From Gammaproteobacteria bacterium RIFOXYD12_FULL_61_37 (GTDB taxonomy: Bacteria > Pseudomonadota > Gammaproteobacteria > Chromatiales > Chromatiaceae), in NCBI GenBank assembly GCA_001801995.1, contig MGZB01000001.1, positions 375,289-439,288 of the forward strand: a stretch of DNA of 64,000 bases, read 5' to 3'. Position numbers and translations under genes: made by a program. A model generated the notes under the pieces. The model saw only the letters and a list, made by a program, of their open reading frames with translations. It made no database searches and had not been told where the DNA came from. This document shows, piece by piece, positions 1-64,000 of the stretch (positions are counted from its first letter, which is position 1; each line of letters opens with the position of its first letter).

Positions 1-257
1 TGCAAGAGCGCTTCCCCAAGGCCGAAATGCAGGACGTGCCCGGCCTGTGCAAGGTCGTCAGCCGCGCCGACATCGAAACCGCCGACTGGAGCCTCACCCC
101 CGGCCGCTACGTCGGCGTCGCCCCGGCGGAGGTGGACGAGAACTTCGACTTCGAGCAGACACTGCGCGACATTCATGTGGAACTGGCTGATTTGAATCGC
201 GAGGCGGTAGAACTGGCGGCGAAGATTCAGGAGAACTTCGAGGAATTGGGCGTATGA
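1..257 (+). CDS. hsdM: Type I restriction-modification DNA methyltransferase subunit HsdM (3' end only)
   Basis: Only the last 84 codons are in the window; the first complete codon starts at base 3. The visible tail has the acidic, helical end typical of type I HsdM subunits: a region ending in a Pro-Gly-Arg-Tyr-Val-Gly-Val segment, then a helix rich in Glu, Asp and Leu. The N6-adenine methyltransferase core lies outside the window, so the family call rests on this tail and on context. The stop codon overlaps the hsdS start as ATGA, which implies translational coupling of the M and S subunits that form the methylase with HsdS. Confidence 0.85.
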   Translation, partial: QERFPKAEMQDVPGLCKVVSRADIETADWSLTPGRYVGVAPAEVDENFDFEQTLRDIHVELADLNREAVELAAKIQENFEELGV

Positions 258-1438
258 GTTGGCCGCTTGCGAAGTTCGAGGAAGTTGCCCTCCCTGTAAA
301 GGGTTCAATTGTCTCCGGTCCATTTGGGTCGAATATAGGTAGCCGCTTCTTCGTTGATGAAGGAGTTCCGGTCATTCGCGGTAACAATCTGACCTTCGGG
401 CAGCGGCGTTTCATCGACGATGGTTTCGTATATCTCACCGAAGAAAAGGCTCAGGAGTTTCGAAACTGTGAAGCCGTCGAGGGAGACTTGGTTTTCACCG
501 CCGCCGGAACGATAGGACAGGTTGGCATTATTCCGCCGGATACTTGTTTCGAGCGTTACATCATCTCGAACAAGCAGCTTCGTGTCAGATGTGACAAAGG
601 CAAAGTCAGCCCGCTATTCCTCTTCCTTTGGTTCACAACGCGGGAGATGAGGCAGCACATCATCAACAAGAACAGTGGCAGCACCATCCCGCTCATCAAC
701 TTGGGAATTCTGCGTGGGTTGCCCGTACCGCTGCCACCGATCGAAGTGCAAGAGCAGATTGCCGCCACCATCTCAGCCTACGACGACCTGATCGAAAACA
801 ACCGGCGGCGCATGGCGCTGCTGGAGGAGTCGGCGCGGCTGCTCTACCGCGAATGGTTCGTCCGCCTGCGCTTCCCCGGCTATGAGCACACGCGCATCAC
901 CAATGGCGTGCCGGAGGGATGGGAAAAAGTTAAGGTTGGTTCGCTGCTCAGCAAAATTGGGAAGGGCAGGAAGATCAAGCGTGACGACTATCTTGAATCC
1001 GGCCCAATTCCGTGCGTTGATCAAGGCGTGGACTTCATCGGGGGTTACACAGATAACGAAGAGGCGCTATTTACTGATCCGTTACCACTGATTGTTTTTG
1101 GCGACCATACAAGGGTGTTGAAGTTCGTGAGTTTCCCGTTCGCCAGTGGCGCGGATGGAACTCAACTGATTTATCCAAATACCCCGAGGATAAGTCCAGA
1201 ATATCTCTATTTCTCCTTGAAGGCGATTGATCTGTCGAACTACTTCTATGCTCGTCACTTCAAGTTTTTGAAGGAAGAAAGTCTGTTGATTCCTGCCGAA
1301 TCACTTGTTCGAGAATTTACGAGATTCGCAGCTACGAATTTCGAGCAGATCAATAACCTTCGGACCCAAACGCAAAAACTCCGCGCCGCCCGCGACCTGC
1401 TGCTGCCGCGCCTGATGAGCGGCGAGATCGCCGTATGA
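254..1438 (+). CDS. hsdS: Type I restriction-modification specificity subunit HsdS
   Basis: HsdS recognises the bipartite target DNA sequence and directs both the methylase (M2S) and the restriction complex (R2M2S). The 394-residue protein has the normal two-half layout. A first target-recognition domain spans about residues 1-150. A central conserved helix (about 156-202, beginning Leu-Pro-Val-Pro-Leu-Pro-Pro and holding Gln-Glu-Gln-Ile-Ala) acts as the molecular ruler. A second recognition domain spans about 215-350, and a second conserved helix ends in Pro-Arg-Leu-Met-Ser-Gly-Glu. Both halves look intact, so two half-sites are expected. The start and stop codons both overlap their neighbours as ATGA. 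The target sequence cannot be predicted by eye. Confidence 0.95.
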   Translation: MSWPLAKFEEVALPVKGSIVSGPFGSNIGSRFFVDEGVPVIRGNNLTFGQRRFIDDGFVYLTEEKAQEFRNCEAVEGDLVFTAAGTIGQVGIIPPDTCFERYIISNKQLRVRCDKGKVSPLFLFLWFTTREMRQHIINKNSGSTIPLINLGILRGLPVPLPPIEVQEQIAATISAYDDLIENNRRRMALLEESARLLYREWFVRLRFPGYEHTRITNGVPEGWEKVKVGSLLSKIGKGRKIKRDDYLESGPIPCVDQGVDFIGGYTDNEEALFTDPLPLIVFGDHTRVLKFVSFPFASGADGTQLIYPNTPRISPEYLYFSLKAIDLSNYFYARHFKFLKEESLLIPAESLVREFTRFAATNFEQINNLRTQTQKLRAARDLLLPRLMSGEIAV

Positions 1439-2340
1439 ATCCGCAAGCCGACTATACGATCATCGAAATCCAACCCGATTGGGTGTTGGAGCCCGAGGCC
1501 ATGGGCAGCAAGGACAAGTTCTGGTTTCGGGGCGACGACGGGCCGGAGTGGCTGTTCAAGTTTCCGCAGGCCAATACCGGGCAGCACTGGTCGGAGAAGA
1601 TCGCCGCCGAAGTGGCCGACCAACTGGACATTCTGCATGCTCGGGTGGAGTTGGCGCTGTTCCTGGAGGTGCGGGGTTCGGCCACGGAATCCTTCGCCCG
1701 CGATGGGCGTGAGCTGGTTCACGGTAACCAGATCATGGCCGGCAGTGTGCTGGACTATGATCCCGGCAAGCAGTTTCGCCAGTCAGACCACACGCTGGAG
1801 AACATCCTTCTGTCTCTGGAACGGATTTTTTTGTCGGCGGACGCGAGGAAGCGCGCCAAGGAACAGTTGGCCGACTATCTGGTCCTGGATGCCTTGGTCG
1901 GCAACACCGACCGCCATCACGAGAACTGGGGCGTCCTGCGCAAAAGGACGGAAAGTGGCTGGCAGGGCATGCTGGCGCCCACCTTCGACCATGCCTCCTC
2001 GCTGGGCCGCGAGCTGGTTGACGACAGCGCGGGCAAGTGCCGCCGCCGCTTGTTGGCTGATGGGCGTTTGGCGCAATATGCGGAGAAGGCATCCGGCGCG
2101 ATTTTCTGGCAGACGAGCGACAAGCACGGAGTCAGCCCGCTTGATCTGATACGCCGTGTGACGGACTTGCATCCTGCATTGTTCGGCTCTGCTCTGAAGC
2201 GGCTGACAAACCTGGATCGGGCGACGCTGCAAGAGATCGTGCGGCGGGTGCCAACAGACTGGATGAGTGAACTCGCGCGGGATTTCGCCGTTGAGTTGAT
2301 GTGTTACACCCTGGAGCAATTAAGAAAGATCATGCCATGA
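1435..2340 (+). CDS. HipA-like (PI3/4-kinase-fold) protein kinase, compact form, within the restriction operon
   Basis: This 301-residue protein has the landmarks of the HipA kinase fold. A candidate ATP-binding Lys42 lies in Leu-Phe-Lys-Phe-Pro. A Glu-rich helix follows (Glu59). The catalytic loop is Gly-Asn-Thr-Asp-Arg-His-His-Glu-Asn with Asp159 and Asn164, and the metal-binding Asp185 sits in Phe-Asp-His-Ala-Ser-Ser. The kinase core therefore looks complete. It is shorter than classical HipA (about 440 residues) and lacks the N-terminal subdomain, as in HipT-type toxins. No HipB-like DNA-binding antitoxin is adjacent. ATGA overlaps tie it to hsdS upstream and to the HIRAN-domain gene downstream. 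It is probably a kinase; its substrate and its role (toxin, or regulator of restriction) are unknown. Confidence 0.8.
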   Translation: MNPQADYTIIEIQPDWVLEPEAMGSKDKFWFRGDDGPEWLFKFPQANTGQHWSEKIAAEVADQLDILHARVELALFLEVRGSATESFARDGRELVHGNQIMAGSVLDYDPGKQFRQSDHTLENILLSLERIFLSADARKRAKEQLADYLVLDALVGNTDRHHENWGVLRKRTESGWQGMLAPTFDHASSLGRELVDDSAGKCRRRLLADGRLAQYAEKASGAIFWQTSDKHGVSPLDLIRRVTDLHPALFGSALKRLTNLDRATLQEIVRRVPTDWMSELARDFAVELMCYTLEQLRKIMP

Positions 2341-3083
2341 CCGACAAAACTTTGTTTCTAGCCTGGCAAGACAAGCGCATGACGCGCGAGTGGTTTCCCG
2401 TGGGGCGGCTGGACGTGTTGGCCGACAAAGGGGCATACCGCTTTCGCTATATCAAGGGCGCGGAACGTGCGCGCGAGCGAGCCGGCTTTGATGGTTTGAT
2501 GGATTTCCCGGACTTGGAACGGACTTATGAATCGTCGGTGCTGTTTCCGTTGTTCATGAACCGGATCATCCCGGCGGGTCGCAAGGATTTTCCGGAATAC
2601 CTGCGCATGCTGGATTTGCCGGAGGGATCGGAACCCGCCGAGATTCTGGAGGTGGACGGCGGTTATCGCGCCACAGACAGCTTCGAGGTCTTTCCCAGAA
2701 TTGAGCGTGCGGCGGATGGGACGTTTCGCAGCCGGTTTTTCCTGCATGGCTGGCGGCATGTGAACCCGGATGCGCAACGTCGTATCGAAAGCCTGCAAGC
2801 AGGCGAGAATCTGTATGTGACGATTGAGCTGACCAACCCGGAAACGCGCTTGGCCGTGCAAATCCAGACCGAGGATTACTACATGATCGGCTGGGCGCCG
2901 CGTTACTTGGTCGGCGACCTGGTCCACGCCATCGCGCTATCCCCGAGGGAGTATGGCGCCAAGGTGGTCCGAATCAACCCCGCTCCCGCTCCCTCGAAAC
3001 AGCGGTTGCTGGTGGAACTGAGCGGGCGCTGGCCGGAGTACGCGCCGATGACGCAGGGGGATTTCGAGTTGCTGGCGCATTGA
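2337..3083 (+). CDS. HIRAN-domain protein paired with the HipA-like kinase
   Basis: The start is placed at the ATG at 2337, which overlaps the kinase stop as ATGA and gives 248 residues; an upstream in-frame start at 2301 would lie inside the kinase gene. Residues 1-125 form an alpha/beta region holding Phe-Pro-Leu-Phe-Met-Asn-Arg, which loosely resembles the N-terminal subdomain missing from the kinase (inference). Residues about 130-225 look like a HIRAN domain: Phe-Phe-Leu-His-Gly-Trp-Arg-His, then Leu-Gln-Ala-Gly-Glu, then Ile-Gly-Trp-Ala-Pro-Arg-Tyr-Leu. HIRAN domains in Rad5/HLTF-type proteins bind single-stranded 3' DNA ends. The protein might therefore report DNA damage or ends to the kinase, but no function is shown by the sequence. 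Confidence 0.75.
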   Translation: MTDKTLFLAWQDKRMTREWFPVGRLDVLADKGAYRFRYIKGAERARERAGFDGLMDFPDLERTYESSVLFPLFMNRIIPAGRKDFPEYLRMLDLPEGSEPAEILEVDGGYRATDSFEVFPRIERAADGTFRSRFFLHGWRHVNPDAQRRIESLQAGENLYVTIELTNPETRLAVQIQTEDYYMIGWAPRYLVGDLVHAIALSPREYGAKVVRINPAPAPSKQRLLVELSGRWPEYAPMTQGDFELLAH

Positions 3084-3245
3084 TTCGTTTGGCTCAAATC
3101 CCCTCCAATCGAACCAATTAACTGGGTGGGTTGATCCAAATAATCAGGCGGTGATTGCCAAGCTATTATTTTTTATGAATGTTTGTTTCTGCTCGTATAT
3201 GAACAATGAGCCAAATGCGAGCCCATAGATGAGCCAATAAAACAA

Positions 3246-6200
3246 ATGGCCTACACCGACATCAACAGCGAAGACCGACTGGTTCAGGCGACCTTTGCCG
3301 ATCACCTGGAAAAGGTGCTGGGTTGGGAGAGCGTCTACGCCTGGAACCAGGAAACCTTCGGTCCGACCGGTACGTTGGGCCGCGCCAGTGAACGCGAGGT
3401 GGTGTTGGTGCGTGACTTGCGGGCGGCACTGGTGAAGCTCAACCCGGGGTTGCCGGAGTCGGCGATCAATGAGGCGGTGGACAAGCTCACCCACCATGAT
3501 TATTCGCGCTCGCTGCTTCAGCACAATCAGGCGTTCTACAAGCTGATCCGCGACGGTGTGCCGGTGAGTTACCGCGACACGCAAGGGGCTTTGCGGCACG
3601 CGCAGGCCAGGGTGATTGATTTCCGCAATCCGGGCAACAACCGTTTTCTGGTAGTGCGCGAATTCAAGATCACCGGGCTGCGCACGCCCAACTACAATCG
3701 CCGCGCCGACCTGGTCTGCTTCGTCAATGGTCTGCCGCTGGTGTTCATCGAACTGAAAGCGGTGTACAAAAATATCCGTGCCGGTTTCGACGGCAATCTG
3801 CGCGATTATCTCGACGAGAATGTCATCGCCCATGCTTTCCACCACAACGCTTTCCTGATCGTGAGCAATGGTGACAACGCCCGCTATGGTTCCATCACCA
3901 GCGCGTGGGAGCACTTCGGCGAATGGAAGCGCTTGGACGAGCGGGACAAGGGTAGCGTGGCGGCGGAGGTGTTGCTCAACGGCATGCTGACCAAAGAGCG
4001 ACTGCTCGACATCATCGAGAATTTCATTCTGTTCGACGCCAGCAAGGCCGGGGCGATGCGCAAGGTGGTGGCGCGCAACCATCAACTGCTGGGGGTGAAT
4101 CAGGCGGTGGCGGCGGTGGTGCGGCAAGAGGAGATCAAGCGGCAGTTCCCGCCGGGCGAGCGGCTGAAACATCGCGTTATTGAATTGCCGGGAGTAGGGG
4201 CGAATTCATTCGCCCAGAACACGCGGGATTGGGCGAATGAATTCGCCCCTACGTTGAAGGCGGCGGAGCCTGTTGCACCGGCCTACCATGCGCAACCGGA
4301 ATCCCGCACCTTGCAGATCATAGAGCGGGCGCACCCAGATCTTGGGCGGCTTGGCGTGGTGTGGCACACCCAGGGCAGCGGCAAGTCCTATTCCATGGCC
4401 TTCTTCGCCGAGAAGGTGCGGCGCATGGTGGAGGGCAATTTTACCTTTGTGCTGATGACCGACCGCGATGATCTGGACAGCCAGATTTACAAGACCTTTG
4501 TCGGCTGCGGCGTGGCGGACGACCAGACGCCGCGCGCGGGTTCCGGCAAGGAGTTGAAGCTATTGCTCAAGGAAAATCCGCGCTACTTGTTCAGCCTGAT
4601 ACATAAATTCAACCAGGACGTAAAGCCGGGCGAGCCATACAGTGATCGCGATGACATCATCGTGATTTCGGATGAAGCGCACCGTACTCAGGCGGGCAAG
4701 TTGGCGCGCAACATGCGGCTGGCGCTGCCCAATGCGGCTTTCATCGGCTTCACCGGCACGCCGCTGTTCAAGCATGATGAACTGACCAAGCGCATTTTTG
4801 GGGGTTACATCTCGCGTTACGACTTCAAACGCAGCGAGGAAGACGGCGCGACGGTGAAGTTGGTTTACGAGAACCGGGGCGAAAAACTGGGGCTGGCGCG
4901 GCTGGACTTGAACGAGAAAATTGCCAGTGCGGTCGATGCGACCGACCTTGATCCTGACCAGACGGCCTTGCTGGAGAAATTGCTCGGCAAGGATTACGAG
5001 GTTATCACCGCCGACGAGCGGCTGGAAAAAATTGCTGCGGATTTCGTCGAACATTGCAGTACCCGCTGGGAATCCGGCAAGTCCATGCTGGTGTGCATAG
5101 ACAAGATCACCTGCGCCCGCATGTTGAAGCTGATCGAGCCGAAGTGGAAGGCGAAAGCTGCTGCGGTTCGAGCTGAAGCTGAGGCCAAACTGGCCGAAAT
5201 TGCCGCAACGCCGGATGATGAAAACAGGCAGACCCTGCATGCGCAGCGCGATCGCTTGCTGGCTAAGGCGGCCTGGCTTGATGAGGTCATCATCGAGATC
5301 ATTATCAGCGAGGCGCAAAAGGAGGTCGAGGATTTCAAGAAGTGGGGCTTCGACATCATTCCCCATCGTGCCCGTATGAAGCAGGGCTTCGAGACGCCGG
5401 ATGGCAAGCGCGTGGATGTGGAGTCGGCCTTCAAGAATCCGCAGCACCCGTTCCGCGTGGCGATTGTGTGCGCCATGTGGCTGACCGGTTTTGACGTCGA
5501 ATGTCTGGCGACGCTCTACATCGACAAACCGATGCGAGCGCATATCCTGATGCAGGCCATCGCCCGCGCCAACCGGCGTTATCCGGGCAAGGACTTCGGG
5601 CTGATCGTTGACTACAACGGCATGCTCAAGAGCCTGCGCGAGGCGCTTGCGCAATACGCGCTCGGCGACGACGGTGGCGATGAGGAAATCGTGGCGCCGC
5701 TGGAGGAACGCGTGGCAGCGCTGCACGACGCCATTGAGGCGACGGAGGCGCATCTGCGCGGGCTGGGGTTCGAGCCCGCAGAATTAGTGGGCGCCAAGGG
5801 ATTTGCACGAATTCAGGGGCTGGCGGACGCCGTTGATGCGGCCTATACCAACGACGAATCCAAGCGCCGTTTCGAGATTCTGTCCAGGGTGGTGTTCAGC
5901 CGTTTCAAGGCGCTGCTGGTGGAGCCTTCGGCGCTGACATATGCCGAGCGCCACGACAACATTGAGGCGATTTACAAGAAACTCACCGAACGCCGCGATA
6001 CGGCGGACGTGAGCGCGCTGCTCAAGGTACTGCATCGCATCGTCAATCAGGCGATTGCCACGCAATCTCCCGGTGAGGATCAAGCAAAAGGGCTGACGGT
6101 TGATCTCTCACTCATCAACATGGAAAAACTGCGCGAGGAATTCAGCAAGAAAGTTAAACACAAGGCGACCGTGATCGAGGATATTCGCGAGATCGTGGAG

Positions 6201-6707
6201 AAGAAACTGGCGCAGATGCTGGCCAACAATCCGCTGCGCATGAACTATGAAAAAAAGTACCAGGAAGTCATTGCGGCCTACAACGCCGACAAGGACAGAG
6301 CCACCGTGGAGGAGACTTTCGCCAGGCTATGGGATTTGTCCGGCAGTCTGGACGAGGAACAGCGGCGGGCGGTCGAATTGGGCCTCACCGAGGAACAGTT
6401 GGCGCTGTTCGACCTGCTCCGGAAAGAGTCGCTCAATGGGTCGGAACGCGAACTGATCAAGCAGGCCAGCCGAGAATTGCTGGCCGATTTACAGTGCTTG
6501 ATCGCACCGCTGGAACAATGGACCGAGAAAGAACAAACGCAGGCCGAGGTCGAGGTATTTATCCTCGATCACGTCTATCAGGCCCTACCTGAGCCTCCCT
6601 ACACGGCAGAGGACAAGAAGGAGGTCGCCGAGCTTGTCTATCGCCATATCTGGCAGCAAAGTGCAAGTGACCGGTTTCGCTGCCATGAAAGCACCCGCGT
6701 CACATAA
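3246..6707 (+). CDS. hsdR: Type I restriction-modification endonuclease/translocase subunit HsdR
   Basis: HsdR is the ATP-driven motor and nuclease of the restriction complex. The 1153 residues show, in order, a PD-(D/E)XK nuclease (Asp155, then Glu169-Leu-Lys171), a linker, and a superfamily 2 helicase with Walker A His-Thr-Gln-Gly-Ser-Gly-Lys-Ser at 374-381 and a DEAH box at 476-479. The second motor domain has Asp-Val-Glu-Cys-Leu and Gln-Ala-Ile-Ala-Arg-Ala-Asn-Arg, and a long helical C-terminal region follows. All catalytic motifs look intact. The linker at residues 317-336 is encoded by a palindromic insert (see the repeat at 4194). A 162-base gap separates it from the HIRAN gene, so it may have its own promoter, although the ribosome-binding site is weak. 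Confidence 0.96.
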   Translation: MAYTDINSEDRLVQATFADHLEKVLGWESVYAWNQETFGPTGTLGRASEREVVLVRDLRAALVKLNPGLPESAINEAVDKLTHHDYSRSLLQHNQAFYKLIRDGVPVSYRDTQGALRHAQARVIDFRNPGNNRFLVVREFKITGLRTPNYNRRADLVCFVNGLPLVFIELKAVYKNIRAGFDGNLRDYLDENVIAHAFHHNAFLIVSNGDNARYGSITSAWEHFGEWKRLDERDKGSVAAEVLLNGMLTKERLLDIIENFILFDASKAGAMRKVVARNHQLLGVNQAVAAVVRQEEIKRQFPPGERLKHRVIELPGVGANSFAQNTRDWANEFAPTLKAAEPVAPAYHAQPESRTLQIIERAHPDLGRLGVVWHTQGSGKSYSMAFFAEKVRRMVEGNFTFVLMTDRDDLDSQIYKTFVGCGVADDQTPRAGSGKELKLLLKENPRYLFSLIHKFNQDVKPGEPYSDRDDIIVISDEAHRTQAGKLARNMRLALPNAAFIGFTGTPLFKHDELTKRIFGGYISRYDFKRSEEDGATVKLVYENRGEKLGLARLDLNEKIASAVDATDLDPDQTALLEKLLGKDYEVITADERLEKIAADFVEHCSTRWESGKSMLVCIDKITCARMLKLIEPKWKAKAAAVRAEAEAKLAEIAATPDDENRQTLHAQRDRLLAKAAWLDEVIIEIIISEAQKEVEDFKKWGFDIIPHRARMKQGFETPDGKRVDVESAFKNPQHPFRVAIVCAMWLTGFDVECLATLYIDKPMRAHILMQAIARANRRYPGKDFGLIVDYNGMLKSLREALAQYALGDDGGDEEIVAPLEERVAALHDAIEATEAHLRGLGFEPAELVGAKGFARIQGLADAVDAAYTNDESKRRFEILSRVVFSRFKALLVEPSALTYAERHDNIEAIYKKLTERRDTADVSALLKVLHRIVNQAIATQSPGEDQAKGLTVDLSLINMEKLREEFSKKVKHKATVIEDIREIVEKKLAQMLANNPLRMNYEKKYQEVIAAYNADKDRATVEETFARLWDLSGSLDEEQRRAVELGLTEEQLALFDLLRKESLNGSERELIKQASRELLADLQCLIAPLEQWTEKEQTQAEVEVFILDHVYQALPEPPYTAEDKKEVAELVYRHIWQQSASDRFRCHESTRVT
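4194..4252. repeat. 59-base palindromic element inserted in frame within hsdR
   Basis: Two perfect 23-base inverted arms (4194-4216 and 4230-4252) flank a 13-base loop. Each arm contains its own smaller inverted repeat (GGGCGAAT, two bases, ATTCGCCC), so the unit can fold as one long hairpin or as two small ones. It lies inside hsdR without breaking the frame and encodes residues 317-336 in the linker between the nuclease and motor domains. A 13-base core, AATTCATTCGCCC, recurs at the end of rpmH (29108-29120). The layout resembles REP-like or RPE-type palindromic elements. No transposase is nearby. Confidence 0.85.
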
Positions 6708-6859
6708 CCCGTGCCTGATGCTCGAACTGGAGGAGGCTTCCCTCCCAGGCGATAATGCACATCTCACCGGTGCCGTCACCACCGCGCTAACTCCAGCAGG
6801 AAAATAGCGAGCGTCGACATAGTCGGCTACAGCCGATAGAACAATAGGATAGGTAAAAT

Positions 6860-7438
6860 ATGCTGCTGATGATCGACAACTACGACTCCTTCACCTACAA
6901 CCTGGTGCAATACCTGGGCGAGCTAGGCGAGGAGGTGCGAGTCTTCCGCAACGATGCCATTACTGTCGCGGAGATCGAGGCTATGGCACCGGACCGCTTG
7001 GTGATCTCTCCCGGCCCTTGCGACCCTGATCAGGCGGGCATCTCCCTGGCGGCGATCAATGCTTTTGGCGGCCGCATCCCGATTCTGGGGGTCTGCCTGG
7101 GGCACCAGTCCATCGGCCAAGCCTTCGGCGGCCGGATCGTCCATGCCCGCGAGGTGATGCACGGCAAGACCTCGCCGATCTTCCATGCCGATACCGGCGT
7201 CTTCAGCGGGCTAGCCAATCCCTTTGAGGCTACCCGCTACCACTCCCTGGTGATCGAGCGGGCCAGCCTGCCGGACTGCCTGGAGATCACCGCCTGGACC
7301 GAGCGGGATGGTGCGATGGACGAGATCATGGGTGTGCGCCACAGGACGCTAGACGTGCAGGGGGTGCAGTTCCACCCCGAATCCATCCTCACACAGCACG
7401 GCCATGACCTGCTGCGCAATTTCATCGAGGGCAAGTAA
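6860..7438 (+). CDS. trpG: Anthranilate/aminodeoxychorismate synthase glutamine amidotransferase subunit
   Basis: TrpG hydrolyses glutamine and passes ammonia to TrpE (anthranilate synthesis) or, in bacteria with an amphibolic subunit, to PabB for folate. The 192-residue class I amidotransferase has the nucleophile Cys79 in Gly-Val-Cys-Leu-Gly-His-Gln and the His172/Glu174 pair in Phe-His-Pro-Glu-Ser. It also has the usual opening Asp-Asn-Tyr-Asp-Ser-Phe-Thr-Tyr-Asn. A ribosome-binding site (AGGATAGG) precedes the ATG. The stop is followed at once by trpD, so the two form an operon. trpE is not in the window: upstream of a 152-base gap lies hsdR. Confidence 0.95.
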
Positions 7439-8458
7439 ATGGATCTCAAAGAGGCGATCAATCAGGTCATCGGCCGTCAGGATCTGAGCCAGGAGCAGAT
7501 GACCGCCGTGATGAAGACCATCATGACTGGCGGCGCCACCCCGGCCCAGATCGGCGGCTTCCTCGTCGGCCTGCGCATGAAGGGAGAGACGGTGACCGAG
7601 ATCGCTGCAGCGGCGGTCGTCATGCGCGAGCTGGCGGCCCCCGTAGCCATCAGTAAGACCCATCTGGTCGATACCTGTGGCACCGGTGGCGACGCCAGCG
7701 GCCTGTTCAACGTCTCAACCGCCGCCGCCTTCGTCGCAGCCGCCGCCGGGGCAAGAGTGGCCAAGCACGGCAACCGTTCCATAACGTCCAAGTCCGGCAG
7801 CGCCGACGTACTAGAGGCCGCCGGGGTGCGGCTCGACATCAGCCCCCTCCAGGTGGCCGAATGCGTCGAAAAGGCGGGGGTCGGCTTCATGTTCGCCCCG
7901 GCTCACCATGGCGCCATGAAGCACGCCATCGGGCCGCGCCGGGAGATGGGCGTCCGCACCATCTTCAATGTCCTCGGCCCCCTCACCAATCCGGCGGGGG
8001 CACCCAACCAGGTCCTGGGGGTCTTTAGCGCCGAGCTGCTGGAACCTCTTGCCCTTGTGCTGCAAAAGCTCGGCTCCCGCCATGTGCTGGTGGTGCATGC
8101 CCGTGACGGACTAGACGAGATCAGCATCGCCGGTCCCACCGACGTGGCGGAACTGAAGGAGGGCCAGATCCGGTGCTTCAGCATCCAGCCGGAGGACTTC
8201 GGCATCCAGCGCGGCCCCATTGAGGCCATCAAGGCGGCCGATGCCGGGGACAGCTTGCGCATCATCCGTTCGGTATTGGAAGATCACCCCGGCTCCGCCA
8301 GAGACATCGTAGTCCTGAATGCCGGGGCCGCCATATACGCCGCCGGGATCTCCAGCACGCTGGCGGATGGGGTCAAAAAGGCCCATGCCGCCATCGCCAG
8401 CGGCGCGGCCCGCAATAAGCTGGATCAACTGGTGGTGCTGACTCAGGGTTTCGAATAA
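7439..8458 (+). CDS. trpD: Anthranilate phosphoribosyltransferase
   Basis: TrpD transfers phosphoribose from PRPP to anthranilate, the second step of tryptophan synthesis. The 339-residue protein carries the PRPP-binding Cys80-Gly-Thr-Gly-Gly-Asp85 motif, Lys-His-Gly-Asn-Arg at 109-113 that contacts anthranilate, and the Gly-Pro-Leu-Thr-Asn-Pro segment of the family. The length is normal. The ATG lies directly after the trpG stop. Unlike many gammaproteobacterial loci, no trpC follows; the next gene is convergent and its stop codon begins on the next base after the trpD stop. Confidence 0.97.
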
Positions 8459-8983
8459 TCAGGGCTTGATCGGCTGAATGGTTTTCCGCATGAGAATTTC
8501 ATCCTCGCCTTCGACCAGAAAATCCTTGATCTTGCCGATCTGTAGGAAGCCCTTAGCCCGATAAAAACCCTGCGCCTTTCCATTAAAGGCTGAAACCAGC
8601 AGCCAGATATTTCGCGTCTTGCTCTGAAATTCCCCCTCGATATATTCGAGCATGCGGGAACCCACCCCCATCCCCTGCACCTCTGGTATCAGGGCAAACA
8701 TTTCGATATAGACGCCCCGCAGCCAGGGATATCTGAGGCAAAGGATGCCGGCAACGGCATCGTTGACGACAATCGCCAAGCGGCCCGCATCCGGTTCGGG
8801 ATTGCGCAAATAGACCGAAATACTTTCCTTCGAATAACCCAGCCGGAGCCAAGGGTCCATCGCGGCGATTCGCATCGCAAGCCTCTCGACTTCACCCTCG
8901 CCGCGCCTGGACATGTCTTCAATCTGGATATTCAGTGCGGCCTCTCCAGTTTGGTCATAGGAATCAAGATATTCCGCGTTCAA
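8459..8983 (-). CDS. GNAT-family N-acetyltransferase
   Basis: This 174-residue protein has the GNAT acetyl-CoA fold. The pyrophosphate-binding motif A is Val-Gln-Gly-Met-Gly-Val-Gly-Ser-Arg at 102-110, preceded by a beta-bulge strand (Tyr-Ile-Glu-Met-Phe-Ala-Leu) and followed by Phe-Tyr-Arg-Ala-Lys-Gly-Phe of motif B. The substrate cannot be inferred; RimI-like and small-molecule acetylases are both possible. The longest reading uses a TTG start at 8983. An internal ATG at 8914 (residue 24) would leave the domain intact, so the start is uncertain. It converges on trpD with no gap and diverges from the deaminase gene across 67 bases that must hold both promoters. Confidence 0.85.
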   Translation of the reverse strand: MNAEYLDSYDQTGEAALNIQIEDMSRRGEGEVERLAMRIAAMDPWLRLGYSKESISVYLRNPEPDAGRLAIVVNDAVAGILCLRYPWLRGVYIEMFALIPEVQGMGVGSRMLEYIEGEFQSKTRNIWLLVSAFNGKAQGFYRAKGFLQIGKIKDFLVEGEDEILMRKTIQPIKP

Positions 8984-9050
8984 TTCTCATCACACCTTTT
9001 CCACTTCATAGGTGCAATAATTCCAGAACCCCATCGAGATCGGCTACTAC

Positions 9051-9644
9051 ATGTTCAACCAACCCCCCGCCATTCAGTTCGAGCTGCCAGGCTGGATCGG
9101 AGCCTATACCCAAGGCATCTCCCCCATGCAAGCTGTTAATGACCGGATGTCTTTCGTCATTGAGGCCTCACGCCGCAATGTATCGGAGCAGACCGGCGGC
9201 CCCTTCGCGGCAGCCATCTTCGAGCGCGACAGCGGCAAGCTAGTCTCACTGGGTGTCAACCTGGTCATGACGGAAAGGCTATCCATCCTGCATGCCGAAA
9301 TGGTCGCTTTTTCCCTGGCGCAGAGGAAGCTCAATACCTATGACCTGGGCGCAGACTGTCTGCTTGTCCACGAATTAGTCACCAGCACCGAGCCCTGTGC
9401 CATGTGTTTCGGCGCCATCTGTTGGTCTGGCGTCCGCCGTCTAGTCATTGGCGCTCGCGACGAAGACGCACGTGCTATTGGATTCGATGAAGGCCCCAAA
9501 ATGGCGGAACGCTGGATCGAGCTGCAACAACGCGGCATCGACGTTGTTCATGATATCCAGAGGGAAAAGGCCGCCGCCGTGCTTTCCGAGTACCTTTTGG
9601 CGGGGGGAGGCATATACAACTCGCGGCAAAGAAAGCTGGAGTAA
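9051..9644 (+). CDS. Zinc-dependent nucleoside/nucleobase deaminase (CDA fold, guanine deaminase-like)
   Basis: The 197-residue protein is a cytidine-deaminase-fold enzyme. The zinc and catalytic motif His81-Ala-Glu83 and the zinc ligands Pro115-Cys116-Ala-Met-Cys119 are complete. An opening Thr-Gly-Gly-Pro-Phe-Ala-Ala-Ala segment is typical of the GuaD/TadA/RibD branch. It has no RNA-binding tail of the TadA type, and the full-length match to the guanine-deaminase branch is from memory, so the substrate (guanine, cytosine or another base) is uncertain. It probably acts in purine or pyrimidine salvage. It stands alone, with a convergent neighbour 74 bases downstream. Confidence 0.8.
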   Translation: MFNQPPAIQFELPGWIGAYTQGISPMQAVNDRMSFVIEASRRNVSEQTGGPFAAAIFERDSGKLVSLGVNLVMTERLSILHAEMVAFSLAQRKLNTYDLGADCLLVHELVTSTEPCAMCFGAICWSGVRRLVIGARDEDARAIGFDEGPKMAERWIELQQRGIDVVHDIQREKAAAVLSEYLLAGGGIYNSRQRKLE

Positions 9645-9718
9645 ACAGAGGTTCAGCTGCCGGTAAGCTTATTTCCTGGTAGTGCAGCTTGTCTGAAGTA
9701 GACCCGTTATGAGCCTCG

Positions 9719-10201
9719 CTAATTGATGCTGCACTTGCCGGCGCCTGCAAGGGTCATGGCATCTTCCTTGGTGGCGTCCCGTACCTCCTGGACATTGACG
9801 GTGACTATCAGCGTCTTGCCCGCCATGGGGTGGTTGCCGTCGATCGTCAACTTGCCGCCGTCGATGCGGGTGACATAGAAGCTCTTAATCTCGCCCTGCT
9901 CGCTTTGCATCTGCACCTCTGCCCCTATATAGCGGAATTGAGGTGGCACATTCTCAATATCATCGGTAAAGGTCAGATCGGGGTCGTGGTCTCCAAAGGC
10001 TTTCTCCGATGGGACGTTGAATTCAACCCTGTCTCCAGCCCTTTTGCCTTCGACGGCTTTATCCATGCCGCCAATGAGTTCCATGTCGCCACCATGGATA
10101 TAATTCACGGGTATGTCATTCTGTTCCAGAACATTACCTTGGGTATCGCAGATGGAGTAGGTCAGCGAAACGAATTTCCCGGATTTGATGGCGTCACTCA
10201 T
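9719..10201 (-). CDS. slyD: FKBP-type peptidyl-prolyl isomerase, SlyD-like
   Basis: The protein catalyses cis-trans isomerisation of prolyl bonds and probably also acts as a chaperone through an insert-in-flap domain. The 160 residues follow the SlyD pattern: an N-terminal FKBP strand set, Tyr-Ile-His-Gly-Gly near residue 34, Gly-Met-Asp-Lys-Ala-Val-Glu-Gly-Lys, the inserted flap (about 70-125), and the closing Asp-Gly-Asn-His-Pro-Met-Ala-Gly-Lys-Thr-Leu. The metal-binding His/Cys-rich tail of E. coli SlyD is absent. It lies downstream of the atp operon on the same strand but is separated from it by a strong terminator, so it is probably expressed independently. Confidence 0.85.
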   Translation of the reverse strand: MSDAIKSGKFVSLTYSICDTQGNVLEQNDIPVNYIHGGDMELIGGMDKAVEGKRAGDRVEFNVPSEKAFGDHDPDLTFTDDIENVPPQFRYIGAEVQMQSEQGEIKSFYVTRIDGGKLTIDGNHPMAGKTLIVTVNVQEVRDATKEDAMTLAGAGKCSIN

Positions 10202-10225
10202 GGCAGTTCCTGTTGTTTCAGCACA

Positions 10226-10259
10226 TAAAAAACGGCCCTCCCGGTCAGGGAGGGCCGTT
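10226..10259 (-). terminator. Intrinsic terminator of the atp operon
   Basis: A perfect 12-base stem (AACGGCCCTCCC at 10231-10242 with its complement at 10248-10259) encloses a 5-base loop. Read on the minus strand it is followed by a run of T (AAAAAA on the plus strand at 10227-10232). It lies just past the atpC stop and before slyD. Confidence 0.92.
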
Positions 10260-10272
10260 CCATGTTATCAGC

Positions 10273-10698
10273 TTAACCGCTCTTGGTCTGCTTGCGGATT
10301 TTCTCGATGGCGCGCAATTGAGCAACTGCCTCTGCCAGTTCCGCCTGTGCCTTGGCGTATTCGAATTCTCCGGTCCTGTTGACCAGGGCCTCTTCCGCCC
10401 TTTTCTTTGCCTCTTGCGCGGCAGCTTCATCAAGGTCTCGGGCACGCATAGCCGTATCCGCCAGAACGGTAACTACATGTGGCTGCACTTCAAGTATGCC
10501 GCCGGAGACATAGAAATATTCCATCTGTTCACCGTTCTGGACCCTGACCTCACCCGGCTTCAGCCGGCTAATCAAGGGGGCATGCCGCGGGGCGATGCCC
10601 ACTTCGCCAAACTCGGACGGAGCAAAAACCATTTCGGCCAGCCCGGAGTGAATCGCCCCTTCCGCACTGACGATATCGACATGGATGGTCATTGCCAT
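10273..10698 (-). CDS. atpC: F1Fo ATP synthase epsilon subunit
   Basis: Epsilon is part of the central stalk of the F1 sector and can inhibit ATP hydrolysis. The 141-residue protein has the N-terminal beta-sandwich (Glu-Gly-Ala-Ile-His-Ser-Gly, then Gly-Ile-Ala-Pro-Arg-His-Ala-Pro-Leu) and a C-terminal helical hairpin rich in Ala and Glu. It is the last gene of the atp operon and is followed by a terminator. The start gives Met-Ala-Met-Thr-Ile, and the second Met is an equally usable start. Confidence 0.97.
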
Positions 10699-10722
10699 TA
10701 CGCCTTCTCCACTTTCGTATTA

Positions 10723-12988
<2,266 letters not shown>

Positions 12989-13018
12989 AACTGTTTACTC
13001 TGTCGCTTTTCCAGGACC

Positions 13019-14560
13019 TTACCAGGTATTGTTGGCCTTAAAGTCCTTGATGGCTCCATGCAGCGCATTCGCCGTATCGACATCGAACGCGCCGGTTCCA
13101 GTGATCCTGCCTAGCAGTTCTGCATGGCTGCTCTTCATATAGGACTGCATGGCGGACTCGAAATCGACAACTTTCTTGACATCGACGTCGTCCAGATATC
13201 CCTCGTTCACTGCGAACAGGGAAACTGCCATTTGCCCCACGCTCATGGGGGAGTATTGCGGCTGCTTCATCAGCTCGGTGACTCGCTGGCCTCGTTCCAG
13301 TTGTTTCCGGGTAGCCTCGTCCAGGTCGGATGCGAATTGAGAGAAGGCAGCCAATTCGCGATACTGCGCAAGCGCAAGTCGTATGCCTCCTCCCAGCTTC
13401 TTGATGATCGGGGTCTGGGCTGATCCTCCAACGCGGGACACCGACAAACCGGCATTGATCGCCGGCCGAATACCCGAATTAAACAGGCTGGTCTCCAGGA
13501 AGATCTGGCCGTCGGTGATAGAGATTACGTTCGTGGGAACGAAGGCCGAAACGTCGCCGGCCTGGGTTTCAATGATCGGGAGCGCGGTCAGTGACCCGGT
13601 CTTGCCCTTGACGGCACCGTTCGTGAACTGCTCCACATAGCTCTCGTTGACGCGCGCGGCCCTTTCAAGCAGCCGGGAATGGAGATAGAAAACATCGCCG
13701 GGATAGGCTTCACGGCCAGGCGGACGACGCAGCAGCAGGGACACCTGGCGATACGCCCAGGCCTGCTTGGTCAGGTCATCATAGACGATGAGCGCGTCCT
13801 GGCCACGGTCGCGGAAATACTCACCCATGGCGCATCCGGCGTAAGGCGCCAAGAACTGCTTTGCGGCTGAATCCGCCGCTGGTGCCGCGACGATAATGGT
13901 ATGTTCCATGGCGCCATGCTCCTCCAGCTTGCGCAAGACCTGCGCAATGGTGGAGTTTTTCTGTCCGACAGCCACATAAATGCACCTAACTCCGGTGCCC
14001 TTCTGATTGATTATGGTGTCGATGGCCACGGCGGACTTGCCGGTCTGGCGATCGCCGATGATCAATTCGCGCTGGCCGCGTCCAATGGGCACCATGGCGT
14101 CGATTGCCTTGATACCGGTCTGTACCGGCTGGTCCACCGACCGACGTGCGATGACGCCGGGAGCGACCTTCTCTATGGGCGAAGATTCGGCTGTGTTGAT
14201 CGGACCCTTGCCGTCGATGGGATTACCCAGCGCGTCGACCACGCGACCTAAAAGGGCTTCGCCTACCGGAACTTCCAGCAAGCGGCCGGTACACTTCACC
14301 GCATCACCTTCGGAGAGATGTTTGTATTCGCCGAGCACGACAGCCCCGACGGAATCCCGTTCGAGGTTGAGCGCCAACCCAAAGGTGTTGCCGGGGAACT
14401 CCAGCATCTCATAAGACATGGCGTCATCCAGACCATGGATACGGCAAATGCCGTCTGTCAGGCTGACGATGGTTCCTTCGCTCTTGGCTTCCGTTTTCAG
14501 ATCGAACTTTTCGATCCGGCTTTTAATCAGCTCGCTGATTTCTGAGGGATTGAGTTGCAT
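13019..14560 (-). CDS. atpA: F1Fo ATP synthase alpha subunit
   Basis: Alpha alternates with beta in the F1 hexamer and holds the non-catalytic nucleotide sites. The 513 residues start Met-Gln-Leu-Asn-Pro-Ser-Glu-Ile-Ser. Walker A Gly-Asp-Arg-Gln-Thr-Gly-Lys-Ser lies at 169-176. The conserved segment Asp-Leu-Thr-Lys-Gln-Ala and the [12 protein letters not shown] stretch follow. The length is typical of gammaproteobacteria and no motif is missing. Confidence 0.98.
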
Positions 14561-14573
14561 GATGGCTTCTCGC

Positions 14574-15113
14574 TTAAATTCCGAATTCTGTAGCCAAACG
14601 CGCGATCCTGCCTTTGATCGTGCCGTCGATAACCAGATCGCCCGCGCGGATCTTTACACCGCCAAGCAGCGAGGGATCTTGCTCGCTGGTGATATGAACG
14701 TCCTTGCCCAATTTAGATTTCAACGCGGCCGCCAGCTTAGCCTGCTGATCGGCTTCGATTGCGTAGGCAGAGAGGATCTGAACCTCAATACTGCCCTCGT
14801 GCTCGCTTTTCAGCTTATCGAAAAGCGTCGCGATTTCGGGAAGCACTTGCAAGCGGCCGTTCTCCGTCAGCAACTTGACGAGATTACGTGCCTCCGCGCT
14901 GAGGCCCTCCCCACCGAGATCAAGCAATAGCTCTAGGCTTTGTTGCTTTCCCAGGCGGGGATTGGCAATCATCGCGGCCACCCGGTCATCGGTCACTACA
15001 GCCGCCAGCAAATTCAGCAAGCCCGACCACTGGCCGATGGCTCCTGCCTTTTTGGCTACAGTAAACGCAGCCTCCGCATAGGGACGAGCGATAGTCGTTT
15101 TCTCTCCGGCCAT
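14574..15113 (-). CDS. atpH: F1Fo ATP synthase delta subunit
   Basis: Delta joins the top of F1 to the b-subunit stator stalk. The 179-residue, mostly helical protein has the family opening (Ala-Arg-Pro-Tyr-Ala-Glu-Ala-Ala-Phe) and the conserved C-terminal region with [15 protein letters not shown]. It lies between atpF and atpA with short spacers. Confidence 0.97.
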
Positions 15114-15122
15114 GACCCTGCC

Positions 15123-15593
15123 TTAGATTTCCGCTGCCAGTTTATCCACGATGCCCTTGTGAGCCGTGACATCGACTTCCTTCTCAAGGATCTTCTCGAC
15201 GCCACGAATGACAAGGGAGCCCAACTGCTCACGCAGATGCTCACGCGCCCGGTTGGCTTCCTGTTCGATCTCCGCCGTAGCCGCGGCCATCAAGCGATCT
15301 CCTTCGGTGCGGGCATTGCCCTTTGCCTCCTCGACGATTTCAGAGGCCCGCTTTTGGGCCTGTGAAACTATGTCGGACGCAATCATCTTGGCCTCTTGCA
15401 AAACATCCTTTGCGCGCTCTTTGGCCAGCTCCTGCTCGTGCAGGCCGCGCTCGGCAGCCGCCAAACCTTCGGCAATCCTTGTTTTGCGCTCTTCCAATGC
15501 CTTCATGATGGGCGGCCATACAAATCGCATGGTGACCCATACGAAGATAATGAACGAGATAGTCTGCCCGATCAGTGTCGCGTTAATGTTCAT
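15123..15593 (-). CDS. atpF: F1Fo ATP synthase b subunit
   Basis: Subunit b forms the peripheral stator stalk. The 156-residue protein has one N-terminal membrane helix (about residues 5-25, Asn-Ala-Thr-Leu-Ile-Gly-Gln-Thr-Ile then a hydrophobic run) and a long, highly charged coiled coil to the C terminus. The length equals that of E. coli b, and a single copy implies a homodimer rather than a b/b' pair. Confidence 0.97.
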
Positions 15594-15650
15594 TACGCTA
15601 CCTCTTGATTAAGTAAGGATCGGATATCACTGCCAATCCTATTCTTGCAA

Positions 15651-17177
<1,527 letters not shown>

Positions 17178-17206
17178 TGCCGGACCTCAGTGTGACAACG
17201 GGCGCA

Positions 17207-17235
17207 ACTATAAGGGCTTGCTTCTATAAGGTCAA
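17207..17235 (-). promoter_or_regulatory. Sigma70 promoter of the atp operon
   Basis: On the minus strand the -35 TTGACC (17230-17235) and the -10 TATAGT (17207-17212) are separated by exactly 17 bases and lie about 30 bases upstream of the atpI start. Five of six bases match consensus in each box. No other promoter of this quality was seen in the 251-base parB-atpI gap. Confidence 0.8.
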
Positions 17236-17428
17236 GCTACGTGCCGATAAGAAAGACTTTGTGTCTCACATTAAACCTCACCCAGGGAAAATTTAGCCAC
17301 CGATGCCTGAATACCAAAGGGTCTGACCGCCGCATGGGGCCTGCGGCAAAACTCATACCCTATTGAATTTCTGAAGCTTTAGCCGGATTCTTCCCGATCG
17401 CGAAAGTCATGCCATGACAATTATCAAT

Positions 17429-18313
17429 TCAATGGATGTGGTCGAGTATGCCATCCAGCTCTTCCAAGCTGTTGTAGCTGATTACGAGCTTCCCTTTCCC
17501 GCCCCTTCCTTGTTGGAGTTGTATCGAGGCGCCAAGCTTCTCGCTCAGCCCCTCGATGAGGCGTTGCACATCGGGGTCAATCCGCTTTCCCTGCTGATTG
17601 TCCGGCTCCTTCGTTTCTTCGGCTTTGCTGCTCTGCAGGGTGCGAACCAGTTCTTCCGTCTCTCTCACGGACAGGCCGTCATCTACAACGCGCCTTGCCG
17701 CCTTGCTTTGATCGGTTCCCTTCAGGCCCAACAGCGCACGGGCATGTCCCATTTCAAGGACATGCTTCTCAATCATCTCCTTGACATCGTCATTGAGTTC
17801 CAGAAGTCGGAGCAGGTTTGTGACCGTCGTGCGCGACTTTCCAATCGCTTCGGCAACTTGTTGGTGGGTAAGACCAAATTCATTGAGCAGTCGATGTAAG
17901 GCACTGGCTTCTTCCACCGCATTCAGGTCTTCGCGCTGTATGTTTTCGATCAGCCCCATCGCCATGGCTGACTGGTCGTTGACCGCACGAATCACGACTG
18001 GGATGTCTTGCTTTCCCGCCAACTGCGATGCTCGCCATCGCCGCTCTCCGGCGATAAGTTCATATCGCCCCTCCTCGATTGGCCGGACAACGATGGGCTG
18101 GACCACCCCCTGAGCCTTTATCGAGTCGGCCAGTTCTTGCAGACTGGTCTGATCAAAGTCCCTTCGAGGCTGAAAGCGCCCTCGCTGAATCAAATCGACG
18201 GGAAGGTGCGCAACCTCTGCGTTGACGGTTTCGCTCTCTCCCTGCTCTTCTCCGGAGGAGCCACCCAGCAGGGCATCCAGCCCCCGGCCCAGACCACGTT
18301 TTTTCGATGACAT
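17429..18313 (-). CDS. parB: Chromosome partitioning protein ParB
   Basis: ParB binds parS sites near the origin, spreads along the DNA as a CTP-dependent clamp and works with ParA in origin segregation. The 294-residue protein starts with the family signature (Lys-Arg-Gly-Leu-Gly-Arg-Gly-Leu-Asp-Ala-Leu-Leu). The CTP-binding motif Gly-Glu-Arg-Arg-Trp-Arg is at 89-94, followed by Glu-Asn-Ile-Gln-Arg-Glu-Asp-Leu-Asn (123-131). The helix-turn-helix is at about 149-170, and a C-terminal dimerisation domain closes the protein. It follows parA by 45 bases. Two matching parS sites are present inside recF. Confidence 0.98.
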   Translation of the reverse strand: MSSKKRGLGRGLDALLGGSSGEEQGESETVNAEVAHLPVDLIQRGRFQPRRDFDQTSLQELADSIKAQGVVQPIVVRPIEEGRYELIAGERRWRASQLAGKQDIPVVIRAVNDQSAMAMGLIENIQREDLNAVEEASALHRLLNEFGLTHQQVAEAIGKSRTTVTNLLRLLELNDDVKEMIEKHVLEMGHARALLGLKGTDQSKAARRVVDDGLSVRETEELVRTLQSSKAEETKEPDNQQGKRIDPDVQRLIEGLSEKLGASIQLQQGRGGKGKLVISYNSLEELDGILDHIH

Positions 18314-18358
18314 GATGGTTTGTTACTGAAATCGTTATGGGTGGTGAAGCACCTTCGC

Positions 18359-19123
18359 CTAGGACTTGTTTCTTAACATCTCTTTTGCGAGTTCGAGATA
18401 GGCCTCGGCGCCTCGTGAATCTTTATCATACATCAAAACAGGAAGGCCATGGCTCGGTGCCTCTGCCACGCGCACATTACGCGGGATGATGGCGTGGTAA
18501 ACGCGCTCCTTGAAGTGGCGGATCAATTGGGCGGAGACATCGTTTGCCAGGTTGTTTCGAGGGTCATGCATGGTGCGCAAGATTCCCACGATTTCCAGTT
18601 CAGGGTTACGGTTTGCCCGAATTTGTTTGATGGTACTAACCAGGGCCGACAGACCTTCCAGTGCATAGTATTCGGTCTGAATCGGGATCAATACACCATC
18701 GGCCGCCACCAGCGCATTCAAGGTCAACATGTTCAGGGATGGGGGGCAATCGATGAGGATGTAGTCGTATATTCTGCGTATATCTTCCATAGCCAGACGC
18801 AGGCGACGTTCGCGCAACGCGGCGTCCATCAACCCCACCTCCGCAGCCGTCAGGTCAGCGTTGGCTGGTACGATGTCATACTTCACCTGTTCAAGATGTA
18901 TGATGGCGTCATCGAAAGTCGCTTCTCCCAGCAGCACCTCGCAGGAGGTCTTGCTCAGATTGTGCTTGTTGACTCCGGACCCCATGGTGGCGTTACCTTG
19001 GGGGTCCATATCCAGCAACAATACCTTTTCGCCCAGAAAGCCGAGCGACGCAGCCAGGTTGATGGAAGTCGTGGTCTTTCCGACCCCGCCCTTCTGATTG
19101 GCAATAGTGATCACTTGACCCAT
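18359..19123 (-). CDS. parA: Chromosome partitioning ATPase ParA (Soj)
   Basis: ParA is a deviant Walker A ATPase that binds DNA non-specifically and moves ParB-parS complexes. The 254 residues have Lys-Gly-Gly-Val-Gly-Lys-Thr-Thr at 11-18 with the signature lysine, and the later Asp-Met-Asp-Pro-Gln-Gly-Asn and Asp-Cys-Pro-Pro-Ser-Leu motifs. There is no N-terminal DNA-binding extension, as in other chromosomal ParA proteins. It lies between rsmG and parB on the same strand. Confidence 0.98.
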   Translation of the reverse strand: MGQVITIANQKGGVGKTTTSINLAASLGFLGEKVLLLDMDPQGNATMGSGVNKHNLSKTSCEVLLGEATFDDAIIHLEQVKYDIVPANADLTAAEVGLMDAALRERRLRLAMEDIRRIYDYILIDCPPSLNMLTLNALVAADGVLIPIQTEYYALEGLSALVSTIKQIRANRNPELEIVGILRTMHDPRNNLANDVSAQLIRHFKERVYHAIIPRNVRVAEAPSHGLPVLMYDKDSRGAEAYLELAKEMLRNKS

Positions 19124-19182
19124 GGTCCTAGCTTCTCCGGGTTGCGAGTAAATTGGCGCATTCTATCAGGGATAAATTGGCG

Positions 19183-19842
19183 TTACCGGCTGATGCCGGC
19201 CTCTTGAATAATGACCAGATGCCTTTCTTCTTCGAGAAAGGGCACATTGAGCCGATGGACTTCAGTAGTGACTCCCTCCAAATCAGACATCTCGTCCGCA
19301 ATGGAGCGGGCAGTGCCTTTCATCGCCAACAGCCTGCCACCCGGGCGCAGCAAGGGGTTGCACATGCAATAGAGCTGCGGCAGCGCCGTAAAGGCCCTTG
19401 CCATCACCAAATCCAGGGTGGCCGTTGGATTTTGGTCTTCAATCCTTTGTTGCACCGCAATTACATTTTCTAATTCCAATTCCAATGCCGCTTGCCGGAC
19501 GAAACGGATCTTCTTGCCATTGGAGTCCAACAGCGTAAATCGCCTTCCAGGCTGCATTATGGCCAGCGGGATTCCTGGCAGGCCTGGTCCAGTTCCGGCG
19601 TCAAGAAGGGCTTGCCCGGATATGTAGGGCAAGATACTCAAACTATCGAGAAGATGCCGGACCACCATTTCCTGAGGGTCGCGGACGGCGGTCAGATTGT
19701 AGGCTGAATTCCACTTCAACAGCAGCCTCAGATAACTGGCAAGGCGATCTTGCTCGCTCTCTGTCATAGCCTGTCCCATCTGCTCCATCCCTTGTTTTAA
19801 TCGCAAGATGCATTTTGCTTGAAGGTCTTTCGGCAGTTTCAT
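19183..19842 (-). CDS. rsmG: 16S rRNA (guanine527-N7)-methyltransferase RsmG
   Basis: RsmG methylates G527 of 16S rRNA with S-adenosylmethionine; its loss gives streptomycin tolerance in other bacteria. The 219-residue protein has the SAM-binding motif [16 protein letters not shown] and the Arg-Ala-Phe segment of the family. The N terminus is slightly long, and a later Met at residue 19 is an alternative start, but the present ATG overlaps the mnmG stop as ATGA. Confidence 0.97.
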
Positions 19843-21716
19843 ACTGCCGATCTCTTCTTAAGATTCACCAGCAGTATGGAAATCGCCGCTGGCGTCATTC
19901 CTGGTATCCGGCTCGCCTGACCAAGGGTTTCCGGCCTTTGCCGCTGTAGCTTTTCTCTCACTTCGGTTGAAAGTCCCCTGACCTCTGCGTAGTCAAGATC
20001 TCTTGGCAAGCGCAGGTTTTCCGTCTGTATGTGGCGGGCGATCTCTTCCTCTTGCCGTTTGATGTAACCAGCGTATTTGATCTGTATCTCCACTTGTTCC
20101 GCAACTCGGGCGTCCTCGACCCCCGGCCCGATCCCAGGCACTGCCATCAAGCCTTGATAGGTCGCGGAAGGGCGGGTCAAGAGATCTAGCGCCCTTGCGT
20201 CCTTACTGAGAGCTGAACCCAGAACGGCTATCTCCAGCGCTGTATCCAGCGATCCAGGCCGCACCATTATCTCGGAAAGTCTCTGTGTCTCCCGTTCGAT
20301 AGCCTCGCGTTTTTGGGCGAATGTTTGCCATCGCCCTTCGTCAACTACCCCTATTTCACGCCCCATTTCGGTCAAACGCAGGTCTGCATTGTCCTCCCTC
20401 AGCATCAATCGATACTCTGCCCGGCTGGTAAACATTCGATAGGGGTCGGTAATACCCTGGGTAATCAAATCGTCCACCATGACCCCGATATAAGCCTCGT
20501 CACGCCTGGGGCACCAGGCCTCTTGCCCTTGAGCAAGTCTCGCCGCATTGATGCCTGCCAGCAACCCTTGGGCTGCGGCCTCCTCGTATCCGGTCGTTCC
20601 ATTGATCTGGCCCGCGAAGAATAGGCCCGCGATGTGGCGGTTTTCCAGTGAAGGGCGAAGATCCCGTGGGTCAAAGAAGTCATACTCGATGGCGTAGCCC
20701 GGCCGGGTGATATGCGCCCGTTCAAATCCCTTCATGGAACGTACAAGCCGATGTTGAATGTCGAAAGGCAGACTGGTCGATATGCCGTTGGGATAGACCT
20801 CGTTCACGCCCAACCCTTCGGGCTCAATGAAGATCTGATGCGAATCCTTGTCCGAAAAACGGACCACCTTGTCCTCAATAGATGGACAATATCGGGGCCC
20901 TACGCCTTCGATAACGCCTGTGTACATGGGGGATCGCGACAAACCTGAACGAATGATCTCATGGGTTTCTTCATTGGTCCGGGTGATATGGCAAACCACT
21001 TGCGTCGGATGATCTTGGGGCGATCCCATGAAGGAAAATACTGGCCGAGGGTCGTCGCTGGGTTGGATATCCAACAACGAATAGTCGATGCTACGGCTGT
21101 CAATTCTGGGTGGTGTGCCCGTTTTCAAGCGACGCACCTGGAGGGGCAGTTCCCGCAGACGGCTGGACAAGGCATTGGACGGCGGGTCGCCTGCCCGGCC
21201 ACCTTCGCAGTTCGAAAGCCCGATATGGATTCGACCACCCAGAAACGTCCCCGCCGCCAGCACCACGGCTTCAGCCCTGAATTTCAGACCCATCTGGGTG
21301 ATAACCCCCACAACTCGACCATTTTCCATAAGCAAATTATCAACGGCCTGTTGAAAGAGATCGAGATTGGGCTGATTCTCAAGCGCATGGCGCACTGCAA
21401 TTTTGTACAGACTACGGTCCGCTTGGGCACGCGTTGCCCTGACGGCGGGCCCTTTACGCGAATTCAGCACACGAAAATGGATCCCTGCCCTATCCGCCGC
21501 CCTGGCCATCACTCCGCCAAGGGCATCGATCTCTTTTACCAGATGGCCCTTGCCGATCCCTCCAATGGCAGGGTTGCAGCTCATTTGGCCCAATGTTTCG
21601 ATATTGTGGGTCAACAATAACGTGCCCACCCCCATCCGGGCCGCAGCCAAGGCAGCTTCAGTACCAGCGTGCCCTCCTCCGATCACAATGACTTGGTACC
21701 CTTTTTCGTAAAACAT
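19839..21716 (-). CDS. mnmG: tRNA uridine-5-carboxymethylaminomethyl modification enzyme MnmG (GidA)
   Basis: MnmG is the FAD-dependent partner of MnmE and makes the cmnm5 group on wobble uridine 34 of several tRNAs. The 625 residues start with the FAD-binding [10 protein letters not shown]. The Gly-Gly-Arg-Ile-His-Ile-Gly segment and the C-terminal helical tRNA-binding domain follow, and the length is normal. It is cotranscribed with rsmG, and mnmE lies about 4 kb away beyond an opposite-strand operon. Confidence 0.98.
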
Positions 21717-21816
21717 CTCGGCTAAACTCTAAATGGAATGTCAGTTCATTTTATCAGGATGCTCCTGTCCCCCATTCATGGCAATCTGACGCTCTACTCT
21801 CCCTGCCGGCGCTTCT

Positions 21817-22731
21817 ATGAAAACCCTCCTCGACACACTGATTCTGCAAGCCTCCAGCATCCTGTTAGGAAAACGAGACGTTGTCAGACTCTCCATTGCC
21901 TGTCTTTTAGCCAGAGGCCATTTGCTCATTGAGGATGTGCCTGGGGTCGGCAAGACTACCTTGGCCCACGCCCTGGCGCATCTCCTCGGACTGAGCTATC
22001 GCCGCATCCAGTTCACCAGCGACCTGCTGCCTTCCGACGTTACCGGGGTATCTATCTTCGAGCGCAACAGTGGCGAATTCCGGTTTCATCCGGGTCCAAT
22101 ATTTTCTCAGGTACTACTGGCAGATGAGATCAATCGCGCCACACCCAAGGCGCAGAGCGCCCTTTTGGAGGCCATGGAAGAGCGCCAGGTGTCCGTCGAA
22201 GGTGAAACCCACCCTTTGCCAACACCTTTCTTTGTGATTGCAACCCAGAATCCCGGTTATCAGATCGGCACCTACCCTTTACCTGAGTCTCAATTGGATC
22301 GCTTTCTGATGCGGATCAGTATCGGGTTTCCCAACGCCGAGGCCGAACGCTCACTGTTGAAGGGAGAAGATAGGCGGCAACTGTTAGCCCGCTTTGGCCC
22401 TGTGTTTTCCCCGAAGCAGTTGTTGGACCTCCAGAAGGAGGTGGATCAGATCCACGCCTCGGAAGCTATCTATGACTATTGCCAAGCCCTCCTTACCTTC
22501 ACTCGATCTTCCTCGCGTTTCTACCACGGTCTCTCACCCAGAGCCGGATTGGGTTTGCTGAATGCCGCTCGCGCCTGGGCCCTTCTCAACGGGCGCGACT
22601 TTGTCCTCCCGGAAGATGTTCAGACAGTACTGCCTTCTGTCGCCGGTCATCGTCTTCAGAGTGGTGAGGGAAATAGCAGCGATGGGATGGGGTTGGCCAA
22701 GTACCTTTTTGAATCTGTCGCGGTTCCATGA
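21817..22731 (+). CDS. moxR: MoxR-family AAA+ ATPase
   Basis: MoxR ATPases act as chaperones for envelope or metalloenzyme assembly and usually pair with DUF58 and von Willebrand or transglutaminase proteins. The 304 residues have Walker A Gly-Val-Gly-Lys-Thr-Thr (43-48), Walker B Leu-Leu-Ala-Asp-Glu-Ile-Asn-Arg, a sensor motif in Ala-Thr-Gln-Asn-Pro and a C-terminal lid. The gene begins 100 bases from the divergent mnmG and overlaps the DUF58 gene as ATGA. Confidence 0.94.
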   Translation: MKTLLDTLILQASSILLGKRDVVRLSIACLLARGHLLIEDVPGVGKTTLAHALAHLLGLSYRRIQFTSDLLPSDVTGVSIFERNSGEFRFHPGPIFSQVLLADEINRATPKAQSALLEAMEERQVSVEGETHPLPTPFFVIATQNPGYQIGTYPLPESQLDRFLMRISIGFPNAEAERSLLKGEDRRQLLARFGPVFSPKQLLDLQKEVDQIHASEAIYDYCQALLTFTRSSSRFYHGLSPRAGLGLLNAARAWALLNGRDFVLPEDVQTVLPSVAGHRLQSGEGNSSDGMGLAKYLFESVAVP

Positions 22732-23678
22732 TCAAAAACCTTGGCAATTTTTTCCGTGTGGCTCGCCCCCAAGCAGATGGCACTATCACCATTGAGCCAC
22801 GCGCTATCTATATAGTGCCGACGGGGTTCGGCATGCTCTATTTCGGCCTGTTGCTCCTGTTGCTGATTGGCTCCATCAACTACGCCAATAATCTCGGTTT
22901 TCTCTTGACCTTCTTTCTCACCAGCATTGGCCTGCTTGCTATGGTCCACACCTGGCGGAATTTGGCTGGTCTAAGGCTTCGCTGCGGGAGGGTAGACCCC
23001 GTTTTCTCGGGTCAGTCTGCCCGCTTTTCCTTTTCCTTGGACTCAACCGACCAGCGGCTCCGGCCTGATATTGAACTCTATTTAGGCCGCCATGCCATGG
23101 GCGCCTGTGATGCCGGACCTGATCAGGATAACCGCCTCCAGCTTCTGGTTCCTATGACCAAGCGTGGGCGCTTCAACTTGGGCCGATGCTTCCTTCGCAC
23201 CCGATTTCCTCTAAAGCTTTACCTCGCATGGGCATATCTTGAGCCTGGATTGACTTGCCTTGTCTACCCAAATCCTGTGCCATGGCGCTCCATCGATTAC
23301 CAGGGTCTTTCGACAGATCCAGCGAACGGCCTGTTTCGAAAAGATATTTCAGGGGGGGAGTTCCATGGTCTGCGTGAATATCGCGTCGGAGATCCACTTA
23401 AGCACGTCCATTGGAAAGCCCTGGCGCGCGGCCTGGATCTGATGAGCCGTGAGTATGAATCTCCGGTATCTACTGATTTCTGGCTGGATTGGGACGATAC
23501 GCCTGGGCCAGATGCAGAAAACCGGCTCGGTCAGCTCTGCTTCGCCGTGCTCGAGGCTTCGCGTAATGGGCTTCAATTTGGATTACGGATACCGGGCACC
23601 AGAATCTCACCTGATGCTGGCGACCACCATTTGACTACGTGCCTTACTGCACTGTCTCTTTTCGGCTGGAGAGATTAG
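22728..23678 (+). CDS. DUF58 family membrane protein
   Basis: The 316-residue protein has two hydrophobic segments (about 34-50 and 54-72), then a soluble domain carrying the DUF58 signature: Phe-His-Gly-Leu-Arg-Glu-Tyr-Arg-Val-Gly-Asp-Pro, then His-Val-His-Trp-Lys-Ala. DUF58 proteins are companions of MoxR ATPases and their exact function is not known. The start overlaps the moxR stop (ATGA), and the stop overlaps the next start as TAGTG, so the three genes form one coupled operon. Confidence 0.93.
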   Translation: MIKNLGNFFRVARPQADGTITIEPRAIYIVPTGFGMLYFGLLLLLLIGSINYANNLGFLLTFFLTSIGLLAMVHTWRNLAGLRLRCGRVDPVFSGQSARFSFSLDSTDQRLRPDIELYLGRHAMGACDAGPDQDNRLQLLVPMTKRGRFNLGRCFLRTRFPLKLYLAWAYLEPGLTCLVYPNPVPWRSIDYQGLSTDPANGLFRKDISGGEFHGLREYRVGDPLKHVHWKALARGLDLMSREYESPVSTDFWLDWDDTPGPDAENRLGQLCFAVLEASRNGLQFGLRIPGTRISPDAGDHHLTTCLTALSLFGWRD

Positions 23679-25693
23679 TGGCCTGGTCTCAGCAAAAGCA
23701 GCGGCATAATCTCCCGGATCCGCTACAGCGCGCGCCGGAGAATTCTCTACTCCTACGGTTATTTCTTTTCCTTGGAATCGTCGTTGCTCCTCATCTTACA
23801 TATATAGACGGAAGCTTTACAGCCGCTTTTTTCCTGTTGCTTCTCTATCGGGTAATCTCCGTTTTCAAACCCCGGCTGCTTCCTAGGAGATCTTTGTTAT
23901 TGCTGATGACGATCGGTGGTTTTGCCCTCTTTTTTTTCAGGACCCATACTATAATCGGTGCAGAGGCTGGTGTTTCCCTGCTGGTGTTGATGTCCGGCCT
24001 CAAGGTTATTGAACTGCGGTGGCACAGGGATCTTCAGTTTTCTGTTCTGCTGGGATATTTCATCCTGATCACGGTCTTCCTTTTCGACAGCTCTATGCCT
24101 GTGGCCATAGCCATGTTTTTGGCCGCAGTGGGTTTAACTTCAGTGTTGATTGATTCAAGCCGTATTTCCCTTTGTTGGCACTGGAGTTTTGGCTTGCGCC
24201 GCGCTTTCGCCCTATCAGTTCAGGCCTTACCCCTCACCCTAGTTCTTTTCTTTTTCTTCCCGAGATTCAGTGGACCCCTTTGGTCTATTAATATGGGGGA
24301 GAAAATCGCCCGTACCGGCTTGTCCGACACATTAAGCCCTGGCAGCGTGAGTCAATTGATTTTATCCAAGGAGATTGCCTTTCGCGTCGAATTTAAAGGT
24401 TCACTCCCCCCACCGCAGCAGCGTTACTGGCGTGGCCCAGTCCTATGGATGACCGATGGTCTTCAGTGGAATCGCAGTCAGCAGATGATGCGTGAAATAA
24501 CTGATAGGGTTGATCCTATATCCAGCTCAAGCTACACCGTCTATTTGGAGCCCAGCAACAACCCCTGGCTGATTTTGCTGGATCTTCCTGGGGTCGTGCC
24601 TAAGGACGCCGTACTGACCCAGGATTATCAAGTATTGACCCAATATCCTGTAAGCTCAGCAAAGCGATACGAAGCAGAATCCTTCCCTAGGTTTGCCCCC
24701 TTATCACTGCATCCAGTTCAATCCAAGCTGGGTCTTCAGCTTCCCGATAATATTTCGCCGCGCGTCAAAACACTTGCAGAGAATTGGCGCAGCAACTCAT
24801 CTTCACCAGGAGACGTTGTACTTAAAGCCTTGCAATTTTTTAATCAAGGCCCATTCGTCTATACCCTGCGGCCGCCTCTATTGGGAAACGATCCTATCGA
24901 TGAGTTCTTATTCGAATCAAGGCAAGGATTCTGCGAACATTTCGCCACGAGTTTCACAATACTAATGCGTCTGGCGGGAATTCCAAGTCGGCTGGTAACT
25001 GGCTATCAAGGCGGAGAGCTTAATCCTCGTGGCAATTACTTGATTGTCCGCCAATCCGACGCCCACGCATGGAGTGAAGTTTGGCTCGCTGGACAGGGTT
25101 GGACTCGCGTAGATCCCACAGCAGCCGTTGCACCAGAGCGGATTGAACGTTCATTGGATTTAGACGCCAATTCAGCAGAAGGAGATGCCGCCATTTTTGC
25201 TTTTAATGATTCTGGCATTGCTGGAATCTTAGCTCGCAATGTCCGGTGGGGACTAGACTCGTTCAATCTCTCGTGGCAAAGATGGATCATTGGCTATGAT
25301 CGTAATCGGCAGCGTGGCCTTTTGGCAGGATTTGGGCTGGAGTGGATGGACATGCGCCTCCTTGGATTCTTTTCCCTCGGACTTTCCGCCATCTCCTTTG
25401 TTATCCTGTATTTCTTCATCTCAAATTCAGGAAGCCCGCCATCTGATCCTGTCAGTAAGGCATATGCTCTTTTTTGCAGGCGACTTGCACAGATTGGAAT
25501 AACAAGGCAGGGCCATGAGGGACCGCTCGACTTTAAAAATCGAGTAATCTCAGAAAGACCAGATCTCAGCGATGATGTTGAACGGATTATTAACCGGTAC
25601 ATCGCTCTTAGGTTTCAAAAAGAAGCGATTAGTCAGCGGAATTACCTGATTAGAATGGTCCACAAATTCCGACCGAAAGCTGCAAGGACCTAA
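23678..25693 (+). CDS. tgpA: TgpA-like membrane transglutaminase
   Basis: The GTG at 23678 shares its G with the DUF58 stop (TAGTG) and follows GGAG at a good distance, so it is preferred over an upstream GTG at 23639. The 671 residues show about five to six N-terminal membrane helices, then a periplasmic transglutaminase core with a complete triad: Cys419 (Gly-Phe-Cys-Glu-His), His463 (Asp-Ala-His-Ala-Trp) and Asp479 (Val-Asp-Pro-Thr-Ala). One more membrane helix and a cytoplasmic DUF4129-like tail follow. The Pseudomonas homologue is essential. The substrate is unknown. It converges on mnmE with only 23 bases between. Confidence 0.92.
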   Translation: MAWSQQKQRHNLPDPLQRAPENSLLLRLFLFLGIVVAPHLTYIDGSFTAAFFLLLLYRVISVFKPRLLPRRSLLLLMTIGGFALFFFRTHTIIGAEAGVSLLVLMSGLKVIELRWHRDLQFSVLLGYFILITVFLFDSSMPVAIAMFLAAVGLTSVLIDSSRISLCWHWSFGLRRAFALSVQALPLTLVLFFFFPRFSGPLWSINMGEKIARTGLSDTLSPGSVSQLILSKEIAFRVEFKGSLPPPQQRYWRGPVLWMTDGLQWNRSQQMMREITDRVDPISSSSYTVYLEPSNNPWLILLDLPGVVPKDAVLTQDYQVLTQYPVSSAKRYEAESFPRFAPLSLHPVQSKLGLQLPDNISPRVKTLAENWRSNSSSPGDVVLKALQFFNQGPFVYTLRPPLLGNDPIDEFLFESRQGFCEHFATSFTILMRLAGIPSRLVTGYQGGELNPRGNYLIVRQSDAHAWSEVWLAGQGWTRVDPTAAVAPERIERSLDLDANSAEGDAAIFAFNDSGIAGILARNVRWGLDSFNLSWQRWIIGYDRNRQRGLLAGFGLEWMDMRLLGFFSLGLSAISFVILYFFISNSGSPPSDPVSKAYALFCRRLAQIGITRQGHEGPLDFKNRVISERPDLSDDVERIINRYIALRFQKEAISQRNYLIRMVHKFRPKAART

Positions 25694-25716
25694 AAGCAGA
25701 ACTGTTAACAGCGGAG

Positions 25717-27069
25717 CTATTTACCTATGCAGAAGCTCGAAAATATCTCATCAAGAAGATCTTCCGTCGTATAGGCACCAGTAATCTCTGATAAGCTCAT
25801 TTGCGCTAAACGCAACTCTTCAGCGACCAGTTCAATTGCCGTTGAAATGGAAAGGTTTTCCAAGGCGGATGAGGTATGACCCCTCGCCCTACGAATTGCT
25901 TCAAGATGTCTCCTTCTGGCAATAAATTCGCCTTCCTGATTTTCAGAAATACCCGCGGTGCTCTTTAAGTGATTTTTCAATAATTGTATGCCAGCGCCCG
26001 TCTTCGCTGATATGGCTATTTCAGTTGTACCATTATTATGCCTGATGACGTCTGCTGTTCTGCCCGTGATATCTATTTTATTTCTTATTAATGTAAATGG
26101 GACAGCTTCTGGCAAGCCAGGGGGTTCTATGTCAGGAATTGCTTCGTTCTCATCATCAACTATCCAAAGTATGTGATCCGCCGTCACCATAGCTTCCCTA
26201 GCCCTCCTCACGCCTTCTCTTTCGACCAAATCTTCACTATCCCTAAGTCCAGCTGTGTCAATCATGTGAAGTGGTATGCCGTCCAGTTCCATTCGTTCCT
26301 TAAGCACATCCCTGGTAGTCCCTGGAATTTCAGTAACAATGGCTCTATTAATTCCAGTAAGTGTGTTTAATAGGCTGGATTTTCCGGCGTTTGGGAGGCC
26401 GGCTATTACTATGGTAAGCCCATCACGCATGACTATGCCGACTCTAGTCTCGGCAGTCAGATGGTCAATTCTTTCAATAAGAATGGTCAGCCTATCCCTT
26501 ATCTCCCCCCCCGCGAGGTGGTCAATATCATCATCAGAAAAATCAATAGCTGCTTCAATAAAGGACCTGATCTCAATCAGTGCCATTACCAATTGATTGA
26601 CTCTTTCAGAGAAGGCTCCCAGCAATGTCCGTGCAGACAACTTGGCACTGGTTGAGGTTGTACTATTGATTAAATCAACAACTGCCTCAGCTTGAGCTAG
26701 ATCTAACTTTCCATTAAGAAAAGCTCTCTCGCTAAATTCACCTGGGCGTGCCTGCCTAGCACCGAGTTCTAAAGCCCTGGCAAGAAGCATATCCATAACA
26801 ACCATGCCACCGTGTCCCTGCAACTCTATTACCTCCTCTCCAGTGAAACTGGAAGGTGATTGAAAATAGAGAATTAGCCCTTCGTCCAGAACCGAGCCAT
26901 TACCATCTACAAACTTGGAGTAATAAGCAGTTCTCGGGTTAATGGTTGAAACATTTCGATAACAGATATGTTTTGCTATCGAAAGGGCGTGTATGCCCGA
27001 AATACGCAGTATGCCAACCCCGCCCATTCCTGGTGGAGTGGCAATACCCGCAATAGTATCCTTGATCAG
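25717..27069 (-). CDS. mnmE: tRNA modification GTPase MnmE (TrmE), non-ATG start
   Basis: MnmE is the GTPase partner of MnmG in wobble-uridine modification. The first ATG in frame (27027) falls inside the conserved Ala-Thr-Pro-Pro-Gly region. The frame upstream encodes Lys-Asp-Thr-Ile-Ala-Gly-Ile-Ala-Thr-Pro-Pro-Gly, a normal MnmE N terminus, before a TAG at 27073-27075. Only CTG (27067-27069) or ATC (27064-27066) can start it, after AGGGA. The result is about 450 residues with a folate-binding N domain, a G domain (Gly-Leu-Pro-Asn-Ala-Gly-Lys-Ser, Asn-Lys-Ile-Asp) and the catalytic C-terminal Phe-Cys-Ile-Gly-Lys. The start overlaps the yidC stop. Confidence 0.93.
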   Translation of the reverse strand: MIKDTIAGIATPPGMGGVGILRISGIHALSIAKHICYRNVSTINPRTAYYSKFVDGNGSVLDEGLILYFQSPSSFTGEEVIELQGHGGMVVMDMLLARALELGARQARPGEFSERAFLNGKLDLAQAEAVVDLINSTTSTSAKLSARTLLGAFSERVNQLVMALIEIRSFIEAAIDFSDDDIDHLAGGEIRDRLTILIERIDHLTAETRVGIVMRDGLTIVIAGLPNAGKSSLLNTLTGINRAIVTEIPGTTRDVLKERMELDGIPLHMIDTAGLRDSEDLVEREGVRRAREAMVTADHILWIVDDENEAIPDIEPPGLPEAVPFTLIRNKIDITGRTADVIRHNNGTTEIAISAKTGAGIQLLKNHLKSTAGISENQEGEFIARRRHLEAIRRARGHTSSALENLSISTAIELVAEELRLAQMSLSEITGAYTTEDLLDEIFSSFCIGK

Positions 27070-28718
27070 TCCCTACTCCCCGCCTTGTCAATTACCTGGG
27101 TTATCCGCCACTGCTGAGCAATAGAAAGGACATTGTTAACCACCCAGTAAAGAACCAGGCCTGATGGAAAGAATGCAAACATTGCCGTAAATATGAAGGG
27201 CAATGCCATCATTATCTTTGCTTGCATGGGATCGGGAGGTGTTGGATTTAATTTTTGCTGAATCAACATGGATATGCCCATTATGACTGGCAAAACAAAA
27301 TAGGGGTCCTTAGCAGACAGGCTATTAATCCATAGAATGAAAGGCGCGTCTCTTAATTCGACGCTTTCTAGCAGTACCCAGTAAAGAGCAATAAATACTG
27401 GCATTTGAACAAGAATAGGAAGACACCCACCTACAGGATTAACCTTTTCCTTCTGATAAAGCTCCATCATTGCCTTATTGAAACGCTCCTTGTCCTCCCC
27501 ATAACGTTCCTTAATTGCTTGCAGCTTGGGAGAAAGTTTTCTCATAGCCGCCATCGAACGATAACTTGCCGCTGACAGGCGATAGAAAGCAAGTTTTATC
27601 AGTATCGTCAGAATGACAATTGACCACCCCCAATTCCCTACCCATTGATGTATGTAATTCAAAAACCAAAAAATGGGTTTTGCAAAAATGGTTAACCAAC
27701 CATAATCGGTAGTCAGCTCCAGCCCTGCCGCAGTATTTTCTAATTGTTGCTGCAATTTTGGTCCTAGCCAAAGATTCCCCTTGAAAACCGTATTCTCCCC
27801 TGGTTCAATTCTTTGTGCCGGCCCGTATGAACCAATGATGTATTCATTGTTCGATAACTTATTGCTGTAAAAATGCGCTTTCTCACCGGGCTCTGGAATC
27901 AATGCACCAATAAAATAGTGTTGTATCATTGCTATCCAACCACCCATAACATCCTGCGCAAGTGCGGTGCTATCCATTTCATCAAACTCAACCTTATCAA
28001 ATTTGGTCTCTGGGCTAAAAAAAGCCCCACCTGTGTAGGTATAAACAAATCCGGCCCCCGTCTCTGCGACCGGTTTTCTACGTACTATCTGTCTATAGTC
28101 TCTACCTGCCCACTGCTGGCCGCCATTATTGACAACCTTCTGCTCCATTTTAATGAGGTATGATCCGCGCCTAAATATAAACTTTTTTTCAACCGTAACC
28201 CCGCTCGTACCCTGCCAGATAAGTGGTACGGTTAGTTCTTCGGAGCCATCCGCTAATTTATAACTTTCATTCTCTGATTTAAACGGAGCCTTGTGATTCG
28301 GTGCTGCATCCTTTATTTCTCCAATAATTCCCGATTGAAGAATAAAATAGTTTTCTTTGCTATTGTTTTCCAAAAGGAGGTATTTATCTTCTGGCATATC
28401 AGTTGATTGTGCGTAGTCGGTCAGCCATAACTTTGTAATCGTGCCTCCTTTTGTATCAATTTCCATTTTATAGACGTCCGTTTCTACAATAATACTTTTT
28501 AGCCCTGCGGGTTCATCCATTAATACAGGTATATCATCGCCTTTACCTACCGCTTCTGTAGGAATCGTGGGCATTTCAGTTGACTCGCCAGATTTGATAC
28601 TTGGCTCAGCTATGGTCAATGCTTGCTTAGGACGCACATAATCTGTCTGCCAGGCTTCCCAAATCATTGTCCCTAAGAGGGACAGCATAATTGCAAGGAT
28701 CAAACGGAAATTATCCAT
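27066..28718 (-). CDS. yidC: Membrane protein insertase YidC
   Basis: YidC inserts membrane proteins alone or with SecYEG. The 550-residue protein has the gram-negative layout: an N-terminal anchor helix (Met-Asp-Asn-Phe-Arg-Leu-Ile-Leu), a large periplasmic beta domain (about 60-330), and the five-helix insertase core with a conserved positive residue in the first core helix region and Gly-Gly-Cys-Leu-Pro-Ile-Leu-Val-Gln-Met-Pro. Lys-rich termini are cytoplasmic. It lies 12 bases after rnpA, and yidD, which often sits between the two, is absent. Confidence 0.98.
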   Translation of the reverse strand: MDNFRLILAIMLSLLGTMIWEAWQTDYVRPKQALTIAEPSIKSGESTEMPTIPTEAVGKGDDIPVLMDEPAGLKSIIVETDVYKMEIDTKGGTITKLWLTDYAQSTDMPEDKYLLLENNSKENYFILQSGIIGEIKDAAPNHKAPFKSENESYKLADGSEELTVPLIWQGTSGVTVEKKFIFRRGSYLIKMEQKVVNNGGQQWAGRDYRQIVRRKPVAETGAGFVYTYTGGAFFSPETKFDKVEFDEMDSTALAQDVMGGWIAMIQHYFIGALIPEPGEKAHFYSNKLSNNEYIIGSYGPAQRIEPGENTVFKGNLWLGPKLQQQLENTAAGLELTTDYGWLTIFAKPIFWFLNYIHQWVGNWGWSIVILTILIKLAFYRLSAASYRSMAAMRKLSPKLQAIKERYGEDKERFNKAMMELYQKEKVNPVGGCLPILVQMPVFIALYWVLLESVELRDAPFILWINSLSAKDPYFVLPVIMGISMLIQQKLNPTPPDPMQAKIMMALPFIFTAMFAFFPSGLVLYWVVNNVLSIAQQWRITQVIDKAGSRD

Positions 28719-28730
28719 CAGACGATGAGC

Positions 28731-29087
28731 CTATAGTTTGAATTTGTTTATGATGCTACTCCATTGCTGGAGTAGTGAGGTGTTAACCTCATTTGAGCTT
28801 GCCGTTCCTATTGATTGGCCAGCAAGGACTATGATGTCAATCTTAGGAAGGATTGCTCCATTTTTCCTGAAGCTTTCTCGTATTAACCGTTTAATACGAT
28901 TGCGGTCCGTGGCTTTTTTCAAATATTTTTTGGATATGGCCAAGCCGAGACGCGTAATTCCTGCTGCGCTCGGCCTCCATAAAATTGTGAAATACCTATC
29001 CCTGGTGCTCCCTGCATTTTCAAAAACAAAAGTGTAATCGCTTTTTTTTGTCAAGCGATTTTGACGGGGGAATCGTTCGTCAGCCAA
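28731..29087 (-). CDS. rnpA: Ribonuclease P protein component
   Basis: RnpA binds the RNase P RNA and supports 5' processing of tRNA precursors. The 118-residue basic protein has the family opening (Arg-Phe-Pro-Arg-Gln-Asn-Arg-Leu-Thr) and the RNR motif region Lys-Lys-Ala-Thr-Asp-Arg-Asn-Arg-Ile-Lys-Arg-Leu-Ile-Arg-Glu. The start is TTG at 29085-29087: the frame is closed three codons upstream by the rpmH stop, so no ATG is possible. It is cotranscribed with rpmH, with a 9-base gap. Confidence 0.95.
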   Translation of the reverse strand: MADERFPRQNRLTKKSDYTFVFENAGSTRDRYFTILWRPSAAGITRLGLAISKKYLKKATDRNRIKRLIRESFRKNGAILPKIDIIVLAGQSIGTASSNEVNTSLLQQWSSIINKFKL

Positions 29088-29096
29088 TTCCTGAAT

Positions 29097-29231
29097 TTAT
29101 GGGATCAAATTCATTCGCCCTTTTGCGCGCCTCGCATTCAGGACTTTTCTGCCGTTCCGCGTCGCCATGCGTGCACGAAAACCATGTGTTCTGGATCTTT
29201 TAAGACGACTTGGTTGAAATGTTCTTTTCAT
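29097..29231 (-). CDS. rpmH: 50S ribosomal protein L34, altered C terminus
   Basis: Translating the minus strand from the ATG at 29231 gives a 44-residue basic protein. It begins Met-Lys-Arg-Thr-Phe-Gln-Pro-Ser and contains Thr-His-Gly-Phe-Arg-Ala-Arg-Met and [10 protein letters not shown], the L34 signature. The usual end after Lys-Gly-Arg (Lys-Arg-Leu plus a few residues) is replaced by Met-Asn-Leu-Ile-Pro. The replacing bases include the 13-base core shared with the hsdR palindrome. The overall length is normal. It is too short to be found by simple open-frame searches. It heads the rpmH-rnpA-yidC-mnmE run. Confidence 0.95.
29108..29120. repeat. 13-base core shared with the hsdR palindromic element
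   Basis: AATTCATTCGCCC at 29108-29120 is identical to bases 4203-4215 in the left arm of the hsdR palindrome. Here it encodes the non-standard end of L34. No second arm is present, so if it derives from the same element it is a half copy. Confidence 0.5.
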
Positions 29232-29377
29232 GGCTAAAACCTAAAATTTTCGAAATAAATAATTATCACTATTTTTATAAGCTTATAAGCGGAACCATGA
29301 AGAGGTGGTGCGCGCTTAATTTCTTTTTCATCAATTGGTTAGCTATTTTGCAGTTTTACCGAGACGAAAGGCGCATA

Positions 29378-29406
29378 AAAATATCTCCATGGGCACCGGT
29401 TGTCAA
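29378..29406 (-). promoter_or_regulatory. Sigma70 promoter of rpmH-rnpA
   Basis: On the minus strand a perfect -35 TTGACA (29401-29406) is separated by 17 bases from the -10 TATTTT (29378-29383). It lies about 147 bases upstream of the rpmH start and 20 bases from a DnaA box, so binding of DnaA at 29427 could influence it (inference). Confidence 0.65.
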
Positions 29407-29426
29407 CCAGTTTTCAAAAAGCAAGA

Positions 29427-29435
29427 TGTGGATAA
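29427..29435 (-). promoter_or_regulatory. DnaA box (perfect consensus)
   Basis: TGTGGATAA on the plus strand is the complement of the consensus TTATCCACA. It faces the second box at 29486. Confidence 0.8.
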
Positions 29436-29485
29436 GTCTAAGTTTGACCTGTAAACTTCTACGAATGAAAAAATTCAAAAATATT

Positions 29486-29494
29486 TTATCCACA
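29486..29494 (+). promoter_or_regulatory. DnaA box (perfect consensus)
   Basis: TTATCCACA lies 27 bases upstream of dnaA inside an AT-rich tract. Its position suggests a role in origin activity, in dnaA autoregulation, or in both. Confidence 0.8.
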
Positions 29495-29521
29495 TTAATT
29501 ATATACAAAACAAATACTTAG

Positions 29522-30895
29522 ATGCATAGTCCCTTCATCGCTAATTGGAATTATTGTATTGAAAGGCTTAAAACGTCGCTAAGTCCTCAACAATTCAATA
29601 CATGGATACTGCCACTACAGGTTACATATGCCACGCAATCTATAAACCTTTTAGCACCTAATAGGTTCGTTTTGGATTGGGTTAAAAAGCATTATTTCAA
29701 TCTTATTACTTCATATCTACATGACTACTCAGGAAGTAGTGCTCCTCAAATATTTCTTGAAATCGGCACTAAGCCTAAGCTTTCGGCAGTTCCAATTCAT
29801 GGATTTGATTCTGTACTAAGTAATAATCCCCAAATCAACCAAAAAATAGACACTATTGATTTATCAATTTACACCGATTCAAACGTAAACTCTGAATTCA
29901 CCTTTGACACTTTTGTAGAGGGAAAATCGAATCAGTTGGCTAGGGCTGCTTCATTTCAAATCGGGATTAATCCTGGATCTGTCTACAACCCCATGTTCAT
30001 CTACGGTGGTGTAGGTCTCGGTAAAACTCATCTATTACACGCGATCGGTAACAAAATTCTCATCAATAACCCCCAGGCAAAAGTTAGATATCTTTATGCA
30101 AATACTTTTATTGCTGAGATGGTTCACGCCCTACAGCATAATCGAATGGATGAATTTAAACGACGCTACCGAAGCGTAAATGCTTTGTTAATTGATGATG
30201 TCCAATTTTTTGCTGGAAAGGAAAGATCGCAGGAGGAATTCTTCCATACTTTTAATGCGTTATTTGAAACTCAACAGCAAATAGTGTTGACAAGCGATCG
30301 TTATCCAAAGGAAATGAATATTGAAGAGCGGCTTAAATCGCGTTTCGGCTGGGGTCTTGTTGTACGTATTGAACCGCCAGAGCTTGAAACAAGGGTCGCC
30401 ATTCTTAAGCAAAAATCTTTACAGCTTTTTGGAATTGATCTTCCTAATGAGGTCGCATTTTTTATTGGTAAAAGGTTTTTATCCAATATTCGTGAACTTG
30501 AAGGTGCTTTAAGGCGGATTATTGCAAGTACGCGATTCACTGGGCAGCCGATTAACATTGAGACATGTAGAGAAGCGCTTCGCGATATGCTTGCTGTTCA
30601 GGATAAGCTTGTTACCATTGAAAATATTCAGAAGACTGTTGCTGAATATTTCAAAATTCGCATATCAGATCTTAATGGAAGTTCCAGAAGCAGAAATTTG
30701 GCTAGACCAAGGCAAGTTGCGATGTGTCTATCTAAGGAATTGACAAATCATAGTTTGCCTGAAATTGGCCGCGCCTTTGGAGGTCGAGATCATACTACTG
30801 TTCTATATGCGGTACGTAAGATTTCCGAACTTCGCAGCTCGGATAGTTCGATTGATGAAGACTATCTAAACCTGTTGAGAACTTTGATGGGATAG
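29522..30895 (+). CDS. dnaA: Chromosomal replication initiator DnaA
   Basis: DnaA binds DnaA boxes and opens the origin. The 457-residue protein has the N-terminal DnaB/DiaA-interaction domain (Trp-Asn-Tyr-Cys-Ile-Glu-Arg-Leu), a short linker, and the AAA+ domain with Walker A Gly-Gly-Val-Gly-Leu-Gly-Lys-Thr at 162-169 and Walker B Leu-Leu-Ile-Asp-Asp-Val. The C-terminal helix-turn-helix holds Gly-Arg-Asp-His-Thr-Thr-Val. All key residues are present. Its codons are AT-rich compared with the flanking kilobases, although the protein is conventional. Confidence 0.98.
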
Positions 30896-30904
30896 CTTAA
30901 ATCC

Positions 30905-30913
30905 TGTGGATAA
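30905..30913 (-). promoter_or_regulatory. DnaA box in the dnaA-dnaN gap
   Basis: TGTGGATAA, the complement of TTATCCACA, lies nine bases after the dnaA stop. The rest of the 190-base gap (to 31085) is strongly AT-rich and shows no further exact box. Confidence 0.75.
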
Positions 30914-31085
30914 TTTATTTAGTTTTTTATTTTGGATGAAATTCGCAAAGTTTTGTATATTAATTGACAGTATACTCACAGGTTCAAGGCTTTCAATTTA
31001 AACATAAGTCTATGTAAAATTTATTAAAATTCCGTTCTTACTGTTACTAACATACTTAATAATAACTGTAATAAATTAATTAAAT

Positions 31086-32186
31086 ATGAATATTATTACT
31101 AATAAGCATGATCTTTTAGGTGCTCTCCAGATTGTAAATGGTGTTGTTGAAAAGCGACATACTCTTCCAATTCTAACCAATATTCTGTTAGCTGTTGACA
31201 ATGGATATATGACCATAACAGGAACAGATATGGAAATTGAGATTCTGTCAGGGATAAATGTTAATGCAGACACAGATGGCTTATTTACTTTACCTGCTAG
31301 AAAACTTTTTGATATCACCCGTTTGATTGAGGAAGGGTCCCAAATTTCTTTACAGGTAGAAACAAATAATGTGTATATTAAATCTGGAAGGAGTCGTTTT
31401 TGTTTGGGTTCTCTCCCGGCTTCTGAATTTCCTGTAATTAATCCAATCGCATCGACTCTTTCATTTAAAGTAGAAGAGGGGATATTTAAAGGGTTGCTAG
31501 ATAAAACGTTATTTGCAATGGCTTTACAGGATGTTAGGTATTATTTGAATGGAATGTTGTTGGAGATACGGCCAAATTTACTACGAACTGTTGCAACTGA
31601 TGGCCACCGACTGGCTTTGTCGGATTATACGAGCCTTATCATAGACCACGATATGCATCAGGTCATATTACCGCGAAAGACTATTATTGAGTTAAATAGG
31701 CTTCTCTCTTATAAAACTGAATCAATTGGCATTGAAATTACTTCAAGTTATATCCGGTTTTACCACAGTGATTTTACATTGAGTTCTAAAATTATTGATG
31801 GACGATTCCCAGATTATGATCGCGTTATTCCAAAAAACTCAACGAAGCAGGTCAAAGTAAACAGAATTATTTTTAAACAGGCATTACAACGAGCATCTAT
31901 TCTATCTAATGAAAAATTTAGGGGCATTCGCTTATTATTCTCCCATAACCAACTTCAACTTCAGGCGCATAATCCGGAGCATGAAGTAGCTGAAGAAGAT
32001 TTAGATATCGATTATCCTTTTGATCCAATATCTATTGGGTTTAATGTTAGCTATATGATTGATGTTTTAAATATTATAGATTCTGAATTTGTGATTTTGA
32101 ATCTTAGTGATGAGAATTCTAGTGTGCTTATTCACTCCTTGGATGATGTAAGCTCACGCTATGTTGTAATGCCAATGCGGCTGTAA
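31086..32186 (+). CDS. dnaN: DNA polymerase III beta sliding clamp
   Basis: DnaN forms the ring that tethers polymerase III to DNA. The 366-residue length is standard. The three-domain pattern is visible, with Arg-His-Thr-Leu-Pro-Ile-Leu-Thr-Asn near the start, Ala-Thr-Asp-Gly-His-Arg-Leu-Ala in the middle, and the conserved C-terminal Val-Met-Pro-Met-Arg-Leu. One 60-base line at its start (31081-31140) has only 16 G or C, the lowest composition I counted in the window. Confidence 0.97.
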   Translation: MNIITNKHDLLGALQIVNGVVEKRHTLPILTNILLAVDNGYMTITGTDMEIEILSGINVNADTDGLFTLPARKLFDITRLIEEGSQISLQVETNNVYIKSGRSRFCLGSLPASEFPVINPIASTLSFKVEEGIFKGLLDKTLFAMALQDVRYYLNGMLLEIRPNLLRTVATDGHRLALSDYTSLIIDHDMHQVILPRKTIIELNRLLSYKTESIGIEITSSYIRFYHSDFTLSSKIIDGRFPDYDRVIPKNSTKQVKVNRIIFKQALQRASILSNEKFRGIRLLFSHNQLQLQAHNPEHEVAEEDLDIDYPFDPISIGFNVSYMIDVLNIIDSEFVILNLSDENSSVLIHSLDDVSSRYVVMPMRL

Positions 32187-32191
32187 ATTCG

Positions 32192-33268
32192 TTGCCCTTT
32201 TCACTTCTTCGTATTAATAATTTTAGAAACATTTCTTCTGCTGAGGTTTGCCTTTCAGAAGATCTTAATTATTTTGTTGGGGCAAATGGCTCAGGAAAAA
32301 CTTCATTTTTGGAAGCTATTTATTCCTTAGTTAGGGGCCGATCTTTTCGTACCCGTTATTTAAAACCAATGATTAAGGATGGATCTGTAGACAATACAGT
32401 AGTATTTGCGAATTGGGCTGCATATGATGGAACTTTGCACATTATAGGAGTTGAGAGAAATCTAAAATCATCAAGGGTCAGGTTAAACGGACAGGATGTT
32501 CGTAGAATATCTACCGTCAGTTCTCTAATTCCTCTTCAGTTTCTTAGCTCACAATCAGTTTCTTTTTTTACGAGTGGTCCTTCAGCTAGACGTAAGTACT
32601 TTGATTGGGGTGTGTTCCACGTGGAACAACAATTCATTCATATTTTGGAAAGATACAAACGATTGATTCAGCAAAGAAATGTAGCACTAAGAAATCATGA
32701 CAAGCAGACAATATCCGCCTTTCAGTATGGCTTGGCTGAAGCTGCTTTGGATATTGATGAATTTCGAAAAAATTATTTCGAGGCTATATCTTCTGTAGTC
32801 GCTTCCCTCTGCAAAGAATTTTCAATCTTTCCTGGCTTATCATTGGTATATGAAAAAGGCTGGAGTGAAAGAATACCATTTGAGCAAGCATTGAAAAACA
32901 AATTACCATCTGATTTATCACGTGGATATACTTCTATTGGCCCCCAATATTTCGATGTTCGTTTTTTAATTTGTAGGCAACCTGTTGAACAGGTGCTATC
33001 AGGAGGTGAACTTAAACTTCTGGTGCATTTGCTTAAAGTAGCCCAAATTTGTTTATTGAATAAAATTCAGACAATATCTACTGTTTATCTTATAGATGAT
33101 TTTTACGCCGAGCTATCCCCATTATTTAGAGTAAAAGCACAGGACTTTTTAAAATTTATTCGCTGCCAGGTTATTATTACTTCACCTGATATTTGCTTAA
33201 TACCACCAAATCATGACTGTGGTAGAACGTTCCACGTGGAACATGGTAAAATTACGTCCGTAAATTGA
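32192..33268 (+). CDS. recF: DNA recombination/repair ATPase RecF
   Basis: RecF loads RecA at gapped DNA with RecO and RecR. The 358-residue ABC-type ATPase has Walker A Gly-Ala-Asn-Gly-Ser-Gly-Lys-Thr (30-37), the signature Leu-Ser-Gly-Gly-Glu and the later Leu-Ile-Asp-Asp Walker B. The start is TTG at 32192, five bases after the dnaN stop. The coding sequence contains two parS sites that fix residues Phe-His-Val-Glu at 142-145 and 347-350. The second falls in the C-terminal tail, which is poorly conserved in the family. Confidence 0.95.
   Translation: MPFSLLRINNFRNISSAEVCLSEDLNYFVGANGSGKTSFLEAIYSLVRGRSFRTRYLKPMIKDGSVDNTVVFANWAAYDGTLHIIGVERNLKSSRVRLNGQDVRRISTVSSLIPLQFLSSQSVSFFTSGPSARRKYFDWGVFHVEQQFIHILERYKRLIQQRNVALRNHDKQTISAFQYGLAEAALDIDEFRKNYFEAISSVVASLCKEFSIFPGLSLVYEKGWSERIPFEQALKNKLPSDLSRGYTSIGPQYFDVRFLICRQPVEQVLSGGELKLLVHLLKVAQICLLNKIQTISTVYLIDDFYAELSPLFRVKAQDFLKFIRCQVIITSPDICLIPPNHDCGRTFHVEHGKITSVN
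32613..32628. promoter_or_regulatory. parS site 1 (perfect 16-base palindrome) inside recF
   Basis: TGTTCCACGTGGAACA is a perfect 16-base palindrome and matches the parS form known from pseudomonads. It lies about 3 kb from the putative origin and 13 kb from parB, and within the recF frame it encodes Phe-His-Val-Glu at 142-145. Confidence 0.9.
33228..33243. promoter_or_regulatory. parS site 2 (15 of 16) near the 3' end of recF
   Basis: CGTTCCACGTGGAACA differs from site 1 only in its first base. It ends 25 bases before the recF stop and again encodes Phe-His-Val-Glu (347-350). The two sites are 615 bases apart. Confidence 0.87.
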
Positions 33269-33289
33269 TGCAGGATATTAACTGTATAA

Positions 33290-35719
<2,430 letters not shown>

Positions 35720-35725
35720 GTAGAT

Positions 35726-36454
35726 TTATTGAATGCGCTTAGATGGTAATTGATGAACGCTAGACTCAATCCATGTTGAGACGAGTGTGTTTATCTCGCT
35801 GGCACTAAGCCCAACCGGAGATATTGGTTCACCAATAACAACCTGGACAATACCGGGATACTTTCTAAAACCATTTTTGGGCCAGTAGACGCCAGCGTTA
35901 TGCGCAACTGGGACAACAAGGCACCCTGTTTTTTCAGCTAGCATTGAGCCACCAATATTATATTTCCCCGAGTGACCGACCTTAACCCTTGTTCCCTCGG
36001 GGAAAACTACTACTATGCGCCCCTGTTCCAGGTAATCTCTACCTTGAATTAATAGCTCTTTTAATGCCCTTTTTCCTGCCTTGCGATCTATTGCTATCTG
36101 CTTCGACAGTTTTAATGCCAACCCAAAAAAAGGCACCGACAGTAATTCTTTCTTAAGAATCCATGCTTGATTGAATGGCAGAAGGCCACGCAACGCGATG
36201 GTTTCCCACGCGGATTGATGCTTAGCCATAATAATATATCCGCCAGCGGGGGGAAGACGTTCCCAGCCTTCGATTTCATAACCTAGACCACAAATGTACC
36301 GAAGCAGAGAAATGTTTACTCTACCCCAAGCAGTAGCGATACGTGATGCAGTCAAATGATTGGAAAACGGTGCTAAGAGAATAATTGCTCCTGCATATAC
36401 AAATACAGTAAGCCCAAGAAATAGAAAATAGATTAAGGAGCGTATTGTGACCAT
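35726..36454 (-). CDS. plsC: 1-acyl-sn-glycerol-3-phosphate acyltransferase
   Basis: PlsC adds the second acyl chain to make phosphatidic acid. The 242-residue protein has an N-terminal membrane helix, an acyltransferase motif His79-Gln-Ser-Ala-Trp-Glu84, and Phe-Pro-Glu-Gly-Thr-Arg at 151-156. The first motif is HX4E rather than the classical HX4D; I recall this variant in plsC homologues at this locus in other gammaproteobacteria. It overlaps gmhB by 22 bases and converges on gyrB with six bases between the stops. Confidence 0.9.
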   Translation of the reverse strand: MVTIRSLIYFLFLGLTVFVYAGAIILLAPFSNHLTASRIATAWGRVNISLLRYICGLGYEIEGWERLPPAGGYIIMAKHQSAWETIALRGLLPFNQAWILKKELLSVPFFGLALKLSKQIAIDRKAGKRALKELLIQGRDYLEQGRIVVVFPEGTRVKVGHSGKYNIGGSMLAEKTGCLVVPVAHNAGVYWPKNGFRKYPGIVQVVIGEPISPVGLSASEINTLVSTWIESSVHQLPSKRIQ

Positions 36455-36993
36455 GATGAGCCTGAAAGAATGCTATCAACGGCTGCTGATAAATTATCGA
36501 AAATAGGAATGTGATCTAGGGGGTTAAGCTCAGTTAAGGTCCTAATCCCCTTCCCTGTGAGCACAAGTATGGGGCTACAGCCAAGTGTTTTTGCCGCTTC
36601 TAAATCCCTTAAGCTATCTCCAATTGCGGGTATTCCATTAAGGGATTGTTGATAATGGCGCTGAATCTGCTGAAAAAGGCCGGACTTCGGCTTACGGCAG
36701 TCACAATTCTCGTCGGGGCTATGGGGACAAAAGAAAATCTGATCGATCTTGCCTCCATGAGCAGTAACCAGAGATAGCATTTTCTCATGGATGGAATACA
36801 AGGTTGACAGAGAGTAATAGCCTCGCGCAACACCAGATTGGTTTGTTGCAACTGCGATCGTGAACCCGGCTGATGTCAACCGTGATATGGCATTAAGACT
36901 ACCAGGTACTGGTATCCATTCATCCGGGGTCTTGATATAGGCATCGGAATCCTCATTGATTACCCCGTCTCGATCAAGAATGACTAATTTCAC
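36433..36993 (-). CDS. gmhB: D-glycero-beta-D-manno-heptose 1,7-bisphosphate 7-phosphatase
   Basis: GmhB removes the 7-phosphate during synthesis of the heptose precursor of lipopolysaccharide. The 186-residue HAD phosphatase has catalytic Asp7 and Asp9 in Leu-Asp-Arg-Asp-Gly-Val. Thr-Asn-Gln-Ser-Gly forms motif 2, the zinc ligands are Cys89, His91, Cys97 and Cys99, and the last motif is Ile-Gly-Asp-Ser. It is coupled to plsC downstream and to the MazG-like gene upstream. Confidence 0.94.
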   Translation of the reverse strand: MKLVILDRDGVINEDSDAYIKTPDEWIPVPGSLNAISRLTSAGFTIAVATNQSGVARGYYSLSTLYSIHEKMLSLVTAHGGKIDQIFFCPHSPDENCDCRKPKSGLFQQIQRHYQQSLNGIPAIGDSLRDLEAAKTLGCSPILVLTGKGIRTLTELNPLDHIPIFDNLSAAVDSILSGSSWSQYAP

Positions 36994-37331
36994 TAATCCA
37001 TATCCCTAAAATCAGAAACACGAATATGGCCATTCACCATACGCGACTCACGCTTCATTAGTTTTTCCATTTTTGCCCAGAATGACTGATTTAAATCGAA
37101 TTCAGCAGCTATCGCAGTACCCATAATCAAGATCAGTAAATCTGCTACCTCCTCAGACAGTAAGTGTTTACTTTTGCCTTTCGTGACACAGGAGGAAATT
37201 TCACCTAATTCTTCTGCCATCAAGGCAACTCGGTATTTTAAATCCTCACCGCCAGTATTCTTAAAATCATGCCTTTTGTGAAAGGCCAGTACAGAGGCCA
37301 TCATGTGTGCCCATGAATCACTGAGTTCCAT
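36993..37331 (-). CDS. MazG-like nucleotide pyrophosphohydrolase
   Basis: The 112-residue all-helical protein carries the metal-binding motif of the MazG/dUTPase superfamily: Glu40-Glu41-Leu-Gly-Glu44 and, one helix later, Glu61-Val-Ala-Asp64. These enzymes cleave nucleoside triphosphates to monophosphates and often clear damaged or unwanted nucleotides. It is a single-domain short form. It sits between gmhB and glyS, sharing a base with each neighbour at the start and stop, which is not the usual content of this locus. The substrate is unknown. Confidence 0.8.
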   Translation of the reverse strand: MELSDSWAHMMASVLAFHKRHDFKNTGGEDLKYRVALMAEELGEISSCVTKGKSKHLLSEEVADLLILIMGTAIAAEFDLNQSFWAKMEKLMKRESRMVNGHIRVSDFRDMD

Positions 37332-39412
37332 CAGTTTTGAGCCTGTAAACAGGAAATATCGGCAACTTTGAGGAACTGGGTCGAAACATCCTGTAACAGG
37401 GCTAGACGGTTCATTCTGATGTCAATTTGATCGGCCATAACCATTACCTTGTCAAAAAACAAATCGATAGATGAGCGAAGGGCAGATAGCTCCATAAGAA
37501 CAGACTGATATTCACGTTTCATCAACAAGGGCTCAATGAGGGTCTTCAAGGATGTCAGTTGCTGATGCAAAACTGATTCCGCCGTTTCTTGAAATAGTGA
37601 AGTATCAACTGGAAGGCTATCTGAAATGCCCACTTTCCTCAGAATGTTACGTATCCGTTTGTTGGCCGCTGCAAGGGAACCTGCTTCATCCAAATTCTGA
37701 AAGGAAGCAACCGCTCTGAGGCGGGCATCAAAATCAGAGAAGCTAGAGAGACGAAGCGCTGAGACTGATTCGAACAAGTCAGGACTAAACCCCTTTTCAA
37801 GATAGATTCCCCTAAGGCGATCAACCATGAAGTCATAAACGTGAGAAATCAAACTATCAGAGTTGAAAGCACCATTGAACCCCGCTTCTGCCTGCTGCAA
37901 TAGAACTAAAAGATCAATGTCGAGTTTGTGTTCGAGAATAATGCGTAGAACACCTAGGGCCGCGCGTCTAAGGGCAAAAGGGTCCTTATCGCCTGAAGGC
38001 TTCAGGCCAATTCCGAAAATGCCAATTAGAGTGTCAACCTTATCGGCTATAGAGATGGCTATCCCTATCCCTGAGGTGGGTAGTTGGTCCCCAGAAAACC
38101 TGGGCATGTAGAACTCATCCATGGCTTGAGCCAACAAATGTGATTCTCCATCACGGCCAGCCTGATACCTCCCCATAATTCCCTGCATCTCGGGAAACTC
38201 GTAGACCATCTCCGTCATTAAATCACAACGACTCAGAAGGCCAGCGCGCCCAGCCAATTGGGGATCGGCATCAATATGAGCAGCAATGAGAGACGCGAGT
38301 GATGAAACGCGCACAGACTTGTCATACATGGAGCCGAGCTGCTTCTGAAAGACCAAGTGCTTGAGCGATCCCAGGCGGTCTTCCAAACGGCGCTTACCGT
38401 CCTGGTGCCAAAAAAACATGGCATCTGTAAGGCGGGGGCGAACAACACGCTCATTACCTTCCTTGATCAGTTCCGGCCGAGGGCTGTCAATATTGGCAAT
38501 AGTGATGAAATGGTTCATCAAATTGCGATCCCCATCGAAAAGGGGGAAATATTTTTGGTTCTGCTTCATGGTTAGCACGAGTGCTTCATTGGGCACGTCG
38601 AGGAACCTTGATTCGAAGCTGCCAAGAATGGGTACCGGCCATTCATTCAGGGCGGTAACCTCATCCAGCAGATCTTCGTCCAAATCGGCGAACCCTCCAA
38701 GGGTTTCAGCGGAGCGCTCGACCAGCTTCCTGATTGTTTCTTTGCGCGAGTCGAAGCTGGGAATTACATGACCAGGTTGAAGAAGTAAGCCGGCATAGTC
38801 ACACGGAGATTGGATGACAATTGGTTCTGGATGATGAAAACGATGACCGTGGGTGATATTGCCCGCGATCGCACCCAACAAGGTACAGGAAACAATCTCT
38901 GAACCGTGCAGGAAAAGAAGCCATTGGACAGGCCTTACGAACTCTGTCTCGGATGAACCCCAGCGCATGCGCTTAGGAATGGGTAGTCTGTTTAAAGCAG
39001 TCTCTGCGATGCCCGGAAGGAGTTCTGAAGCAATTTTACCCCGTTCCTGTAAAACAAACGCTAGACACTCACCCTTATCTGTTTGCACCCTCATCAACGC
39101 AGACAAGTTGACGCCACAGGAGCGTGCAAATCCCTCTGCGGCCTTAGAAGGGCTACCATCCCTGTCGAAGGCGGATTGAACAGTTGGCCCCCTTCGTTCC
39201 GTTTGCCGGTCAGGCTGTCGTAGAGAACACGCCCTGATCAAAAGAGCGAGGCGACGCGGCGTGGCAAAGAGTTCAACCGCACCATGGGTGAGTTCCGCCT
39301 TACCCAAACCAGCAAGAAATTCGAGTTTAAGGGCTTCAGCCAGGGTTTTGAGAGCCTTGGGTGGAAGTTCCTCTGTACCAATTTCAAAAATAAGGTCGGC
39401 GGAATTAGCCAT
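37331..39412 (-). CDS. glyS: Glycyl-tRNA synthetase beta subunit
   Basis: GlyS is the tRNA-recognition subunit of the alpha2beta2 bacterial glycyl-tRNA synthetase. The 693-residue protein opens with [13 protein letters not shown] and has the Arg-Gly-Pro segment, a central HD-like domain ([11 protein letters not shown]) and the C-terminal DALR anticodon-binding domain ending in Val-Met-Val-Met-Ala. The length is normal. It overlaps glyQ by eight bases. Confidence 0.97.
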
Positions 39413-40337
39413 GTGCTGCCTCCTTGTGACAGGAAAGCATGGGAAAACCCATCTTTTGACGAGAGTCGAAGTAAGCCTGCGCGACCTCTCGGGCTAAGGT
39501 CCTCACACGAAGGATGAAACGTTGGCGTTCCGTTACAGAGATGGCGTGGCGGGCGTCAAGCAGATTGAATGTATGAGAGGCTTTAAGAATCTGCTCATAT
39601 GCAGGCAAAGGTAACCCGAGTTTGATCAATTTAATCGATTCCTTCTCGCAATGATCGAAATGGCCAAAGAGATAATCGACATCGGCATGTTCGAAATTGA
39701 AGCAGGATTGTTCCACCTCATTTTGATGAAAAACATCTCCATAGGTAACTGCACCCTGGGGGCCCTGCGTCCAAACCAGGTCAAATACGGTCTCTACACC
39801 CTGTAAATACATGGCTATGCGTTCCAGGCCATAGGTAATCTCGCCAGTGACGGGGCGGCAGTCTAGCCCGCCGACTTGCTGGAAGTAGGTAAATTGGGTT
39901 ACCTCCATACCGTTAAGCCATATTTCCCAACCCAAACCCCAGGCGCCAAGGGTTGGCGATTCCCAGTTGTCCTCAACAAAACGCACGTCATGCACCTTCA
40001 GGTCAAGCCCAAGCATTTTCAAAGAGCCAAGATAAAGCTCCTGAATGTTTTTAGGAGAGGGTTTCAAGGCAACCTGGAACTGGTAGTAATGCTGAAGGCG
40101 GTTGGGATTCTCACCATAGCGGCCATCCGTTGGCCGTCGCGAAGGCTGCACGTAGGCAGCATTCCAAGGCTCTGGGCCGATTGAGCGGAGGAAGGTGGCC
40201 GTATGAAAGGTACCTGCCCCCATTTCCATGTCGTAGGGCTGAAGAATGACACAGCCTTGATCGGCCCAGTAACGTTGGAGCTTAAAGATCAAGTCCTGGA
40301 AGGTAAGGAATTCGCTGGAAGGGTCTTGAATAGTCAT
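39405..40337 (-). CDS. glyQ: Glycyl-tRNA synthetase alpha subunit
   Basis: GlyQ is the catalytic subunit that activates glycine and charges tRNA-Gly together with GlyS. The 310-residue class II synthetase has Phe-Gln-Asp-Leu-Ile, [11 protein letters not shown] and [13 protein letters not shown], all family hallmarks. It begins the leftward run glyQ-glyS-mazG-gmhB-plsC, whose promoter must lie in the 128-base gap before 40466. Confidence 0.98.
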
Positions 40338-40430
40338 TGAATTACGTGCATTAAACTCGGAAAATTGTGAAGTATATCCCCATGAGGATCAATTTTCTAA
40401 ACAGGGTAAGGGCAAGCAGGCACCATCCAT

Positions 40431-40436
40431 TATAAT
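40431..40436 (+). promoter_or_regulatory. Candidate -10 box for the PP-loop gene
   Basis: A perfect TATAAT lies 30 bases upstream of the ATG at 40466. No convincing -35 hexamer lies 16-18 bases before it, so activity may need an activator or be weak. Confidence 0.4.
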
Positions 40437-40465
40437 GCCAGCTTTGTTCAGAGAAATTTTGCAAG

Positions 40466-41509
40466 ATGAATTGTCAGAGAAAGGCTGCCGCCCTCATTTC
40501 AGGAGGGCTTGACTCAATGCTGGCTGCCCGCGTTATCCTGGAGCAGGGCATCCATGTGGAAGGAATCAATTTTTTCACTGGATTCTGCGTTGAAGGGCAT
40601 ACGCACGCGATTAGAAAAAGGGATCGTGGAAGACCGAAAAGGAATAATTCTCTATGGACAGCCGAGCAGCTGGGGATAAAGCTGCACATTGTCGACATCA
40701 TCGAAGAGTACAAAGAGGTCCTCCTTAATCCAAGGCACGGATACGGAGCCAATCTCAACCCCTGCCTGGATTGCAAGATCTTCATGGTGAAGAAAGCGGT
40801 TGAGTGGATTCGAAATCATGAATTCGACTTCATCATTACTGGAGAAGTGATCGGGCAGCGGCCTATGTCCCAACGCAAGGACACCATGCCGGTGGTCGCG
40901 CACGAGTCAGGCGCCGAAGACCTACTTCTAAGGCCCCTTTGTGCCAAAAACCTTCCAATGACAAAGCCCGAACGAGAAGGATGGGTGGATAGAGAACGGC
41001 TTTACGACTTTTCCGGGCGGACTCGCAAGCCCCAAATGGCCTTGGCGCATTCGTTCGGAATCGAGGAATACGCCCAGCCGGCTGGTGGTTGCTGCTTTCT
41101 GACCGATGAACAATATTCTGCCAAACTTGCGGATCTCTGGAGGCATCTAGGCGAAAAAAGGTACGAGTTCGACGACATAATGCTCCTGAAAGTGGGTAGG
41201 CACATCAGGCCAGCAGCGAACTACAAATTGATCATAGCCAGAGAAGAGGGCGAGGTGAATTTTCTCCAGGGTTACCGCAAGGAATACCCCAGCCTGAAGA
41301 CACTCAGTCATACAGGACCCTTGGCGCTTATCGATGGTGATCCATCGGAAGAACAGATAGGGCAGGCTGCCGCTATCATTGCTCGTTTCAGCAAAGGCAA
41401 AATGGAACAAAGGGTAGAAGTCGAGATAACTTCACCGAATGGAGAAGCTCGAATACTGTCCGTAAAGCCCCTGTCCCCCCGCGAGCTTGAAAAGGAATGG
41501 ATGCTATGA
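40466..41509 (+). CDS. PP-loop ATPase fused to an NFACT-R domain, probable RNA thiolation protein
   Basis: The 347-residue protein has an N-terminal PP-loop (Ser-Gly-Gly-Leu-Asp-Ser at 12-17), as in MnmA and ThiI, which adenylate a uridine before sulfur transfer. Candidate sulfur-handling cysteines are Cys100-Leu-Asp-Cys103 and Cys209-Cys210; the roughly 107-residue spacing recalls the MnmA pair. The C-terminal region from about residue 235 (Leu-Leu-Lys-Val-Gly-Arg-His, then Ile-Ile-Ala-Arg-Glu-Glu) resembles the NFACT-R (DUF814) RNA-binding domain. ATGA overlap with a TusA gene supports a sulfur-relay role. The target nucleoside and RNA are unknown. Confidence 0.75.
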   Translation: MNCQRKAAALISGGLDSMLAARVILEQGIHVEGINFFTGFCVEGHTHAIRKRDRGRPKRNNSLWTAEQLGIKLHIVDIIEEYKEVLLNPRHGYGANLNPCLDCKIFMVKKAVEWIRNHEFDFIITGEVIGQRPMSQRKDTMPVVAHESGAEDLLLRPLCAKNLPMTKPEREGWVDRERLYDFSGRTRKPQMALAHSFGIEEYAQPAGGCCFLTDEQYSAKLADLWRHLGEKRYEFDDIMLLKVGRHIRPAANYKLIIAREEGEVNFLQGYRKEYPSLKTLSHTGPLALIDGDPSEEQIGQAAAIIARFSKGKMEQRVEVEITSPNGEARILSVKPLSPRELEKEWML

Positions 41510-41745
41510 CCCGCGTCAAAGTCGATGCAAGGCGACTGCTTTGCCCTTTGCCGGTAATAAGGGTGCAGGATAGGGCAGTAGAGATGGATCCTGGTGACGA
41601 AATCGAGGCGATATGTACCGATCCGGGGGCCATGCAAGATATCCCGGCCTGGTGTCGCGTCCATGGCCACCAGATTCTGGAGAAAAGAAAAGTCGAGAAT
41701 GAATACCTCATTGTCGTCCGGATAGGAGATCATCACAGGGAATAA
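41506..41745 (+). CDS. tusA: TusA-family sulfurtransferase
   Basis: TusA proteins carry persulfide sulfur to tRNA thiolation, molybdenum cofactor synthesis or sulfur oxidation. The ATG at 41506 overlaps the upstream stop as ATGA and gives 79 residues (an in-frame ATG at 41497 is the alternative). The active motif Leu-Cys-Pro-Leu-Pro-Val-Ile-Arg is at about 12-19 with the persulfide cysteine at 13. The rest is the usual beta-alpha-beta-alpha-beta fold. It is probably the direct sulfur donor to the preceding PP-loop protein (inference). Confidence 0.9.
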   Translation: MTRVKVDARRLLCPLPVIRVQDRAVEMDPGDEIEAICTDPGAMQDIPAWCRVHGHQILEKRKVENEYLIVVRIGDHHRE

Positions 41746-41752
41746 AACATAT

Positions 41753-41767
41753 TCACCATGCTGGTGC
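41753..41767. promoter_or_regulatory. NtrC-type enhancer site 1 upstream of glnA
   Basis: TCACC, five bases, GGTGC matches the NtrC operator core (TGCACC-N5-GGTGCA) at 10 of 12 positions when one base is added on each side. Its centre is 31 bases from site 2, about three helical turns, as at E. coli glnA. Confidence 0.6.
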
Positions 41768-41783
41768 GCAGCGGGTCCGTGTC

Positions 41784-41798
41784 GCACCAATAAGGCGC
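41784..41798. promoter_or_regulatory. NtrC-type enhancer site 2 upstream of glnA
   Basis: GCACC, five bases, GGCGC matches the NtrC operator at 9 of 12 positions. It lies about 130 bases before the sigma54 -24 element. Confidence 0.55.
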
Positions 41799-41919
41799 GT
41801 TAAACAATGCCTTACCAATATTCCGAGCAGGCGCGCCACACCCTGCAAATAAATTTAAGCCACTGAACTAACAGCTTTATGAGAGAATTACAAATCTCAG
41901 TCAGCGCCTGAGAACCTGA

Positions 41920-41935
41920 TGGCATGATTAATGCT
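41920..41935 (+). promoter_or_regulatory. Sigma54 promoter of glnA
   Basis: TGGCATGATTAATGCT has the invariant GG and GC dinucleotides with the required ten bases between them. It departs from TGGCAC-N5-TTGCT at two positions. The ATG of glnA is 73 bases downstream. With two upstream NtrC sites this is a standard nitrogen-controlled arrangement. Confidence 0.65.
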
Positions 41936-42007
41936 GACGAGCTTTAATGTTTTTCTTGCTGCTTTACTAGCAAAAATTACCCACAACCTCGCTGGAGACA
42001 ACGCTAA

Positions 42008-43411
42008 ATGTCCAAGGTCCTTGACATTATCAAAGAACACGAAGTCCGCTTTGTTGACTTCCGTTTCACCGACACTCGCGGCAAGGAACAGCATGTAACC
42101 GTTCCCGCCCATACTGTCGATGAAGACGTCTTTACCGACGGTAAAATGTTCGATGGTTCTTCCATCGCGGGTTGGAAGGGTATCAACGAATCCGACATGA
42201 TTCTGATGCCCGACCAAAACACAGCGGTTCTTGATCCCTTCACCGATGAAACCACGCTGAACATACGTTGCGACATCCTTGAGCCTAGCACCATGCAAGG
42301 CTATGAGCGTGACCCACGCTCCGTCGCCAAACGCGCCGAGGAATATCTGAAGTCCACCGGTATCGCTGATGTAGCCTACTTCGGTCCCGAGCCTGAATTC
42401 TTCGTTCTCGACGATATCCGTTGGGGCGCAGATATGAGCGGCTGCTTCGTCAAGATCGATTCTGAAGAAGCTGGGTGGAATTCTGAGCGCGTCTACAACG
42501 ACGGCAACATGGGCCACCGTCCTGGCGTCAAGGGAGGCTATTTCCCCGTTCCCCCGGTCGATTCCCTGAACGACATTCGTGCCGCCATGTGTCTGGCGAT
42601 GGAAGAGATGGGTGTGCCGGTTGAGGTTCATCACCATGAAGTCGCCACCGCCGGACAGTGCGAAATTGGCACCCGATTCAGTACCCTGGTGGAGCGCGCT
42701 GACTGGGTTCAGATTCAGAAATATGTGACCTGGAACGTAGCGCATGCCTACGGCAAAACCGTTACCTTTATGCCCAAGCCCATCGTTGGTGACAATGGCT
42801 CTGGTATGCATGTCCATCAATCCCTGTCGAAGGGCGGTGAGAATATTTTTGCCGGTAATCTTTACGGCGGGCTTTCCGAAACCGCCCTTTTTTATATCGG
42901 CGGTATCATTAAGCACGCTCGTGCCCTGAACGCCATCACCAACCCCTCGACCAACTCCTATAAGCGTTTGGTACCTGGTTTCGAAGCCCCGGTAATGCTG
43001 GCCTATTCCGCCCGCAACCGTTCAGCCTCCATCCGTATTCCCTGGGTTTCCAGCCCCAAGGGGCGCCGCATCGAGGTCCGCTTCCCCGACCCCATGGCAA
43101 ATCCTTATCTGGCCTTCGCCGCCATGATGATGGCCGGGCTGGACGGCATCATGAACAAGATCCATCCTGGCGATGCCATGGACAAGGACCTCTACGACCT
43201 GCCGGCCGAAGAAGCCAAATCTATTCCCACCGTATGCCATGCCCTAGACATGGCGCTGGATTACCTGGATAAGGACCGTGACTTCCTCAAGGCAGGCGGC
43301 GTCTTCACCGACGATCTGATCGATGGCTACATCCGCCTGAAAATGGAAGAGGTGACTCGCCTGCGCATGACCACCCATCCTGTGGAATTCGACATGTACT
43401 ACAGCCTCTAA
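42008..43411 (+). CDS. glnA: Glutamine synthetase, type I
   Basis: GlnA makes glutamine from glutamate, ammonia and ATP. The 467-residue protein has the metal-binding Phe-Asp-Gly-Ser-Ser, Gly-Pro-Glu-Pro-Glu-Phe-Phe and Asn-Gly-Ser-Gly-Met-His-Val-His motifs. Tyr396 in Lys-Asp-Leu-Tyr-Asp-Leu-Pro is the adenylylation site, so GlnE-type control of activity is expected. The ribosome-binding site is GGAGAC. It is monocistronic: a strong terminator follows. Confidence 0.98.
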
Positions 43412-43436
43412 GGTTGTGACACTCTAGACTTCTGCC

Positions 43437-43461
43437 ACGCCCCTTCGGGGGCGTTTTTTTT
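43437..43461 (+). terminator. Intrinsic terminator of glnA
   Basis: A perfect seven-base stem ACGCCCC/GGGGCGT (43437-43443 and 43448-43454) with a TTCG tetraloop is followed by eight T residues. Confidence 0.93.
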
Positions 43462-43503
43462 GCTTCCTTGTCCTCTCTCGCAGTGAGAACTATGCTTCTC
43501 AGT

Positions 43504-44250
43504 ATGAAGAAATCCCTTATCTACGCATTTATTGCGCTATTCGGCCCGGCTGCCTTGGCAGCGAACGTCTACAAGTGGACGGACGACCAAGGAAAGGTTC
43601 ATTACGGAGATAAATCCGAGGCTGGCGCGGAGAAGATGAAGTTAAAGGAATCGCCAGCCAATGCGCCACAACCGGGAAATAGCCCTGACACATCAAATCA
43701 AAAGGCAGGCGCAACTACCGGGCAATTTACGATTTCCATTGCTACGCCGCGTCCTCACGAAACCGTTCGATCTGTCGATGGAAAGATTTCGGTCAGCCTT
43801 ACGGTTAATCCAATTCCGGAAGCTGGCATCAAGATCACATATCGATTCTATTTGGACGGCAAGCTTGTAGGAGGAGATGCGGGCGGCCAAACGAACCTGG
43901 AGTTAACGGGGATGGGAAGGGGGTCTCACAGCATCAGAGCCGAGATGTTGAACGGAGATGGGGCGATCCTGGCAAGCAGCCCCGAAGTAAGCTTTTATGT
44001 CCGTCAACCTGAGCTAGAGGAGGGAGGGAAGCCCACATCCGGATCAAATGGGAGCTTTAAACCCGATTATTCATCGGACAGCAAGGCCTCCGGCTCGACC
44101 TATAGTCCCACTAAAGCGGATTACAGCTCGAAAAATACAGCGACCAGCGGCACCTATAAGCCATCAAAGCCAAGTAATAGCCCTAGCAGCAAGGCTTCCT
44201 CTACCACCTACAAACCTTCATACAGCAGCAGCGGATTCAAGCCCAATTGA
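43504..44250 (+). CDS. Secreted DUF4124-domain protein with a Ser/Thr/Lys/Tyr-rich tail
   Basis: A signal peptide (Met-Lys-Lys-Ser-Leu-Ile-Tyr then a hydrophobic run to Ala-Leu-Ala-Ala) points to the start at 43504; in-frame starts at 43468 and 43492 are alternatives. About 248 residues follow. A short DUF4124 domain (Val-Tyr-Lys-Trp-Thr-Asp-Asp-Gln-Gly-Lys-Val-His-Tyr) comes just after the cleavage site, then a beta-rich region, then about 60 residues of low complexity with Thr-Tyr-Lys-Pro and Thr-Tyr-Ser-Pro repeats. It is probably periplasmic or envelope-bound. The same context (glnA, DUF4124, ntrB) is common in gammaproteobacteria; the function is unknown. Confidence 0.8.
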   Translation: MKKSLIYAFIALFGPAALAANVYKWTDDQGKVHYGDKSEAGAEKMKLKESPANAPQPGNSPDTSNQKAGATTGQFTISIATPRPHETVRSVDGKISVSLTVNPIPEAGIKITYRFYLDGKLVGGDAGGQTNLELTGMGRGSHSIRAEMLNGDGAILASSPEVSFYVRQPELEEGGKPTSGSNGSFKPDYSSDSKASGSTYSPTKADYSSKNTATSGTYKPSKPSNSPSSKASSTTYKPSYSSSGFKPN

Positions 44251-44258
44251 CAAAATGA

Positions 44259-44275
44259 TGCACCGCCATAGTGCA
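44259..44275. promoter_or_regulatory. NtrC-type operator upstream of ntrB
   Basis: TGCACC, five bases, AGTGCA matches the NtrC palindrome at 11 of 12 positions. It lies 143 bases before the ntrB start. In enterobacteria such a site lets phosphorylated NtrC adjust its own operon, and the same is inferred here. Confidence 0.65.
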
Positions 44276-44418
44276 CGTAACTTGCGTCAGATGTTCTGTG
44301 CTGCCTACGACTAAGTGTCACTCGGCGAAACATGATGTTTTCAAAGCGTTTTCTGCTGACGCAATGAGTGGTTCATTTATTGCAAGTCGATAGCGAACGA
44401 GCAACCTGATCGGACGCC

Positions 44419-45471
44419 ATGCAATATCCCGAGCGAAGAATATTAGACAACCTGAACACAGCAGTGCTGCTATTCGATGGAGAAGTGCGCCTGAGGTATA
44501 TAAACCCAGCAGGTGAAATGCTCATGGAATCAAGCGCACGCAGCCTTTTGGGTCAAAGTGCGCACCATCTGCTGCGATGTCCCCTAGGAGGGGGAAGCGA
44601 TCGTATTCGTAAGGCCATGGAATCAGGCCAGGCATTTACTGAGCGGGGCGTGAACCTGCTCCTTTCAGATGGGCGCGATGTCACCGTGGACTGCACCGCA
44701 ATTCCTTTGCATGATAAGGATGGCGAAGCTGGGTTATTACTGGAGCTGCAACGAACAGACCGCCAAATCAGGATCAGCCGCGAGGAACAGCTCATTGCGC
44801 AACAGAAAGCAACGGCCACGGTGGTCAGAAATCTAGCCCATGAAATCAAGAATCCACTCGGCGGACTCCGCGGAGCGGCGCAACTATTACAGGGTGAACT
44901 AACCGATGCGGGGCAGAAGGAGTACACCCAGGTCATCATTGAAGAGGCTGATCGGCTACAGACACTGGTCAACCGAATGCTGGGTCCAAACAAGATGCCA
45001 TCAATGGATCGCATCAATGTGCATCAGGTTCTGGAGCGGGTGCGCCACTTGCTGTTAGCCGAGAGGGGGAAGTCGATCTCAGTTATTAGAGATTATGACC
45101 CGAGTTTGCCCGAGCTATGGGCCGATTCGAATCAATTGATTCAGGCCCTTCTCAATATCGGGAGTAATGCGGCAAAGGCGGTTGGGGAGCAAGGGACCAT
45201 CGTATTCAGGACCCGTATCCAGCGACAGTACACCATTGGCAACAAGCGCCACAAACTCGTCCTGCAAATCGATATAGAGGATGATGGCCCCGGTATTCCA
45301 CCGGAAATCGAGGACAGGATTTTTTTTCCCATGGTCAGTGGCCGGGAAGATGGCGCTGGATTAGGGCTGGCGATAGCACAATCTTTGATCAACCAGCATG
45401 GTGGTCTTATCGAGAGTGAAAGCAGGCCAGGGAAAACCGTATTCTCAGTCTTTATGCCCTTAGGGTCCTAG
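44419..45471 (+). CDS. glnL: Nitrogen regulation sensor kinase NtrB (GlnL)
   Basis: NtrB phosphorylates NtrC when nitrogen is limiting and acts as its phosphatase when PII is bound. The 350-residue protein is soluble, with an N-terminal PAS domain (about 8-115) and the phospho-acceptor His141 in Leu-Ala-His-Glu-Ile-Lys-Asn-Pro. The HATPase core has Asn-Ile-Gly-Ser-Asn-Ala, Asp-Asp-Gly-Pro-Gly-Ile and Gly-Ala-Gly-Leu-Gly-Leu-Ala-Ile. It is two bases before ntrC in one operon. Confidence 0.96.
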   Translation: MQYPERRILDNLNTAVLLFDGEVRLRYINPAGEMLMESSARSLLGQSAHHLLRCPLGGGSDRIRKAMESGQAFTERGVNLLLSDGRDVTVDCTAIPLHDKDGEAGLLLELQRTDRQIRISREEQLIAQQKATATVVRNLAHEIKNPLGGLRGAAQLLQGELTDAGQKEYTQVIIEEADRLQTLVNRMLGPNKMPSMDRINVHQVLERVRHLLLAERGKSISVIRDYDPSLPELWADSNQLIQALLNIGSNAAKAVGEQGTIVFRTRIQRQYTIGNKRHKLVLQIDIEDDGPGIPPEIEDRIFFPMVSGREDGAGLGLAIAQSLINQHGGLIESESRPGKTVFSVFMPLGS

Positions 45472-45473
45472 TC

Positions 45474-46877
45474 ATGAATAAGGTGTGGATTATCGATGAC
45501 GACAGATCTATCCGGTGGGTCCTTGAAAAGGCCCTACAGAAAGGAGATATGGCAACCGCCAGCTTCACTAATGCAGCGGATTTTCTGACAGCGCTTGAAC
45601 GGGAACAGCCGGATGTCGTTCTGTCGGATATCCGGATGCCAGGGATGGATGGCTTGACCCTGCTGAGTAAAATCAGGCAACGCCACCCAGAGCTGCCCGT
45701 CATTATCATGACGGCGCATTCGGATCTGGACAGTGCGGTTTCAGCCTATGATGGCGGCGCTTTCGAATATTTGCCCAAACCTTTTGACCTCGATGATGCA
45801 GTGGAGCAAGTGCGTAAAGCCTGTAGGGCAAATAGGCGAAGCGATGCCATGAACGGCGAAGCTGATGGGGGAGGCGCCGAAATTATCGGTGAGGCGCCTG
45901 CAATGCAGGAGGTTTTCAGGGCTATCGGCAGACTGGCGAAATCGAATATCACGGTGCTCATCAACGGGGAATCGGGGACGGGAAAAGAGCTTGTCGCTCA
46001 TGCCCTACATAGACACAGCCCAAGGTCGAATGGCCCCTTTATCGCGCTGAACATGGCGGCCATTCCTCGTGAACTGCTTGAGTCGGAATTATTCGGTCAC
46101 GAAAAAGGCGCATTCACTGGTGCTCAAGGGAAAAGGAAAGGGCGATTTGAGCAGGCGAATGGCGGCACTCTTTTTCTAGATGAAATTGGAGATATGCCCC
46201 CTGAACTGCAAACCAGGCTATTGCGGGTCTTGGCGACCGGCGAATTTTACTGCGTAGGTGGGCATGAGCCCGTCAGGGTGGACGTGCGAATTATCGCAGC
46301 TACGCACCAAGACCTGGAAAAACTGGTCTCAACAGGGAGGTTTCGCGAGGATCTTTTTCACCGCTTGAATGTGATCAGGATTCATCTGCCTTCCTTACGG
46401 GAGCGCAGGGAAGATATCTCATTATTGATGAATCATTTTCTAAAGTTGGCAGCAAATGAGCTGGGCGTGGGGGCGAAACGGATGCTGCCGGAAACCGTTG
46501 AGACGATGAAAAAGCTACCATGGCCTGGAAATGTAAGGCAGTTGGAAAACACCGCTCGCTGGCTGACAGTCATGGCTTCGGGGCAAGAAATCCATGTGGA
46601 AGATCTTCCTACCGAACTTCATAAGAAGGGGGGCAGTGAATTTGAGCCGCATGATACGGATTGGCAGGCAGGGCTCAAACAATGGGCTAGAAATGCCCTT
46701 CGGGAAGGCCGTAACGATATCCTGAAAGAGGCGATACCACAGTTTGAGCGCACCATGCTTGACGTGGCCTTGGCTTACACGGGAGGCAGAAAGCAAGAAG
46801 CTGCCCTGCTGCTGGGCTGGGGACGCAATACCTTAACCCGCAAGCTCAAGGAATTGGGCATCAACGATGGGATATGA
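45474..46877 (+). CDS. glnG: Nitrogen response regulator NtrC, sigma54 activator
   Basis: NtrC activates sigma54 promoters such as glnA. The 467 residues hold a receiver domain (phospho-acceptor Asp52 in Ser-Asp-Ile-Arg-Met-Pro), an AAA+ domain with Walker A Gly-Glu-Ser-Gly-Thr-Gly-Lys-Glu (165-172) and the sigma54-contact loop Gly-Ala-Phe-Thr-Gly-Ala (212-217), and a Fis-like helix-turn-helix at the end. The domain set and length are standard. Candidate binding sites lie at 41753, 41784 and 44259. Confidence 0.97.
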
Positions 46878-46969
46878 GCTTGGTGGTAGCCAGATGGTTG
46901 TGACGAAAGAGCTGAATAAAATAGCAAGCGGTACTATATGATTGCCCAATACAGCGATTGGAGATTCAA

Positions 46970-47446
46970 ATGGACAGCAGCAGCATCGACTTGCAGGGGA
47001 GCAGGTTAGCGGGAGTGGAGATCAACAACGGAATAATTAGGGTGTCTTTTGCACCAGCCTGCATCATAAAAACCATGACCGGTTCGGTGGAGAGAACAAG
47101 GTGGCACCAAAACGGTTCGTTGATTTTTGAAAACGCGGAAATCATAGGTGAATTGCCGTCGCTACCGGCCATATGCGCGGGCGGAGATGTTGGGGAGAAC
47201 GTCTATACCTACCGGGACATGATCCCTATTCCACTCGATTCGCAAGGGCGAGCCCACTGTGAACTTAAGGCGGAGGCGCAGAGTGCGCGCCTCAGAGTCC
47301 AAGCGGAAAGCGTTCGGTTAGTTATGGAAGAAACAGCCAAGTATGTCGAACACATCAGGCCAGTAAGCCGCAAAGGGTGTTTTAACAAGGGTTGGATGCC
47401 AGCCGATGCGCTGCCCGAGTCGTTTCCGGCAAACGGAAGCGTGTAA
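46970..47446 (+). CDS. Hypothetical protein after ntrC
   Basis: I do not recognise this family. The ATG at 46970 follows TGGAGA and gives 158 residues; an in-frame TTG at 46958 is possible. The protein has no signal peptide or membrane helix. It looks beta-rich in the first 100 residues (alternating hydrophobic and polar runs such as Gly-Ile-Ile-Arg-Val-Ser-Phe) and helical and Glu/Arg-rich from about 100 to 130. Its last 65 bases overlap the end of the convergent nfi gene. Codon usage resembles its neighbours. It could be co-regulated with ntrBC or independent. Confidence 0.6.
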
Positions 47447-48035
47447 CACAGGCCATCACGAACTGGATCGATGTCTCAAGAGAGATGAGATGACCGGGAG
47501 AGATAAAGAGCGGGCTTACTCCTTTCCGGGTTCGTAGCACGGCGCCTATGATTTCATCAGCATCACGCAGAGGCGACCATGACCCTTTCTCGTTGGGAGG
47601 CTCCACATAACGACCAATGAGCCGACTTTTGGCTACGCCGATGGATGGGATTCCCGTCAATATTCCTAAATGGCTGGCAATTCCAAGTCTGCGAGGGTGG
47701 GCATAACCCTGGCCATCGCATAGAAAAAGGTCGGGCATGTTTTGCAGCGTATCCAATGCTTCCAAAACTGCGGGCAATTCCCGGAACGACAGCAACCCCG
47801 GAATATAGGGAAAACGGGTCGCACAACGGAATAGCGCGTTTTCAACAGGCCTCAGGGACGGGAAGTCCAGTAGACTAACGGCAGCCCGTGTAATCGAGCC
47901 CTCCTCTTCAAATCCCACATCGACGCCGGCAACACAGCGGATTTCCCCAAAACAGTCTTCAAGAACCAGCCTTTTCCTTAGCTGGTTCTGCATCTCTACG
48001 GCTTGTGAATAGGTCAAGTTCCAATTCTGGTCCAT
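47382..48035 (-). CDS. nfi: Endonuclease V (deoxyinosine 3' endonuclease)
   Basis: Nfi nicks DNA near deoxyinosine, starting repair of deaminated adenine. The start is set at 48035 because a longer frame would pass through a terminator at 48115-48140; this gives 217 residues, close to E. coli Nfi. Metal ligands are seen at Asp39 (Ala-Gly-Val-Asp-Val), Glu86 (Ser-Phe-Arg-Glu) and Asp107 (Cys-Asp-Gly-Gln-Gly), followed by His-Pro-Arg-Arg-Leu-Gly. Thr-Tyr-Ser-Gln-Ala near the N terminus also fits. The last 65 bases overlap the convergent hypothetical gene. Confidence 0.93.
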
Positions 48036-48114
48036 GCCATGGTTCGCATAGGAACGATTGTCATGATGGATAACCAATAGGTTCTGCTCAATGGCAGTTT
48101 GCAGTCGCCACAAT

Positions 48115-48140
48115 AAAAAACCCCGACACCTTGGCCGGGG
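48115..48140 (-). terminator. Intrinsic terminator after the 75-residue protein gene
   Basis: A CCCCG/CGGGG stem (48121-48125 and 48136-48140) with a 10-base loop is followed on the minus strand by six T residues. It separates the small gene at 48167 from nfi. Confidence 0.75.
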
Positions 48141-48166
48141 CTTTGGGCTCAAGCGAGCGTATTTGC

Positions 48167-48394
48167 TCAGTCAACGCGGCGCGATCCTACAATCTGATGC
48201 GCCAGATCCACCACCCGGTCGGCCATATCCAGGTATTTCTGCCGGTAGTCGGCCAGAAGCCCTTCGCTGGATGCCCAGTAGTCCTTTCCGGTGATGCCGT
48301 GCTGATGCTCATACTCGATGAACTGCCTCTGCATGTCCAGCATCTGATTGATCAAACCCTGCTTTTCCTGGATGAGTGCTGCTTTGTCGCTCAT
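48167..48394 (-). CDS. Small conserved-looking hypothetical protein
   Basis: The ATG at 48394 gives 75 residues; a frame from 48415 adds seven. The protein is helical and charged, with [13 protein letters not shown], then Asp-Tyr-Trp-Ala-Ser, then Ala-Asp-Arg-Val-Val-Asp-Leu-Ala-His. It has no signal or membrane segment. I recall similar small proteins in sulfur-oxidising proteobacteria, but cannot confirm this without a search. It has its own terminator and probably its own promoter in the 155-base gap upstream, so it looks monocistronic. Confidence 0.6.
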
Positions 48395-48514
48395 GAAAAT
48401 ATACCCCAATGGCACTACGGTTACGCGGAATCCACATTCATCCGGGAAAGCCCGAAACTCGTGACCCCACTAAATGATGGTTCGCTAATATATCAGCAGG
48501 CTCCTGGCCGTGAC

Positions 48515-48541
48515 ACCCCTTTTTCATATCTCGAAAGGGGT
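48515..48541 (-). terminator. Stem-loop just after pyrD
   Basis: ACCCCTTT (48515-48522) pairs with AAAGGGGT (48534-48541) across an 11-base loop, ending nine bases from the pyrD stop. There is no T run after it on the minus strand, so it may stabilise the mRNA 3' end rather than terminate by itself. Confidence 0.45.
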
Positions 48542-48549
48542 AGAAGTGG

Positions 48550-49512
48550 TCAACAGCCGCACTGTATAGGGCCGGGTTGATTGAGCTTCAGGCTTCCGGA
48601 AAGGCCAGATACAGAGGGAATGCTGTGACGTTCCAGATATTCCAGAATGCCCTGATTTATCCGGTGGCAGACAAGAGGGTCGTAAAAGAGCGCAGTGCCG
48701 ACACCGACAGCGCTTGCGCCGGCAATCAAGAACTCAATGGCATCAACGGCCGTACTAATACCACCTTGGCCAATGATGGGGATGTTATGTCCCTTGGCCA
48801 CTTGATGAACCTGATGAACCTTCAACAATGCGACGGGTTTGATCGCCGGACCAGAAAGACCGCCTTGATTGTTTCCCAGAACCGGGACACGGCGTTCTAT
48901 ATCTATAGCCATTCCCATCAAGGTATTGATAACAGAAAAAGCGTCCGTACCTGCCTCGATACAGCGCCTGGCGTTCTGAGCAATATCGGTCTGGTTGGGC
49001 GATAGCTTTGTGATCAAAGGCTTACGGGTAGCTTTGCGGCAGGCTGCAACAACTCTGGCGGACATCTCCGGAACATTTCCGAAGGCAACGCCTCCCTCCT
49101 TTACGTTAGGGCAGGAGATGTTGATCTCGATGGCATCCACGGGCGAATCATCAAAACGACGTGCCACCTCAGAGTATTCGTCAAGAGAGGAGCCGGATAC
49201 ATTAGCGATGAAACGGGTTTCGCTGAAATCGAGCTTTGGAAGAATCTCACTGATCACCCGGTCAACGCCGGGGTTTTGTAGGCCAATGGCGTTAAGCATA
49301 CCACCGGAAGTCTCACAGACCCGGTGCGGGGTATTGCCAAGACGGGGTTCGAGGGTAGTTCCTTTGAGGCAGACGGCACCAACATCCCGGTTGGAAAAGC
49401 CCTTTATCCGCGTGTACTCTTCGCCGAAGCCAACGCAACCGGACAAAAGCACCAGAGGAGTATTGAACCTCATGCCGCAAAATTCGACAGCCAAGGGTGA
49501 TGAATCAGTCAT
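48550..49512 (-). CDS. pyrD: Dihydroorotate dehydrogenase, class 1B-like catalytic subunit
   Basis: The enzyme oxidises dihydroorotate to orotate in pyrimidine synthesis. The 320-residue FMN protein follows the class 1B pattern: Ser-Gly-Cys-Val-Gly-Phe-Gly-Glu-Glu-Tyr near the start, Lys-Gly-Thr-Thr-Leu-Glu-Pro-Arg-Leu-Gly-Asn, and the base Cys134 in Asn-Ile-Ser-Cys-Pro-Asn-Val-Lys. Class 2 enzymes use Ser and carry a membrane anchor, which is absent here. Class 1B normally needs the electron-transfer subunit PyrK, and none is nearby. Its 5' end overlaps the divergent trmL by 41 bases. Confidence 0.9.
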   Translation of the reverse strand: MTDSSPLAVEFCGMRFNTPLVLLSGCVGFGEEYTRIKGFSNRDVGAVCLKGTTLEPRLGNTPHRVCETSGGMLNAIGLQNPGVDRVISEILPKLDFSETRFIANVSGSSLDEYSEVARRFDDSPVDAIEINISCPNVKEGGVAFGNVPEMSARVVAACRKATRKPLITKLSPNQTDIAQNARRCIEAGTDAFSVINTLMGMAIDIERRVPVLGNNQGGLSGPAIKPVALLKVHQVHQVAKGHNIPIIGQGGISTAVDAIEFLIAGASAVGVGTALFYDPLVCHRINQGILEYLERHSIPSVSGLSGSLKLNQPGPIQCGC

Positions 49513-49987
49513 ATCAAAACCTGTTTGCCATGTGGTGCTCTATGAGCCGGAAATACCGCCCAATACGGGAAACATTATACGCCTCTGTGCCAATACCGGA
49601 GCTCGATTACATCTGATCGAGCCTCTGGGGTTCGAGCTGGACGACAAACGTATGCGCCGGGCAGGATTGGACTACAGGGAGTTCACTGAGGTGTCGGTTT
49701 ATGGGAGCTTGCAGTCCTTTTTGGACCAAAATCCGGGCGCTAACCTCTATCCATGCACCACTAAAGGTAATGGAGATTACAGCAAGGTTGCCTTTGAAAA
49801 GGGAAGTTGCTTGCTTTTCGGCCCTGAGAGCAGAGGGTTGCCCGAGATTGTACTCAACAGATTTCCTCGGGAGCGATGGCTGCGGATACCCATGTTACCC
49901 TACAACCGCAGCCTCAATCTTTCCAACGCAGTTGCGGTAATCCTGTACGAAGCCTGGAGGCAGCAAGGTTTTGCGGGAGCGTACTAA
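49472..49987 (+). CDS. trmL: tRNA (cytidine/uridine-2'-O-)-methyltransferase TrmL
   Basis: TrmL 2'-O-methylates the wobble base of tRNA-Leu isoacceptors. The SPOUT core is clear: Val-Leu-Tyr-Glu-Pro-Glu-Ile-Pro-Pro-Asn-Thr-Gly-Asn, then Phe-Gly-Pro-Glu-Ser-Arg-Gly-Leu-Pro and Ser-Leu-Asn-Leu-Ser-Asn-Ala. The nearest usable start is the ATG at 49472 after AGGAG, giving 171 residues with about 18 more at the N terminus than usual. No start codon lies in frame between it and the conserved region, so the overlap with pyrD is real. It ends in a four-base overlap with convergent gpsA. Confidence 0.93.
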   Translation: MPQNSTAKGDESVISKPVCHVVLYEPEIPPNTGNIIRLCANTGARLHLIEPLGFELDDKRMRRAGLDYREFTEVSVYGSLQSFLDQNPGANLYPCTTKGNGDYSKVAFEKGSCLLFGPESRGLPEIVLNRFPRERWLRIPMLPYNRSLNLSNAVAVILYEAWRQQGFAGAY

Positions 49988-51006
49988 TCGAGGGGGGAGG
50001 CCTGCTCATTTTCAGACTTTTGTTTACGCCCCAGTAGGTTCTGTACAGCGAGAACAGGCGGAAGTCCCTCGTAAAGAACACGATATACCTGGGTTGAAAT
50101 CGGCATCTCTACATTCAGGGCATCTGCAAGCCTGAAGACCTCGCGAGCCGTGCCGACCCCCTCCACTTCCTGGCCAATTTCCTCCCTCGCCTGGGTGATG
50201 TTTTTGCCGGCAGCCAAGGCAAGCCCCATGCGGCGATTGCGGGATTGGTCGTCGGTGCAGGTAAGAACAAGATCGCCCAACCCCGCTAAGCCCATGAAGG
50301 TTTCCGGTTGACCACCCAAAGCTGCTCCCAGCCGCTGAATTTCGGCTAATCCGCGGGTAATCAAAGCAGCGCGGGTGTTGGCGCCGAAGCCAAGGCCATC
50401 GGCGATACCGGCAGCAATGGCCATCACATTCTTAACGGCACCACCAACCTGAACGCCAATGATGTCTGAGCTGGTATATGCGCGGAAGGATTCGCCATGC
50501 AAGGATTCTGCAACCTTCAGCGCATGCTGGGGATTGGTGGAAGCAACTGTGATGGCGGTGGGTAATCCGCGGGCGACCTCTCCTGCGAAAGTCGGCCCAG
50601 AAACTATAGTGACATCCCTCGGCCCAAGCACCTCCATGGCCAACTGGCTCAAAAGGTGCCCGCAACCGGGTTCCAGGCCTTTGGCGGCCCAACTGAGGAC
50701 TGCCGTTTCTGGCAGATCGGCGGCTGAGTTTTCCAACACGGCACGAAATGCATGGCTTGGTACCACGATCAATACGATATCGGACCCACGCAGGGTCTGA
50801 GGAAGATCCGTCGTCGGTTCAATGGAGGAGGGAAAGGGAATGCCGGGGAGAAAAGCTCGATTCTCACCATCGGCAATTAAATTCCCGATATGTCCTGGGT
50901 AATGATCCCACAAAGCCACCGAGTGGCCGTTGCGGCCAAGCAAAATGGCTAAAGCCGAACCCCAAGAGCCGGCCCCCAGGACTGCGATGCGGCTTTTGTT
51001 GCACAT
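49984..51006 (-). CDS. gpsA: Glycerol-3-phosphate dehydrogenase [NAD(P)+]
   Basis: GpsA makes glycerol 3-phosphate for phospholipids. The 340-residue protein has the dinucleotide-binding Gly-Ala-Gly-Ser-Trp-Gly-Ser-Ala-Leu (11-19). The Ser-Gly-Pro-Thr-Phe-Ala-Gly-Glu-Val motif, the catalytic-lysine segment Gly-Ala-Val-Lys-Asn-Val-Met-Ala-Ile, and Leu-Gly-Asp-Leu-Val-Leu-Thr-Cys follow. It follows secB by eight bases on the same strand. Confidence 0.97.
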   Translation of the reverse strand: MCNKSRIAVLGAGSWGSALAILLGRNGHSVALWDHYPGHIGNLIADGENRAFLPGIPFPSSIEPTTDLPQTLRGSDIVLIVVPSHAFRAVLENSAADLPETAVLSWAAKGLEPGCGHLLSQLAMEVLGPRDVTIVSGPTFAGEVARGLPTAITVASTNPQHALKVAESLHGESFRAYTSSDIIGVQVGGAVKNVMAIAAGIADGLGFGANTRAALITRGLAEIQRLGAALGGQPETFMGLAGLGDLVLTCTDDQSRNRRMGLALAAGKNITQAREEIGQEVEGVGTAREVFRLADALNVEMPISTQVYRVLYEGLPPVLAVQNLLGRKQKSENEQASPLD

Positions 51007-51014
51007 ACTAAGGC

Positions 51015-51479
51015 TTAGTTAACGTTTGTCCGCTGGGTCTGCATATTTCGCATGTGCTGAGCCAGCAGATGGTCGAAATTGACAGGCGTCAGCAGAAACT
51101 GTGGAAAACTTCCCTTACTGACCAGATCAGAGACTACCTCGCGAGCATAGGGAAAAAGCGTCTGTGGACAGTGGCTGCCGATCATGTAGGTCATTTCTTG
51201 ATCACTGAACCCATGCAACACGAAAACGCCACCTTGTTGTATCTCAACCAGAAAAGCGGTGCGCTCGTCCATAGTGCAAGTAACAGTCACCTTCAATACG
51301 ACCTCGAAGTGATTGTTTTCCAGTGATCGAGTCTCCGTACCGATCTGGAAATCAATTTTAGGCGCCCATTCTTCAAGGAAAATATTGGGGGAGTTGGGAG
51401 TTTCGAATGAGACATCCTTCAGATAAATCCGTTTAAGTTCAAAATGTTTCTTGCTGTCAGACAGGATTTCGTCACTCAT
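51015..51479 (-). CDS. secB: Protein-export chaperone SecB
   Basis: SecB holds precursor proteins unfolded and delivers them to SecA. The 154-residue acidic protein has Arg-Ile-Tyr-Leu-Lys-Asp-Val-Ser-Phe-Glu near the start and the conserved Pro-Tyr-Ala-Arg-Glu-Val-Val-Ser-Asp-Leu. The C-terminal Pro-Val-Asn-Phe-Asp segment is also present. Its place next to gpsA is standard; the grxC gene that often precedes it is not present. Confidence 0.97.
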   Translation of the reverse strand: MSDEILSDSKKHFELKRIYLKDVSFETPNSPNIFLEEWAPKIDFQIGTETRSLENNHFEVVLKVTVTCTMDERTAFLVEIQQGGVFVLHGFSDQEMTYMIGSHCPQTLFPYAREVVSDLVSKGSFPQFLLTPVNFDHLLAQHMRNMQTQRTNVN

Positions 51480-51548
51480 GATGGATTCCGTGAAAGGGCA
51501 GGTAGATTGAGCCTGATGGGTAAGGGAATAGCTGCGCGAAGTATAGCG

Positions 51549-51977
51549 TCATTTGCGTTTGCGACTTACGGGGAAATTGGCATTTTGCCAGGCCATCAAA
51601 CCGCCTTGCAGGTTATAGACCTGTCCGAAACCCGCTTTGCGGAGTAATCGGCATGCCATGCCTGACTGGGCGCCTGAGCGGCAGCTAACCAGGATCGGCT
51701 GATCCTGGTGTTTACGGAGCTTGTCGATTTGTCCATTGAAGACATTCATGGGGATGTTGATGGCGTTGATGATGTGACCTTTACTGAAGTCGGCGTTGGG
51801 ACGAACATCTACAACAACGGCATTTTGTTGATTAATGAGTTCCGTGGCGCCTTTGGGGTCCACTGAGCCCTTACCTAGGCCGCCCTGAGCCAATTCCTGG
51901 ATCAGAAGGACGGCGACAACGATGAAGCCCCCCACTAATAAAAAATGATTTCCCGCAAATTCAATAAGTTGATGCAT
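51549..51977 (-). CDS. Membrane-anchored rhodanese-like sulfurtransferase
   Basis: A single N-terminal membrane helix (about 12-28) is followed by a rhodanese domain with the active-site loop Cys99-Arg-Ser-Gly-Ala-Gln-Ser. The 142-residue protein resembles YibN. It could carry persulfide sulfur at the inner membrane. It begins four bases after the stop of the ArsR-type regulator gene, so the two form an operon, which supports a role in sulfide or persulfide metabolism (inference). Confidence 0.88.
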   Translation of the reverse strand: MHQLIEFAGNHFLLVGGFIVVAVLLIQELAQGGLGKGSVDPKGATELINQQNAVVVDVRPNADFSKGHIINAINIPMNVFNGQIDKLRKHQDQPILVSCRSGAQSGMACRLLRKAGFGQVYNLQGGLMAWQNANFPVSRKRK

Positions 51978-51981
51978 GAAT

Positions 51982-52347
51982 TTATCCGCTGTGTGAACAA
52001 AAAACCTGTTTCATCATGCCGATGAGTTGAAGTGTTCTGGCATCCCCGACCCGGTAATAGACCCGGTTGGCATCCTTTCTGGAGGAGAGGATGCCCTTGT
52101 CCCGGAGAATGGCCAGATGCTGCGAAATATTACTCTGTGAGGTACCGACATTGTCGACGATATCCTGAACACTGACCTCTCTATCGCCAAGGACACAAAG
52201 AATTTTGAGGCGCAACGGGTGCGACATGGCCTTTAGTGAGCGAGAGGCGCGCTCGATATCTTCGTCTCCCTCAAGCAAGCCGGCCATTTCCTCGGGGTCA
52301 TCGCATCCAAGGATGGAGCGGCTCATATTATCAATGCCGGAAATCAT
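51982..52347 (-). CDS. ArsR-family regulator with SqrR/BigR-like cysteine pair
   Basis: The 121-residue winged-helix protein has the ArsR core Ser-His-Pro-Leu-Arg-Leu-Lys-Ile-Leu and the recognition helix Gln-Ser-Asn-Ile-Ser-Gln-His-Leu. Cys51 in the second helix and Cys117 at the C terminus are 66 residues apart, the same spacing as the persulfide-sensing Cys41 and Cys107 of Rhodobacter SqrR. A third Cys15 is also present. No typical arsenic or zinc site (Cys-x-Cys, His/Asp cluster) is seen. It is coupled to a rhodanese gene. Sensing of reactive sulfur is likely but inferred. Confidence 0.82.
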   Translation of the reverse strand: MISGIDNMSRSILGCDDPEEMAGLLEGDEDIERASRSLKAMSHPLRLKILCVLGDREVSVQDIVDNVGTSQSNISQHLAILRDKGILSSRKDANRVYYRVGDARTLQLIGMMKQVFCSHSG

Positions 52348-52600
52348 CCAACATCCTCCATAACTGAATGGTAATAAAATGATACGGTGTTTTTCTTAAA
52401 ATTGGCAGAACCAGAGAGATGCTAACAGATTAGCGAGATAGATGACTGAGAGAGCAGGAATTTAGCCAATGATACGGTGCCCGAGGCAAGACAGAAGGAT
52501 TACCATTTCAATCTCGATGTCAGCGGCACTCAATGCAACCCATCACGAATCAAGCGAAAAAATGCGCGTCAGGCAAAGCAAGACGGTCTCGCCCGAACGG

Positions 52601-53869
52601 ATGCCACCGAAGTGGATGATGGACTGCTGGCGACAGTCGCTCAGGGTCATTCTTTCCTGCACGGTCATTCTGTACTCAGGGCTGCATGATTGCGCGGGGG
52701 GTGAGGCAAGTGAGGCCAACCAGCGCGAGGCCCAGTTGAAGGAATTGCAAACCCGCATCAAAAAGGTTTCAAAAACGCTTGAAAATGACAGGGGGAAGGT
52801 GGATCGAGTAGACGACGAATTGCGGGATGTAGAAAGCCGGATTGGAGAGACGATATCTCGTTTGCGCCGCATTGACGCAAATTCGCAACGGCAACAGGAA
52901 TTGCTCGCCGATCTGCATGAAAAAGAGCTACGGCAAAATGCGGAGTTGGAGCTACACCGCAAACTGCTTTCCAAACAGATGCTGGCTACCTACGCCATGG
53001 GGCGGCAGGAAAGGATCAAGGTGATGCTGAATCAGGAAGATCCGGCCTTGCTCGGCAGAATGCTGCAATACCACGCCTACTTGGGAAAGGAGCGGGTCAA
53101 GCGAATAGGACAGATTCGCGAAGTTCTGCAACGCGTGCAAGAAACTAAGGAGGTGATCGCCATGGAAGAGGGGCGATCGAAGGAATTGAAAGAACAGGCA
53201 TTGGCGCAAAAAACGGAGCTGGAGAAAGACGAGGTGGAGAGAAAAGGGGTGCTGTCCGAATTACGCAAGCAAATCTCTGATCGGGACAAAGAACTATCCC
53301 AACTCCAGCTCGATGCGAAGGAGCTGACGAAGCTCATCGCCAGCCTGCAAGATGCTCTGGCGGATATTCCGGCCCAATCGGAGCAGAACAAGCCTTTCGA
53401 TGCCTTGAAAGGGAAAATGCCCTGGCCTACCACGGGAGAGCTTGCGGCAAGCTTCGGATCATCAAGGGAGGCCGGAATGGATTGGGATGGGGTCTTCATT
53501 GCGGCGGCAGAGGGGCATGAAATACGGGCCATACACAATGGCAGGGTGGTCTATGCGGAATGGTTAAAAGGTTTCGGTCTGCTGCTCATCATTGATCACG
53601 GCAATGGCTATATGAGTCTTTATGGACATAACCAGGGGTTGCTGAAAGAAGTAGGTGATTGGGTCGTGGCCGGGGATGTAGTGGCGCTGGCCGGCAATAG
53701 CGGTGGCCTGAGCAAGAGCGGCGTGTATTTTGGTGTGCGTTTAAAAGGAAAGCCACTCGACCCGGCCTCCTGGTGCAAGCCATTGAAAGGAAACAGGCTC
53801 GGCTCAATATCGCTGGGAACTTGGCGGCAGCGCGATAGACTAGTGCCGCTAATGCAGGCTTGGGTGTAG
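52601..53869 (+). CDS. envC: Murein hydrolase activator EnvC
   Basis: EnvC recruits and activates amidases at the septum during cell separation. The start is uncertain: candidate ATGs lie at 52469, 52562, 52601 and 52616, and those at 52601 or later put a hydrophobic export segment near the N terminus. About 422 residues follow. A long coiled coil (about residues 40-270 from this start) precedes a LytM domain (Leu-Ile-Ile-Asp-His-Gly-Asn-Gly-Tyr). The final zinc HxH motif is replaced by Tyr-Phe-Gly-Val-Arg, so the domain is a non-hydrolytic activator, as in E. coli. ctpA follows. Confidence 0.9.
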   Translation: MPPKWMMDCWRQSLRVILSCTVILYSGLHDCAGGEASEANQREAQLKELQTRIKKVSKTLENDRGKVDRVDDELRDVESRIGETISRLRRIDANSQRQQELLADLHEKELRQNAELELHRKLLSKQMLATYAMGRQERIKVMLNQEDPALLGRMLQYHAYLGKERVKRIGQIREVLQRVQETKEVIAMEEGRSKELKEQALAQKTELEKDEVERKGVLSELRKQISDRDKELSQLQLDAKELTKLIASLQDALADIPAQSEQNKPFDALKGKMPWPTTGELAASFGSSREAGMDWDGVFIAAAEGHEIRAIHNGRVVYAEWLKGFGLLLIIDHGNGYMSLYGHNQGLLKEVGDWVVAGDVVALAGNSGGLSKSGVYFGVRLKGKPLDPASWCKPLKGNRLGSISLGTWRQRDRLVPLMQAWV

Positions 53870-53922
53870 AGTTGACCCAAGCAACAAGGTCACCCCGCAC
53901 TAACGGGAACAGCCATTCAAAA

Positions 53923-55293
53923 ATGGACCGACAAATGAACCCGATTCCAATTCTCTTTCTGATTTTCACCCTGTCATTGATGGTGTTTACCCCGATAAGT
54001 CCGGCAGCTCCCGCCGTAGCGAATCCCAAGGATGAGACACTGCCGGTTGAAGAGCTGAGGGCCTTCTCCGAAATCGAAGACCGGATAAAAAACGACTATG
54101 TTGAAGAGGTGAGCGACCGGAAACTGATCGAACACGCTATTCGTGGCATGGTAGAGGGGCTTGATCCTCATTCCAGCTATCTCAACAAGGAGGAGTATAA
54201 CGAGCTTCAGGTGGGAACCAGCGGAGAATTCGGCGGGCTTGGTATCGAGGTAGGCATGGAGGATGGTTTCGTCAAGGTCATTTCCCCCATCGATGATACC
54301 CCGGCTCAACGGGCAGGGCTGGAAACGGGCGACCTGATTATCCGGCTGGACGATAAGCCGGTGAAGGGAATGAGCCTGGACGACGCAGTCAAACAGATGC
54401 GGGGTAAGCCAGGCACCGCGATCAATTTGACCGTGCTGCGTAAAGGGAAAGATAAGCCCCTCGACTTCAGCATTGAACGGGCGGTCATCAAGGTCAAAAG
54501 CGTCAAATCCCGTATGCTTGAGCCCGGTTACGCCTATATCCGCCTGACAACCTTTCAGGCGGCGACTGCTGAAGAGATGGTGAAAGCCATCCAGCAGCTA
54601 CTGAAAGAATCGAACAATAAGCTGAAGGGAATGGTGCTGGATCTGCGAAACAATCCGGGCGGTGTGCTTAACAGCGCCGTTGCGGTTAGCGATGCCTTTC
54701 TTGAAGACGGCCTAATCGTATATACCAAGGGGAGATTGCCTGACTCGCAACTGAATTTCTCGGCAGGCCCGGACGATGTCCTGTTGGGGGCGCCCATGGT
54801 AGTGCTCGTCAACGACGGTTCAGCCTCCGCATCGGAAATCGTCGCTGGAGCCCTGCAAGATAGAAAGCGTGCTGTCATTATGGGGGGGCAGACCTTCGGC
54901 AAGGGATCGGTTCAAACCGTCATACCAGTCGGAGAGCACGGGGCGCTGAAATTGACGACGGCAAGGTATTACACCCCCTCCGGCCGATCCATTCAGGCCC
55001 AGGGGATAGCGCCGGATATCAACATTGAAGAATTTAAGGTGACCCCGAGCGAGAATAACGGTCAGCATCGGGTCAAGGAATCGGACCTGGCCAGGCATCT
55101 GGAGCAGAAGCAGGGCGAGGCAAAAGGTAAAAAAGAGCAAAAGGAAGCTGATAAGGGCAAGGAAGGGGAGCAGGGCAAGACACTGGCCGTACAGGACTAT
55201 GCCTTGAACGAAGCTGTGAATTTGTTGAAAGGCATAAATATCTTGCAGCAAAAGCCTGCGGTGGCAAAGGCAGACGCAGAAGCGAAAAAATAA
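53923..55293 (+). CDS. ctpA: Carboxy-terminal processing protease (S41)
   Basis: CtpA-type proteases process periplasmic proteins. The start at 53923 (or 53935) places a signal peptide at the N terminus (hydrophobic run ending near Ala-Ala-Pro-Ala). A PDZ domain contains Gly-Leu-Gly-Ile-Glu-Val and Gly-Leu-Glu-Thr-Gly-Asp. The catalytic dyad is Ser302 (Gly-Ser-Ala-Ser-Ala-Ser-Glu) and Lys327 (Phe-Gly-Lys-Gly-Ser). A charged, Lys/Glu-rich linker near residue 400 precedes the C terminus. Total is about 456 residues. It follows envC closely, a common pairing. Confidence 0.95.
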   Translation: MDRQMNPIPILFLIFTLSLMVFTPISPAAPAVANPKDETLPVEELRAFSEIEDRIKNDYVEEVSDRKLIEHAIRGMVEGLDPHSSYLNKEEYNELQVGTSGEFGGLGIEVGMEDGFVKVISPIDDTPAQRAGLETGDLIIRLDDKPVKGMSLDDAVKQMRGKPGTAINLTVLRKGKDKPLDFSIERAVIKVKSVKSRMLEPGYAYIRLTTFQAATAEEMVKAIQQLLKESNNKLKGMVLDLRNNPGGVLNSAVAVSDAFLEDGLIVYTKGRLPDSQLNFSAGPDDVLLGAPMVVLVNDGSASASEIVAGALQDRKRAVIMGGQTFGKGSVQTVIPVGEHGALKLTTARYYTPSGRSIQAQGIAPDINIEEFKVTPSENNGQHRVKESDLARHLEQKQGEAKGKKEQKEADKGKEGEQGKTLAVQDYALNEAVNLLKGINILQQKPAVAKADAEAKK

Positions 55294-55314
55294 CTAATTC
55301 TGGAGAAACGAACC

Positions 55315-55866
55315 ATGGCACGAGTTCTCGTTCCGCTGGCTCAAGGTTGCGAAGAGCTGGAAGCGGTGACGATCATAGATCTGCTGCGGCGGGCCGAGAT
55401 CGATGTGGTCACGGCTGGATTGGATGGTGAGCCGGTCAAGGCCAGCAGGGGCGTCGTACTGATCCCAGACACGAACCTTGATGCGATCTTGGATGAGCAC
55501 TTCGACATGTTGGTTCTACCGGGCGGGCTTCCGGGCTCGGACCATCTCGACAATGATCCTCGTATCCATTCCCTGATTAAAAGGCTGGCAGCCAACGGCT
55601 GCTATACGGCGGCCATATGTGCTGCCCCCAAGGTGCTGGCCAACGCCGGGATACTGGACGGTAAGCGGGCTACGGGTTATCCCGGTGTTCTCGACAAGAT
55701 GCATCTTCCCCGCGTTGAACTGACACGGCTTCCCGTTGTCAGCGACGGCAAGGTGATTACCTCCAGGGGGCCCGGCACGGCGATGGACTTTGCTCTCGAA
55801 CTGATCGAGAAGCTTGCCGGCCCAGAGAAGCGGAGGCAGGTCGAAGAGCCTTTGGTGCGGCCCTGA
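55315..55866 (+). CDS. DJ-1/PfpI family protein (YajL-like)
   Basis: The 183-residue protein has the DJ-1 active site: Glu16 in Gly-Cys-Glu-Glu-Leu-Glu and the reactive Cys102 in Ala-Ile-Cys-Ala-Ala-Pro. Family members act as oxidative-stress chaperones, and a deglycase activity is debated. The gene starts 21 bases after ctpA on the same strand and has its own ribosome-binding site (GGAGAAACG), so it is probably cotranscribed. It converges on ubiB with 16 bases between. Confidence 0.93.
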   Translation: MARVLVPLAQGCEELEAVTIIDLLRRAEIDVVTAGLDGEPVKASRGVVLIPDTNLDAILDEHFDMLVLPGGLPGSDHLDNDPRIHSLIKRLAANGCYTAAICAAPKVLANAGILDGKRATGYPGVLDKMHLPRVELTRLPVVSDGKVITSRGPGTAMDFALELIEKLAGPEKRRQVEEPLVRP

Positions 55867-55882
55867 GACCATTCCTCTCCGG

Positions 55883-57529
55883 TCAAGAACGGCCGGAATT
55901 GGCCATCAGGATCAGGCCGGAGAGCCCCAGCCCGCCACCGAAGGCGAGCGTAGACGAAGTTGTCAGCAGGCTTGGGGGCAAAGTCAACAGCAGGACACCG
56001 GCGACCAGCATGGAGCCGCCGGCAATAGCCTGGATGACGCGCCGGTTGTGGATTTGCATCGATTCGTGAAGGCGTTGCAACTCTTCCGACTGCCACTGAA
56101 TTCTCAGGCGGCCCTGCAGCGCATCCTCAACCAGCTTGTTGGCCTTGAGCGGCAGATCAGGCAACATTTCAGAGACGAGGGGCAGATTCTGACGGGCTCG
56201 ACGTAAAAAAGCCCGGAAGCCGAGCTGCTCGTCGGCCCAGCGTTCCAGGAAGGGTTTGGCGGTGGTCCAGAGATCGAGCTGCGGATAGAGCTGCCGGCCC
56301 AGGCCTTCGATGTTCAGCAGGGTCTTTTGGAGCAAGACCAGCTGTGGCTGCACTTCCATGTTGAAGCGACGGGCAGTCTGAAATAAGCGCAGCAGGAAAT
56401 GGCCAAAGGATATCTCACTGATGGGCTTCTCGAAGATGGGCTCGCTGACGGTGCGAATGGCGGCTTCAAACTCATCCACGCGCGTTTCTTTCGGCACCCA
56501 GCCTGACTCCACATGTAACTCTGCAACCCTCTTATAGTCCCGATTGAAAAAGGCCAGCAGGTTCTCGGCCAGGTAGCGCTGATCATCCTTCGTCAGGGAG
56601 CCGATGATGCCGAAATCGACGGCGATATACCTGCCCTCGGGGGAGACAAAGATATTGCCCGGATGCATGTCGGCGTGGAAGAAGTTGTCCCGGAAGACTT
56701 GGGTGAAAAAGATCTCTACTCCGCGCTCCCCGAGCAACTTCATGCTGATGTTCTGGGTACGCAACGCGGCAATATCTCCGACGGGGGTGCCGTACACACG
56801 CTCCATTACCATCACGTTGGTGCGGCAGTAATCCCAATAGACCTCGGGGACATAGAGCTGTTCGCTGTTCAAGAAATTCCGCCTGACTAAGGCGGCGTTA
56901 GCCGCCTCGCGCATCAGATCGAGCTCATCAAAAATGGTCTTTTCGTATTCTTGAACCACCTCGATCAAGCGAAGACGCTTTCCTTCAGACCAGAAGCGTT
57001 CGCCAAAGCGAGCGAGAGTGAACAGGAGATCTACATCGCGGCGGATGATGCGGTCGACACCAGGACGCAGGACCTTTACCACCGCCTCTCGGCCATCATG
57101 CAACCTTGCTACATGCACCTGAGCGATGGATGCGGAGGCCAATGGTTCTTCGGAAAAACTGGCAAAGATCTCGCACGGAGGACGTCCGAAGGCCTGGTTT
57201 ATGATGGCGGTGGCGGCCTTGCCCGGAAAAGGCGGGACGCGGTCCTGGAGCTTGGCCAGCTCATCGGCGATCTCTTCTGGCAGCAGATCGCGGCGAGTGG
57301 ACACTGCCTGTCCGAATTTGACGAAGATCGGTCCAAGCTGCTCCAGCGCCAGGCGAATACGAACCCCGAAGGGTTGCCTGTTGCGGGGCAGCCAGTACCA
57401 GGGAGCAAATATGGCCAGAAAGCGAAGGGAGCGGAACAGGTGCGTTGCGAGCAGGACCTCGTCGAGACCATTGCGCAGCAGGACCCAGGCGATGTGCAGC
57501 AGACGCCAGGCTTGAAGCACCGGTCTCAT
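55883..57529 (-). CDS. ubiB: Ubiquinone biosynthesis atypical kinase UbiB
   Basis: UbiB is an ADCK-type atypical kinase/ATPase that supports ubiquinone synthesis. The 548-residue protein has the family Lys-Phe-Gly-Gln-Ala-Val-Ser-Thr-Arg motif, the Ala-rich loop Ala-Ser-Ile-Ala-Gln-Val-His, the catalytic His-Ala-Asp-Met-His-Pro-Gly-Asn and the metal-binding Val-Asp-Phe-Gly. Two C-terminal membrane helices anchor it. It overlaps ubiJ by four bases and ends the ubiE-ubiJ-ubiB run. Confidence 0.97.
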
Positions 57530-58149
57530 AATCCAGCCCCGTCAAGGGCATTTATCAAACGGTTGACGCGCACCTCCAGTCTCTCCACATCATCACGAAT
57601 CCGATCGGCGCTGGAATTGAATTCCCGGACCTCCTCGGGATGGGGGCAGAAGAGGGCCTCTTCCTGTAGATATTCGCCCAGATCCTGCTCCAAGATGCGG
57701 CCGGAGCGGGAGGCCCATTGGTGGGCCTCTCGGCTGGACTGCGCAAGGCGGTGGGCGGGTATGTCGCCGACTAGGTGGCTCAGGTGTTCCTCCCAGTCGA
57801 TATCGACCCCGGATAAAATCTGACCGAATCGATGGGCAATAACTGCGTCACCGCTAATATGCACATCGCCGCCGAACAGTTGTCCACTCTTCTCCCCGGT
57901 CTGACCGAGCTTCGCCAGCGCAATGAGCGAGCCGCGAATGAGGCAGTCAGGGTCTCCCTCGTGACGGGCAAGCAGCAAGAGCCGGCCGGGGGAGGGGATA
58001 AAATACAACCGCTGCTCGAAACCGTCGATCTCGACGGCGATCACCTTGCCATGGAGGGTTTCGAGGCGGGACAGGGCCGGAGGATCTAAGGCCAGGTATT
58101 GATGAATCGCTTCCTCGGTAAGGGCAAGGGCGGCATCAGTCAGAGGCAT
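57526..58149 (-). CDS. ubiJ: Ubiquinone biosynthesis accessory factor UbiJ
   Basis: UbiJ binds ubiquinone intermediates through an SCP2 lipid-binding domain and scaffolds the Ubi complex with UbiK. The 207-residue protein has an SCP2-like beta domain (about 20-110, with Gly-Lys-Val-Ile-Ala-Val-Glu and Gly-Asp-Val-His-Ile-Ser-Gly-Asp) and a helical, coiled-coil C terminus. The call depends on this layout and on its place between ubiE and ubiB, since the sequence is not strongly conserved. Confidence 0.9.
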
Positions 58150-58158
58150 GGCAGCACC

Positions 58159-58911
58159 TCACAGCTTGAATCCGCGATGAACGGCCACGATGCCGAGGGT
58201 CAGGTTGTGGAAATCACAGCGCTCGAAGCCAGCCTGCGCCATCATCCCCCTGAGGGTTTCCTGATCCGGGTGCATGCGAATCGATTCAGCTAGGTAGCGA
58301 TAGCTGGCCTCATCTTTTGCTACAAGCCGGCCAATGATGGGGAGCAGCTTGAAAGAGTAGAGATCGTATGCCTTGCTGAAGGTTTTGTCAGTGGGATGGG
58401 AAAACTCAAGCACCAGGGCGCGGCCGCCGGGGCGCAGCACCCGGTGCATTTCACCCAGGGCGCGCTGCTTGTCCGTCACATTGCGCAGGCCGAAGGCAAT
58501 GGTGACGCAGTCGAAACTGTTGTCGGCAAAGGGGATGGTTTCGGCGTTGACGAGGGCGAAATCGATGTTGCCGGTATGACCGGAGTTCAGCATGCGATCC
58601 CGGCCATTTTGCAACATGGCGTTGTTGATGTCGGTCATCACCACATGTCCGCCCGGCCCTACCAGACCAGCGAAGCGGTTCGCGAGATCGCCGGTGCCGG
58701 AGGCAAGATCAAGGACGCAGTATCCCATCCTGATCCCCGCCAGCTCCACTGCCATACGTTTCCAGAGGCGGTGGGTTCCCAACGACATCAGATCATTCAT
58801 CAGGTCATAACGGTCGGCTACCGAGTCGAATACGGCTCGGACACGTTCTGCCTTTTCTTGGAAGGGTACTTGCTCAAAACCAAAATGGGTGGTGCCGGAG
58901 TCTTTAGCCAT
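58159..58911 (-). CDS. ubiE: Ubiquinone/menaquinone C-methyltransferase UbiE
   Basis: UbiE carries out the C-methylation in ubiquinone (and menaquinone) synthesis using SAM. The 250-residue protein has Tyr-Asp-Leu-Met-Asn-Asp-Leu-Met-Ser near the N terminus. The SAM motif is [10 protein letters not shown], and Ala-Phe-Gly-Leu-Arg-Asn-Val-Thr is typical of the family. It is the first of three ubi genes on this strand. Confidence 0.97.
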
Positions 58912-58941
58912 GGGTCACCTGATGGGAATAGTGTCAGAAAA

Positions 58942-59307
58942 TCAAGAGAGTTCCCGGCGTTTGTGGCCGGCCTGCTTAAGTTCATCCAGGTATTGCCGCC
59001 AAAGCCGGTCGTGATTCTTGCCCAGATTATACAGGGTGTCCCAGGAGTAGATGCCGGTGTTGTGGCTGTCGTCGAAGTGGAGGGTGACACCGTAATTACC
59101 CGTGGGCTCAATGCGATCGATATTTACATCCTCCTTGCCGATTTGTAGTTGCCGTTGCTCCGGGCTATGTCCCTGGACCTCGGCGGAGGGGGAATAGACA
59201 CGTAGGTATTCGCAGGGCAGGCTGAAATGGCTGCCATCCTCGAAGGATATCTCCAGCACCTTCGAGAGCCGGTGCAGGTTCAGTTCGGTCGGCATTGGAT
59301 GGCTCAT
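58942..59307 (-). CDS. DUF971 (gamma-butyrobetaine hydroxylase N-domain-like) protein
   Basis: The 121-residue protein matches DUF971: Leu-Glu-Ile-Ser-Phe-Glu-Asp-Gly near the start, Leu-Arg-Val-Tyr-Ser-Pro-Ser-Ala-Glu-Val-Gln-Gly-His, and the closing Gly-Ile-Tyr-Ser-Trp-Asp-Thr-Leu-Tyr. Proteins of this family lie beside hslVU or ubiE in many gammaproteobacteria. The biochemical role is not established. It lies between hslU and ubiE with short gaps. Confidence 0.9.
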   Translation of the reverse strand: MSHPMPTELNLHRLSKVLEISFEDGSHFSLPCEYLRVYSPSAEVQGHSPEQRQLQIGKEDVNIDRIEPTGNYGVTLHFDDSHNTGIYSWDTLYNLGKNHDRLWRQYLDELKQAGHKRRELS

Positions 59308-59404
59308 GCTTTGCTACCTCAAATAGGGGGGGTAATGGGTGATTCTAAATCCCTTCGATGCGCCCGCTCTCCGCTCAAACCCAGGGGGTTTCTTGCTATC
59401 GGGT

Positions 59405-60745
59405 TCATAGGATAAAGCGGCTCAAATCCTCGTCCTGGGCCAACTCTCCCAGGTGGCTTTCGACATAGGGCGCGTCGATGGTGATGGTCTCTCCCTGCAA
59501 TTGCGAAGCAGAGAAGGAGACCTCCTCCAACAGCCGCTCAAGGACGGTATGCAGGCGCCGGGCACCGATATTCTCGGTTCGCTCGTTGACCTGCCAGGCA
59601 ATTTCTGCGATGCGGCGGATTCCGTCATCGGTAAACCTGAGATCGACCCCCTCGGTCCCCATCAGGGCCCGGTACTGGTCGGTTAAGGAGGCGTCGGGCT
59701 CCGTGAGGATGCGCGTAAAGTCCTCAGTGGTGAGGGCGCTCAGTTCCACCCGGATCGGGAGGCGGCCCTGGAGTTCGGGGATCAGGTCCGAGGGTCTGGA
59801 GAGATGGAAGGCACCGGAGGCGATGAAGAGGATGTGGTCGGTCCTGACCATCCCATGTTTGGTGGAGACGGTGCAGCCTTCGACCAGCGGCAGCAGATCG
59901 CGTTGCACCCCCTCCCGCGAGACATCGGGTCCGCCCTGGTTGGAGCGGCTGGCAACCTTGTCCAGTTCATCAATGAAGACGATGCCGTTCTGCTCGACGT
60001 TTTCCAAGGCGCGATACTTCAGGTCCTCTTCGTTGATGCGCTTGGCCGCCTCCTCATCCGCGATCAGGCCGAGGGCGTCGCGGACACGCAGCTTGCGGCG
60101 GCGGGTGCGGCCGCTGCCCAGATTTTGGAACAGGCTTTGCAGTTGGCTGGTCATCTCCTCCATGCCGGGCGGGGCCATGATCTCGACTCCGAGTTGGGGC
60201 GAACTGACTTCGACCTCGATCTCCTTGTCGTCCAGTTCGCCGTTACGCAGCTTTGCGCGAAATTTTTCCCGTGTGGCGGTTCCTGGCGCGGCGCCGGATC
60301 GGCTTTCTTCCTCGAAACTACGGGGGGAGGGAGAAGGCAACAGGGCGTCGAGTACCCGTTCCTCCGCCATCTCCTCCGCCACATGCTTGACCTTGTCCAG
60401 CTCCTGCTCGCGCAGCATCTTCACGGCCACGTCGGCGAGGTCGCGGATGATGGAATCGACCTCCTTGCCCACATAGCCGACCTCGGTGAACTTGGTCGCC
60501 TCGACCTTGATGAACGGCGCGTTGGACAGCCTAGCGAGGCGCCGGGCAATCTCTGTCTTGCCGACGCCGGTGGGGCCGATCATGAGGATATTCTTCGGCG
60601 TGATCTCGCTCCGCAGGGGCTCATCGATCAGCATGCGGCGGCGGCGGTTGCGCAGGGCGATGGCCACGGAGCGTTTGGCCTGCTGCTGGCCGACGATGTG
60701 CTTGTCCAGCTCAAGGACAATTTCTTGTGGGGTGATATCGGACAT
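59405..60745 (-). CDS. hslU: HslU ATPase of the HslVU protease
   Basis: HslU unfolds substrates and feeds them to HslV. The 446-residue AAA+ protein has Walker A Gly-Pro-Thr-Gly-Val-Gly-Lys-Thr (57-64) and the pore-loop neighbourhood Thr-Glu-Val-Gly-Tyr-Val-Gly. An intermediate domain spans about 110-240, Walker B is Ile-Asp-Glu-Leu-Asp-Lys, and the C-terminal Ile-Leu tail activates HslV. The start shares one base with the hslV stop (TGATG). Confidence 0.97.
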
Positions 60746-61290
60746 CAGACTTCGGAATCCAGCTCTTCAATGGTGCGATTGTGGTTGGTGTAGATGCAGA
60801 TGTCGGCGGCGATGGCGAGCCCCTTCTCGACAATCTGTACAGCGCTCAAATCGGTGTTTTCCATCAGTGCGCGGGCAGCGGCCTGGGCGAAGGCTCCCCC
60901 GGAGCCGATAGCCATCAGGCCGTTCTCGGGTTCGAGCACGTCACCGGTGCCGGAAATGATAAGGGACGCCTTGGCGTCGGCCACGCAAAGCATGGCCTCC
61001 AGGCGTCGAAGCATGCGGTCGGTGCGCCAGTCCTTGGCTAGCTCGACGGCGGCGCGGGTCAGGTTACCCTGGTGTTTCTCCAGCTTTCCCTCAAACCGTT
61101 CGAAAAGGGTGAAGGCGTCGGCAGTGGCGCCGGCAAATCCAGCCAGTACCTGTTCCCTGTAGAGGCGGCGCACCTTGCGGGCATTGCCTTTCATTATCGT
61201 GTTGCCGAGGGAGACCTGGCCATCGCCGCCGACTGCAACCTTGCCGTTGCGCCGGATGGATAGAATGGTGGTGCCGTGAAAAGTCTCCAT
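60745..61290 (-). CDS. hslV: HslV peptidase of the HslVU protease
   Basis: HslV is the threonine peptidase, a relative of the proteasome beta subunit. The 181-residue protein starts Met-Glu-Thr-Phe-His-Gly before Thr7-Thr8-Ile, so a six-residue propeptide must be removed to expose the catalytic Thr7; E. coli HslV removes only Met. The Gly-Asp-Gly-Gln-Val segment and Gly-Ser-Gly-Gly follow. A possible heat-shock promoter lies just upstream. Confidence 0.96.
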
Positions 61291-61303
61291 GCCTTGCTCT
61301 CTG

Positions 61304-61331
61304 ACGTGGGAAACGGGTGATTCTATCCAAG
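61304..61331 (-). promoter_or_regulatory. Candidate sigma32 promoter of hslVU
   Basis: On the minus strand CTTGGAT (61325-61331), 14 bases and CCCACGT (61304-61310) resemble the heat-shock consensus CTTGAAA-N13-15-CCCATNT. It ends 13 bases before the hslV ATG, which is close but possible. HslVU is heat-shock controlled in E. coli. Confidence 0.4.
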
Positions 61332-61338
61332 AAACGGA

Positions 61339-62244
61339 CTATTGTCCGGGGTCTTTCTTCTTCCTGGCCCGCGGGTGGGCCTGGTCGTAGACCTCTGCTA
61401 AGTGACGAAAATCGAGATGGGTGTAGATCTGGGTGGTGCCGATGTCCGCATGGCCCAGCAATTCCTGCACGGCGCGCAGGTCACCCGAGCCTTCCAGGAG
61501 GTGGCCGGCGAAGGAGTGGCGCAGCATGTGGGGATGAACGTGGCTAGGGGCCCCGCCGTGGCGGGCCTGTTGATCGACGCGCTGTTGTACCGCGCGGTGG
61601 GATATGCGGTTGCCGCGCCGGCTGACAAAAAGGGCCATCTCACCGGGCTTCGCCAGGCCTTGACGGACCGCAAGCCAGCAGTTGATGGCTTGGCGGGCCA
61701 GACCGCCGATAGGAACCAGGCGCACCTTCTCTCCCTTGCCGGTCACGCGCAAAAGGTCATCGGAAGAGGGGATGTCGATGACATTTAGGGAGACCAGTTC
61801 GGCCAGCCGCAGGCCAGAAGAATAGAGCAGTTCCATAATGGCCCGGTCCCTCAGGCCAAGGGGCGTATCCGCCGGGATGCCGTCCAGCAGTTGACCGAGC
61901 GTTTCTGCGTCCAAATGGGGGGGGAGCCGGTGCTCCGATTTGGGGGGGCGAATGAGATCGGCAGGATTGTGGCCGACGCCCCCTTCCCGCAGAAGGTAAC
62001 GGAACAGTGCGCGTAGGGAAGAAAGCGCTCTCCGCAGGGAGGGCCCTGACAGCCCCTTCCGGTGGCGTTCGGCTGTGTAGACGCGGATGTGGTGCGAGGT
62101 CAGCTCGGCCCAACCCAGCAGTCCCTGCCCCAGAGCCCACGCCTTAACGCCGTGAAGGTCATGTTCGTAGGCTGCCAGGGTGCGCAGTGAAAGGCATCGT
62201 TCGTCTCTAAGGTATTTGAGAAAGCCTTGCAGCTCGTCAAACAC
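61339..62244 (-). CDS. xerC: Site-specific tyrosine recombinase XerC
   Basis: XerC, with XerD, resolves chromosome dimers at dif. The 301-residue protein has an N-terminal SAM-like domain and the full catalytic set: Arg146, Lys170, His239-x-x-Arg242, His265 and Tyr274 (Tyr-Thr-His). It is called XerC rather than XerD because of the DUF484-dapF-lysA context, which is conserved for xerC. It overlaps the DUF484 gene by eight bases. Confidence 0.96.
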   Translation of the reverse strand: MFDELQGFLKYLRDERCLSLRTLAAYEHDLHGVKAWALGQGLLGWAELTSHHIRVYTAERHRKGLSGPSLRRALSSLRALFRYLLREGGVGHNPADLIRPPKSEHRLPPHLDAETLGQLLDGIPADTPLGLRDRAIMELLYSSGLRLAELVSLNVIDIPSSDDLLRVTGKGEKVRLVPIGGLARQAINCWLAVRQGLAKPGEMALFVSRRGNRISHRAVQQRVDQQARHGGAPSHVHPHMLRHSFAGHLLEGSGDLRAVQELLGHADIGTTQIYTHLDFRHLAEVYDQAHPRARKKKDPGQ

Positions 62245-62929
62245 CGGGCAGGGAGACCTTTTGCAGAAACCGGCTGACCAGTTCCGACAGGCGGTTCAGG
62301 AAAAGGGTTCCCTTGCCGGCAGTGAATCGCTCCTCGGAGCGGCTGCCGATGGCCAAAACACCATAGGCGTCATTGCATCGCAGGGGAACCAAGGCAGTAG
62401 AACGGATACTTTCGGCGCTGTGGCCGAAAATGAAGCTGAGTTGATTGGGGTCGAGATTGCCGCAAAACGGCCATCCATTGTCGAGAAAAGCCTTCAGCTT
62501 GGCGATTACAGCCGGGTTATCGGCGGGCGTTGAAGCCGGCTGGTCCAGCTCGCCGCACGAGAAGAGGCGAAGTTCGACGGCATCCGCCTGAAAATGGGTA
62601 AAGAGTTCGTCGTTGAGGGCGGAGACCACCTCTTCGAAGCAATGGCAACCTATTAGGGAAAGGGTCAAATGGTGTATGCGATCAGCGAGATTCTCGTTCT
62701 CGCGGGCAATCTCGATAAGCTGCCGTTGACGCTCATTGCATCCGTCCAGTTGCTCTCGCAAGACCTGGACCTGGCGTTCGAGCAAAGAAACAGCCTGGCC
62801 GCTGGGGTGAGGGATACGAAGCTTGCTTAAAAGTTCTTCGTGATGGAGAAAAAAGTCCGGGTTGTCAGTGAGGTAATCATCAACAATTTTGCTCATGTCC
62901 ATATTGTGCTTAAGTGATTTATTGCTCAT
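62237..62929 (-). CDS. DUF484 family protein (GAF-like)
   Basis: The 230-residue protein has the DUF484 pattern: an N-terminal helix ending in Phe-Leu-His-His-Glu-Glu-Leu-Leu, a short coiled coil about 45-85, and a GAF-like domain to residue 220 with Gly-Val-Leu-Ala-Ile-Gly-Ser. The family sits between dapF and xerC in many gammaproteobacteria. Its ligand is unknown. It overlaps dapF by four bases (ATGA). Confidence 0.92.
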
Positions 62930-63756
62930 AGCTCGATGATTCCCTCAAAGACCCGTTCCGCCGGCCCGGTCATCCAAACGGGCTCACCGGGACCGGCCCA
63001 AGCGATAATGAGATCTCCACCCGGCAGGGAGACCCGGACCCGCTCTTCCAGCAGGCCCCAGCGCCGGCCGATCACCATGGCGGCACAGGCCCCGGTGCCG
63101 CAGGCGAGGGTTTCCCCGGAGCCACGCTCGAACACCCGTAGGTCGATGTGGTCGCGAGAGCGCAGGGCCATGAAGCCGGCATTGACCCTTTTCGGGAAGC
63201 GGGCATGGGACTCGATCAAGGGACCCAGGGTCTCGACCTGGGCCGTGGCGCAGTCATCCACCCGCAAGACGGCATGGGGGTTGCCCATGGAGACGGCACC
63301 GATGGCATAGACCTCCCCGCCGATCTCCAACGGGTAGGCATCGGCCTCGGCGTCAGCACGGAAGGGAAGCCGTTCCGGAGAGAAGACCGGTGCGCCCATA
63401 TTGACCCTCACTTGGCCGTCCGGCTCCACAAAGAGCCGGATATTGCCCGACGCGGTGCCGACATCAATGACCTCTTTCTCAGTCAGACCCTGGTCGCGCA
63501 CGAAACGGGCGAAGCAGCGGGCGCCATTGCCGCACTGCTCGACCTCGCCGCCATCGGCGTTGAAGATGCGGTAGTGAAAATCGGTGGCGGGGTCGCGCGT
63601 GGTTTCCACCAACAGCAACTGATCGCAACCGATGCCGAATCGCCGATCCGCCAGGAATTGGATCTGCTCGCCTGTCAAGGCGATGGTTTGGTGGGTGGCG
63701 TCCAGGACCACGAAGTCGTTGCCCAGTCCCTGCATTTTGGTGAAGGAAAGCCTCAT
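62926..63756 (-). CDS. dapF: Diaminopimelate epimerase
   Basis: DapF converts LL- to meso-diaminopimelate for lysine and peptidoglycan. The 276-residue protein has the two catalytic cysteines, Cys75 in Gln-Cys-Gly-Asn-Gly-Ala-Arg-Cys and Cys219 in Ala-Cys-Gly-Thr-Gly-Ala. The N terminus ([11 protein letters not shown]) is typical. It overlaps lysA upstream and the DUF484 gene downstream, each by four bases. Confidence 0.98.
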
Positions 63757-64000
63757 GGCAAGGGCGCTTCCAAGGCGAACAGTTCCTGGATCGTCTCCCG
63801 GCGGCGGACCAAATGGTATTGGTCGCCGTCCACCATCACCTCGGCGACGCGGGGACGCGAGTTGTAATTGGAACTCATGACAAAACCGTAGGCGCCACTG
63901 GTGCGGACGGCAAGGAGATCGGCTTGCCGGAGATTGAGCCGGCGCCCTTTGCCGAGAAAGTCTCCAGTTTCGCAGACCGGGCCGACCACGTCGTAGACGG
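63753..64000 (-). CDS. lysA: Diaminopimelate decarboxylase (3' end only)
   Basis: Only the last 81 or so residues are in the window; the 5' end lies beyond base 64000. The segment holds [13 protein letters not shown], the conserved cysteine motif of LysA, and [12 protein letters not shown] with the substrate/PLP-contact tyrosine. LysA makes lysine from meso-diaminopimelate, the product of the adjacent DapF. Confidence 0.96.

Follow-up and report, generated by a model that had tools for sequence, protein, structure and literature searches.

The 64,000-nucleotide stretch analysed here (the window) raises the question of why the same four residues, Phe-His-Val-Glu (FHVE), should occur twice in one RecF protein, each time spelled by a parS palindrome, and whether they are kept for the sake of the protein or of the DNA. 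An earlier note had described a perfect 16-base parS and a 15-of-16 copy lying 615 bases apart within recF, both in the Phe-His-Val-Glu frame, and sequence matching bears this out. Against the 16-bp reference palindrome TGTTYCACGTGRAACA, site 1 matches the consensus at 16 of 16 letters and site 2 at 15 of 16. The start-to-start spacing of 615 bp corresponds to 205 codons, and the Phe codons begin at 32615 and 33230. The features concerned are as follows.

32613..32628: parS site 1, TGTTCCACGTGGAACA, read as codons (..TG)TTC CAC GTG GAA(CA..), RecF residues 142-145, FHVE
33228..33243: parS site 2, CGTTCCACGTGGAACA, RecF residues 347-350, FHVE
32192..33268, + strand: recF, the gene containing both sites (TIGR00611 at 277 bits, cut-off 172; TTG start as listed)
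31086..32186, + strand: dnaN, upstream neighbour of recF (TIGR00663)
33320..35719, + strand: gyrB, downstream neighbour of recF (profile search)
29522..30895, + strand: dnaA (TIGR00362), which puts the sites beside the origin
18359..19123, - strand: parA, partition ATPase (ParA/MinD-type families), immediately upstream of parB and after rsmG and mnmG
17429..18313, - strand: parB, centromere-binding protein (TIGR00180, 204 bits; GKSR...N...GHAR kept)

The genome is available as a 57-contig, 3.47-Mb draft, and the scan for further sites that the earlier note had called for found none at up to one mismatch beyond the recF pair. At that threshold the reversed control pattern gave no match in the same genome, and allowing two mismatches added a single match, on another contig. 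With the close variant TGTTTCACGTGAAACA at up to three mismatches, 3 matches were observed in the window as compared to 0.17 expected from dinucleotide shuffles of the window. Codon choice in this gene would rarely produce the pair, since both sites were kept at up to one mismatch in only about 1 of 20,000 trials (0.005 %) of synonymous-codon shuffling within this recF. The gene is AT-rich and the codons in question are scarce (TTC for 5 of 25 Phe, CAC for 3 of 8 His and GTG for 5 of 27 Val), two of each being located at the parS sites. In an AlphaFold model of RecF, built with E. coli RecF left out of the alignment (mean pLDDT 94.7), site 1 falls where helix 130-144 ends, and site 2 is part of the last beta hairpin.

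The surroundings are those of a standard origin cluster, in the order parB, parA, rsmG, mnmG, mnmE and then dnaA, dnaN, recF and gyrB, with plsC-like and glyS/glyQ genes, named by sequence resemblance only, farther out. Both sites lie less than 4 kb from dnaA and, judged by that gene, are origin-proximal, and cognate parA and parB genes are present on the chromosome after mnmG-rsmG, as is typical of chromosomal parS of ParABS type Ia. The residues of ParB that contact parS have been named from a Caulobacter co-crystal (PMC7383237). On alignment, the ParB encoded here keeps GKSR, N and GHAR, with no Noc-type change at the positions of R173 or G201, and so has parS-type rather than Noc-type recognition residues.

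An initial set of relatives had been picked by the presence of parS and was biased, as it was chosen by the very feature under study; it was therefore replaced by samples chosen on RecF. In that initial set the sites form pairs about 600 bp apart, and the FHV frame of recF was seen in all but one (L018) of the 27 two-site loci with a readable recF. For the class sample, 185 genomes were drawn by RecF profile and 150 RecF loci from about 140 families were fetched and aligned, with a median pairwise RecF identity of 33 %. Additionally, loci of named genomes were found using only the N-terminal third of RecF, a stretch which excludes both sites. At up to one mismatch to TGTTYCACGTGRAACA, site 1 is present in 123 of the 150 loci, site 2 in 117 and both in 105. 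The spacing ranges from 600 to 669 bp and is invariably a multiple of three. In 83 of the 105 two-site genomes the recF pair constitutes the whole parS set, and 240 of the 310 parS in the 150 genomes (77 %) sit at the two RecF positions. Neither position carries a site in 15 of the 150 genomes, some of which still have ParB. The occurrence of FHVE at both sites is hence not a coincidence of this genome; the two sites share it because each is a parS translated in one and the same frame, at one of two positions fixed across the class. The simplest account of this double coding is that it descends from an ancestor early in the class. In one member of the genus to which the window belongs (L028, G001), RecF is only 45 % identical and both sites are kept, an instance of unusually fast RecF evolution.

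Such conservation could also be expected if RecF itself needed FHVE, for its ATPase or for contacts with DNA, RecO/R or the clamp, the palindrome being a by-product of favoured codons. Codon usage speaks against this. Among sequences encoding FHV[E/K], the exact parS codons were found in 122 of 126 at site 1 and 114 of 121 at site 2, where the usage of each gene would predict 8.6 and 8.8, and the fixation is just as evident in genes below 42 % GC (36/38 and 30/34). When 67 conserved RecF columns were scanned blind, the strongest codon fixation fell in five, namely H, V and E of site 1 and H and V of site 2. The comparison of codons together with residues in relatives, which the earlier note had proposed, thus favours the DNA explanation at both sites. 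The outcome that it named as contrary, in which the residues stay and synonymous codons destroy the palindrome, is rare in the class sample (4/126 at site 1 and 7/121 at site 2) and is also seen at site 1 of three Pseudomonas species (L245, L249 and L250), where GTC and GAG break the palindrome, FHVEP is kept and site 2 is intact. These three appear to be recent losses of site 1 and may be useful for watching how the residues drift.

The letters on either side of the four codons behave similarly. The codon before F ends in G in 128/128 sequences at site 1 and 123/124 at site 2, and the codon after E starts with C in 128/128 and 124/124, although the encoded residues vary; this constraint disappears where the parS core is lost. 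A RecF tree from which the site columns had been withheld requires at least 54 changes of the residue following E at site 1 and at least 42 at site 2; for the residue preceding F at site 2 the minimum is 65. The state of the site itself changed at least 16 and at least 19 times at sites 1 and 2, respectively. E and K were exchanged 16 times at site 1 and 22 times at site 2, and such repeated swaps of charge are difficult to reconcile with a need of RecF for these residues.

What happens to the residues when the palindrome goes is equally informative. In genomes with parS, conservation of H and V equals that of the Walker A motif. Where site 1 is absent, H falls to 55 % and V to 20 %, Phe stays at 90 % and the Walker, signature and other catalytic columns remain at about 100 %, so that His-Val-Glu drifts once the site is lost, contrary to a requirement of the protein. 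A part of the motif nevertheless does belong to RecF. Phe142 and Phe347 are protein-level residues, since they mostly persist whether parS is there or not; E. coli RecF reads FTVE at site 2, and the three Pseudomonas mentioned above retain FHVEP at a broken site 1. As Phe at both sites and Val and Glu at site 2 can outlast the palindrome, the motif is partly protein-level. The proposal of the earlier note that partition constrains residues 142-145 and 347-350 therefore stands for His-Val-Glu, with its fixed codons and its drift on site loss; it does not extend to Phe at either site and holds only in part for Val and Glu of site 2.

Beyond the class, neither parS in or beside recF nor FHVE at site 1 was present in any of 40 RecF loci drawn from elsewhere in the phylum, and the site 1 motif is absent as well from the solved RecFs of Deinococcus and Caldanaerobacter, which again argues against a general need of RecF for it. 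Most of the genomes behind the 40 loci have parS elsewhere. At a different locus, several genomes of other classes (G364, G318, G334, G349 and others) carry TGTTTCACGTGAAACA in pairs separated by about 1.9-2.1 kb; this spacing is close to the length of mnmG, and these pairs too may have a fixed placement.

Conversely, parS can remain where recF is gone. Five recF-less genomes were looked at, which do not represent a random draw, and four of them (G115, G188, G175 and G090) carry parS, singly or as two copies, in the gap between dnaN and gyrB, paired sites being 36-43 bp apart. In the fifth, G140 (L322), the sites are found close to the end of mnmG and within rsmG, next to parAB, which is another intragenic home. 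In L018 a stop codon cuts RecF before site 2, and the parS survives just beyond it, still reading VFHVEH. Taken together, these observations make it very improbable that FHVE is conserved because RecF needs it.

A different objection is that the palindromes bind some other protein or are unused relics, with partition relying on unseen degenerate sites. Relics do seem to last. No ParB was found in 19 named genomes (15 enterobacteria and 4 Pasteurellaceae/Gilliamella), and site 1 is present in none of them. At the site 1 position enterobacteria read CFHNEP and similar. Their site 2 still matches at 13-15 of 16 letters in many species, several of these ParB-less enterobacteria reaching 15/16, with the CACGTG core lost in nearly all; the series runs from TGTTCCGCGTGGAACA in Yersinia, Serratia and Pantoea to TGTTTACCGTGGAAAA in E. 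coli. We infer that these copies are relics left after the loss of ParB, and their persistence implies that the letters alone do not prove use. Erwinia sp. 198 (L191), whose relatives carry TGTTCCGCGTGGAACA, has a perfect site 2 parS and no ParB match, and this may represent either a chance reversion or an unseen reader. Likewise the sites of G205, which has no ParB match, are eroding; its congener G060 possesses ParB as well as both sites. Both sites are kept in Rheinheimera, Pseudoalteromonas and mostly in Pseudomonas. In Vibrio, Aeromonas, Psychromonas and most Shewanella, which have ParB, it is chiefly site 2 that is retained, often with a single mismatch. Fisher tests on the named genomes gave p values of 0.002-0.005, which, with few independent losses of ParB, carry no weight alone.

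For the genome under study, the draft state also leaves some room for this objection, because a parS in a gap between the 57 contigs could be missed. Against it stand the lack of any other consensus site in the genome, the parS-reading residues retained by ParB, and the binding of the P. aeruginosa counterparts parS1 and parS2 by ParB in vivo, seen by ChIP-seq (PMC5098823). Paired changes of the two sites point in the same direction. In L161 (G130) both sites are TGTTTCATATGAAACA, with the core CATATG and FHMK encoded twice, and in L119 both have CATGTG, as expected if the two sites have one shared reader. Another reader, or none, is thus slightly less probable still than a requirement of RecF. 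In L178 a His-to-Tyr change leaves the palindrome preserved, as TGTTCTACGTAGAACA. The ParB of G130 (L268) has SRSR in its recognition helix, where most others have G[K/R]SR; co-evolution of an altered ParB specificity with the sites in G130 is suggestive only, and we do not claim it from a single case.

The sites lie in recF, they are conserved across the class, their codons are constrained, and they decay or relocate where ParB or recF is lost. The reading we prefer, with a probability of roughly 0.93, is that the recF pair is the centromere of this chromosome and is doubly coded, selection for ParB binding having fixed residues of RecF. The two sites would serve to nucleate the ParB whose gene lies about 14 kb away; this ParB would bind each palindrome, load as a CTP clamp and spread across the dnaA-dnaN-recF-gyrB region, and ParA would then separate the newly copied origins. 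Binding by ParB in this organism, as well as the loading and segregation steps, are extrapolated from what is known of P. aeruginosa and of ParABS systems elsewhere. Since the sites are inside recF, their 16 letters are also read as protein, and selection for ParB binding would therefore fix His-Val-Glu/Lys at two places in RecF together with one letter-class in each flanking codon, so that these residues may appear conserved. It is also likely, to a lesser degree, that the centromere has lain within recF codons since early in the class, that segregation has shaped two stretches of RecF, that the sites change together when their reader changes and outlive recF, and that the copies in the E. 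coli family are relics of ParB loss.

This would be a clean natural case of one stretch of DNA doing two unrelated jobs over a very long time. Some residues of RecF are as conserved as its ATPase motifs and yet would be set by the DNA-binding protein of another pathway; as parS dictates them, they look essential when they are not. Inference of function from conservation can be misled accordingly, whether in the choice of residues for mutagenesis, the prediction of variant effects or protein models. The recF positions also offer a fixed and countable place at which to follow how centromeres are kept, retuned, moved and lost, and they bear on the origin of the ParB-less enterobacteria.

The literature searched yielded no description of either the class-wide pattern or the constraint on RecF, and subscription papers may contain an earlier mention. 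Livny et al. 2007, reportedly the main survey of parS distribution, is one place where the pattern may have been mentioned.

Intragenic parS in recF have been described before, in P. aeruginosa: parS1 and parS2 of PAO1 are located within the gene (PMC5521831). The pair described here resembles them closely: the gene is the same, and the Pseudomonas loci read here share the RecF alignment columns and the FHV[E/K] frame and carry TGTTCCACGTGGAACC and TGTTCCACGTGGAACA, the sequences reported for parS1 and parS2. ParB binding in vivo and a need in segregation have been shown for these counterparts (PMC5098823, PMC4368675), any single one of parS1-4 being enough (PMC4368675). When parS1 and parS2 were both recoded to TTtCAtGTaGAg, which is exactly synonymous for FHVE, ParB silencing was abolished in vivo and affinity was lowered in vitro (PMC4368675). 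P. aeruginosa differs in adding the strong intergenic parS3 and parS4 as well as weak sites, whereas here the recF pair is all that is found at up to one mismatch. Enterobacterial recF (E. coli, Yersinia, Serratia) is the same gene with the same neighbours, without a ParB match. With ParABS centromeres in general (B. subtilis Spo0J-parS, Caulobacter, Xanthomonas citri) the sites share the 16-bp palindrome, the proximity to the origin and the nearby parAB; in those other lineages, however, site locations vary, without double coding at fixed recF positions, the parS of X. citri lying at the 3' end of dnaN (PMC3937727). The predicted centromere pair looks functional, ordinary as parS and unusual as a constraint on a protein throughout the class.
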